35,341 nt of DNA from an uncultured Bacteroidales bacterium (GTDB lineage: Bacteria > Bacteroidota > Bacteroidia > Bacteroidales > WCHB1-69). Where the stretch lies: the NCBI GenBank assembly GCA_900315705.1, contig ONAB01000001.1, positions 207,178 to 242,518 of the forward strand. Direction: 5' to 3'. Positions 1-35,341 of this stretch are shown here, piece by piece. A program made the position numbers and the translations under genes. The notes beneath the pieces were generated by a model, which saw only the letters and a program-made list of their open reading frames with translations, did no database searches and was not told the origin of the DNA. The number at the start of each line of letters is the position of its first letter. Position 1 is the stretch's first letter.

Positions 1-193
1 ACTGTGCGAGCATTTGTCTCACCGTGCGTTCCAGGTTGTGTTCGACAATAGCGCTGTAAGCCAGGTTGCGTTTTCTCTTGGTGGATTTCTTGGTGAGAAT
101 GTGGCTGTGGTAAGCGTGATGTCTCTTGATTTTGCCGGTGCCGGTCAGAGTGAATCTCTTCTTGGCGGCGGACTTGGATTTGATTTTTGGCAT
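1..193 (-). CDS. rpmI: 50S ribosomal protein L35 (3' end at or just past the window edge)
   Basis: The reverse strand from 193 reads [14 protein letters not shown]..., then [17 protein letters not shown] and a lysine/arginine-rich stretch, which is the L35 signature; L35 is a small basic protein of the large ribosomal subunit. 64 codons are visible and Bacteroidota L35 is about 65 residues, so only the last codon or the stop lies outside the window. It follows infC after 54 nt on the same strand, the usual infC-rpmI-rplT order, so rplT is expected next beyond the left edge. No separate promoter was seen, so cotranscription with infC is likely. Confidence 0.95.
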
Positions 194-247
194 TTCTTTT
201 AAGTCTTTTAAAGTTTATATTTGGTGTTTACCGTTTTATCGTGAGTT

Positions 248-820
248 TTATTTTTTCTGCGATTTGGGGCTGATGATCATCGTCATATTGCGGCCTGCCA
301 GGGTGGGCATCTGGTCGGGCTTGCCATAGTCGCCTAAGCGCTCGGCGAAGCGGAGCAGCAGCAGTTCGCCCTGGTCCTTGTAGATGATGGAGCGGCCTCT
401 GAAATAGACCTGGAGCTTCACCTTGTAGCCCTCCTGCAGGAACTTGATGGCGTGGTTGCACTTGAAGTTGAAGTCGTGCTCGTCGGTTTGCGGCCCCATA
501 TGGATCTCCTTGACGGCGTTCTTGGCGCTGTTGGCCTTGATTTCCTTCGCCTTTTTCTTCTGTTCGTAGAGATATTTTTGGTAGTCCATCACCTTGCACA
601 CGGGCGGGTTGGTGTTCGGGGAGATTTCCACGAGGTCCAACTCGTATTTGTCAGCTATGGCCAACGCTTCGCGCAGCGAGACGATTTTGGGTTCAAATTG
701 TTCGCCAACTACGCGGACGGTCTGGGCCGTGATGTGCTCGTTGATTCTGTGTTGGCTCTCTTTCTTGGGGCGCGCGCCCATAGGGGTGCGGGGTTTGCCT
801 GCGTTAGGTGTGTTATTCAA
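248..820 (-). CDS. infC: Translation initiation factor IF-3
   Basis: The 190-residue product has the IF-3 N-domain (RINEHITAQTVRVVGEQ, about residues 26-42), the conserved DLVEISPNTNPPVCKVMDY stretch, a lysine-rich linker and the C-domain with VKLQVYFRGRSIIYK. IF-3 binds the 30S subunit, prevents premature 50S joining and checks start codons. The frame opens with TTG at 820, just after a strong Shine-Dalgarno-like AAAGGAG (reverse strand, 822-828) that sits unusually close. The first in-frame ATG, 13 codons later, would still leave an intact IF-3. A rare start codon is typical of infC because IF-3 discriminates against such codons and so represses its own synthesis. The residues before RINEH are a variable extension. 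Confidence 0.96.
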   Translation of the reverse strand: MNNTPNAGKPRTPMGARPKKESQHRINEHITAQTVRVVGEQFEPKIVSLREALAIADKYELDLVEISPNTNPPVCKVMDYQKYLYEQKKKAKEIKANSAKNAVKEIHMGPQTDEHDFNFKCNHAIKFLQEGYKVKLQVYFRGRSIIYKDQGELLLLRFAERLGDYGKPDQMPTLAGRNMTMIISPKSQKK

Positions 821-877
821 AGCTCCTTTCTTTTTTTGTTTACGATATAAATACTTTACTTATAAAATTTTGGGCGG

Positions 878-885
878 CAAAAATA
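878..885 (-). promoter_or_regulatory. Candidate -7 box upstream of infC
   Basis: On the reverse strand this reads TATTTTTG followed by CCGCC, matching the Bacteroidota -7 consensus TAnnTTTG. It lies about 58 nt before the infC start. No good TTTG -33 box is visible at 19-21 nt, so the call rests on one element and on near-identical elements before ferredoxin, smpB, folA and rpsP. Confidence 0.45.
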
Positions 886-902
886 CACTTTTTTTAATTT
901 GT

Positions 903-933
903 TTTGATTGTTGTTGCATTTTTTTTATTTTTG
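903..933 (+). promoter_or_regulatory. Bacteroidota housekeeping promoter for porG
   Basis: TTTG at 903-906, a 19-nt spacer and TATTTTTG at 926-933 match the -33/-7 consensus exactly. Transcription would start near 940, about 30 nt before the ATG at 969. It diverges from the infC promoter. Confidence 0.65.
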
Positions 934-968
934 CAGCGTTAAAACATCCGGCACTCTTTTCTGTGCCG

Positions 969-1916
969 ATGGAATTGATTCTTAATCCTCCCTTCAAGAG
1001 CTTTCGCTCCGGGGAATTAAATTTGAAAGCAGTGAAACGTAGAACCCTCATTTTCACCACTTGCGTGCTGTTTGCCCTCTGTATGGCATCGGCCCCGGCG
1101 GCGCGCGCCCAAAGTTCCGAGTTCGGCGCCCTCGTCGGCACCTCCTTCTATCTTGGCGACCTCAACCAGGCGGGCCTCTTCAAAGGCTGCCACCTGGCGG
1201 GCGGCGTGATGTACCGCTACAACTTCTCGCCCCGCTGGGCCCTCAAGGCCAACATCCTGTTCGGCAAGGTCTCCGCCTCCGACGCGGGCACCCTGAACGC
1301 ACAGCGCAACCTCAGCTTTATGTCGCCCATCTCGGAACTCTCCGTGCAGGCCGAGCTCAACTTCCTGAAACTCTACAACGCCCCGCAGCAGAACCGGTTC
1401 ACACCCTATATCTTCGCCGGTCTCTCCCTCTTCTCCTTCGACCCGCAGGCACAGCACCCCAACGGCACCTGGTATGAGCTGCAGAGCCTCGGCACCGAGG
1501 GCCAGGGCATCCCCGACTCCAACGGCGTAGCCGCCAAACGCTACTCCCTCACCAGCTTTGCCATCCCCTTCGGTATCGGCTTCAAGGTCACCATCGGCCG
1601 CCACATTTGTCTCGGCGCCGAATGGGGCATCCGCTACACCTTCACCGACTATCTGGATGACGTGCGCGGCGTCTATTATGACAACGATGTGCTCCGCGAG
1701 CAGCACGGCAGCATCGTGGCCGACCTGGCCGACCGCACCCCCGAGCTCATCGACCCCGAGACCAACGCACCCTATCCCTATAACAAGCCGGGCACCCAAC
1801 GCGGCAACACCACCACCACCGACCTCTACTCCTTCGCCGGCATATTCTTCACGGTGAAGTTCGGTAACGAGTCGAAGACTTGCGACCTGCACAAGCCCAG
1901 AAAACCCCGCCACTAA
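969..1916 (+). CDS. porG: PorG-like type IX secretion outer-membrane protein (DUF6089)
   Basis: Secreted beta-barrel of 315 residues from the ATG at 969. A basic n-region (VKRRT), hydrophobic core and APAARAQ cleavage site form the signal peptide. The mature part begins SSEFGALVGTSFYLGDLNQ and continues as alternating beta strands, including SFAIPFGIGFKVTIG and the end FAGIFFTVKFG, which fits DUF6089/PorG. In P. gingivalis PorG (PG0189) is an outer-membrane T9SS component encoded directly before uppS, bamA and ompH, and the same order is seen here (12 nt to uppS). A shorter start at GTG 1032 would give a more conventional signal peptide; ATG 969 was kept because it lies about 30 nt after the predicted transcription start. 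The family call is firm, the T9SS role is by synteny. Confidence 0.78.
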   Translation: MELILNPPFKSFRSGELNLKAVKRRTLIFTTCVLFALCMASAPAARAQSSEFGALVGTSFYLGDLNQAGLFKGCHLAGGVMYRYNFSPRWALKANILFGKVSASDAGTLNAQRNLSFMSPISELSVQAELNFLKLYNAPQQNRFTPYIFAGLSLFSFDPQAQHPNGTWYELQSLGTEGQGIPDSNGVAAKRYSLTSFAIPFGIGFKVTIGRHICLGAEWGIRYTFTDYLDDVRGVYYDNDVLREQHGSIVADLADRTPELIDPETNAPYPYNKPGTQRGNTTTTDLYSFAGIFFTVKFGNESKTCDLHKPRKPRH

Positions 1917-1927
1917 AACAATAGCCA

Positions 1928-2677
1928 ATGAACCATAACGATAGAGTTCTCGACCCGGCCAAGATGCCCGCCCACATCGCCATCATTATGGACGGCAACG
2001 GCCGCTGGGCCCAGAAGCAGGGCCACGAGCGCACTTTCGGCCACCAGAACGGCGTGGAAGCCGTGCGCAGCGTCATCGAGGGCGCTGGCGAAATGGGCGT
2101 GCGCTACCTTACCCTCTACGCCTTCTCCACCGAGAACTGGAACCGCCCCAAAGAGGAGGTCGAGATGCTGATGGGCCTTCTCGTGAAGTCTATCCACAAT
2201 GAGCTGGACAAGCTGATGAAAAACCAGGTGCGCCTGATGATGACCGGCCGTATGGAGGACCTGCCCGAATCGTGTCGCGCCGCCCTCCAGGAGGCCATCG
2301 ACCGCACCGCCGCCAACAAGGGGCTCACCGTTGTGCTGGCCCTCAGCTACAGTGGCCGTGCCGAGATTGTGGATATGGCCCGCAACATCGCGCGCCAGGC
2401 CGCCGCCGGCACGCTCGCCCCCGAACAAATAACCCCCGAGACTGTCCAGCAGCATCTCTATCACGGCGATATTCCCGACCCCGACATCCTCATCCGCACC
2501 GGCGGCGACTTCCGTATCAGCAACTTCCTTCTCTGGGAATGCGCCTACACCGAGTTCTTCTTCGTGCCCACGATGTGGCCCGACTTCCGCAAGACCGACC
2601 TGCGCGAAATCGTGCTCGATTTCCAGTGCCGTGAACGCCGCTATGGAAAAACGGGAGAACAGGTCCGAGAACAATGA
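1928..2677 (+). CDS. uppS: Isoprenyl transferase (undecaprenyl diphosphate synthase)
   Basis: A 249-residue cis-prenyltransferase that extends farnesyl diphosphate with isopentenyl diphosphate to undecaprenyl diphosphate, the lipid carrier for peptidoglycan and O-antigen. Visible signatures: HIAIIMDGNGRWAQKQG near the N-terminus with catalytic Asp22, YAFSTENWNRP, and the substrate-binding RTGGDFRISNFLLW near residues 190-203, followed by AYTEFFF. Length is normal for the family. It is cytoplasmic and membrane-associated. It starts 12 nt after porG and is followed after 40 nt by bamA, so it is probably in the porG operon. Confidence 0.97.
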   Translation: MNHNDRVLDPAKMPAHIAIIMDGNGRWAQKQGHERTFGHQNGVEAVRSVIEGAGEMGVRYLTLYAFSTENWNRPKEEVEMLMGLLVKSIHNELDKLMKNQVRLMMTGRMEDLPESCRAALQEAIDRTAANKGLTVVLALSYSGRAEIVDMARNIARQAAAGTLAPEQITPETVQQHLYHGDIPDPDILIRTGGDFRISNFLLWECAYTEFFFVPTMWPDFRKTDLREIVLDFQCRERRYGKTGEQVREQ

Positions 2678-2686
2678 TATTTTCAC

Positions 2687-2694
2687 TATCTTTG
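2687..2694 (+). promoter_or_regulatory. Candidate internal promoter (-7 box) before bamA
   Basis: TATCTTTG followed by CCGCCC fits TAnnTTTG and lies in the uppS-bamA gap, placing a start site near 2701, 17 nt before the bamA ATG. No TTTG -33 box at the expected distance. Confidence 0.4.
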
Positions 2695-2717
2695 CCGCCC
2701 TATTTTTATAACCTGTA

Positions 2718-5345
2718 ATGAGATTCACCCGACGAGCGACAATCTTCCTGATGCTATTTATAATGATTTGCATAACTGCAAGTTATGGTCAGGTTATTGT
2801 GGGCTCCGAAGGCAAAGACGGTCCTATCAAGATTGATTATTCCAATCCTGTCGAGTATGAAATCGGCGGCATTACCTCCTCCGGCACCGCCCCGCTCGAC
2901 CAGCGCCTGCTCTCGTTCCACGTGGGCGAGAAGATTCTCATTCCGGGTGATGAAATCACCAAGAGCATCAAAACCCTCTGGAAAAGCGGCCTCTACGATG
3001 ACGTGGAGATCACCGTCACTCGCGTGCTCGGCAATGTCGCTTTCCTTGATGTGCGGCTCGAGGACCGTGCCCGACTTCTCTCCTTCGGTTTCAAGGGCAC
3101 TACAAAATCCGAGGAGAACGACCTGCGCGAGAAACTCCACATCTCTCAGGGCAACATCATCAACGACAATATGAAGACCACCTGCGCCAACATTATCCGC
3201 AACTACTATGTGGACAAGGGCTTCTACAGCTGTTCGGTGAATGTGCAGGAAATCCCCGACGAGAAAATCAAGAATGCCAAGAGCATCCTCTTCGATATCC
3301 AGAAATCCAAGCGTGTCCGCATCTCCAAAATCGCCATCAACGGCAACAAGGGTGTCACCGACGCTGTGTTGCTCCGTTCGATGAAGGAGACCAAGGAGAA
3401 GTTCCTCTTTATGCCCTTCTACAAGATGGACACCGCCATCGCCTATTGTGCGCGGCACAAGGGCTATTACGAGTCCAAGGACATCAAGGAGCACCTCGAC
3501 GACTATTTCTCCGACCGTGTCAAGCTTCGCAGCATCTTCAAGAAATCCAAGTTCATCAAGGAAAGTTACGAAACCGACAAGGTCAATCTCATCAACAAGT
3601 ACAACGAGTTGGGCTACCGCGACGCCATCATTGTGCGCGACACCTACTATCTGGACGGGCGCGATATGCACATCGACATCGATGTGGACGAGGGGCCCCG
3701 TTACTATTTCCGGAACATCACATTTGTGGGCAATACCATTTATCCCACCTCGCTGCTGTCGCGTCTTTTGGGCATCAGCAAGGGGGATGTCTATAACCAG
3801 ACCCTCCTGAACAAGAACCTGACGATGAAGGAGGATGGTGAGGATTTGGCCTCGCTCTATATGAACAACGGCTATCTCTTCTTCAGCGCCAACCCTGTGG
3901 AGGTGGCGGTGGAGAACGACTCCATAGACATTGAAATCCGTATCCGCGAGGGCAAGCAGGCCCGCTACAACAAAATCACGGTCACGGGCAACACCAAGAC
4001 CAACGACAATGTCATCCTCCGCGAGGTGACCACCATCCCCGGCCAGTTGTTCAACCGTGCCGACATCATCCGCACACAGCAGGTGCTGATGTCGCTCGGC
4101 TATTTCAACCAGGAGAAGATGGATGTGCAGCCCAAGCCCAACGAGGCCGACGGCACCGTCGATATCAACTATGTGGTGGAGGAGACCAGCTCCGATCAGC
4201 TCTCGCTGAGCGCGGGCTACGGTGCGATGGGATTCGTCATCACGGCGGGTATAGCCTTCAACAATTTCTCCACCAAGAAATTGTTCAAGAAAGATGCCTG
4301 GACGCCCATCCCGGGTGGCGACGGCCAGCGCCTTTCCCTGAATGTCTCCACAACAGGCCAGTTCTATCAATACTATAACGTCTCCTTCACGGAGCCGTGG
4401 CTCGGGGGCAAGAAGCCCAACGCCCTCACAGTCGGTGTCTTCTACCAACGCCAGGCGTATGGCTCGAAACGAGACACCGCTGGTTTCCGCTCCTCCAGCA
4501 TCGCCGGCGCCTCCATCTCCCTGGCCAGCCAGCTGAAGTGGCCCGACGACTATTTCCAAATGTCGCACACCCTCTCCTACGAGTATTATACGGTGACCAA
4601 CTGGTCGGGCTACTATTTCTTCAACAACGGTAACGCCAACAGTTTGAGCTATATCTTCACCTTGGCCCGTAACTCTGTCAACGCGCCGATCTACCCGCGC
4701 GAGGGTTCCAGCTTCTCCTTCTCGGTGCAGCTCACACCGCCCTATTCGCTGTTTGGCCATAAGGACTACAGCACGATGACGGACCAGCAGAAGTATAAGT
4801 GGCTTGAGTTCCACAAGTGGAAGTTCAACGCCTCCTGGTTCACCCGCATTGTGCAGAATCTGGTGCTGAATGTCCGCTTCAAGATGGGCTTTATGGGCTG
4901 TTACAACAAGGAGATCGGCATTCCGCCGTTCGGACGCTTCTATCTGGGCGGCGACGCTATGTCCACCTTCTCCTACGACGGCCGCGAGGTGATTGGTATG
5001 CGCGGTTACGACGACGAGGTGCTGTCGCCCTATGTAAACGGCAGTTCCACGGGTGCCAGCATCTACCAGAAGTTCACGGCCGAGTTGCGCTACCCCATCA
5101 GTCTGAATCCCTCAGCCACCATCTATGTGCTCGCCTTCCTGGAGGCAGGCAAGGGCTGGCTCGACAAGCGGCAGTATAACCCCTTCAATATGTACAAGTC
5201 GGCCGGCGTCGGCGTGCGCGTCTATCTGCCGATGTTCGGTCTGCTCGGCTTCGACTGGGGCTACGGCTTCGACGAGGTGCCCGGACGCGCCAAGAGCGCC
5301 TGGGGAAGCCACTTCCACATATCCATCAATTCTTCCATAGACTAA
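2718..5345 (+). CDS. bamA: Outer-membrane protein assembly factor BamA (Omp85)
   Basis: An 875-residue protein with an N-terminal signal peptide (MRFTRRATIFLMLFIMIC... ending SYGQ). About residues 40-480 hold a series of POTRA domains, with recurrent patterns such as ISKIAINGNKGVTDAVLLR, FRNITFVGNTIYPTSLLSR and YNKITVTGNTKTNDNVILRE. The C-terminal part is the 16-stranded Omp85 barrel; IGMRGYDDE near residue 758 is the conserved loop-6 (V/I)RGF/Y motif. BamA folds and inserts outer-membrane barrels such as PorG and the receptors encoded here. The ompH/Skp chaperone genes follow directly, which supports the role. BamA proteins are often 750-900 residues in this phylum. Confidence 0.96.
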   Translation: MRFTRRATIFLMLFIMICITASYGQVIVGSEGKDGPIKIDYSNPVEYEIGGITSSGTAPLDQRLLSFHVGEKILIPGDEITKSIKTLWKSGLYDDVEITVTRVLGNVAFLDVRLEDRARLLSFGFKGTTKSEENDLREKLHISQGNIINDNMKTTCANIIRNYYVDKGFYSCSVNVQEIPDEKIKNAKSILFDIQKSKRVRISKIAINGNKGVTDAVLLRSMKETKEKFLFMPFYKMDTAIAYCARHKGYYESKDIKEHLDDYFSDRVKLRSIFKKSKFIKESYETDKVNLINKYNELGYRDAIIVRDTYYLDGRDMHIDIDVDEGPRYYFRNITFVGNTIYPTSLLSRLLGISKGDVYNQTLLNKNLTMKEDGEDLASLYMNNGYLFFSANPVEVAVENDSIDIEIRIREGKQARYNKITVTGNTKTNDNVILREVTTIPGQLFNRADIIRTQQVLMSLGYFNQEKMDVQPKPNEADGTVDINYVVEETSSDQLSLSAGYGAMGFVITAGIAFNNFSTKKLFKKDAWTPIPGGDGQRLSLNVSTTGQFYQYYNVSFTEPWLGGKKPNALTVGVFYQRQAYGSKRDTAGFRSSSIAGASISLASQLKWPDDYFQMSHTLSYEYYTVTNWSGYYFFNNGNANSLSYIFTLARNSVNAPIYPREGSSFSFSVQLTPPYSLFGHKDYSTMTDQQKYKWLEFHKWKFNASWFTRIVQNLVLNVRFKMGFMGCYNKEIGIPPFGRFYLGGDAMSTFSYDGREVIGMRGYDDEVLSPYVNGSSTGASIYQKFTAELRYPISLNPSATIYVLAFLEAGKGWLDKRQYNPFNMYKSAGVGVRVYLPMFGLLGFDWGYGFDEVPGRAKSAWGSHFHISINSSID

Positions 5346-5405
5346 AACAATAAAAACCATAAATCCACGTTATCTCCACGTTTATAATCAAAAAAAATAG
5401 AAGCT

Positions 5406-5936
5406 ATGAAAAAACTATTCTTGTCCGCATTGATCGCCCTGGTGTCTGTCACCGCCTTTGCACAGAAATACGCCTATATCAATTCCGAATATATTCTCTC
5501 CAATATGGCGGAATACAAGGAGGCGCAGGCCGAGCTGAACCGCGTGGCCGTGCTGTGGCAGAAAGAGATCGAGGCCAAGTTTGCCTCCATCGACTCGATG
5601 TACAGAAAATATCAGGTGGAATCGGTGACGATGCCCGAGCAGATGAAGAAAAACCGCGAGGACGCCATCATCGCCCAAGAGAAAGCCGCCAAGGACCTTC
5701 AGAAAAAGCGCTTCGGCCAGGACGGCGACCTCTTCAAGAAGAGAGAGGAACTGGTGAAACCCATCCAGGACCGCGTCATCTCCACGGTGAATGACTATGC
5801 CAAGGAGAAGGGCTATGCCTTTGTGTTCGACACGGCTGGTGAGATGACCATCATCTACGCCGACCCGAAATGGGACATCAACAACGCCATCCTCCAAAAA
5901 CTCGGCATCTCTGTCAACAGCGAGTTGGATGACTAA
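5406..5936 (+). CDS. ompH: OmpH/Skp-family periplasmic chaperone, copy 1
   Basis: A 176-residue protein with a signal peptide (MKKLFLSALIALVSVTAFAQ) and the OmpH start KYAYINSEYILSNM, then a long charged helical region (about residues 40-130) expected to form the coiled-coil arms of Skp, and a final KGYAFVFDTA segment. Skp trimers hold unfolded outer-membrane proteins in the periplasm and pass them to BamA, encoded 60 nt upstream. It is the most divergent and longest of the three copies, with an extra acidic C-terminus (NSELDD). Confidence 0.9.
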   Translation: MKKLFLSALIALVSVTAFAQKYAYINSEYILSNMAEYKEAQAELNRVAVLWQKEIEAKFASIDSMYRKYQVESVTMPEQMKKNREDAIIAQEKAAKDLQKKRFGQDGDLFKKREELVKPIQDRVISTVNDYAKEKGYAFVFDTAGEMTIIYADPKWDINNAILQKLGISVNSELDD

Positions 5937-5980
5937 TAATATATAATATTGTATAACCTATTTACACTACAGATAAGAAG

Positions 5981-6478
5981 ATGAAAAAGATTTTGTTACT
6001 TGCCGCCGTTGCTATGTTCGTTTCTATGGGCACGGCAAACGCCCAGAAGTATGGACACGTCAATTCCAGTGAGATTCTCCAGGTGATGCCCGGTGTGGAC
6101 TCCTTGCAAATCAAACTCCAGGCCTTCCAGGCTGACCTGCAGGCTATGTATGAGAGTATGATGACCGAGTACCAGACCAAGAAGGACAAGTTTGACCGCG
6201 AGGTGGGCACGATGTCCTCCGCCGTGCGCCAAGTGCGCGAGAAGGAGCTGGAAGACCTCGGTATGCGCATCCAGGAGTTCCAGGCCAATGCCCAGGACGA
6301 CCTCGAGGAGAAGCAGTACGAGCTGGCCAAGCCCTTCCAGGACGCCATTCAGAACGCTATCGACAAGGTGGCCAAGGCCAACGGCTATGCCTATATCTTC
6401 GACACGAAGATTCTGCTCTATTATGATAATGGTGATGATATCACGCCGCTGGTGAAGAAGGAACTCGGCATTAAATAA
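5981..6478 (+). CDS. ompH: OmpH/Skp-family periplasmic chaperone, copy 2
   Basis: A 165-residue paralogue: signal peptide MKKILLLAAVAMFVSMGTAN followed by AQ, then KYGHVNSSEILQVMPGVDSL, a helical charged core containing RIQEFQANAQDDLEEKQ, and NGYAYIFDTK near the end. It ends in VKKELGIK, very like copy 3 (VKKELGK), so copies 2 and 3 look like the more recent duplication. It probably acts with BamA as a periplasmic holdase. P. gingivalis has two such genes at this locus; here there are three. Confidence 0.92.
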   Translation: MKKILLLAAVAMFVSMGTANAQKYGHVNSSEILQVMPGVDSLQIKLQAFQADLQAMYESMMTEYQTKKDKFDREVGTMSSAVRQVREKELEDLGMRIQEFQANAQDDLEEKQYELAKPFQDAIQNAIDKVAKANGYAYIFDTKILLYYDNGDDITPLVKKELGIK

Positions 6479-6491
6479 GGAGGACGGCACG

Positions 6492-6989
6492 ATGAAGAAA
6501 CTGATAATTGTAATCCTGTGCCTGTTCGTCACCGTTGCCGGTTACAGCCAGAAGGCAAAGTTCGGCCACGTGGACTACGCCGACCTGATGAAGGACATCC
6601 CTGGCATCGACACGGCCCAGACCGTCCTGCTGGCTTACCAAAAAGAGTTGGAAGAGACTGGCCAACAGATGGTGAACGAGTTCAAGGAGAAGCAGGCCGC
6701 CTATATGCAACTGGCCAACTCGGGTGCTTCCGCCGCCATCCTCAAGGTGAAGGAAGACGAGATGATGAAACTCTACGAGCGCATTCAGGAGTTCGCCTCC
6801 ATCAGTGAGGAGGACTTGCAGAAGAAACAACTTGAGCTGTTGAAACCTTTCCAGGAGAAACTGCTGGCCGCCATCAAGAAGGTGGCTGAAGCGGGCCACT
6901 ACACCTATATATTTGATGTCACCACGCTCGCGTTCCACGGCGAAAGCGACAACCTCACCGAGGAGGTGAAGAAGGAGCTCGGGAAATAA
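6492..6989 (+). CDS. ompH: OmpH/Skp-family periplasmic chaperone, copy 3
   Basis: A 165-residue paralogue starting 13 nt after copy 2. Signal peptide MKKLIIVILCLFVTVAGYSQ, then FGHVDYADLMKDIPGIDTAQ, a coiled-coil-prone middle with RIQEFASISEEDLQKKQLEL, and HYTYIFDVTT. The layout matches copy 2 along its length. It is the last gene of the envelope operon; inverted repeats that could terminate transcription follow. Whether the copies form homo- or heterotrimers or serve different clients cannot be told from sequence. Confidence 0.9.
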   Translation: MKKLIIVILCLFVTVAGYSQKAKFGHVDYADLMKDIPGIDTAQTVLLAYQKELEETGQQMVNEFKEKQAAYMQLANSGASAAILKVKEDEMMKLYERIQEFASISEEDLQKKQLELLKPFQEKLLAAIKKVAEAGHYTYIFDVTTLAFHGESDNLTEEVKKELGK

Positions 6990-7066
6990 GAGACGATTGG
7001 CGGGCTACTACCGGAGTCTTATACAGCCTCGGAGAGATGCTACTGACTGCATCCCCTCACATCCAT

Positions 7067-7107
7067 GTCCCGCAGGGATAACAGACAATGTGTCGTCCCT
7101 GCGGGAC
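7067..7107. repeat. 12-bp perfect inverted repeat
   Basis: GTCCCGCAGGGA at 7067-7078 pairs with TCCCTGCGGGAC at 7096-7107 around a 17-nt loop, followed by GTTTTGTT. It may end the ompH transcript, although the following T-run is interrupted. A related single hairpin, CGTCCCTGGCGGGACG, follows at 7148-7163. Confidence 0.7.
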
Positions 7108-7180
7108 GTTTTGTTATGCGGTATGCCGCATCGTTCTACCAGGCTTCCGTCCCTGGCGGGACGTGGGGGATTGTGCGACG

Positions 7181-7263
7181 TGCGGGGTGTGTGATGATAT
7201 CCGCCGAGGTAGAGCCGCCACAATGTGGGGTCATCGTCGTAGAGCCGCCACATTGTGGCGGCT
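7181..7263 (+). repeat. 83-nt direct repeat, copy 1 (upstream of hicA)
   Basis: Starts TGCGGGGTGTGTGATGATAT and runs through two AGAGCCGCCAC motifs to GGCT. It is identical to 8003-8085 except at 7258 (G here, A at 8080). The two copies are direct and bracket hicA and hicB. Confidence 0.95.
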
Positions 7264-7271
7264 TTTTTTTT
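7243..7271 (+). terminator. Hairpin with T-run (rho-independent type)
   Basis: AGCCGCCACA, a single T, then TGTGGCGGCT form a perfect 10-bp inverted repeat followed by a run of Ts. It could stop read-through from the ompH operon before hicA. The same palindrome recurs at 8115-8135, so it may be a repeat element that also terminates. Confidence 0.6.
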
Positions 7272-7292
7272 GGAAAAAATATTCATTTGTAT

Positions 7293-7323
7293 ATTGAAGA
7301 TAATTATCATTTGTGTATTTTTG
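7293..7323 (+). promoter_or_regulatory. Candidate promoter for hicAB
   Basis: ATTG at 7293-7296 (3 of 4 matches to TTTG), a 19-nt spacer and TATTTTTG at 7316-7323. It lies 26 nt before the hicA ATG. HicB of this type usually represses its own promoter, so an operator is expected near here, but none was identified. Confidence 0.5.
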
Positions 7324-7349
7324 CAAACTTTAAATTAAACTTTAGGGCA

Positions 7350-7541
7350 ATGAAAATAACTGAGTTGAAAAGGATTCTTAAAGATAGTGGTTGTCACTTT
7401 CTTGTTGAGGGGAAAAATCACGAATGGTGGTGGAGTCCGATAACAGAACGGCGGTTTCAACTACCCAGACATTCAACGGCGGATGTGGGCAAAACATTGA
7501 TGGGATATGTCAGAGAGCAGTCTGGAGTAAATGTCAAGTAA
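7350..7541 (+). CDS. hicA: HicA-type toxin (mRNA interferase)
   Basis: A 63-residue protein with the HicA layout: MKITELKRILKDSGCHFLVE, the GKNHEWWWSP motif with His24 at the catalytic position, then RRFQLPRHSTADVGK, matching the usual F.VPRH segment. HicA toxins cleave mRNA through a double-stranded-RNA-binding fold and are neutralised by HicB. ATG 7350 was chosen because the family begins there and a promoter lies just upstream; the longer open frame crosses the repeat. The partner hicB follows after 18 nt. Lower G+C than the neighbours and flanking direct repeats suggest the module was acquired. Confidence 0.9.
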   Translation: MKITELKRILKDSGCHFLVEGKNHEWWWSPITERRFQLPRHSTADVGKTLMGYVREQSGVNVK

Positions 7542-7559
7542 TCAAAAAAAAACAATACT

Positions 7560-7949
7560 ATGGAAAAAATCACTGTAATTATTGAAAGAAACAATGATGG
7601 CTCTTTTACCGCCATCCCCCAGCACAAGCACAAAATAGGCTTCATTGGAACTGGCAACACTATTGATGCTGTAAAAAGAGATTTGGCCAATTCCTATTCT
7701 GAGGCGAAGGAACTGATGCCTTCGCTTCCTGAAATGGAGTTTGAGTACAAATTTGACACTGCCAGTTTTTTACAATACATTAATGGCAAGTTGTCACTGG
7801 CCGACTTGCAAACCATCACTGGTATTAACCGACACCAACTCAGCCATTATGCTACCGGGAAGAGTCGTCCCTCGCCCAAAACCGTGCAGCGCATCCAGAA
7901 CGGCATACTGAAGTTTTCGGAAGAACTGCGCCGGGTGTGTCTGGTTTGA
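7560..7949 (+). CDS. hicB: HicB-type antitoxin with C-terminal DNA-binding domain
   Basis: A 129-residue protein. Residues 1-60 form the partial RNase-H-like HicB fold (KITVIIERNNDGSFTAIPQH, then GNTIDAVKRDLANSY). Residues about 77-125 look like an XRE-type helix-turn-helix (LSLADLQTITGINRHQLSHY, then GKSRPSPKTVQRIQ). It should bind and block HicA and repress the hicAB promoter. Gene order is hicA first. The stop codon sits inside a 7-bp hairpin (CGGGTGT/ACACCCG, 7932-7955), which may serve as a weak terminator. Confidence 0.9.
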   Translation: MEKITVIIERNNDGSFTAIPQHKHKIGFIGTGNTIDAVKRDLANSYSEAKELMPSLPEMEFEYKFDTASFLQYINGKLSLADLQTITGINRHQLSHYATGKSRPSPKTVQRIQNGILKFSEELRRVCLV

Positions 7950-7965
7950 CACCCGTAACAATCCC

Positions 7966-8005
7966 TTTGCGATTTACGATTTGCGATTTGCGATTTGCGA
8001 TTTGC
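7966..8005 (+). repeat. Heptanucleotide tandem repeat (GATTTGC)
   Basis: Five consecutive 7-nt units from 7971, the first GATTTAC and four GATTTGC, preceded by TTTGC. It lies just after hicB and runs directly into the second 83-nt repeat. The same heptamer in reverse orientation, also five units, occurs at 34831-34865. Confidence 0.9.
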
Positions 8006-8085
8006 GGGGTGTGTGATGATATCCGCCGAGGTAGAGCCGCCACAATGTGGGGTCATCGTCGTAGAGCCGCCACATTGTGACGGCT
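8003..8085 (+). repeat. 83-nt direct repeat, copy 2 (downstream of hicB)
   Basis: Matches 7181-7263 at 82 of 83 positions in the same orientation. Identity stops on both sides, so the copies are discrete. Here the terminal palindrome is GTAGAGCCGCCACA then TGTGACGGCTCTAC, with one mismatch. Confidence 0.95.
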
Positions 8086-8109
8086 CTACTCTACGTTTTA
8101 TCAATGGCC

Positions 8110-8139
8110 AAAAAAGCCGCCACATTGTGGCGGCTCTAC
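8110..8139 (-). terminator. Third copy of the AGCCGCCACA palindrome, with T-run on the minus strand
   Basis: AGCCGCCACA, T, TGTGGCGGCT at 8115-8135 is preceded on the plus strand by an A-run, so minus-strand transcripts would form a 10-bp stem followed by Us. It could back up the ferredoxin terminator. It belongs to the same repeat family as 7243-7263. Confidence 0.5.
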
Positions 8140-8163
8140 AATAGGGACGCCTATACGTTAGGA

Positions 8164-8197
8164 TAAACAAAAAAACGGGTGCGATTTCCGCACCCGT
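8164..8197 (-). terminator. Rho-independent terminator of the ferredoxin gene
   Basis: Perfect 9-bp stem ACGGGTGCG/CGCACCCGT (8175-8183 with 8189-8197) around a 5-nt loop. On the minus strand it is followed by TTTTTTTGTTT; on the plus strand by AATTTTTTT, so it could work in both directions. Confidence 0.8.
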
Positions 8198-8223
8198 AAT
8201 TTTTTTCTCTCAGATTTTACTTA

Positions 8224-8394
8224 CTACTCCAAGCTGATAGCTTCGCAAGGACAAACGTCTGCGCAAGCTCCGCATTCGATGCAGAGATCGGGGTTGATAG
8301 AGTAAGCAGCGCCTTCAGAGATAGCTTCTTGAGGGCATTCGCCAATGCAAGTGCCACAAGCGGCGCAGAGATCCGGATTGATTTTGTAAGCCAT
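8224..8394 (-). CDS. 2[4Fe-4S] ferredoxin
   Basis: A 56-residue protein with two cluster motifs: C10-x2-C13-x2-C16-x3-C20-P and C38-x2-C41-x2-C44-x3-C48-P, the bacterial (clostridial-type) two-cluster ferredoxin. The two halves are internally repeated (INPDLCAACGTC and INPDLCIECGAC). It is a small soluble electron carrier, probably linked to anaerobic metabolism such as pyruvate:ferredoxin oxidoreductase or hydrogenase. It is monocistronic, with its own -7 box and terminator. The nearest in-frame ATG gives the canonical length; the longer open frame is not needed. There is an extra Cys50 just after the second motif. Confidence 0.95.
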   Translation of the reverse strand: MAYKINPDLCAACGTCIGECPQEAISEGAAYSINPDLCIECGACADVCPCEAISLE

Positions 8395-8428
8395 TTTTTT
8401 AAGTTTTAGTTGTTGTTTTTTCAGGCGG

Positions 8429-8436
8429 CAAAAATA
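8429..8436 (-). promoter_or_regulatory. Candidate -7 box for the ferredoxin gene
   Basis: Reverse strand TATTTTTG followed by CCGCC, 34 nt before the ferredoxin ATG. The same extended motif occurs before infC, smpB, folA and rpsP. No -33 TTTG at the usual spacing. Confidence 0.5.
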
Positions 8437-8549
8437 CACTTTTTTTATATGTACCTGCGCGTCTTCAAAAATTTTATTGACAATATGAAAGGGGAAAAGT
8501 TAAAGGTGCCTGTTAAAAAAAATGACGCGCTTTTTTCAGGTAAAAATTA

Positions 8550-8557
8550 TACCTTTG
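8550..8557 (+). promoter_or_regulatory. Candidate -7 box for mutS
   Basis: TACCTTTG followed by CCACC fits TAnnTTTG and lies 19 nt before the mutS ATG, which would give a short leader. The -33 element is not recognisable. Confidence 0.45.
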
Positions 8558-8576
8558 CCACCTTATTGGAGAAGCT

Positions 8577-11183
8577 ATGGAAAAAACGAAAGAAACCCCT
8601 TTAATGCAGCAGTACAACCGGTTCAAGGCCCAGCATCCCGATGCCATACTGCTGTTCCGGGTGGGCGATTTTTACGAAACCTATGGCGAGGACGCCGTCC
8701 AGTCCTCGAAGATTCTCGGCATCACGCTGACCAAGCACGGCAAGGGAGTCACGCAGACCCAGCTGGCCGGTTTCCCCTACCACGCCCTTGACGTATATCT
8801 GCCCAAACTGGTGCGCGCCGGCAAGCGCGTGGCCATCTGCGAACAACTTGAAGACCCCAAATTCGCCAAGAAACTTGTCAAACGTGGCATCACCGAAATG
8901 GTGACTCCCGGCGTCTCCATCAACGACAAGGTGCTCGAACAGAAGGAAAACAATTTCCTCGCTGCCCTCCAGTTTACCGAGAAAACCTGCGGCATCGCCT
9001 TCGTCGATATCTCCACCGGCGAATTCTATGTGGCGGAAGGCGACTATGACTATATCGACAAACTCTTCCAGAACTTCAAACCCTCCGAACTGGTCATCCA
9101 GAAGGGGAAGGTGGCTGCCTTCAAGGAGCACTTCGGCGAGAAGATGCTGCTTACCACTCTCGAGGACTGGGTTTTTATGACGGATTTTGCCAATGAGTTG
9201 CTGACCAAACACTTCCAAACCACCTCGCTCAAGGGGTTTGGCGTGGACAACCTGCCATTAGGCATCATCGCCGCTGGCGCTGCCCTGCATTATCTTTACG
9301 AGACGCAGAATCATAAGATTCAGCATATCAACAAAATCAACCGCATTGAAGAGGAACATTACGTCTGGCTCGACCGCTTCACCATCCGGAATCTCGAACT
9401 GGTGGGCAGCGCCAACGAGAACGCCGTCACTCTCTTGCAGGTGCTTGACCAGACGCAGACCCCGATGGGCTCGCGAATGCTCCGGAAATGGATGCTGATG
9501 CCCCTCAAGGAGAAGGTCTGGATTGACGAGCGCCTCTCGATGGTGGAGTTCTTTATGCAGCATGAGGAACTGGCCTGCGACCTGGGCTCGGCCCTGAAGC
9601 GGGTGGGCGACTTGGAACGTATGGTCTCCAAAATCGCCACGGGCAAGATCAACCCGCGGGAGGTGTTGCAGCTGGCCCGCGCGCTTCGCGCCGTGGAGCA
9701 GATGAAGGCCCTGTGCGAGAAGGCCGACCACCCCGCACTGGCCAAGATTGCCGAACAACTCAACCCCTGCCTCACTATCTGCACGCGCATAGAGAAGGAA
9801 ATCAACGAGGATTCGCCCGTGGTGGTCAGCAAAGGAGGCGTCTTCAACCGAGGCGTGGATGCTGAACTCGACGAGCTGTTCGCCCTCGCCACCAACAGCC
9901 GCGAGGTGTTGGGCGAGATTCAGCGCCGCGAGTCGGAACGCACCGGCATTCCCTCCCTCAAGATCGGTTTCAACAATGTGTTCGGCTACTATATCGAAGT
10001 GACCAACACGCACAAGGACAAGGTGCCTCTCGAGTGGACCCGCAAGCAGACGCTCACCAATGGCGAACGCTATATCACGGAAGAACTCAAGGATTTGGAA
10101 TCCAAGATATTGGGTGCGCAAGACAAAATGCTGGAGATTGAGTCGCGGCTGTACAATGAGCTTTTGGTGAGCCTGTTGGACTACATCGCTATGATACAGC
10201 TCAATGCCCGCCTGACGGCGCGCATCGACGTGCTGCTCTGCTTCGCCACCGTTTCGGAGGAGAACGGATATGTGAAACCGATCATCAACGAAGGCACAGC
10301 TCTGGACATCAAGGGCGGACGCCACCCGGTCATCGAGCGGCAGCTGCCACCGGGCGAGCCCTACATCGCCAATGACGTCTATCTCGACAACAAAAAACAG
10401 CAGATTATCATCATCACCGGCCCCAATATGTCGGGTAAGTCGGCGCTCCTGCGCCAGACGGCCCTGATTGTGCTGATGGCCCAGATGGGCTGCTTCGTGC
10501 CCGCCCGGAAGGCCGACATCGGCATCGTGGACAAGATTTTCACCCGTGTGGGCGCATCCGACAACATCTCCACGGGCGAATCCACCTTTATGGTGGAGAT
10601 GAACGAAACCGCCAGCATCTTGAACAACATCTCCGACCGCAGCCTTATCCTGTTGGATGAGATCGGCCGCGGCACGAGCACCTACGATGGCGTCTCCATC
10701 GCTTGGTCCATTGCGGAATTCCTGCACGAAAACGTGCGCCACCGTGCCAAAGTGCTCTTTGCCACCCATTACCACGAGCTCAACGATATGGCCGACCAGT
10801 TCCCGCGCATCCAGAACTATCACGTCACGGTGAAGGAGATCGACAACAAGGTCTTTTTCCTGCGCAAACTGGAGAAGGGCGGCAGCGAGCACAGCTTCGG
10901 TATCCACGTGGCCCGTATGGCCGGTATGCCCCAGCAGGTGCTGCGCCGCGCCGAGGAAATCTTGAAACAACTGGAGAAATCACGCTCCGACGCCCACGGC
11001 AACAAGATTGCCATCGAGAAGTCATCGCCGGGTTACCAACTCAGTTTTATCAATTTGGATGACCCACTTCTGCTGGAGGTCAAGGATTTGATAGTGGGAA
11101 TCGACATCAACAGCCTGACCCCCGTGGAGGCCCTGATGAAGTTGAACGAAATACAGCAAATCCTTACTGGAAAGCGCTCGTAA
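8577..11183 (+). CDS. mutS: DNA mismatch repair protein MutS
   Basis: An 868-residue ATPase that recognises base mismatches and small loops and recruits MutL. The N-terminal mismatch-binding domain has [11 protein letters not shown] with the F-x-E motif (Phe32, Glu34). The connector, lever and clamp domains follow. The ATPase domain has Walker A GPNMSGKS near residue 616, [14 protein letters not shown], Walker [17 protein letters not shown] near residue 690, and ATHYHEL. A C-terminal helix-turn-helix dimerisation region ([13 protein letters not shown]) is intact. The length is typical of MutS1. It ends 2 nt from the convergent stop of the next gene, with no terminator visible between them. 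Confidence 0.98.
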
Positions 11184-11185
11184 TA

Positions 11186-12118
11186 CTATTTTCGGATAAT
11201 GGTGACGGTGCCCCTCATCTCCTGCTCAATGCCGTTTTGGGAGTACAGGAATTGATAGGTGTAGGTGCCGTCAGGACAGTTGTCGCCGTTCCAGGTGTTC
11301 TCGTAGGAACGGGTGCGATAAACTACCCGACCGCCCCGGTCATAAACGGCCAGTTCCCGCTTGACGCAATTTTCGATGCCTTGAATCACGAAGAAATCGT
11401 TGTATCCGTCGCCGTTGGGCGTGAACACGTTGGGGATTTCAATCTTGGAGGGCTGTTGCCATTCGATATCGGCAGGGTCGGCGTTTTGGACAACGGGATC
11501 CTCTTGTTGCTGGCGCATTATGACGGAGGACTGCGGGATGGCCACGTGGGAGATTACGGGCTTTACGGGAGAGTTTTTGCTAGCGGGGGAGATGGGCGCG
11601 GGCGACACTGCCGGCGCGGGCTTTGCGGCGGGCGCGGGGACAGTTTCGCTGACGGCGGGGGTGCTTTCGGCCCTTGGGGCAACAATCGTGTTGTCGGCGG
11701 GCAGCGCTTTGTCGGTGGGCAGTGTCTCGTCCCCTCCGAAGTCGCAATAGAATGTCTCGGGCACAGGCTCTTCAGCAGGAGCCGTTTCCTCTGCCGGTGT
11801 GGTCTCTTCCACAGCGGTGCTGTCGGCCATCACAACGGGGGTGCTTTCAGGTGCCGGGGTTTCGGGGGCGTTGTGACGCAGGCCCACTACCACAGCGGTG
11901 GTGACGGCCGCGGCGGTCAGCAGGGTTGCCCCGGCGGTCAGCAGAGCCTTGGAAAGGGAGAATGCACCGCCCTTGGCCGCACCGGTGGCCGAGGCCTGGG
12001 ATGCGGCGGAAGAGCCCTCCGTGGGGAGGACAAGGTCCAGCCGTTGGCTGAGGCGCTCCCAGCTGCCGGCCGGCGGCTCTTGCGTGTAGTGGTTCAATAT
12101 GTCTTTTAGCTCATTCAT
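11186..12118 (-). CDS. Putative anti-sigma factor with periplasmic CHU_C (T9SS-type) domain
   Basis: A 310-residue single-pass membrane protein. Residues 1-57 are cytoplasmic and start NELKDILNHYTQEPPAGSWE, resembling the short N-termini of membrane partners of Bacteroidota ECF sigma factors. Residues 58-80 are one hydrophobic segment. Residues 81-225 are a Pro/Ala/Glu/Thr-rich spacer long enough to reach far into the periplasm. Residues 226-310 are a gliding-motility-associated C-terminal (CHU_C) domain: VFTPNGDGYNDFFVIQGI, LAVYDRGGRVVY, WNGDNCPDGTYTYQF and a final beta strand. CHU_C domains normally end T9SS substrates that carry signal peptides; here the protein is membrane-anchored and has none. 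The ATG directly follows the sigma-factor TAA, so the pair is translationally coupled. The anti-sigma role is inferred from position and topology. Confidence 0.75.
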   Translation of the reverse strand: MNELKDILNHYTQEPPAGSWERLSQRLDLVLPTEGSSAASQASATGAAKGGAFSLSKALLTAGATLLTAAAVTTAVVVGLRHNAPETPAPESTPVVMADSTAVEETTPAEETAPAEEPVPETFYCDFGGDETLPTDKALPADNTIVAPRAESTPAVSETVPAPAAKPAPAVSPAPISPASKNSPVKPVISHVAIPQSSVIMRQQQEDPVVQNADPADIEWQQPSKIEIPNVFTPNGDGYNDFFVIQGIENCVKRELAVYDRGGRVVYRTRSYENTWNGDNCPDGTYTYQFLYSQNGIEQEMRGTVTIIRK

Positions 12119-12673
12119 TTATTGCTCTTTTCCTATTTTTGAAAGTTGTTCAAGTGCCCAGGCGCGTGCCCTTTGGTAATAGACTCTGACCGTGTTGTGG
12201 TTCATCCCCGTCTTCTCCGATATCTCCTTGAAGGAGAAGTCGTCGATGGCGTGCATATTGAAGATGACTCTCCAGTTTTCAGGCATCTTCTCAATCACTC
12301 GCATCACGTCCTGGGCCTCCCATTGTGCGTGCAAGTCCTCCTCCGGTCCGTCGGAAGGGAGCGTTGCAATGTTCTCCTCGAAGGACTCCATCTGCGGTTG
12401 TTTCTTCATTTTCCGCAGATGCTGCAACGAGGCATTGACCACAATGGAGTATATCCAACTTTGCAAAGAACCTGCCTTCTCCACGTCTCCAATATGCGTG
12501 AACACCGTGACAAAGGCCTCAATGAGCACGTCTTCCGCCTCCGTTTCGTTTCCGATGTAGCGGAGACAGACGGGAAACATCATCGGGGCAAACGTGTCGT
12601 ACAGAGCGCGTTGGGCCGATCGGTCGTTTCGCCGACATCCTTCAATGAGTTCTCGATTGTCAACGTTGTGCAT
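12119..12673 (-). CDS. ECF-type RNA polymerase sigma factor (sigma locus 1)
   Basis: A 184-residue sigma-70 family member with only regions 2 and 4. Region 2: MFPVCLRYIGNETEAEDVLI (residues about 33-52) and LQSWIYSIVVNASLQHLRKM. Region 4: KMPENWRVIFNMHAIDDFSF, then KEISEKTGMNHNTVRVYYQRAR with the helix-turn-helix. It directs RNA polymerase to a small set of promoters. It is preceded by a TGTAAC...GCATC element unlike the housekeeping promoters, so it is probably autoregulated, and is followed with no gap by its likely membrane-bound regulator. Its own targets beyond this operon are unknown. Confidence 0.93.
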   Translation of the reverse strand: MHNVDNRELIEGCRRNDRSAQRALYDTFAPMMFPVCLRYIGNETEAEDVLIEAFVTVFTHIGDVEKAGSLQSWIYSIVVNASLQHLRKMKKQPQMESFEENIATLPSDGPEEDLHAQWEAQDVMRVIEKMPENWRVIFNMHAIDDFSFKEISEKTGMNHNTVRVYYQRARAWALEQLSKIGKEQ

Positions 12674-12683
12674 TTTCCCTATA

Positions 12684-12710
12684 GATGCACGGTTAGTTGA
12701 TTTTGTTACA
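12684..12710 (-). promoter_or_regulatory. ECF-type promoter of sigma locus 1
   Basis: On the reverse strand TGTAAC (12705-12710), a 16-nt spacer, then GCATC (12684-12688), 11 nt before the sigma ATG. The -35-like TGTAAC and -10-like GCATC recur before the second sigma gene and the OMP gene at 22843 with a 14-nt spacer. Confidence 0.55.
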
Positions 12711-12723
12711 AAAAAATGAAAAA

Positions 12724-13710
12724 TTATTGGACGGATTTCACAATGGACTCCACCTCACGGAGATAGTCGCGTTTTTTCTCCTGCGGGGCGTAAACGAACC
12801 CGTCGATGGTGATGCACGATTTCTTGTCGGGGCTGAGCATTGTGTAGCTGTAGAAGGGGCCGCCCATCTTGTCGCGCACGGAGGCCCAGAGGCCGCGCAA
12901 CTCGACGCCGTTGTGGTAGCCTATCTTGTACTCGCGCGACAGAGGGTAGCCCTCCATATCGGCCACGATGGGGTAGGCGCCCTGCACCGCGCCTTGGATG
13001 TAGGCTTTGGTGATGCGGTTGCGCTCATAGACGATATTGTCCGTGGTCAGCTCGTAGGCCGGCGACTTGTAAATCATCACGAAACGGTCGTTCTTCGGTG
13101 TGCGGAAGAGGAGCCACAGGAAGTCCTCCTCCTCACGTCCCACCGTATAACCGCTGGGCACCGTCATCGAGATGCCGAACTTGTCCTGAATCTTCTTCTC
13201 CAGGTCGGGTTCGTTGAGCTTGCGGTGGGCGTTCTGCAGGCGCGCGATGTCGTTGTTGTACATCGCTTTTATGATTTCATCCTGATGCGACAGGAACAGT
13301 GCCATACAGGAATCCTGGTTGTTGCCGCGCAACACCACGTGGATCTGGGGACTGGTGTAGGGGTCCTTTTTCAACTCGTAGGAGTTGTTGGAGTAGTTGG
13401 GGTTGTAGTCGAACTGCAGGATGTTGCGGTGCCGGATGAACGAGGCTTGCAGGTCCTTGTTGCTGCACTGCAGCACATCAAACATCGGCTCTATCTGATT
13501 GATGGCCGGCTGCGGCTGCTGCATAATATCGCGAATCCTGGTCCGTGCCGCCGGGGTCCAATAGGCCGTGTCAATGGCCAGAATCATCTCGCCGGCCTTG
13601 CCCGTCGAGAAATTGTCCGACTTCACAGTGAAAACGGGAGAGGACTTCTGCTTGCAGGAGACGGCAAGGAGAAGCGCTGCCATCAGAAAGAGATAAATGT
13701 GTCTATTCAT
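12724..13710 (-). CDS. DUF4837 family lipoprotein
   Basis: A 328-residue protein from the ATG at 13710, chosen because it gives a standard lipoprotein signal peptide, MNRHIYLFLMAALLLAVSC, with a lipobox ending LAVSC. The seven extra N-terminal codons in the open frame (from 13731) add nothing useful. The body has segments typical of DUF4837, such as FGISMTVPSGYTVGREEEDF, FLWLLFRTPKNDRFVMIYKS and DKKSCITIDGFVYAPQEKKR. The function of the family is not established; it is common in Bacteroidota. Its 3' end is 14 nt from the -35-like box of the downstream sigma promoter. It may be transcribed into the sigma operon. Confidence 0.85.
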   Translation of the reverse strand: MNRHIYLFLMAALLLAVSCKQKSSPVFTVKSDNFSTGKAGEMILAIDTAYWTPAARTRIRDIMQQPQPAINQIEPMFDVLQCSNKDLQASFIRHRNILQFDYNPNYSNNSYELKKDPYTSPQIHVVLRGNNQDSCMALFLSHQDEIIKAMYNNDIARLQNAHRKLNEPDLEKKIQDKFGISMTVPSGYTVGREEEDFLWLLFRTPKNDRFVMIYKSPAYELTTDNIVYERNRITKAYIQGAVQGAYPIVADMEGYPLSREYKIGYHNGVELRGLWASVRDKMGGPFYSYTMLSPDKKSCITIDGFVYAPQEKKRDYLREVESIVKSVQ

Positions 13711-13741
13711 AATAATAATTTTATTTTTCATTAATAATAAT

Positions 13742-13771
13742 TTTGATATTGCAAAATAATTATTATTTTTG
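13742..13771 (+). promoter_or_regulatory. Housekeeping promoter for dprA
   Basis: TTTG at 13742-13745, an 18-nt spacer and TATTTTTG at 13764-13771, in a very A+T-rich gap between the divergent DUF4837 and dprA genes. The leader to the dprA ATG would be about 50 nt. Confidence 0.55.
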
Positions 13772-13828
13772 CAACCATTATGAATAACGCAGGATAGTTT
13801 GTAATCGTATCTAATAATAAAAAAAAAT

Positions 13829-14929
13829 ATGTATTCAGAAGAATTTTACCGGGTGGCGTTGTTGGGGTTGGAGGGTTTCGGGATGGCCACGATGAAGAAG
13901 ATGTTGCGCTTGTCGGGTTCTGCCACGAACGTGTTTACCAAGAGCGACTTATGGATGGGGCAAGTGCGTCGTCGGAGCAAAGGGGTGCCTTTGCCGCGCG
14001 TGAGTGACGCCTTGCGCCGCGAAGTGGACGAGGAGTTGCGGCTGATGGAGAAGCACGGCATACGCCAGTGTTTTTACTTGGACAAGGATTATCCATACCG
14101 GCTCAAAAACTGCTCTGACGGGCCGATTGCTTTCTATTATCTGGGGGCGGCCGACTTCAACGGGCCGCGGACGCTGGCCGTGGTGGGCACGCGCGAGGCT
14201 TCTGAGTACGGGCGTTCCGTCGTGCGCAAGCTCCTGTCGGAGTTGCGTGATGCCGGGGTGGTCACGGTGAGCGGGCTGGCCTACGGCATCGACACTGAGA
14301 CGCACGCCCGTTCCATAGAGTATGGGTTGCGCACCATCGCCGTGATGGGCAATGGCCTCGGCACGGTCTATCCCAGCCAGAATCGCACGCTGGCCCGTCA
14401 AATCATCGAGCAGGGCGGCACGCTGGTCAGTGAATACCCCTTCCGCACCCAGCCCGATCGGCTCAACTTTCCCCGGCGCAACCGCATTGTGGCCGGAATG
14501 GCGGATGCCGTGGTGGTGGCCGAAACTGCTAACAAGGGCGGCAGCATCATCACCGCCCACATCGCCCAATCCTACAACCGCGATGTGTTCGCCTTCCCTG
14601 GCTCGGTTTTCGATCCCCATTTCGAGGGTTGCCACTCCCTCATACGCCAGAATGTGGCGGCGTTGGTCACTTCCGGACAGGATTTGCTGGAGATGATGAA
14701 TTGGGAATCGAGCCAAAGAAACGTGCAAACCAGTCTGTTTGTGGACCTTACGGACGATGAGCAGCAGGTGGTGGACCTGGTGCGCGTTTCGGGCGAATTG
14801 GCCATTGACCGGCTCTCGGAGGCCCTGCCGGAGTATTCCCCGTCGAAATTGGCGGGCCTTCTGCTGACGTTGGAGCTCAAGGGAGTGCTGGTGTGCCGGC
14901 CGGGGAAGGTTTACAAGTTGCAGAATTGA
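13829..14929 (+). CDS. dprA: DNA-processing protein DprA
   Basis: A 366-residue protein that loads RecA onto incoming single-stranded DNA during transformation. An N-terminal helical (SAM-like) region precedes the Rossmann-like DprA core (about residues 80-285) with LAVVGTREASEYGRSVV, VSGLAYGIDTETHA, AVMGNGLGTVYPSQNR, FPRRNRIVAGMADAVVVAE and GSIITAHIA. The last 60 residues form the DML1-like winged helix (ELAIDRLSEALPEYSPSKLA). Length and motifs are normal, so it appears intact. DprA is widespread in bacteria with no known natural competence, so it does not alone show competence. It is followed after 59 nt by a secreted glycosidase with its own promoter. Confidence 0.96.
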   Translation: MYSEEFYRVALLGLEGFGMATMKKMLRLSGSATNVFTKSDLWMGQVRRRSKGVPLPRVSDALRREVDEELRLMEKHGIRQCFYLDKDYPYRLKNCSDGPIAFYYLGAADFNGPRTLAVVGTREASEYGRSVVRKLLSELRDAGVVTVSGLAYGIDTETHARSIEYGLRTIAVMGNGLGTVYPSQNRTLARQIIEQGGTLVSEYPFRTQPDRLNFPRRNRIVAGMADAVVVAETANKGGSIITAHIAQSYNRDVFAFPGSVFDPHFEGCHSLIRQNVAALVTSGQDLLEMMNWESSQRNVQTSLFVDLTDDEQQVVDLVRVSGELAIDRLSEALPEYSPSKLAGLLLTLELKGVLVCRPGKVYKLQN

Positions 14930-14959
14930 CGAGAGCGTGGCGCATTAGGGAGGATTTTG

Positions 14960-14967
14960 TATTTTTG
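14960..14967 (+). promoter_or_regulatory. Candidate -7 box before the phosphodiester glycosidase gene
   Basis: TATTTTTG followed by CCCCG, 21 nt before the ATG at 14989. No TTTG -33 at the expected spacing. Confidence 0.45.
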
Positions 14968-14988
14968 CCCCGACAAAAAAATGAGAAA

Positions 14989-15858
14989 ATGCGTGTCATA
15001 ATACGTACATTGGCCCTCTTGTTCTTGCTGGCGGGAGGAACTCTTTTCGGCCAGCGCGATTCGTTGACCCTGGTGCAGGCGGCGTGGTCGCACGACACCC
15101 TGCACGGGATGGTGTTGCATACTGTGCAGTTCACGCAGCAGGAGTATTTCCGGAGCAACCAGTACATAGCCGTGCTGGAAGTCCCGGCCACATCCGGTAT
15201 GGAATTTCGGTTTGGGTATGCCCCTAAGCGCACGCGCACCTCGGCGATTGCCCGGGAATATGATGCTCTGGCTGCCGTGAACGGCTCATTTTTCGATATG
15301 GACCGGCACAATCCTATCTGTCATCTGCGCATCGATGGGGTGGAGTATGGCATCAACACGCCGGGCAAGGACACGGTGAACCGCAAGTATTACCAATACG
15401 GCACGATGGTGCTGCGCGACGGCCGGCCCTGCATCCTGCGCACCGACAGTGCCCGCCTGTGGGAGCGTATGCTGCCCGACAGCAATATAATGACCGCCGG
15501 GCCGCTCCTGATCTATGACGACACGCTGCAGCCGATGCGCAACGACCTCTCCTTTGTCAACAAGCGCCACAACCGCACGGCTGTGGGCATCAGGCCCGAC
15601 GGCACGGTGCTCCTGCTCGTGGTGGACGGCCGCACCAAGCAGTCGGAGGGAATGACCTTGGACGAGCTTGCCGCCACCCTGCACTGGCTGGGCTGCCGCG
15701 ATGCGCTGAACCTTGACGGTGGCGGCTCCACCACTCTCTATCTTCGCGAATATCCCCACGGCGGCATTGTCAACCACCCCTCCGACAACGGTCGCTTCGA
15801 CCACGAAGGCGAGCGCGGAGTCTCCAACATTTTGTATGTTGTCGGGAATATGCAATAA
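14989..15858 (+). CDS. Secreted phosphodiester glycosidase (NAGPA/DUF2233 family)
   Basis: A 289-residue protein from ATG 14989, which gives the signal peptide MRVIIRTLALLFLLAGGTLF (cleavage near FGQ). The NAGPA-type domain spans about residues 70-285: LAAVNGSFFDMDRHNP, AVGIRPDGTVLLLVVDGRTK, and the hallmark ALNLDGGGSTTLYLRE. The family is named for the enzyme uncovering mannose-6-phosphate by removing a phosphodiester-linked GlcNAc; bacterial members act on glycan phosphodiesters or cell-wall sugars, with substrates mostly unknown. It is expected in the periplasm or outside the cell. The earlier open frame from 14893 overlaps dprA and lacks a signal peptide. No lipobox is seen. Confidence 0.88.
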   Translation: MRVIIRTLALLFLLAGGTLFGQRDSLTLVQAAWSHDTLHGMVLHTVQFTQQEYFRSNQYIAVLEVPATSGMEFRFGYAPKRTRTSAIAREYDALAAVNGSFFDMDRHNPICHLRIDGVEYGINTPGKDTVNRKYYQYGTMVLRDGRPCILRTDSARLWERMLPDSNIMTAGPLLIYDDTLQPMRNDLSFVNKRHNRTAVGIRPDGTVLLLVVDGRTKQSEGMTLDELAATLHWLGCRDALNLDGGGSTTLYLREYPHGGIVNHPSDNGRFDHEGERGVSNILYVVGNMQ

Positions 15859-15863
15859 ATGAT

Positions 15864-15871
15864 TATTTTTG
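15864..15871 (+). promoter_or_regulatory. Candidate -7 box before the secreted protein at 15898
   Basis: TATTTTTG followed by CTGCC, 26 nt before the ATG and 5 nt after the glycosidase stop. The extended TATTTTTGCTGCC also occurs at 31387. Confidence 0.45.
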
Positions 15872-15897
15872 CTGCCTGTTTTGAATTTAGATAAACG

Positions 15898-16449
15898 ATG
15901 AAAAAACTGATAGTATCCATAGTGCTGTTTCTGTTGGTCTTGGCGGGTGTCGCCCAGACTCAGCCGCTGAAATTTATGGGCATAAGTATGAACTGCACGA
16001 TGTCCACATTCTCCTCCAAACTGAAAGGGAAGGGCTTTCTGCCCGATGCCAATGGCAGCCGCGATAATTTCGTGGTGATGAAAGGCATCTTTGCCGGCGA
16101 GAGGGTGAAACTCGAGGTCACTTGTGCCAGCAAAACCCATATGGTGAGCAGTGTGCTGGTCTGTTTCAACAGAAGCACCAGTTATACTTATGAACAGTTG
16201 AAACAGTTGCTCTCTGAAAAATATGGTTCCGATTATCAGGAATACAACAATTTAAAGGAAGAGGGCGGCTACGTCAAATATGTGACCGATTATGTGGAGT
16301 GGAAAAACGCCACCGACACGGTCACGGGCGACTGCAACAGGGTGGTGTTGTCGAAATGCAGCTACAGGAGCACCTCCTCGTTTGTCATTTCCTATCTGGA
16401 CGGCAGAAACTCCAAGACGGAGGCCGTTGAGAAGTTTTCGGATTTTTAG
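15898..16449 (+). CDS. Secreted protein of unknown function
   Basis: A 183-residue protein with a clear signal peptide (MKKLIVSIVLFLLVLAGVAQ). The mature part starts TQPLKFMGISMNCTMSTFSS and looks like a small alpha/beta domain, with SYTYEQLKQLLSEKYGSDYQ as an amphipathic helix region. The phrasing LKFMGI.M.C....F...L..KGF is seen in other small secreted Bacteroidales proteins of unknown role. Cysteines in the mature part could form disulfides. No catalytic motif was recognised. It has its own likely promoter and is followed by the ECF promoter of sigma locus 2. Confidence 0.8.
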   Translation: MKKLIVSIVLFLLVLAGVAQTQPLKFMGISMNCTMSTFSSKLKGKGFLPDANGSRDNFVVMKGIFAGERVKLEVTCASKTHMVSSVLVCFNRSTSYTYEQLKQLLSEKYGSDYQEYNNLKEEGGYVKYVTDYVEWKNATDTVTGDCNRVVLSKCSYRSTSSFVISYLDGRNSKTEAVEKFSDF

Positions 16450-16488
16450 TTTCTTTTCTGGCCTGGAATCATCAGGCTAAGAAAAATT

Positions 16489-16513
16489 TGTAACCTTTTC
16501 TTTTTTTTGCATC
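16489..16513 (+). promoter_or_regulatory. ECF-type promoter of sigma locus 2
   Basis: TGTAAC (16489-16494), 14-nt pyrimidine-rich spacer, GCATC (16509-16513), 24 nt before the sigma ATG. Nearly the same sequence (TTTGTAACCTTTT, same spacing, same GCATC) precedes the OMP gene at 22843. There is no TAnnTTTG element here. Confidence 0.65.
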
Positions 16514-16537
16514 CTATTTATAGGAGATACTGATAGG

Positions 16538-17053
16538 ATGAAGAAAGCAGAGTTTTGGTCGAAGCAGTACAAGAGCCACATCGGAAAGATGATTGGTGTG
16601 TGTTACCGCTATGTCGGCGACTGGCAGGTGGCGGAGGACCTGGCGCAGGATGCTTTCCTGCACGCGATAGAGAAGTCGGGCACCTACCACGCGTGGGGCA
16701 GCTTCGAGGGGTGGCTCAAGAAGATTGCCCTCAACGAGGCGCTGATGTACCTGCGCAACCAGCCCGAAACGGTGGCACTGGAAGAGGGGATGGCCGTTGA
16801 GGAACCGCTGGCCGACGAGCCCCAGGAGGTGAAAGAGGATTTCTCGCAGGAGGAGTTGTTGGAGTTCATCAGACAGTTGCCCGTCAAACAGCGCACGGTC
16901 TTCAACCTCTACGCTGTGGAGCACTGGTCGCACAAACAGATTGCCCAGAAACTGGACATCTCCGTCGCCAACTCCAAGGTGCTGCTTTCCCGCGCGAGGG
17001 CGGAGTTACAAGGGATGCTGGCGGCGATGAGAGTTAAGAAACTAAGAAATTAA
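16538..17053 (+). CDS. ECF-type RNA polymerase sigma factor (sigma locus 2)
   Basis: A 171-residue two-domain sigma factor. Region 2: MIGVCYRYVGDWQVAEDLAQ, then DAFLHAIEKSGTY and GWLKKIALNEALMYLRNQ. An acidic linker follows (about residues 85-105). Region 4: FIRQLPVKQRTVFNLYAVEH, then WSHKQIAQKLDISVANSKVL and LSRARAEL. It opens a same-strand run of genes for lipoproteins, a membrane anchor, a TonB receptor and an outer-membrane protein, and is probably autoregulated from the TGTAAC...GCATC promoter. Its last codons (VKKLRN and stop) are built from a TAAGAAAY octanucleotide repeat, so the C-terminus could vary between strains. Confidence 0.94.
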   Translation: MKKAEFWSKQYKSHIGKMIGVCYRYVGDWQVAEDLAQDAFLHAIEKSGTYHAWGSFEGWLKKIALNEALMYLRNQPETVALEEGMAVEEPLADEPQEVKEDFSQEELLEFIRQLPVKQRTVFNLYAVEHWSHKQIAQKLDISVANSKVLLSRARAELQGMLAAMRVKKLRN

Positions 17054-17061
17054 GAAACTAA
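17034..17061 (+). repeat. Octanucleotide repeat at the sigma-2 C-terminus
   Basis: Three and a half units of TAAGAAAY (28 nt with the leading T). It encodes the last residues and stop of the sigma factor. An identical 28-nt copy lies at 24572-24599, near the far end of the same locus. Confidence 0.85.
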
Positions 17062-17074
17062 AAAACTTGAGATT

Positions 17075-17644
17075 ATGACAACATTATTCCTTGAGCAGTC
17101 CCGAAGAGACAAGAGCTCGGTAGAGCAATTAACCTCTCACAAGCGCAGCGCAGTGTGTGGCGCAGCCATCCTCCTAATGGCCGTCGCTTTTCTGATGACC
17201 GCTTGCACGAAACCCGAAAAGAAAGCGCTCGACGGTACCTGGCGGTGGACCGCCACAACGGGCGGCATCGCCGGTGTGTGGTTCACCCCCGAGAGTGAAG
17301 GCTTCGAGGCCGAGCTCGTCTTCAACGGCAGCAGTTTCACTCTACTTAAAGATGGCGAGAAGGTTGTCTCCGGAACCTATCGCATTGATTATGATGTGGA
17401 TGAAACGTTCTACACCAACAAGGGAGACCAAGACGAACCCTTCTATTCCTGGTTCAACATACGTTTCCAACTGACACAGGCCCAGCACAAGAAAATCGCA
17501 GAGGCCTTCAACGGGAAGATTTCGTTGGCCACGCCGCACAAGTTTCTCGCCACCCTCGGTTACAGCGAGGCAGAGGGGCAGGTGTTTTCAATGTGCGAAG
17601 ACGGAATGTATGACGGTTTCTGCTATACTTTTCTAAAGAAATGA
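17075..17644 (+). CDS. Putative lipoprotein, unknown function (sigma locus 2)
   Basis: A 189-residue protein 21 nt after the sigma gene. A hydrophobic stretch at about residues 28-44 ends in LMTAC, a lipobox, so it is probably an outer-membrane or periplasmic lipoprotein. The 28 residues before it (including EQSRRDKSSVEQLTSHKR) are unusually long for a signal peptide n-region, so the true start may be further in, or this segment may have a cytoplasmic role. The mature part has GTWRWTATTGGIAGVWFTP and GSSFTLLKDGEKVVSGTYRI, like the small beta-barrel lipocalin-like/META-type lipoproteins. No anti-sigma motif is recognised. A 148-nt gap follows, holding a short 5-bp hairpin at 17731-17749. Confidence 0.75.
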   Translation: MTTLFLEQSRRDKSSVEQLTSHKRSAVCGAAILLMAVAFLMTACTKPEKKALDGTWRWTATTGGIAGVWFTPESEGFEAELVFNGSSFTLLKDGEKVVSGTYRIDYDVDETFYTNKGDQDEPFYSWFNIRFQLTQAQHKKIAEAFNGKISLATPHKFLATLGYSEAEGQVFSMCEDGMYDGFCYTFLKK

Positions 17645-17792
17645 GAAGTTAAGAAGTTGGATAGGAGACCTCGGGTGCAGGCCGTCAGGTCTGCAGGGTT
17701 CGGTAGGGAAGGACGATGTCGATAAAGGTTCGCACGCCGCAGGTGTGCGGGCAACAAGAAAAAAATGATGGTAAATTCCAAATAATACAGAT

Positions 17793-18317
17793 ATGAAATT
17801 GACGATACGATTCACAACAATTATCTTGCTAACGGTACTGGCCACCGCTTGCGATCCAGGCTACAACGAGGATATGCTCATCCGTAACGCCTCTTCGCAC
17901 AGCGTGACCGTCATCCCCGCCCCATACAGCTGGTACGATAGTGGAATGGACTCCACCCACACCTGGACAAATGAAAGCTACACGCTTGTCCCCGGGCAGG
18001 AAGTGGTGATACATCACTCCGGCGGTATCGGTGCTGCCAGTTTTGAAGAAGGAGTACAGGCATTTCTCCAATATTACAGTAACAGTGTGACTTTTCGCTT
18101 CGATGGGGAACTTGGGCCACAAGTAGTGTATTATGCGGGGGACACCACAGGCATCAGTCCCTATAATTTCAGTTCCACCCTCTATCAATATGAGGAGACA
18201 CGCCACTACGGCCGCTGGTTCAACGGTCATCCATCCTATGGGAAACTCACTTTTACCATCACGGACGAGCATTACCAAGCGACGGAAGAAAGTAACTACT
18301 TGGAAGTTAAGAATTAG
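17793..18317 (+). CDS. Putative lipoprotein, unknown function (sigma locus 2)
   Basis: A 174-residue protein with a lipoprotein signal peptide (MKLTIRFTTIILLTVLATAC, lipobox LATAC). The mature part has NEDMLIRNASSHSVTVIPA and later GKLTFTITDEHYQ, which suggests a beta-sandwich fold. Similar short lipoproteins beginning with an N.S...V description of a charged side chain pattern are common beside TonB-receptor loci, but no family was recognised. It is on the same strand as the sigma-2 genes, with 28 nt to the next gene. Confidence 0.78.
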   Translation: MKLTIRFTTIILLTVLATACDPGYNEDMLIRNASSHSVTVIPAPYSWYDSGMDSTHTWTNESYTLVPGQEVVIHHSGGIGAASFEEGVQAFLQYYSNSVTFRFDGELGPQVVYYAGDTTGISPYNFSSTLYQYEETRHYGRWFNGHPSYGKLTFTITDEHYQATEESNYLEVKN

Positions 18318-18344
18318 GAGTTCAAAGTTAAAGAGACAATCAAC

Positions 18345-18770
18345 ATGATGAAAAAGATCAGTATCACCCTTAGTTTAATATCTGTCATAGGCTTGGCTAG
18401 CCTATGGCTGCTGCTGGCCTGTGAAAGACCGGTCATTCACACGGATGTGCAGGTATCGGATTCTGAACTCTCATCCTGCCATACTGGTGAGAAGGACGGC
18501 GAAAGCGATCCTGTCTTCTCCTATTCTCACGGCGTCTTGCACGTCACCCACGAAATGTTGCTCAACTGTGCAGCTTCCAACGTGGATGTGAATGCACAGA
18601 TAGCAGGAAACGACATCGTCATCAACTATAGCGTGGATGACAACATCTCTGCGGACTGTTTGTGTTCCAAGACATTGAAATATACACTTCACAACATTCG
18701 CAGTGGCACCTACACGATCACTATCAACATTGACGGTACCTTCTGGTATCAGAACACCCTCACATTCTAA
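18345..18770 (+). CDS. Putative small lipoprotein, unknown function (sigma locus 2)
   Basis: A 141-residue protein with signal peptide MMKKISITLSLISVIGLASL and lipobox LLLAC. The mature part has six cysteines, including CLCSKTLKYTLHNI, and ends SGTYTITINIDGTFWYQNTL, which looks like an immunoglobulin-like or other beta-sandwich tail. The cysteine number suggests disulfides in the periplasm or on the surface. No known family was recognised. It is the third lipoprotein between the sigma factor and the membrane-anchored putative anti-sigma factor. Confidence 0.78.
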   Translation: MMKKISITLSLISVIGLASLWLLLACERPVIHTDVQVSDSELSSCHTGEKDGESDPVFSYSHGVLHVTHEMLLNCAASNVDVNAQIAGNDIVINYSVDDNISADCLCSKTLKYTLHNIRSGTYTITINIDGTFWYQNTLTF

Positions 18771-18840
18771 CGGCCAACAGACAAAAAAATCGTAACATAG
18801 TGACAATTCAACAAAACCCAACCATCTTACATTTCCATTC

Positions 18841-19422
18841 ATGACACGAAACAAAAACCATATAGACAGTGCAGAAGATTTGGACCGGCTGTTTGAGCGA
18901 GGTGTCTCCGATGTCTCCCGTATGCCGCAGGTTCCGATGACAGACGCCCAGGTTGCCGCTGCTGCAGCCGCCTCCAAGTCCAGTGCAGGCATCTGGCTGC
19001 TGTCGCACGCCAAGGAGATCCTGGTAGGGGCCGTCTCATTCGCCGTGGGCGTGGGCGGAACTCTGCTGGTCACGCACGCACTGCAAGACAAGGCGCCCTC
19101 GCAACTTCCCGCCGAACAAACTACCCTGGTGACGGCTGACTCCTTGTCGGAAGAGCCCTTCACAGACAGCACGGTCCTTTATACAACAGAACCCTCTGAG
19201 CAGGCGGTTATTGAGCCGGGGAGCCAAACATCAACCGCTTCAAGCAGCTCCAAGGCTTCTTCTTCAAAGCAGGAAACCGTCAAAACGACAACTCCCAAAA
19301 CCACGGCGACATCCACGACATCCGAACCGGTGGTCATCAAGAAAACTGTCATTAAACGTGATACAATACGGATGAAAGAGTCCGTAGTGGTGAAGGATAC
19401 AGTGTATGTAATTGAAAATTAA
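18841..19422 (+). CDS. Putative membrane-anchored anti-sigma factor (sigma locus 2)
   Basis: A 193-residue single-pass protein with no signal peptide. Residues 1-58 are cytoplasmic (NHIDSAEDLDRLFERGVSDV...), 60-80 are one membrane segment (GAVSFAVGVGGTLLV), 81-160 are a Ser/Thr/Gln-rich low-complexity spacer, and the end is VIKRDTIRMKES then VVVKDTVYVIEN. The topology, short acidic cytoplasmic N-terminus plus membrane span, is that expected of an anti-sigma factor, but no zinc-binding anti-sigma or FecR domain is visible, so the role is inferred from the nearby sigma gene. The terminal DTVYVIE motif is shared with the mature N-terminus of the OMP encoded at 22843. The TonB receptor gene follows after 9 nt. 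Confidence 0.7.
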   Translation: MTRNKNHIDSAEDLDRLFERGVSDVSRMPQVPMTDAQVAAAAAASKSSAGIWLLSHAKEILVGAVSFAVGVGGTLLVTHALQDKAPSQLPAEQTTLVTADSLSEEPFTDSTVLYTTEPSEQAVIEPGSQTSTASSSSKASSSKQETVKTTTPKTTATSTTSEPVVIKKTVIKRDTIRMKESVVVKDTVYVIEN

Positions 19423-19431
19423 TTGATTGAG

Positions 19432-21864
19432 ATGAAGAAGAGTGGTTTTATTCTTTGTTGCCTGTTCCATATATTGTTTTTAGACGGCCAGAACATAACC
19501 GTCAGCGGATATGTGTATGAGCGGGGGAGTATGGAGACCCTGCCAGGGTGCTTAGTATATGAACCGGTATCTCAAGCGGCCACTACGGCCAACAACTATG
19601 GCTTCTATTCCATCACCCTGCCCTATCAGGCAAATCTGTTTCTCGTTTTCAACAGTTTCGGATACGAGAATGACACCCTTTGGGTAACGGATGCTCTTTC
19701 CAAGGACTACGATGCGCACTTGTCAAAGATCAACACCTTGGAGGAGGTCGTCATACAAGCCGAGAAGAAGAACAGTGAGCAGGTGCAAATGAGCAGTTTG
19801 TCGCTTTCCACCAAGGAGATACAGCAGCTGCCAGCCCTATTGGGAGAGAAGGATGTCTTCAAGACGCTGATGCTGATGCCGGGTGTGCAGTCGGCGTCGG
19901 AGGGCACCTCCGGCATCTACGTGCGGGGCGGCGGTCCCGACCAGAACCTCGTCATCCTGGATGAGGCCACCATCTACAACGCCTCCCACCTGTTGGGATT
20001 CTTCTCCATCTTCAACGGTGATGCCATAAAGTCGGTGGAACTCATCAAGGGCGGTTTCCCGGCGCGCTATGGCGGACGTCTTTCCTCTGTCATCAACATA
20101 ACGATGAAGGACGGTAACAAGGAGGGCTATCATTGCGAAGGCGGCTTGGGACTCATATCCTCGCACTTGGTGGTTGAAGGTCCTTTGGCAAAGAACAAGG
20201 CCTCCTTTATGCTGTCGGGGAGGGCCACCTACCTCACTCTGCTGGCCAAACCTCTTATGAAACTTGCTCTCGACGGTGCGGGGGTCGGTTACTATTTCTT
20301 TGATGTTAATGGGAAACTGAACTATAATATTAGCAAGAAAGACAGGCTGTATCTCAGTGCCTACTATGGCCAGGACAAGTTCTCAATGGAAAGCGACACC
20401 CGCCAGTCGGGGCGCGAGCGGGAAAAGTTCAGCCTGGGGCTCTTCTGGCAGAATGCTACTGCTACCGCACGATGGAACCACCTCTTCTCCAACAAGGCAT
20501 TCTCCAACCTGTCCTTCATCTTCAGCGATTATAAGATGAATACTTACAACCGCTCCAAGATCACAGGCAGCGCCAATCCGGCAGACAATGCTGCCTTCTC
20601 CTCCAACTTCATATCGGGCATTCGCGACTACACCTTGAAATACGATGTTAGCTACCAGTTCAGTCCCTCCCATCACCTTTTCACTGGTGCCGCGGTCATA
20701 TACCACGAGGCCCGGCCCAACGCGATGGTGATGAAAAGCGACACCTTGTCCTCAAGACGGGTGGAGAAAGAGCAAGCTTTGGAATATGCAGTATATGTGG
20801 AGGATGAAATCAACATACGCAACAAGTTCCGCATCAATCCGGGCCTTCGCCTGACCTGTTTCACTGTGCCGCATAAGACCTATTTTTCCCCCGAGCCTCG
20901 CTTGTCGATGAGCTATAACATCCTGCCGAATTTGGCCCTTAAAGCCTCGTATGCTATGATGAGCCAGAGTATGATTCTACTGAGCACCAGTACTATAGGA
21001 CTGCCAACAGACCTATGGGTGCCCATCACGGACCAGGTTAAGCCCCAACGATCACAGCAGGTGGCTCTGGGCCTCCATTATGATTTGAAAAATCCACGGT
21101 TGTCGTTTTCATTGGAGGGCTACTATAAGCGTATGAACAACATCTTGGCATACAAGGAGGGTGCCTCTTTTTTCTTGGATATGATAGAGACTATGATTGA
21201 GAATCTGCCGGCCAACACCACCAATTTCCAGAACCGATGGAGTCAGAATGTCACTTCAGGAAAAGGCTGGTCCTATGGTGTGGAGTTTTTAGTACGCAAA
21301 GAGATCGGGAAAGTGACAGGTTGGGTAGGCTATACCCTGTCATGGACCAAGCAGCAGTTCGACGAGCTTAACTTCGGCAAACCCTACTTCGCCCGCTACG
21401 ACCGCCGCCACGACGTGTCCATCGTGGTGATGTACAGCCCTACACCGAAGATCAACCTGTCGGCCTCATGGGTTTTTGCCTCCGGCAATGCCGTGACCCT
21501 GCCAAGCTCCATCTATATGTACTATACTATGACCGATCATCTCAACTTGTCCGAAAACGTCAATAACGACATAACCAACACCGTTTTTCAAGGATTTACA
21601 GAAAACTATGGCGACAAGAACAATGTCAGGATGAAACCCTTTCACCATCTTGACATCGGTGTCCAGTTCCTGAAACCACACAAGAAAAACAAGGGCCAGA
21701 GCATTTTCGAGGTCAGCATCTATAACGTGTACAACTATAAAAACCCGTTCTTCTATTTTGTTGGAAGTGAATACGATGAGCAGGCACAGAACTCCGTACC
21801 TGTCATCAAACAGATCTGCATCTTCCCCATCATTCCAACATTCACCTATTCTTTCAAATTTTAA
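19432..21864 (+). CDS. TonB-dependent receptor with carboxypeptidase-regulatory-like domain
   Basis: An 810-residue outer-membrane receptor. Signal peptide MKKSGFILCCLFHILFLDGQ. About residues 22-100 form a carboxypeptidase-D-regulatory-like beta-sandwich (ITVSGYVYERGSMETLPGCL, NNYGFYSITLP). Then comes a possible TonB-box region, LEEVVIQAEKK, followed by the plug (KTLMLMPGVQSASEGTSGIY, then VRGGGPDQNLVILDEATIYN and FPARYGGRLSSVINI) and a large barrel ending FTYSFKF. It lacks the STN signalling domain of FecA-type transducers. Together with the next gene (DUF4249) it forms a common Bacteroidota pair thought to import an unidentified substrate. ATG 19432 was preferred to an upstream TTG because it starts the signal peptide. 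Confidence 0.92.
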   Translation: MKKSGFILCCLFHILFLDGQNITVSGYVYERGSMETLPGCLVYEPVSQAATTANNYGFYSITLPYQANLFLVFNSFGYENDTLWVTDALSKDYDAHLSKINTLEEVVIQAEKKNSEQVQMSSLSLSTKEIQQLPALLGEKDVFKTLMLMPGVQSASEGTSGIYVRGGGPDQNLVILDEATIYNASHLLGFFSIFNGDAIKSVELIKGGFPARYGGRLSSVINITMKDGNKEGYHCEGGLGLISSHLVVEGPLAKNKASFMLSGRATYLTLLAKPLMKLALDGAGVGYYFFDVNGKLNYNISKKDRLYLSAYYGQDKFSMESDTRQSGREREKFSLGLFWQNATATARWNHLFSNKAFSNLSFIFSDYKMNTYNRSKITGSANPADNAAFSSNFISGIRDYTLKYDVSYQFSPSHHLFTGAAVIYHEARPNAMVMKSDTLSSRRVEKEQALEYAVYVEDEINIRNKFRINPGLRLTCFTVPHKTYFSPEPRLSMSYNILPNLALKASYAMMSQSMILLSTSTIGLPTDLWVPITDQVKPQRSQQVALGLHYDLKNPRLSFSLEGYYKRMNNILAYKEGASFFLDMIETMIENLPANTTNFQNRWSQNVTSGKGWSYGVEFLVRKEIGKVTGWVGYTLSWTKQQFDELNFGKPYFARYDRRHDVSIVVMYSPTPKINLSASWVFASGNAVTLPSSIYMYYTMTDHLNLSENVNNDITNTVFQGFTENYGDKNNVRMKPFHHLDIGVQFLKPHKKNKGQSIFEVSIYNVYNYKNPFFYFVGSEYDEQAQNSVPVIKQICIFPIIPTFTYSFKF

Positions 21865-21872
21865 AACAGATT

Positions 21873-22784
21873 ATGAAACAGTCGAACAATATTATACGAT
21901 TAATCGGACTTTTATGGATAGGCCTCCTGTTAGGCGGATGTCAGGACACGCTGAATATCCGGGATATCAACGATGAGACACCTAAACTGGTGCTGTACGG
22001 ACGTTTGTGCCCGCAGTTGGACAGTACTTGCATTGTTTTGTCTCACAGCAAACTGATGTATGGTCAGGGCAGCGATGGATACATCCGCATCATCCCAGAT
22101 GCTGTGGTGGAGCTTTCGAGCGACGGGGAGCATTGGGTGCAGGGGCAATTTGACAACCATTGTAAAAAGTATGTTTTCCACAAGCAGGAATTTCCCATAG
22201 AGGAGGGGAAAACCTATTTTGTCAGGGCTTCTTACCCGGGATATGAAGACATTACGGCCTCTTGCACGGTGCCGTTCAGTCACGAGACAGGATGCCGTTT
22301 CGACACCGTCTTCGTGGACCACGACACGCACGATGGCGCAGTGTGCAACACGCCACACTGCGACGTGTATGTGCAATGGCGCGATGATCCAACAAGTGAA
22401 GACTATTATGCTCTGGCTTTTTATGGCAGATTGGAGGATTATCCTGACGAATTTTGGAACAGACAATGGGCTCTGGAATCGCTCTCCGATGGAGATACGT
22501 GGATGGAAACCCTTTCCGACGAGGGACGGAACGGACAGGAAATACGGTTGCTGAAAGACAAGCAACTGCCCTTGGAAGACGATGAGCAAGAATTTGTTCC
22601 CTGCACCTACTATCTGCTATTTTTAGATAAAAACTGCTTCCTCTACGAGAACACCTGGACCGACTCACAGGACTATCTCAACTCGCTGCTATTGGAACCG
22701 TTGCATACTTACAACAACATCCAAAACGGCTATGGCCTTTTCGGAGCTTTCAGTATGAAACCTATATCCTCATTGGGCAACTGA
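21873..22784 (+). CDS. DUF4249 family lipoprotein
   Basis: A 303-residue lipoprotein with signal peptide and lipobox (LLWIGLLLGGC). The start of the mature part, PKLVLYGRLCPQLDSTCIVL, followed by PDAVVELSSDGEHW, then KTYFVRASYPGYEDITASCT, is the DUF4249 beta-sandwich pattern. DUF4249 genes usually follow a TonB receptor of the carboxypeptidase-regulatory type, as here (8-nt gap), and are thought to be the surface partner of that receptor; the substrate is unknown. The family call is based on order and sequence pattern. Confidence 0.88.
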   Translation: MKQSNNIIRLIGLLWIGLLLGGCQDTLNIRDINDETPKLVLYGRLCPQLDSTCIVLSHSKLMYGQGSDGYIRIIPDAVVELSSDGEHWVQGQFDNHCKKYVFHKQEFPIEEGKTYFVRASYPGYEDITASCTVPFSHETGCRFDTVFVDHDTHDGAVCNTPHCDVYVQWRDDPTSEDYYALAFYGRLEDYPDEFWNRQWALESLSDGDTWMETLSDEGRNGQEIRLLKDKQLPLEDDEQEFVPCTYYLLFLDKNCFLYENTWTDSQDYLNSLLLEPLHTYNNIQNGYGLFGAFSMKPISSLGN

Positions 22785-22792
22785 TAATATTT

Positions 22793-22817
22793 TGTAACCT
22801 TTTTGTTTTGCTGCATC
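22793..22817 (+). promoter_or_regulatory. ECF-type promoter of the OMP gene (predicted sigma-2 target)
   Basis: TGTAAC (22793-22798), 14-nt spacer, GCATC (22813-22817), 25 nt before the ATG. It is preceded by TT and followed by CTTTT, as in the sigma-2 promoter at 16489, and has the same spacing. This argues that the OMP is controlled by the second sigma factor. Confidence 0.65.
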
Positions 22818-22842
22818 TTCTAATTAACAGATTCAAACTTCA

Positions 22843-24564
22843 ATGATGAGATTCACTATGTCTTCAAAGAAAAGATACGGCTTGCTGCTGATTATGATGC
22901 TTGCCCTTATGCCAAGACTTGCGGCGCAGCAGCGCGACACCATCTATGTGATTGAGACACAAAAGGTTTATGACACCATCGTCTCCCGTGACACGGTATT
23001 CCTGCACGACACCATCCGGCTTCATAATAACGTCGGCTATGAGAAGGCCGCCGAAAATCTGAATCCCGTGGAGAACACCCTTCCCGCAAAGGCGGACACT
23101 GCCGTCAAAACGTCCGCTCCAGAAAAAGCCCTCCATCAGAAAGCGCCAAAGAAGAAGTGGTATGCCGACCTGCCGGAGGCCCTGTTCTTCAAAGGTTTTC
23201 AGCTGGGTTATGTGCTGGAGGCCGACATCCTGTCCAAGGCGAAGATGTCTAACACGCAGTATATGAAGGCCAAGAATTCCATCGGCGGCCATATCGGGCT
23301 GGAGTTTGCTTATCACTTCGCCAAGTACCTCGGCCTCTCAGCCGGGCTCGAATACGGCACCACAGGGGCTTTCCGTTTCCACAATCGCAATGATTGGGAG
23401 GAGTCGTGGATAGCAAACGAGAACAGAGTGCCCTTTAACAACACCAGCTACGGCATCTACAGCACCGGTTTCTCGATGCCGGTGAAGTTTGAGTTCCACG
23501 CGCCCATCTCCCCGAAAACGTGGGTGACGCTCTCTGCCGGCGTGCGCCTTCGAATGCCGTGGTACACCTTTATGGCCGGTTACGATGACGATGTCAGCAG
23601 TCCGTACTCCTTGCCTGGCCTGATATGGCCTGACACCACCGAGTATTACGACCATCTGCGACTGGCCCCGGAAGTGCTGGACGCCAATCGTTTTAATGTG
23701 GACTTGCTGGCGAATGCGGGTTTCTACTTCCGGTTGGGTTACGGAGGAATGCTCCGCTGGACCGTCGGCATAGACCTCCCGTTCAGGGATTTCGCCAGCG
23801 GCAACTATTCGGTACGGGTTGACGGTTATAATGGAGTTGACCAAATAATGCCAGTCTCATACGACAACGGTACTTTCCGCTTGCGCAGCAATATGTTCAA
23901 CACGCAAATCACTTTCATCCAGACATTTCAAAAGTCGAAAAGGTGTGCTGAGAAATGTGAAAAGTGGAAAGAAGAAGGGCTGTATCGCCACGAGTTCAAG
24001 TTTGACGTGTGCGACCCCACGGGCGTGATGCTCTTTGACCGCTACTTTGTGTTCGTCTATCCAAATGGAATGGAACCCAACCGCAGCTGGCGCAACGAGG
24101 ATTTCTTCAGCACACCGGTGTTTTCCATCGGCTACCACTATCGTGTGGCTAAATGGTTCTGGCTTGGCCTGTCGCTCAGTACAGCCTACTATCGGGATCC
24201 GGAAAAGATACAAAACGGTTCGGATTTCATAGCTTCCTGCAACCGCGAATTCTATTCGGTTGCCTTTATGCCCGAAGTGCGGTTCTCCTACCTGAACCGT
24301 CCGCACGTTACCCTCTATTCAGCTTTGTCAGTAGGATTCGCGCAGTTTTTTGGCGAGGAAGAGTGCTCTGATGTCTCTTACCCTGAGAACCGCCATCCTT
24401 GGTTCAGCGACGGCATAAACGGTGACTATACGCCCACGCAGTTCTCCACCTTCCACGTGACGCTGTTGGGTGTGAAGGCTGGCTGGCGCCACGTGTTCGG
24501 CAGCATTGAACTGGGCGCGGGATACAAGGGACTGGGGAGTGTTGGGGTAGGGTATGAGTTTTAA
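22843..24564 (+). CDS. Outer-membrane beta-barrel protein with periplasmic DT-repeat N-terminus
   Basis: A 573-residue protein. The signal peptide ends RLAAQ near residue 29. The mature N-terminus is QRDTIYVIETQKVYDT, then RDTVFLHDTIRLHNN: four D-T-I/V steps at residues 32, 44, 50 and 56. A charged linker follows (about residues 65-105). Two barrel-like halves come next: a first ending about residue 365 (NTQITFIQTF) and a second from HEFKFDVCDPTGVMLFD to the aromatic C-terminus VGVGYEF. It should sit in the outer membrane with the N-terminus in the periplasm. The DTIYVIE motif matches the C-terminus of the putative anti-sigma factor at 18841. It has its own ECF-type promoter. The function is unknown; a signalling or structural link across the envelope is possible. 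Confidence 0.8.
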   Translation: MMRFTMSSKKRYGLLLIMMLALMPRLAAQQRDTIYVIETQKVYDTIVSRDTVFLHDTIRLHNNVGYEKAAENLNPVENTLPAKADTAVKTSAPEKALHQKAPKKKWYADLPEALFFKGFQLGYVLEADILSKAKMSNTQYMKAKNSIGGHIGLEFAYHFAKYLGLSAGLEYGTTGAFRFHNRNDWEESWIANENRVPFNNTSYGIYSTGFSMPVKFEFHAPISPKTWVTLSAGVRLRMPWYTFMAGYDDDVSSPYSLPGLIWPDTTEYYDHLRLAPEVLDANRFNVDLLANAGFYFRLGYGGMLRWTVGIDLPFRDFASGNYSVRVDGYNGVDQIMPVSYDNGTFRLRSNMFNTQITFIQTFQKSKRCAEKCEKWKEEGLYRHEFKFDVCDPTGVMLFDRYFVFVYPNGMEPNRSWRNEDFFSTPVFSIGYHYRVAKWFWLGLSLSTAYYRDPEKIQNGSDFIASCNREFYSVAFMPEVRFSYLNRPHVTLYSALSVGFAQFFGEEECSDVSYPENRHPWFSDGINGDYTPTQFSTFHVTLLGVKAGWRHVFGSIELGAGYKGLGSVGVGYEF

Positions 24565-24571
24565 TTGAGAA

Positions 24572-24599
24572 TTAAGAAACTAAGAAATTAAGAAACTAA
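24572..24599 (+). repeat. Octanucleotide repeat, second copy
   Basis: Identical to the 28 nt at 17034-17061 (TAAGAAAY units), here in the gap between the OMP gene and the next lipoprotein gene. Confidence 0.85.
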
Positions 24600-24606
24600 G
24601 AGAGTT

Positions 24607-25020
24607 ATGAAAATTATGAAAAAGATTGGATTGTTAGCTTTGGTGATTATGAGTGTCGGTATGATGTCGTGTGAGCGGCTGCAGGTGGACCCGAATGTGC
24701 GGTTTTACATTGATGGGCAAGAGATTACAAACGACAGCATTCCGGTGCTGTTGAACACCTATCAGGAGGTCGGCATCAAAGCGGTCAATTCGGGTGCCGA
24801 CTGGCATTTTTACTGGCTGAAACCGGCGAGTTATCCGGTGGAGTTACATAGTGGAGATGGCAATCTCCAATGGCTCACTGACTCATACGGAAACAACCGC
24901 GTCTTGACGTTGGAGTTCCGGATGTTTTTTGCCGATTCCCTGTACCAGCGCGGGGATGTGTGCCACTTGCGATGTAAGAGCGGCGACTATGTCAAGGTGT
25001 TGAGAATGGTGGTGGAATAA
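24607..25020 (+). CDS. Putative small lipoprotein, unknown function
   Basis: A 137-residue protein with a lipoprotein signal peptide (MKKIGLLALVIMSVGMMSC, lipobox GMMSC); the ATG at 24607 adds three residues before it and a second ATG at 24616 is equally possible. The mature part (NVRFYIDGQEITNDSIPVLL, then GADWHFYWLKPASYPVELHS) looks like one Ig-like domain. It follows the sigma-2-controlled OMP by 42 nt and is probably cotranscribed. No family was recognised. Confidence 0.75.
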   Translation: MKIMKKIGLLALVIMSVGMMSCERLQVDPNVRFYIDGQEITNDSIPVLLNTYQEVGIKAVNSGADWHFYWLKPASYPVELHSGDGNLQWLTDSYGNNRVLTLEFRMFFADSLYQRGDVCHLRCKSGDYVKVLRMVVE

Positions 25021-25116
25021 AAAAAAGGCCGGGTCCCTTTTGTTTTGAACTTTATTAACTTATTAACATATTCATTTATTGGAATTGGCTCCCACGTTTC
25101 GTGTTCTCAATTTTGC

Positions 25117-25124
25117 TATCTTTG
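25117..25124 (+). promoter_or_regulatory. Candidate -7 box before the FISUMP gene
   Basis: TATCTTTG followed by CGCCC fits TAnnTTTG, 16 nt before the ATG at 25141. No TTTG at the usual -33 position. Confidence 0.45.
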
Positions 25125-25140
25125 CGCCCTCTTTCCGAAA

Positions 25141-25920
25141 ATGAGAAAAATCGGCTGCATCATATTGCTACTTATTGTGACACAGGTTGTTATGGGACAA
25201 ACTGCACTTTGGGGTGTCCCCTGTGAAGGCACACCCGTGGTGGAAGATCACGAAGGGAATGTGTATGGCACGGTACAGTTTGGGTCACAATGCTGGATGG
25301 CTGAGAATATGCGCTGCATCACTTCCCCCTCCGGGAAGAGCTGGGTGCACAACCCGGTGTTCTCACTCGACTACCCGGTTTTCAAGTCCTATTACATCAC
25401 CATCCGCAACTCCAGCTACGGTAATCTATACAACTGGTCGGCGGCGATGGACCTGAACATCAATGAGTACAGCTTCTTCTCTTCTAACGGGAAGCATCAC
25501 AGGGGCATCTGCCCGAAAGGGTGGCATTTGCCCAGCAACGACGAGTGGATGCTGCTGTTGGAGAATCTGGGGGGCAGCAACAAGGCCGGCGCGGTGATGA
25601 AAAGCCGCACCGCCCACTGGATACAGCCTGTGCGTGCCGAGCAATTGAGCGGTTTCGATGCCATCCCCGCAGGCATCTATACCGAAGAGGGCCTGCGCCA
25701 CACCGGCAACTACGCCTACTTCTGGAGCTCCACCACCTACGACCGCCAGAATGCGTGGGGCTGCGGACTCTTCAGCTACAACAGCGACTGTTACAACATC
25801 CTCGATTACAAGTGCTACGGACGCTCCGTGCGCTGCGTCAAGGACCAGGAGAGTCCCCTCGACTTGAAACATTTGGAAGTGAATACAAAAGAGCCGGTCA
25901 GCACCCCTGTTGGGGGCTGA
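25141..25920 (+). CDS. Secreted protein with FISUMP domain
   Basis: A 259-residue protein from ATG 25141, which gives the signal peptide MRKIGCIILLLIVTQVVMGQ. The body matches the Fibrobacter succinogenes major paralogous (FISUMP) domain: GSQCWMAENMRC, GNLYNWSAAM, RGICPKGWHLPSNDEWMLLL, LSGFDAIPAGIYTEEG, AYFWSSTTY and GRSVRCVKD. The domain is common in secreted surface proteins of Bacteroidales and Fibrobacter; its function is unknown. It has no CHU_C or other sorting domain, and the short tail (KEPVSTPVGG) looks unstructured. The earlier frame from 25045 has no signal peptide and lies in promoter DNA. Confidence 0.88.
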   Translation: MRKIGCIILLLIVTQVVMGQTALWGVPCEGTPVVEDHEGNVYGTVQFGSQCWMAENMRCITSPSGKSWVHNPVFSLDYPVFKSYYITIRNSSYGNLYNWSAAMDLNINEYSFFSSNGKHHRGICPKGWHLPSNDEWMLLLENLGGSNKAGAVMKSRTAHWIQPVRAEQLSGFDAIPAGIYTEEGLRHTGNYAYFWSSTTYDRQNAWGCGLFSYNSDCYNILDYKCYGRSVRCVKDQESPLDLKHLEVNTKEPVSTPVGG

Positions 25921-25956
25921 TTCTTGCCCTGAAAATATCTGGAAAATGAAGGTCCG

Positions 25957-26322
25957 CTAAAGCTCGTCGCGGATTTTCAGCAGCATCTCCTTGATTTTAG
26001 TTAAAGACTCGATGATGGCGGCGTTTTCCGCCTCTTTCACCATATTGGTGCGCAAAGCCTCCTTGGCCCCCTTCAGGGTGTATCCTTTCACTTTTGTGAG
26101 ATAATGGATGGTGCGGATAATGGAGATGTCATTCTTGGAGAAAAACCGGTCGCCCTTCTTGTTCTTGCGGGGCTTGATGATGTCGAACTCGTTTTCCCAA
26201 TAGCGGAGGGTGGAGACGGGCAGGTCGAACATCTTCGACGTCTCTCCGATGCTATAGTAAAGCTTCTCCTTGTCGTCGAAGGAGTCGGGCAGGGGCAGTT
26301 CCATTTGTTCGTTATCGGTCAT
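25957..26322 (-). CDS. MerR-family transcriptional regulator
   Basis: A 121-residue protein. Residues about 22-90 are the MerR winged helix-turn-helix: [40 protein letters not shown], then [20 protein letters not shown]. The C-terminus is a short coiled-coil dimerisation helix ([20 protein letters not shown]) with no ligand-binding domain. Its target is unknown; similar short MerR proteins are common housekeeping-linked genes in this phylum. Its ATG overlaps the smpB stop (ATGA at 26319-26322), so it is translationally coupled to smpB, and the longer frame through smpB is not used. Confidence 0.93.
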
Positions 26323-26777
26323 TCTTCTTGCATTTTGCGGCGGCGTTCGTCTTTCTCCTTGATGCTTTCGCGCTTGTCGTACAGCTTTTTGCCTCGGGCC
26401 AGCGAGATATCGAGCTTGGCGTAGCCCTTCTCGTTGATCCAGAGCAGGGTGGGCACGATGGTGAAGCCGCGCTCGTGGAGTTTGACGAGCAGTTTCTTGA
26501 TCTCTTTCTTGTTCAACAACAGCTTGCGGTCGCGTTTGGGCAGATGGTTGTTGTAGCTGCCCGCCGCGTATTCGCTGACGTGCATATTGTGCACCCACAG
26601 CTCGCCGTTCACGAACGAGCAGTAGGCGTCGGTGATGTTGGCCTTGCCCGCCCGTATCGACTTGATCTCCGTGCCGGTCAGCACGATGCCCGCCGTGAAG
26701 GAGGTCAGCAAAAAATACTGGAACTCGGCCTTCCGGTTCTTGATGGCAATCTGTGTGTTATCGTTGTTTTTACCCAT
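26319..26777 (-). CDS. smpB: SsrA-binding protein SmpB
   Basis: A 152-residue protein that binds tmRNA and delivers it to stalled ribosomes. Motifs: [75 protein letters not shown], and the basic tail [20 protein letters not shown]. Length is typical. tmRNA (ssrA) was not found in this window. The gene diverges from folA across a 63-nt gap. Confidence 0.97.
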
Positions 26778-26788
26778 AGTTGTTCAGC

Positions 26789-26825
26789 GGCGGCAAAAAT
26801 ACGATTTTTTTGTATTTTTGCCGCC
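26789..26825. promoter_or_regulatory. Palindromic divergent promoter between smpB and folA
   Basis: GGCGGCAAAAATAC (26789-26802) and GTATTTTTGCCGCC (26812-26825) are perfect 14-nt inverted arms around a 9-nt spacer. Each arm carries a TATTTTTG -7 box facing outwards: 26794-26801 (minus, smpB) and 26813-26820 (plus, folA). The start sites lie about 7 nt beyond each box. Confidence 0.65.
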
Positions 26826-26840
26826 ACAAAAACCATTCCT

Positions 26841-27341
26841 ATGAAAAACCTCAGTATGATCGCAGCCATCGGCAACAACTACGAACTGGGCTACCAGAAC
26901 CAGCTGCTCTGCCACCTGCCCGTTGACCTCAAGCACTTCAAGGAGATCACTTCCGGACACGCCGTCATTATGGGCGACCGCACCTGGGAGTCACTGCCCA
27001 AGAAACCCCTCCCCAACCGTCGCAATATCGTGGTGACACTCGATGACGTCACGTTCCCCGACTGCGAGACCGTGCACTCCATCGAGGAGGCAATGGAGCT
27101 GGTGAAGGATGAGGACGAGGCCTTCGTGATGGGCGGCGCCACGATGTACCGCCTCTTTATGCCCTTCGCCGACCGGCTTTACATCACCCGCATAATGTCC
27201 GATTTTACCGCCGATGTGTTTTTCCCCACAATAAAAGACGAGGAGTGGGCGTTAGTGGACAACGTTTATCTCCGCAAGGATGAGAAAAACCAATACGACC
27301 TCTTTTTCCAATTGTTAATGAGAAAAAACCAAGCCCTATGA
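26841..27341 (+). CDS. folA: Dihydrofolate reductase
   Basis: A 166-residue enzyme reducing dihydrofolate to tetrahydrofolate with NADPH. Motifs: SMIAAIGNNYELGYQNQLLC, HLPVDLKHFKEITSGHAVIM, GDRTWESLPKKPLPNRRNIV, and AFVMGGATMYRLFMPFADRL. The catalytic acidic residue lies in the LPVDLKHF segment (Asp). Start at the ATG just after the promoter; the longer frame would run across smpB. Its last codon overlaps the next gene (ATGA, 27338-27341). Confidence 0.97.
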   Translation: MKNLSMIAAIGNNYELGYQNQLLCHLPVDLKHFKEITSGHAVIMGDRTWESLPKKPLPNRRNIVVTLDDVTFPDCETVHSIEEAMELVKDEDEAFVMGGATMYRLFMPFADRLYITRIMSDFTADVFFPTIKDEEWALVDNVYLRKDEKNQYDLFFQLLMRKNQAL

Positions 27342-27892
27342 AAAGAATAGCCATTTCCCTGTTTCTCCTGGCCACGGTGCTTTGCGCCGCCGCCCAGAAA
27401 CCCAAGACTGAATTGCCCGTGCCCGACCTTCCCATCGACGAGCGCACCAACCTGGTGACCTACCAGGATGTGGTGAAGCAGGAGGGTACTCCCCAAGTGC
27501 TCTATGCCAGAGCAATGGAATGGGTGAAGAAATACTATAAGAACACCAATGAGGTCATCAAGAACGCCGATGCCGAGAAGTGCGTCATCGAGATGCGCTC
27601 CAGCGTGCGTATCTTCTCCAAACAGAAGGATGGCACGGTGATGCAGAAGAACATCGTCTATTACAACTTCAAGTTGGAATGCCGCGACAACCGCTATCGT
27701 TATACCATCACCAACTTCAATGAGCGAGCTGCTGCGGCCGCTCCCATCGAGAACTGGTTCAAGACCGACAGTCCTTACTGGTCACCCTCTCAATACGAGT
27801 GGCTAAACCAAATCGACAAGCAGGTCAAGGAACTCATCGAGTCTCTGGAAGAGGGAATGCTTCCGCCGGAAGTGTATGAGGACGAGTGGTAG
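27338..27892 (+). CDS. DUF4468 domain-containing secreted protein
   Basis: A 184-residue protein with signal peptide MKRIAISLFLLATVLCAAAQ. The body has VPDLPIDERTNLVTYQDVVK, YARAMEWVKKYYKN, and NIVYYNFKLECRDNRYRYTI, the pattern of DUF4468, a TBP-like fold of unknown function found in secreted Bacteroidota proteins. It overlaps folA by 4 nt and the next lipoprotein by 17 nt, so the three genes are tightly coupled. Confidence 0.88.
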   Translation: MKRIAISLFLLATVLCAAAQKPKTELPVPDLPIDERTNLVTYQDVVKQEGTPQVLYARAMEWVKKYYKNTNEVIKNADAEKCVIEMRSSVRIFSKQKDGTVMQKNIVYYNFKLECRDNRYRYTITNFNERAAAAAPIENWFKTDSPYWSPSQYEWLNQIDKQVKELIESLEEGMLPPEVYEDEW

Positions 27893-28640
27893 TCTTTTGC
27901 TGCTGGCAGCATTGTTTCTTTCCGTTTCGTGTCACAAGCCAGCGGGACAGTTGCGCGTGGACTTTCGTTTTGCCGTGGACGGCGAGCCGTTGCAGCAAGA
28001 CGAATTGCGCTATATGAATGCCGCTGGCAACCGCTATGCCGTGACGGAAGCGCAGTATTTCATCTCTCATCTGACCCTGACGAAGTCGGATGGCACTTCG
28101 GTGGAGGTGCGTTCCGACAAGGCGGCGCATTATGTGGACGCCGACATCGCCTCTACGCTCACGTGGCTGCCCGCCGACGAGATTCCGGCCGGCCGCTACA
28201 CGGAGGTGTCGTTCACTTTCGGCCTCGCCCCCGACCTTAATGTCTCCCACACCTATCCAGACGCACCGGAGAACGCGATGAGCTGGCCGGCGAACCTAGG
28301 CGGCGGCTATCATTATATGAAAATCAACGGCTGGTGGCAATCCGCCGACGGCACGCAAAGGCCCTTCAACCTGCACACGGGCATTGGGCAGTTGCGCAAT
28401 GCGGAGGGGAGCATCACTGGTTTTGTGGACAACAATTTCACAGTCACTTTGCCCTTGGAGAATTTTATCATAACGAAAGGGGAAACGGCCCAACTGTGCT
28501 TGCAGATGGACATCAACCAGTGGTTCACGAACCCGCACACCTTTGATTGGGAGGTGTTTGGCGGCAGCATAATGCAGGACCAGGAGGCGCAGGAGTTGCT
28601 GCGCGACAACGGGGTAAGTGTGTTTTCCCTTAAGGATTAA
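27876..28640 (+). CDS. MbnP-like lipoprotein
   Basis: A 254-residue lipoprotein with signal peptide MRTSGSLLLLAALFLSVSC. The mature part has VDFRFAVDGEPLQQDELRYM, NAAGNRYAVTEAQYFISHLT, and GGYHYMKINGWWQ, features of the MbnP-like domain (methanobactin-associated copper-binding family). The HYMKINGWWQ and DINQWF parts are family-conserved. Copper binding is known for some MbnP relatives; whether this one does so is not shown. It starts inside the DUF4468 gene and its stop overlaps the convergent rdgB stop (28637-28640). Confidence 0.85.
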   Translation: MRTSGSLLLLAALFLSVSCHKPAGQLRVDFRFAVDGEPLQQDELRYMNAAGNRYAVTEAQYFISHLTLTKSDGTSVEVRSDKAAHYVDADIASTLTWLPADEIPAGRYTEVSFTFGLAPDLNVSHTYPDAPENAMSWPANLGGGYHYMKINGWWQSADGTQRPFNLHTGIGQLRNAEGSITGFVDNNFTVTLPLENFIITKGETAQLCLQMDINQWFTNPHTFDWEVFGGSIMQDQEAQELLRDNGVSVFSLKD

Positions 28641-29215
28641 TCGATATTTTGCAGGAATTCGATCAGTTTGGCCATCGCGCGCCCGCGGTGGCTGATTTTG
28701 TTTTTCTGTTCGGCGCTCATCTCGGCGAAGGTCTCGCTGAAGCCGTCGGGCACGAACACGGGGTCGTAGCCGAAGCCCTCTGCGCCGCGGGGGTTCTCGA
28801 TGATGGTGCCGTCCACGCGCCCCTCGAAGAAGTGCGCCTCCCCGTCGAGGATGAGGGCCACGACGGTCTTGAAGCAGGCGCGGCGGTTGGTTTTGCCCTG
28901 CATCTCGTGCAGAAGTTTGTTGACATTGTCGGCGAAGGAGCAGTGCTCGCCGGCGTAGCGGGCGGAATAGACGCCCGGGGCGCCGTTCAGGGCCTCCACT
29001 TCCAGGCCGGTGTCGTCGGCGAAGCAGCTGAGGTGGTACTTGTCGTACACGAATTGGGCCTTCTGGAGGGCGTTGCCCTGGAGGGTGTCGGCGGTTTCGG
29101 GAATCTCCTCGGTCTGGCCGAGGTCGTGGAGGTTGCGCAGGGTCCAGCGGGGTCCCAGTATCTGGCAGGCCTCCTCGCTCTTGTGGCGGTTATGGGTGGC
29201 GAAAACAATGTCCAT
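28637..29215 (-). CDS. rdgB: XTP/dITP diphosphatase (RdgB/HAM1 family)
   Basis: A 192-residue nucleotide-pool sanitiser that hydrolyses dITP, XTP and similar non-canonical purine nucleotides to monophosphates. Motifs: DIVFATHNRHKSEEACQIL (first 20 residues), CFADDTGLEVEALNGAPGVY, ARYAGEH, GFGYDPVFVPDGFSETFAEM, and the SHRGRAM signature near the C-terminus. Length is normal. It ends 4 nt inside the MbnP gene on the other strand. Confidence 0.97.
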   Translation of the reverse strand: MDIVFATHNRHKSEEACQILGPRWTLRNLHDLGQTEEIPETADTLQGNALQKAQFVYDKYHLSCFADDTGLEVEALNGAPGVYSARYAGEHCSFADNVNKLLHEMQGKTNRRACFKTVVALILDGEAHFFEGRVDGTIIENPRGAEGFGYDPVFVPDGFSETFAEMSAEQKNKISHRGRAMAKLIEFLQNID

Positions 29216-29226
29216 ATCTATAAACA

Positions 29227-29256
29227 GAAAAAGATGGCATAATTGCTTATGTCATC
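29227..29256 (-). terminator. Candidate terminator between rpmF and rdgB
   Basis: On the minus strand GATGACATAA, GCAA, TTATGCCATC form a 10-bp arm pair with one mismatch (29233-29256), followed by TTTTTC. It lies downstream of rpmF and upstream of rdgB. Confidence 0.45.
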
Positions 29257-29290
29257 TAACCTAAAATATTTGAAAAGCGCAAGTTATTGA

Positions 29291-29479
29291 TTATTGGGCA
29301 GAGCCGCTGACCTCAATAGCTTGTTTGCCTCTGTAGTAACCACACTCCGGGCACACGCGGTGTGTGAGGATGGGGGCGCCGCAGTGACTGCAAGTGGTCA
29401 GTTGGGGAGCCGTGATGAAATCGTGTGCTCTTCTCTTATCTCTTCTCATTGCTGAGTGTCTTCTTTTTGGATTGGGCAT
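29291..29479 (-). CDS. rpmF: 50S ribosomal protein L32
   Basis: A 62-residue basic protein beginning MPNPKRRHSAMRRDKRRAHD, with the zinc-binding version of L32: CSHCG and CPECGYY give two C-x2-C pairs. It is a structural large-subunit protein. It sits 33 nt after the DUF177 gene, the usual YceD-rpmF order. It continues with AIEVSGSAQ, a short variable tail. Confidence 0.97.
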   Translation of the reverse strand: MPNPKRRHSAMRRDKRRAHDFITAPQLTTCSHCGAPILTHRVCPECGYYRGKQAIEVSGSAQ

Positions 29480-29512
29480 AGTATCTAATTTTTATCAGTT
29501 ATTAATCAGTTA

Positions 29513-30061
29513 TTAATCTAATTTCAAGTTTTTCAGGGCGTCCCAGCGGGGATCGCTTTCTTTTTCCTCTTCCTTTTGCGACAGTTCCTCCAGTTTGGCC
29601 AGCACTTGCGGGTCGCAGGTGGAGTTGCCGTTCTCGTCGTCCTCGTGCACGATGCGGATAGGCAGGGCCAGGAAGATGGACTCATAGACGAACTGGAACA
29701 GGTCGAGTTCGTAGGTGTTCTCGTCGAGAACCCAGATGTCGTCGTCTTCGCTTTCGGGCTCTTCTCCGATGTTGGGCACCAGCTTGACGATCAGGCGCTG
29801 CTCGAAGTCCATCGGAAGGCGGACGGGAAGCAGGCAACGGTCGCAGGGGGCCACCACATAGCCGTTGAATTGGCAGAGGACATTCACCAATTTCTCCGTT
29901 TTCGTCATCTCAATCCGCAAATCCAACTCACCGTCGCGAACCTCGGAGATTTCTGCAAGTTCAAAGAACGCTTTTTCACAATGTATTGAAAAGCAGCGTG
30001 TTCCGTCTTCAACTCCAGACAATCGGAGCTTAAATTCGTCTCGTATTTGCTTTTCGTCCAT
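29513..30061 (-). CDS. DUF177/YceD family protein
   Basis: A 182-residue cytoplasmic protein directly upstream of rpmF. It has LVNVLCQFNGYVVAPCDRCL, then RLPMDFEQRLIVKLVPN, and PIRIVHEDDENGNSTCDPQV, the DUF177 pattern with its conserved CDRC. YceD is linked to 23S rRNA accumulation and L32 in other bacteria and plants, so a role in ribosome assembly is expected. The acidic EEEKESDPRWDALKNLKLD tail is typical of the family. Confidence 0.92.
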   Translation of the reverse strand: MDEKQIRDEFKLRLSGVEDGTRCFSIHCEKAFFELAEISEVRDGELDLRIEMTKTEKLVNVLCQFNGYVVAPCDRCLLPVRLPMDFEQRLIVKLVPNIGEEPESEDDDIWVLDENTYELDLFQFVYESIFLALPIRIVHEDDENGNSTCDPQVLAKLEELSQKEEEKESDPRWDALKNLKLD

Positions 30062-30080
30062 CGCTCAGGAATTAGGGGTG

Positions 30081-30088
30081 CAAATATA
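30081..30088 (-). promoter_or_regulatory. Candidate -7 box for the DUF177-rpmF operon
   Basis: On the minus strand TATATTTG fits TAnnTTTG, 19 nt before the DUF177 ATG. It is in the gap after rimM. No -33 TTTG at the usual distance. Confidence 0.45.
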
Positions 30089-30150
30089 CACTTTTTTTGA
30101 TTGTCTCCGTCACCCTTGTTTTTATTCGGTAAAAGTGGGGTGGGAGGGTC

Positions 30151-30672
30151 TTATTGGAGGTATATTTCGACGAGTCCTTCCGGGGTGGAGACGTGGAGGA
30201 TGCGGTTCTCGCGGTCCACTTGGGTGACGAACTGTTGGGAGGCGGGGATGAGGATCTCGGTGCCGTTGTGGTTGACCTGCATAATGGGGTTGTTGCTCAC
30301 TTCGAGGAAATCCTGGCAGGTGCCGATCTCGCCCAGCCGCTCGTCGATGACGGTGAAGCCGATGACTTCGTGGAAGTAGAAGCGGTTGCCGTCGAGGGGC
30401 GGGAGCTGGCTCAAGGGGAGGTAGAGTTCCACTTGGGCGAACTCGCGGCACTCATTGGGGCCGATGCCGTCGAACTTGATGACGAACTGGTTGTTGCCGC
30501 GGTAGGCGATGTGCTCCACGGTGTAAGGGATCTTCTCGCCGTCGAGGTCGAGGAAGAGGGCGTCGAGCTGGGTGTACCGCTCCGGGTTGTCGGTATCAAA
30601 AAAGGCACACAGCTCGCCTTTCAGTCCGAAAGGTCGGGTCAGTGTGCCTAAGTAGAAGAATTCGTCTTTCAT
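30151..30672 (-). CDS. rimM: Ribosome maturation factor RimM
   Basis: A 173-residue protein that helps 16S rRNA processing and 30S head assembly and binds S19. N-terminal RimM domain: FYLGTLTRPFGLKGELCAFF, then VEHIAYRGNNQFVIKFDGIG. C-terminal PRC-barrel: RFYFHEVIGFTVIDERLGEI, and NGTEILIPASQQFVTQVD. Length normal. The ATG overlaps the rpsP stop by 1 nt (TAATG), the usual rpsP-rimM coupling. Confidence 0.95.
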   Translation of the reverse strand: MKDEFFYLGTLTRPFGLKGELCAFFDTDNPERYTQLDALFLDLDGEKIPYTVEHIAYRGNNQFVIKFDGIGPNECREFAQVELYLPLSQLPPLDGNRFYFHEVIGFTVIDERLGEIGTCQDFLEVSNNPIMQVNHNGTEILIPASQQFVTQVDRENRILHVSTPEGLVEIYLQ

Positions 30673-31265
30673 TATGCTTCAGCGGGAGCGGCTTCTTCAG
30701 CGGCGGGAGCCTCTTCAGCGGCGGCTTCTGCGGCCTCGGCAGCAGCTTGTTCAGCGGCAGCGGCTTCGGCAGCTTCCTGAGCGGCCTTGGCTTCTGCAGC
30801 GGCGATTTCAGCATTGCGAGCGGCGATCTTGGCTGACATAGCCTCCTTCACCTTCGTCTCGGCGGCCAAACGTTCTTTCTTGATGTTGCGGGCCTTGTCA
30901 GCCTCTTCACGAACGATGTTGCTGAGCTTGCTGTTCTTCTCCTGTTTCCAAGCCTCGAATTTCTGCTGGGCCTGGCTTTCGCTGAGCGCACCCTTGGCGA
31001 TACCGCCCTTGAGGTGCTTCATCAAATAAACGCCTTCGCGTTTGAGAATCGCACGGGCCGTGTCAGAAGGGGTGGCACCTGCTTCCAGCCAATAGAGCGC
31101 TCTCTCGAAGTTGATGTTGAGGGTTGCGGGATTGGTCAGCGGGTTGTAGGTTCCAAGGTCCTCTATGAAACGTCCGTCACGTGGTGCACGACCATCCGCA
31201 ATTACAAGGTGGTAAAAAGGTTGGTTCTTCTTACCTCTTCTTTGTAATCTGATTCTTGTTGCCAT
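30672..31265 (-). CDS. rpsP: 30S ribosomal protein S16 with Ala/Glu-rich C-terminal tail
   Basis: A 197-residue protein. The first about 85 residues are S16: ATRIRLQRRGKKNQPFYHLV, then ADGRAPRDGRFIEDLGTYNP and ALYWLEAGATPSDTARAIL. The rest is a long helical lysine/glutamate region followed by an alanine/glutamate-rich tail (AAAEQAAAEAAEAAAEEAPA). Such extensions are usual in Bacteroidota S16. Its role in this phylum is unknown. It heads the rpsP-rimM operon and has its own promoter. Confidence 0.95.
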   Translation of the reverse strand: MATRIRLQRRGKKNQPFYHLVIADGRAPRDGRFIEDLGTYNPLTNPATLNINFERALYWLEAGATPSDTARAILKREGVYLMKHLKGGIAKGALSESQAQQKFEAWKQEKNSKLSNIVREEADKARNIKKERLAAETKVKEAMSAKIAARNAEIAAAEAKAAQEAAEAAAAEQAAAEAAEAAAEEAPAAEEAAPAEA

Positions 31266-31343
31266 AAAACTTTGGTTTGTAGTTAGTTATTAAATAATTT
31301 AAATCCCATTTCGTGCCTTCACGAGGCTTCTTTTTTGGGGCGG

Positions 31344-31374
31344 CAAAAATACACATTTTTCTTTATGTTTCAAT
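31344..31374 (-). promoter_or_regulatory. Housekeeping promoter for rpsP-rimM
   Basis: On the minus strand ATTG (31371-31374), a 19-nt spacer and TATTTTTG (31344-31351) followed by CCGCC. It leaves a leader of about 70 nt before rpsP. Confidence 0.55.
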
Positions 31375-31386
31375 TCCTTATTTTAT

Positions 31387-31394
31387 TATTTTTG
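31387..31394 (+). promoter_or_regulatory. Candidate -7 box for the TolB-like gene
   Basis: TATTTTTG followed by CTGCC. The start site would fall about at 31401, leaving only a few nucleotides before the ATG at 31404, so the message may be nearly leaderless or use a downstream ATG (31443). Confidence 0.45.
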
Positions 31395-31403
31395 CTGCCT
31401 TCT

Positions 31404-34400
31404 ATGACGAATCCATTTCGGAACCGGCTCAAACGATGCAAGATGCTCTGTTTCTTGCTGCTGGCATTGCTGTTTTTCGGCGTGCCATCGCCCCTGCACG
31501 CCCAGTTCTACAATGGCTCGCAAATCAGTTTCGGCAAAAACCGCGTGCAGCACCAGAACTTCAACTGGCAGTACCTGCGCGCCGACCAATACGATGTCTA
31601 TTTCTATCCCACCGGCAAGGCCCTGGCCCAGTATGTCTATTACAAAGTGCCCCAGTACCTCGGCGAGATGGCGCAATTGCTCAACTACACCTCGCAGAAA
31701 AAACTGCAGTTCATCGTCTATAATACCCAGCAGGATTTTCGCGAGTCCAACTTCGCCTACGATGACGAGGAGTTCTACAACCAGGGCGGCGTGACCAACA
31801 TCTACGGTTCCAAAATCTATCTCTATTTTGACGGCAACCGGGCCCATTTCGACGCGATGATCCGTGCCGGCATTATGAATGTGTATGCCCACTGGCTCGT
31901 GAACGGCGCCTCCGTACGCTCCAACATCTCCGCCGACTATCTCATCAATGTGCCCAGCTGGTTCTACAGCGGTCTGGCCTCCTATTTCGGCCAGGACTGG
32001 AGCGCTGACATCGACGCGCACGTCAAGGACGGCATCCTCACGCAACGCTATGCCGACTTGGAGGAGTTGTCGCCGGTGGATGCCACCTATGCGGGGCACT
32101 CCTTCTGGCGCTATATCGTGGAGCAGTATGGGGAGGGTGCCATCGCCAAGATTCTATACCGCACGCGCTCGGCGAAGACCGTCGAGAGGGGCATCACCTA
32201 CGCCACAGGCGTGCGCTACCGCGAGCTGCTCGCCAACTGGTACAAGTACTACTACGTGATGTACCATCCTGACGACAAGCGCGAGCAGCCCGAAGGCGAC
32301 GGGGTTGTCAAGCGCCCCAGGACCCAGCGCGACTATGCCCGCATCACGCTCTCCCCGCAGGAGGAGAGTCTCGCCTATGTGACCAATGAGGCCGGCCAGA
32401 TTCGCGTGTGGCTGAAACGCCCGAACCAGTCGCGCCCCCACTGCATCTTCCGCCGTTATGCCAAGACCGAGGACAACCCCGACCTTACCTTCCCCCTTAT
32501 CGCCTGGCACCCCAACGGCGATTTGCTCGGTATGACATTGGAGGACAAAGGGCATTGCTATTATTATCCCTATAATCTGGAAAAAAAGAAATGGGAGAAA
32601 CGTCTTTTGGTGGATGTGGAGAAAATCACCGCCTGGAGCTTCTCGCCCGACGGACAGATGATGCTCTTCTCCGGCTTCCGGAACGGACAGTCTGACATAT
32701 ATTTGTATAGCTTCCTCTCGCGCTCTTTCCAGAACCTGACCAATGACTTTTACGACGATTACGACCCGGTGTTTCTGAATCCCAAGCAGATAGTCTTCGC
32801 CTCGAACCGCGAGATTGACTCTATTGGATTGAAGGATGACTTTATGGAGGCGGCACCGCAGGCAAAATACGACCTTTTCCTGTATGACTATGGCAAGAAG
32901 GATCCGGCACTGTTGCGCGTGACGCGAACCCGTTATGCCAACGAGTACAACGCCCGCCGGGTGGACAAGCAGAGAATCGTCTATCTCAGCGACAACGATG
33001 GGCTGAACAACCGCTACGAGGCGCGTTTCGACAGTGCCATCAGCCGAATCGACACGGGCATCCACTATGCCTATTTCGCCAAGACCGCCCCTCTGACTGA
33101 CCGTGCCCACAGCATCCTGGAGCAGGCCTACGACCCGGCTACGAACCAGGTGGCCGACATTCAGCTCAAGGACAAGGCCAAGCGCATCTATCTCTCCCAA
33201 CTGGACCTTTCCGCTCACACAGACCCTTCGCCATCGATATTCCATAACCGCATCCGGAATGTAGAAGTTGCCCGCGACCCGATGCGGATGGGCGGCGACA
33301 GTCTCCAGCAAGGTGCCCAAAGCGGTTTGGAGGAGCACGGATTCGTGCAGGTCTATGTGAAGGATGAAGCGTGGGGAAGTTCCGCGGAGGGCGATTCTGT
33401 AGCGAACAAGCGCAAGAAGGAGTTTGACATCCCCGTGGGCATTCCCTATCGAGTGCAGTATTCCATCAACAAGTTGGTGACGCAGGCCGACTTCAGTTTC
33501 CTGAACACCTCGTACCAGCAGTTTGAGGGGGGCACGTCGCCTATTTACCTCAACACGGGCTTCAACGCGCTGGTGATGTTCGGCATCACCGACCTTTTCG
33601 AGGACTATCGCATCACGGGCGGCTTGCGCTTGTCGTTTAACTTGCAGAGCAACGAGGAGATGTTCAGTTACGAGAACCTGTCGCGCCGCCTTGACCGGCA
33701 GATTGTGCTCTATCGGCAGGCCATTACCTCTTCCGGTGGCGATTACGTTTATAAGCAGACCTCCAACAGTGTCTTCTATATCTTGAAATACCCATTCGAC
33801 AAGTTCAACAGTTTGCGGCTCACGCTCAAGGGGCGTTATGAAACCAACACGGTGGGGGCGTTGAGCGACCGCACCTTGCAGCAGCCCGACACGCGCCATC
33901 TTTGGGCGGGCGTGAAGTTGGAGTATGTGTTCGACTCCTCCAAGGAGCTCTACACCAATCTCTGGCGTGGCAGCAAGGTCAAGGTGTTTGCCGAATACGA
34001 GCAGCGCGCCGAGAAGGAGACGCAGAATCTCCTGGTGGTGGGATTGGATGCCCGCCGCTCTTTCAAGCTCTACAAGAATATGACGTTTGCCGTGCGTGCC
34101 GCTGCCTCCACCAACGTGGGCTCCGCGCGCCTGGTCTATTTTATGGGCGGTGTCGATAACTGGATCAACGCCAAGTTCAACAGTTCCATTTGGGTGGACC
34201 AGAGCAAGAATTACGCCTACCAGACCTTGGCCACCAATATGCGCGGGTTCCAGCAGAACATCCGCAACGGCACCTCGTTTGTGTTGTTCAGTGGCGAGTT
34301 GCGGATTCCGTTTGTGCAGCTTATCGCCGGTCATCAAGTGGGATTCGAACTCTTCAATTCCCTGCAGCTGAATATCTTTGGCGATGTGGGCACCGCTTGG

Positions 34401-34637
34401 ACCGGTTTGACGCCCTATTCGAAAGACAATTGTCTTTATACCCGTTACATCCATTCCGGTCCCATCGATGTGATGATTCGCCGCCAGGTGGATCCTTTTG
34501 TGGGTGGTTTTGGTCTTGGCCTGCGCTGCTCCCTCCTGGGCTATTTCCTCCGCTTCGATTACGCCTGGGGCGTGGAGGATTTCCGAATTGCCCGGAAGAA
34601 GGGGATGTTCCTGTTTTCAATTGGGACGGATTTTTAG
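31404..34637 (+). CDS. Large TolB-like propeller / outer-membrane beta-barrel protein
   Basis: A 1077-residue protein from ATG 31404 with a signal peptide whose core is MLCFLLLALLFFGVPSPLHA. About residues 25-290 resemble a peptidase-MA-type (gluzincin-like) domain: FGKNRVQHQNFNWQYLRADQ, DVYFYPTGKALAQYV and INVPSWFYSGLASYFGQDWS. However, the HExxH zinc site is not present; the corresponding place reads NVYAHWLVNG, so it is probably not a protease. About residues 300-650 have WD40/TolB-type repeats (WSFSPDGQMMLFSGFRNGQS, DIYLYSFLSRSFQNLTNDFY). From about residue 690 on there is a beta-barrel, ending FSIGTDF with an aromatic C-terminal residue. It is probably in the outer membrane; the function is unknown. 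The family is widespread in Bacteroidota. Confidence 0.82.
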   Translation: MTNPFRNRLKRCKMLCFLLLALLFFGVPSPLHAQFYNGSQISFGKNRVQHQNFNWQYLRADQYDVYFYPTGKALAQYVYYKVPQYLGEMAQLLNYTSQKKLQFIVYNTQQDFRESNFAYDDEEFYNQGGVTNIYGSKIYLYFDGNRAHFDAMIRAGIMNVYAHWLVNGASVRSNISADYLINVPSWFYSGLASYFGQDWSADIDAHVKDGILTQRYADLEELSPVDATYAGHSFWRYIVEQYGEGAIAKILYRTRSAKTVERGITYATGVRYRELLANWYKYYYVMYHPDDKREQPEGDGVVKRPRTQRDYARITLSPQEESLAYVTNEAGQIRVWLKRPNQSRPHCIFRRYAKTEDNPDLTFPLIAWHPNGDLLGMTLEDKGHCYYYPYNLEKKKWEKRLLVDVEKITAWSFSPDGQMMLFSGFRNGQSDIYLYSFLSRSFQNLTNDFYDDYDPVFLNPKQIVFASNREIDSIGLKDDFMEAAPQAKYDLFLYDYGKKDPALLRVTRTRYANEYNARRVDKQRIVYLSDNDGLNNRYEARFDSAISRIDTGIHYAYFAKTAPLTDRAHSILEQAYDPATNQVADIQLKDKAKRIYLSQLDLSAHTDPSPSIFHNRIRNVEVARDPMRMGGDSLQQGAQSGLEEHGFVQVYVKDEAWGSSAEGDSVANKRKKEFDIPVGIPYRVQYSINKLVTQADFSFLNTSYQQFEGGTSPIYLNTGFNALVMFGITDLFEDYRITGGLRLSFNLQSNEEMFSYENLSRRLDRQIVLYRQAITSSGGDYVYKQTSNSVFYILKYPFDKFNSLRLTLKGRYETNTVGALSDRTLQQPDTRHLWAGVKLEYVFDSSKELYTNLWRGSKVKVFAEYEQRAEKETQNLLVVGLDARRSFKLYKNMTFAVRAAASTNVGSARLVYFMGGVDNWINAKFNSSIWVDQSKNYAYQTLATNMRGFQQNIRNGTSFVLFSGELRIPFVQLIAGHQVGFELFNSLQLNIFGDVGTAWTGLTPYSKDNCLYTRYIHSGPIDVMIRRQVDPFVGGFGLGLRCSLLGYFLRFDYAWGVEDFRIARKKGMFLFSIGTDF

Positions 34638-34869
34638 GGGAGACTTTAGACTGAAGACTTTAGACGTAAGACTTTCATTGAGCAGTCCATTCCCCTTCTT
34701 CTAGAAGGGGTGCCCGAAGGGCGGGGTAGTTATAGGGACAAAATCCCAGTAACCCCGCACAAGGCGAAGCCGCAGTGTGGGGGTCAACGCACAAGGCGAA
34801 GCGCAGTGTGGCACCGTGAGGAGGAGTCCCGCAAATCGCAAATCGAAAATCGCAAATCGCAAATTACGG
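34638..34869. other. Hairpin and repeat cluster between two genes
   Basis: 232 nt without a gene. From left to right: CCCCTTC/GAAGGGG hairpin (34692-34710), nested hairpin GCGGGGT...ACCCCGC with inner GGGA/TCCC (34721-34758), duplicated GCACAAGGCGAAGC (34757-34770 and 34789-34802) and a GCAAATC array (34831-34865). It separates two convergent genes and probably acts as a terminator region. Confidence 0.7.
34831..34865 (-). repeat. Heptanucleotide tandem repeat (GCAAATC/GATTTGC)
   Basis: Five 7-nt units on the plus strand: GCAAATC, GCAAATC, GAAAATC, GCAAATC, GCAAATT. It is the same heptamer and unit number as 7971-8005, and also lies just after a gene's stop when read in that gene's direction. 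Confidence 0.9.
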
Positions 34870-35341
34870 CTACCGTCCCAGCATCACGCTTCCCTTGACG
34901 GTGTGCTCCTCCTCGCGGGCGCTCTTGTAGCGGATTACCCAGACGTACATTCCCCTCGGCAGGTTGCCGCCGTCCCATCCCGTGTGCATATCCTTGGTGA
35001 GGAAGACCATCGGACCCCAGCGGTCATAGATCATCATCTCGAAGTCCTCGATCTCGTCGGGATGGCTGAAAATGGGCAGGAAGCGGTCGTTGAGGCCGTC
35101 GCCGTTTGGGGTGAAGGCGTTGGGCATCCAGAGTTCCTGCGCGCAGGGCTCGTAGTCGATGTCAATGTCATCGTTATGGGAGTAGCAGAGGTTGGTGACG
35201 GTGACGGAATAGCTGCCCGGTTGGCGCACCACAAAGCGCGGTTCGGTGCTGCCGTCCTGCCAGCGGTAGGTGCAGAAGGGCAGGTTGGCGGAGAGCACCA
35301 GCTCGTCGCCCTCGCAGAGGGTGGTGTCGGTGCCGAGGTTG
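34870..35341 (-). CDS. C-terminus of a CHU_C-type T9SS surface protein (5' end outside the window)
   Basis: Only the last 157 residues are visible; the frame continues past 35341. The first part (LGTDTTLCEGDELVLSANLP, then YRWQDGSTEPRFVVRQPGSY) is a PKD/Ig-like repeat typical of large adhesin-like proteins. The last about 90 residues are a CHU_C domain: LWMPNAFTPNGDGLNDRFLP, MIYDRWGPMVFLTKD, GWDGGNLPRGMYVWVIRYKS and a final beta strand ending KGSVMLGR. Proteins with this ending are T9SS (type B) substrates delivered to the surface. Its full size and function cannot be told here. Confidence 0.93.
   Translation of the reverse strand, partial: NLGTDTTLCEGDELVLSANLPFCTYRWQDGSTEPRFVVRQPGSYSVTVTNLCYSHNDDIDIDYEPCAQELWMPNAFTPNGDGLNDRFLPIFSHPDEIEDFEMMIYDRWGPMVFLTKDMHTGWDGGNLPRGMYVWVIRYKSAREEEHTVKGSVMLGR

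Follow-up and report, generated by a model that had tools for sequence, protein, structure and literature searches.

A candidate membrane anti-sigma factor ending in a T9SS sorting domain, encoded beside an ECF sigma factor in Bacteroidales

The T9SS normally reads a sorting tag on exported proteins. The locus described here raises the question of what such a tag, a CHU_C domain, could be doing at the end of an inner-membrane protein whose gene directly follows that of an ECF sigma factor. The locus lies in a stretch of 35,341 nucleotides (the window; C12:207178-242518) of the 3.0 Mb genome of an uncultured Bacteroidales bacterium (G000). The answer reached below is that a gene switch is probably kept in check by a protein of the inner membrane that ends in a T9SS sorting tag, an arrangement that suggests a coupling of gene expression to the secretion machine or the outer surface.

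The two genes of the pair (Table 1) abut, with the sigma gene stop codon at positions 12121-12119 and the partner ATG starting at 12118 on the same (-) strand, which supports the coupling that the original prediction had read from this junction. The sigma product (P0002) scores 43 bits against Sigma70_r2 and 50 bits against Sigma70_r4_2 in Pfam, each above its cut-off, and the general TIGR02937 is the sole NCBIfam model passing its cut-off among the matches listed. The mutS gene lies 3' of the partner gene in convergent orientation. On the other side, the DUF4837 gene precedes the sigma gene in 31 of 36 loci of the window pair's family, hereafter family A (24/29 and 7/7), the five exceptions being four loci without DUF4837 in the available stretch and one that is cut; it is a probable member of the sigma/partner operon.

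Table 1. Positions in the window of the sigma/partner pair, the parts of the partner protein and the features upstream.
Feature	Positions	Strand	Basis or remark
ECF sigma factor gene, product 184 aa (P0002)	12119..12673	-	Pfam, NCBIfam
CHU_C anti-sigma candidate gene, tethered product 310 aa (P0001)	11186..12118	-	Pfam, NCBIfam
N-terminal module, residues ~1-54	11957..12118	-	alignment and profile
Membrane helix, residues ~56-81	11876..11953	-	hydropathy, AF2 secondary structure
Pro/Ala/Glu-rich tether, residues ~82-225	11444..11875	-	poorly conserved in alignment
CHU_C / type B T9SS C-terminal sorting domain, residues 226-307	11198..11443	-	Pfam, NCBIfam
Promoter-like site of ECF type, TGTAAC-N17-CATCTA, conserved	12682..12710	-	ends 8 nt before sigma ATG
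DUF4837 lipoprotein-like gene	12724..13731	-	directly 5' of sigma gene

The window also contains a second ECF sigma gene (16538-17053, +), followed by a gene for a lipoprotein-like protein of 189 aa (17075-17644, +). At its right end there is a CHU_C match (34879-35175, -), and a very similar match starts contig C6; the similarity of the two suggests that the assembly may break inside a repeated CHU_C gene.

The partner (P0001) has the layout that had been claimed for it, namely a cytoplasmic-type N-terminus, a single membrane helix, a tether of about 144 aa and a complete CHU_C domain. This last domain scores 76.2 bits against CHU_C (PF13585, cut-off 27), covering profile positions 1-86 of 86, and 53.2 bits against TIGR04131 (cut-off 35), and it tops by score all 24 CHU_C matches in its own genome. 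A Pfam scan of P0001 up to E=1 returned CHU_C alone, with no barrel, FecR or zinc-finger (ZAS) anti-sigma domain. There is a single hydropathy peak, from residue 62, falling within the helix predicted for residues 56-81 by an AlphaFold2 model of low confidence (mean pLDDT 39), from which secondary structure alone was taken. By hydropathy and sequence no signal peptide is present, the extreme N-terminus having no hydrophobic stretch and the helix following an N-terminus of 54 residues. Hydropathy and predicted helix thus agree with the earlier proposal that this CHU_C protein lacks a signal peptide and would be anchored in the inner membrane.

In 27 aligned family A rows, P15, W20, L27 and D28 are invariant in the N-terminus, and so are D207 and P208 near the tether end and the CHU_C core, with V209 nearly so; W20 is the only N-terminal residue invariant across families A and B (see below) combined. 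The tether of P0001 is of low complexity and variable. Family A tethers measure 104-157 aa, those of family B 130-156, and those found elsewhere 183-403, part of the latter carrying PKD-like domains; the tether reaches at least 104 aa in 66 of 67 CHU_C proteins, namely the 66 with a detectable helix. Such a tether is, by our estimate, long enough to span the periplasm.

A recurring sigma/CHU_C neighbourhood, the absence of which would have spoken against the original prediction, is found across the genus and also elsewhere among the families of the Bacteroidales. Among 36 other genomes of the genus (G405-G408 being left out for family A), the family A sigma gene adjoins its partner in 35 (28/29 and 7/7), the exception (L030) being cut by a contig end; the spacing between the two genes ranges from an overlap up to a gap of 176 nt. 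The same pair is carried by 'Bacteroidales bacterium UBA1176' and 'RGIG8237' from water buffalo rumen (L094, L095). A diverged paralogous pair, family B, likewise consists of a sigma factor and a partner with a short N-terminus, a helix, a Pro/Thr-rich tether and CHU_C, a layout seen in 18/18 of the first loci inspected. By profile search, 37 of the 41 genomes of the genus carry family B, with one copy (G017) broken or misassembled and the sigma gene adjacent in all 36 intact copies; the search did not find it in G000, G008, G010 and G031, the last three of which are less than 65% complete. In the aligned rows of both families (27 of A, 17 of B) CHU_C is conserved and the tether is not. Since architecture and adjacency recur both in the genus and in other families of the order, the pair is more than chance, and the earlier reading of P0001 as a putative membrane-tethered sigma regulator with a T9SS-type domain draws support from its architecture, its coupling and its recurrence.

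Relatives of the sigma factor were sought at the level of the order, in 119 Bacteroidales genomes, and matches at E<=1e-15 were obtained in 117. By a custom CHU_C model, CHU_C-ended partners occur at 28 of 97 inspected related sigma loci (25 genomes, 25 families) and the other 69 partners end otherwise, a ratio that is not a prevalence, as the loci were drawn from the best-scoring sigma matches. The 97 exclude loci whose partner (at least 250 aa, within 200 bp) was absent or cut (L251, L254, L267, L306, L309), as well as tandem duplicates (L217, L235, L239, L242); for L218, L222, L225, L227, L230 and L241 longer stretches were used. Pfam models matched on 80 of the 97 partners were OMP_b-brl_2 (41) and OMP_b-brl (29), whose counts overlap, CHU_C (22) and PKD_4 (12); the custom model recognized 23 of the same 80 partners, L229 and L285 lying below the Pfam cut-off. 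The 69 partners without CHU_C are called barrel-form here by their layout and by these counts from the 80 scanned partners, and most of them resemble Dma proteins, which end in an outer-membrane beta-barrel. One example is a named Bacteroidales contig (L096) where the sigma factor is 37% identical to P0002 over the matched part and the partner is barrel-ended.

The two forms of partner are related at their N-termini. A profile of this region built from 57 barrel-form partners alone detects P0001 with E=6e-6 and, at E<=1e-3, recovers all 27 family A proteins, 21 of the 23 order CHU_C partners and two of 17 family B proteins, this last family being matched weakly (12/17 at E 0.1); it matches none of 172 decoys at E<=1. 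As the profile finds CHU_C partners and no decoys, both forms share a putative anti-sigma end, if only weakly recognizable in family B, and by this homology P0001 would be a Dma-like anti-sigma with a T9SS signal in the place of the barrel. CHU_C ends are found on several branches of the sigma tree (94 rows), where the end type needs 12 changes versus a shuffled mean of 29 and the well-supported branches force 2. The end was therefore exchanged more than once, the number being unsure in a quick tree with 48 of 91 inner branches open.

Other variants of the layout occur in the same genome. At L325 (G000:C21:136000-138266) a related sigma is accompanied by a 'headless' partner of 169 aa, with N-terminus, helix and Pro/Ala-rich tether and no end domain. 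Also, four ECF sigmas (L080, L081, L082 and L092; 347, 340, 369 and 451 aa) are fused in-frame to a hydrophobic segment and a tail. They recall Dma3, a sigma-fused Dma protein (PMC13088901), but show no barrel apparent by eye.

The distribution of the partner beyond the order was assessed by a profile search of 345 genomes of the phylum, in which at most the best six candidates per genome were scored. Among the matches listed, CHU_C proteins of less than 600 aa either had a signal peptide, as judged by eye, or were cut pieces, and none had a coupled sigma; at one locus of this search (L162) a related sigma lies nearby on the opposite strand. Since the approach missed the CHU_C-ended partners of G042 and G055, it says little on absence outside Bacteroidales, where no case is known to us.

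The explanation toward which we lean, with modest confidence, is that P0001 is a Dma-like membrane anti-sigma that reaches the outer membrane through its T9SS signal, the engagement state of which frees the sigma factor for its own operon and for genes of secreted proteins. The N-terminus would most likely bind the sigma factor and hold it at the inner membrane, while the tether would bring the C-terminal domain (CTD) to where the T9SS and its shuttles could reach it. The state of the CTD (free, pulled, anchored or blocked) could then alter the inner-membrane part by force or proteolysis, and engagement might either free or hold the sigma. Once freed, the sigma would transcribe the operon to which it belongs, together with genes for secreted proteins of the T9SS type. 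P0001 may in this manner act as a trans-envelope anti-sigma that senses T9SS export or engagement, or surface anchoring. Of the two roles offered in the original prediction, a sensor of the T9SS or surface is thus also the reading favoured here, while no result points to a decoy. Counted against T9SS engagement are the inner-membrane anchor of the CTD and the missing signal peptide.

The machinery that this explanation calls for is encoded in the genome, with SprA at C12:149602-156630 and three PorP/SprF genes. These shuttle genes lie on C20 and C31, the sigma/partner pair lies on C12, and no PorP/SprF or type B cargo gene is found beside the window pair. SprA occurs in 112 of the 119 order genomes; six of the seven SprA-less genomes are without a CHU_C match and the seventh (74% complete) has four. 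None of the 28 CHU_C loci and 5 of the 69 other loci lie in SprA-less genomes (P=0.32), and with SprA so widespread the lack of the CHU_C form in these genomes is not significant.

PorP/SprF proteins are described as anchoring or delivering type B CTDs (PMC9143113, PMC12618676), so that a shuttle gene beside the tethered CTD is expected if the T9SS reads it. Neighbouring genes were compared between 20 of the 28 CHU_C loci and 20 other loci, hand-picked mostly for long contigs. In 12 of the 20 extended CHU_C loci a gene on the same strand starts within 600 bp 3' of the partner. Genes no more than two places downstream number 22 and include five with a type B CTD, five M16 peptidases and two PorP/SprF shuttles, with at most one type A CTD by the families listed. 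In 5 of the 20 loci, one of the two genes that follow the partner thus encodes a type B CTD protein. The PorP/SprF gene is directly 3' of the partner in L349 and L357 and is the third gene in L352; in 18 of the 20 loci no shuttle adjoins the partner. In contrast, type A CTDs are encoded by 20 of the 37 genes downstream of 24 barrel-form pairs (22 with a close same-strand downstream gene), and custom models found neither PorP/SprF nor CHU_C among these 37, the one CHU_C gene seen lying elsewhere in locus L363. The P values of the comparison (8e-5 and 5e-4) are a guide only, the loci being partly related and hand-picked.

Two arrangements recur in these neighbourhoods. Barrel-form pairs (L247, L359-L377) often precede genes for PKD / CarboxypepD_reg proteins whose CTD is of type A, as at L359:4220-5836 (+). 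Also, a cluster of sigma, CHU_C anti-sigma, M16 peptidase and large CHU_C protein is found in L335, L340, L341, L345 and L353, both in family B of the genus and in other families, and by gene size in L336 and L337; in L339 the M16 gene alone is visible before the contig ends. A specific pairing in cis between the tethered CTD and the CTD of its neighbouring cargo was considered and found no support, their identity (28-38%) being no closer than that to the cargo CTDs of other loci.

A checkpoint of the FlgM kind can be proposed tentatively from this picture. The T9SS would grip the CTD, and the pull, or its failure, would free a sigma factor that makes T9SS cargo; the outer-membrane end would be a swappable module, with the barrel going with type A cargo and the CTD with type B cargo or shuttles. 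Alternatively, the CHU_C domain could stay folded in the periplasm as an ordinary sensor, or as a competitor of T9SS substrates, and never be engaged by the outer-membrane translocon. The inner-membrane anchor, the absent signal peptide and the lack of a shuttle gene adjoining the window pair all fit this alternative, which we nonetheless consider rather unlikely: the tethers of the 66 measured proteins and the outer-membrane barrels that related partners carry on the same chassis make the far end seem meant for the outer membrane, and two relatives have a PorP/SprF gene directly 3' of the partner.

Further indications come from the region upstream of the pair, where the promoter-like site (Table 1) ends so close to the sigma ATG that the message would be leaderless. 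The pattern TG(T/C)AAC-N16-18-CG(T/A)C is found 5' of the sigma gene in 22/35 family A and 7/18 family B loci, where shuffles expect 0. If CATC, the form found in the clade of the window, is admitted too, family A has 24/35 versus 0.15 from shuffles, these rows being related and not independent. As a control, 1 of 170 upstream regions of other ORFs in the order loci has the site. A looser version occurs at 8 of 65 non-CHU_C sigma loci of the order (0.25 expected) and at none of the 23 order CHU_C loci.

The exact pattern TGTAAC-N16-18-CATCTA matches the own genome twice, once before the pair and once at C19:36722-36750, and the reversed control pattern likewise has two matches; in three close relatives it has four matches and the reversed control none. 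The C19 site lies 84 nt before a gene for 151 aa (signal peptide by eye), which is followed after 30 nt by a CHU_C gene with a 950-aa frame. Between this site and the 151-aa gene there also seems to lie a housekeeping-like promoter, as judged by eye against the consensus. The matches in G015 and G022 are at the pair, and those in G028 lie at distances of 21 and 29 nt from the start of genes for large proteins that, by eye, have signal peptides. All six exact matches therefore precede either the sigma/partner pair or secreted-looking proteins, and these motifs suggest that the sigma factor is autoregulated and that its regulon consists of secreted cargo. A link between an anti-sigma/ECF pair and a class of promoters compared with T9SS control has also been described in Flavobacterium psychrophilum (PMC9723704).

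The promoter matches before secreted-looking proteins, and the T9SS type B cargo and shuttles that adjoin some CHU_C pairs, also speak against a general envelope anti-sigma, in which the CTD would merely anchor the tether at a PorP-like outer-membrane protein and the signal would be the condition of the outer membrane and not the activity of the T9SS. Vesiculation and glycan loci are indeed controlled by Dma proteins, which have a barrel at that place (PMC13088901), and the other form is also present in 10 of the 25 genomes where the CHU_C form occurs (among the loci inspected), observations that favor such an anti-sigma; we hold it to be distinctly improbable. That the CHU_C end is a chance fusion without a role, the N-terminus alone being of consequence, as the headless partner of another related sigma in the own genome might indicate, is very improbable given the conservation of CHU_C but not of the tether in the aligned rows of both families (27 and 17), the top score of the P0001 domain in its genome and the several sigma-tree branches that bear CHU_C.

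As a Dma-like anti-sigma that would reach the outer membrane through a T9SS signal, P0001 recalls several known systems. FlgM, in its export checkpoint with sigma28, is soluble and exits the cell. By analogy, P0001 would likewise be an anti-sigma read by a secretion machine whose cargo genes its sigma would serve, but it is membrane-tethered, and the comparison concerns possible working, not membership. RsgI-type anti-sigmas of Gram-positive bacteria show the same succession of cytoplasmic anti-sigma part, one helix, linker and outside domain; their outside sensor domains are carbohydrate-binding ends, and that of P0001 is CHU_C instead.

With T9SS type B substrates (PMC9143113, PMC12618676), P0001 shares a complete CHU_C/TIGR04131 domain and a genome that has the T9SS and shuttles; it differs in being, by prediction, fixed in the inner membrane, in its coupling to a sigma gene and in having no signal peptide. 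An adjacent PorP/SprF gene is common but not universal for such substrates. The PorA - PorXY - SigP route of Porphyromonas gingivalis (PMC7712824) is similar in that an ECF sigma is under the influence of a protein with a T9SS CTD. However, PorA is a surface protein of its own that acts upstream of a two-component system, and other factors should mediate between it and inner-membrane PorY (PMC7712824), whereas the CTD of P0001 sits within the candidate anti-sigma itself.

The closest likeness is to the Dma proteins of Bacteroides thetaiotaomicron, whose layout (PMC13088901) is an N-terminal anti-sigma part, a helix, a long disordered tether and a C-terminal barrel, beside an ECF21 sigma (Das). 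P0001 would share the anti-sigma N-terminus (by homology), the one helix, the long disordered tether and the adjacent ECF sigma, but it ends in a T9SS sorting domain of type B and not in a beta-barrel. As to the ECF21 trait, P0002 has its general TIGR02937 match, and related sigmas adjoin barrel-form partners. Lacking the barrel of a Dma protein and the signal peptide of a T9SS substrate, P0001 is placed as a Dma-like variant. The combination of these parts was not found in the literature searched (mostly open-access papers, preprints excluded), each part being known individually. An anti-sigma with a built-in T9SS signal would be a candidate wire from surface state to ECF sigma, bearing on how Bacteroidota adjust surface-cargo expression to the capacity of their T9SS, and it shows that regulators of the Dma type can exchange their outer-membrane end.
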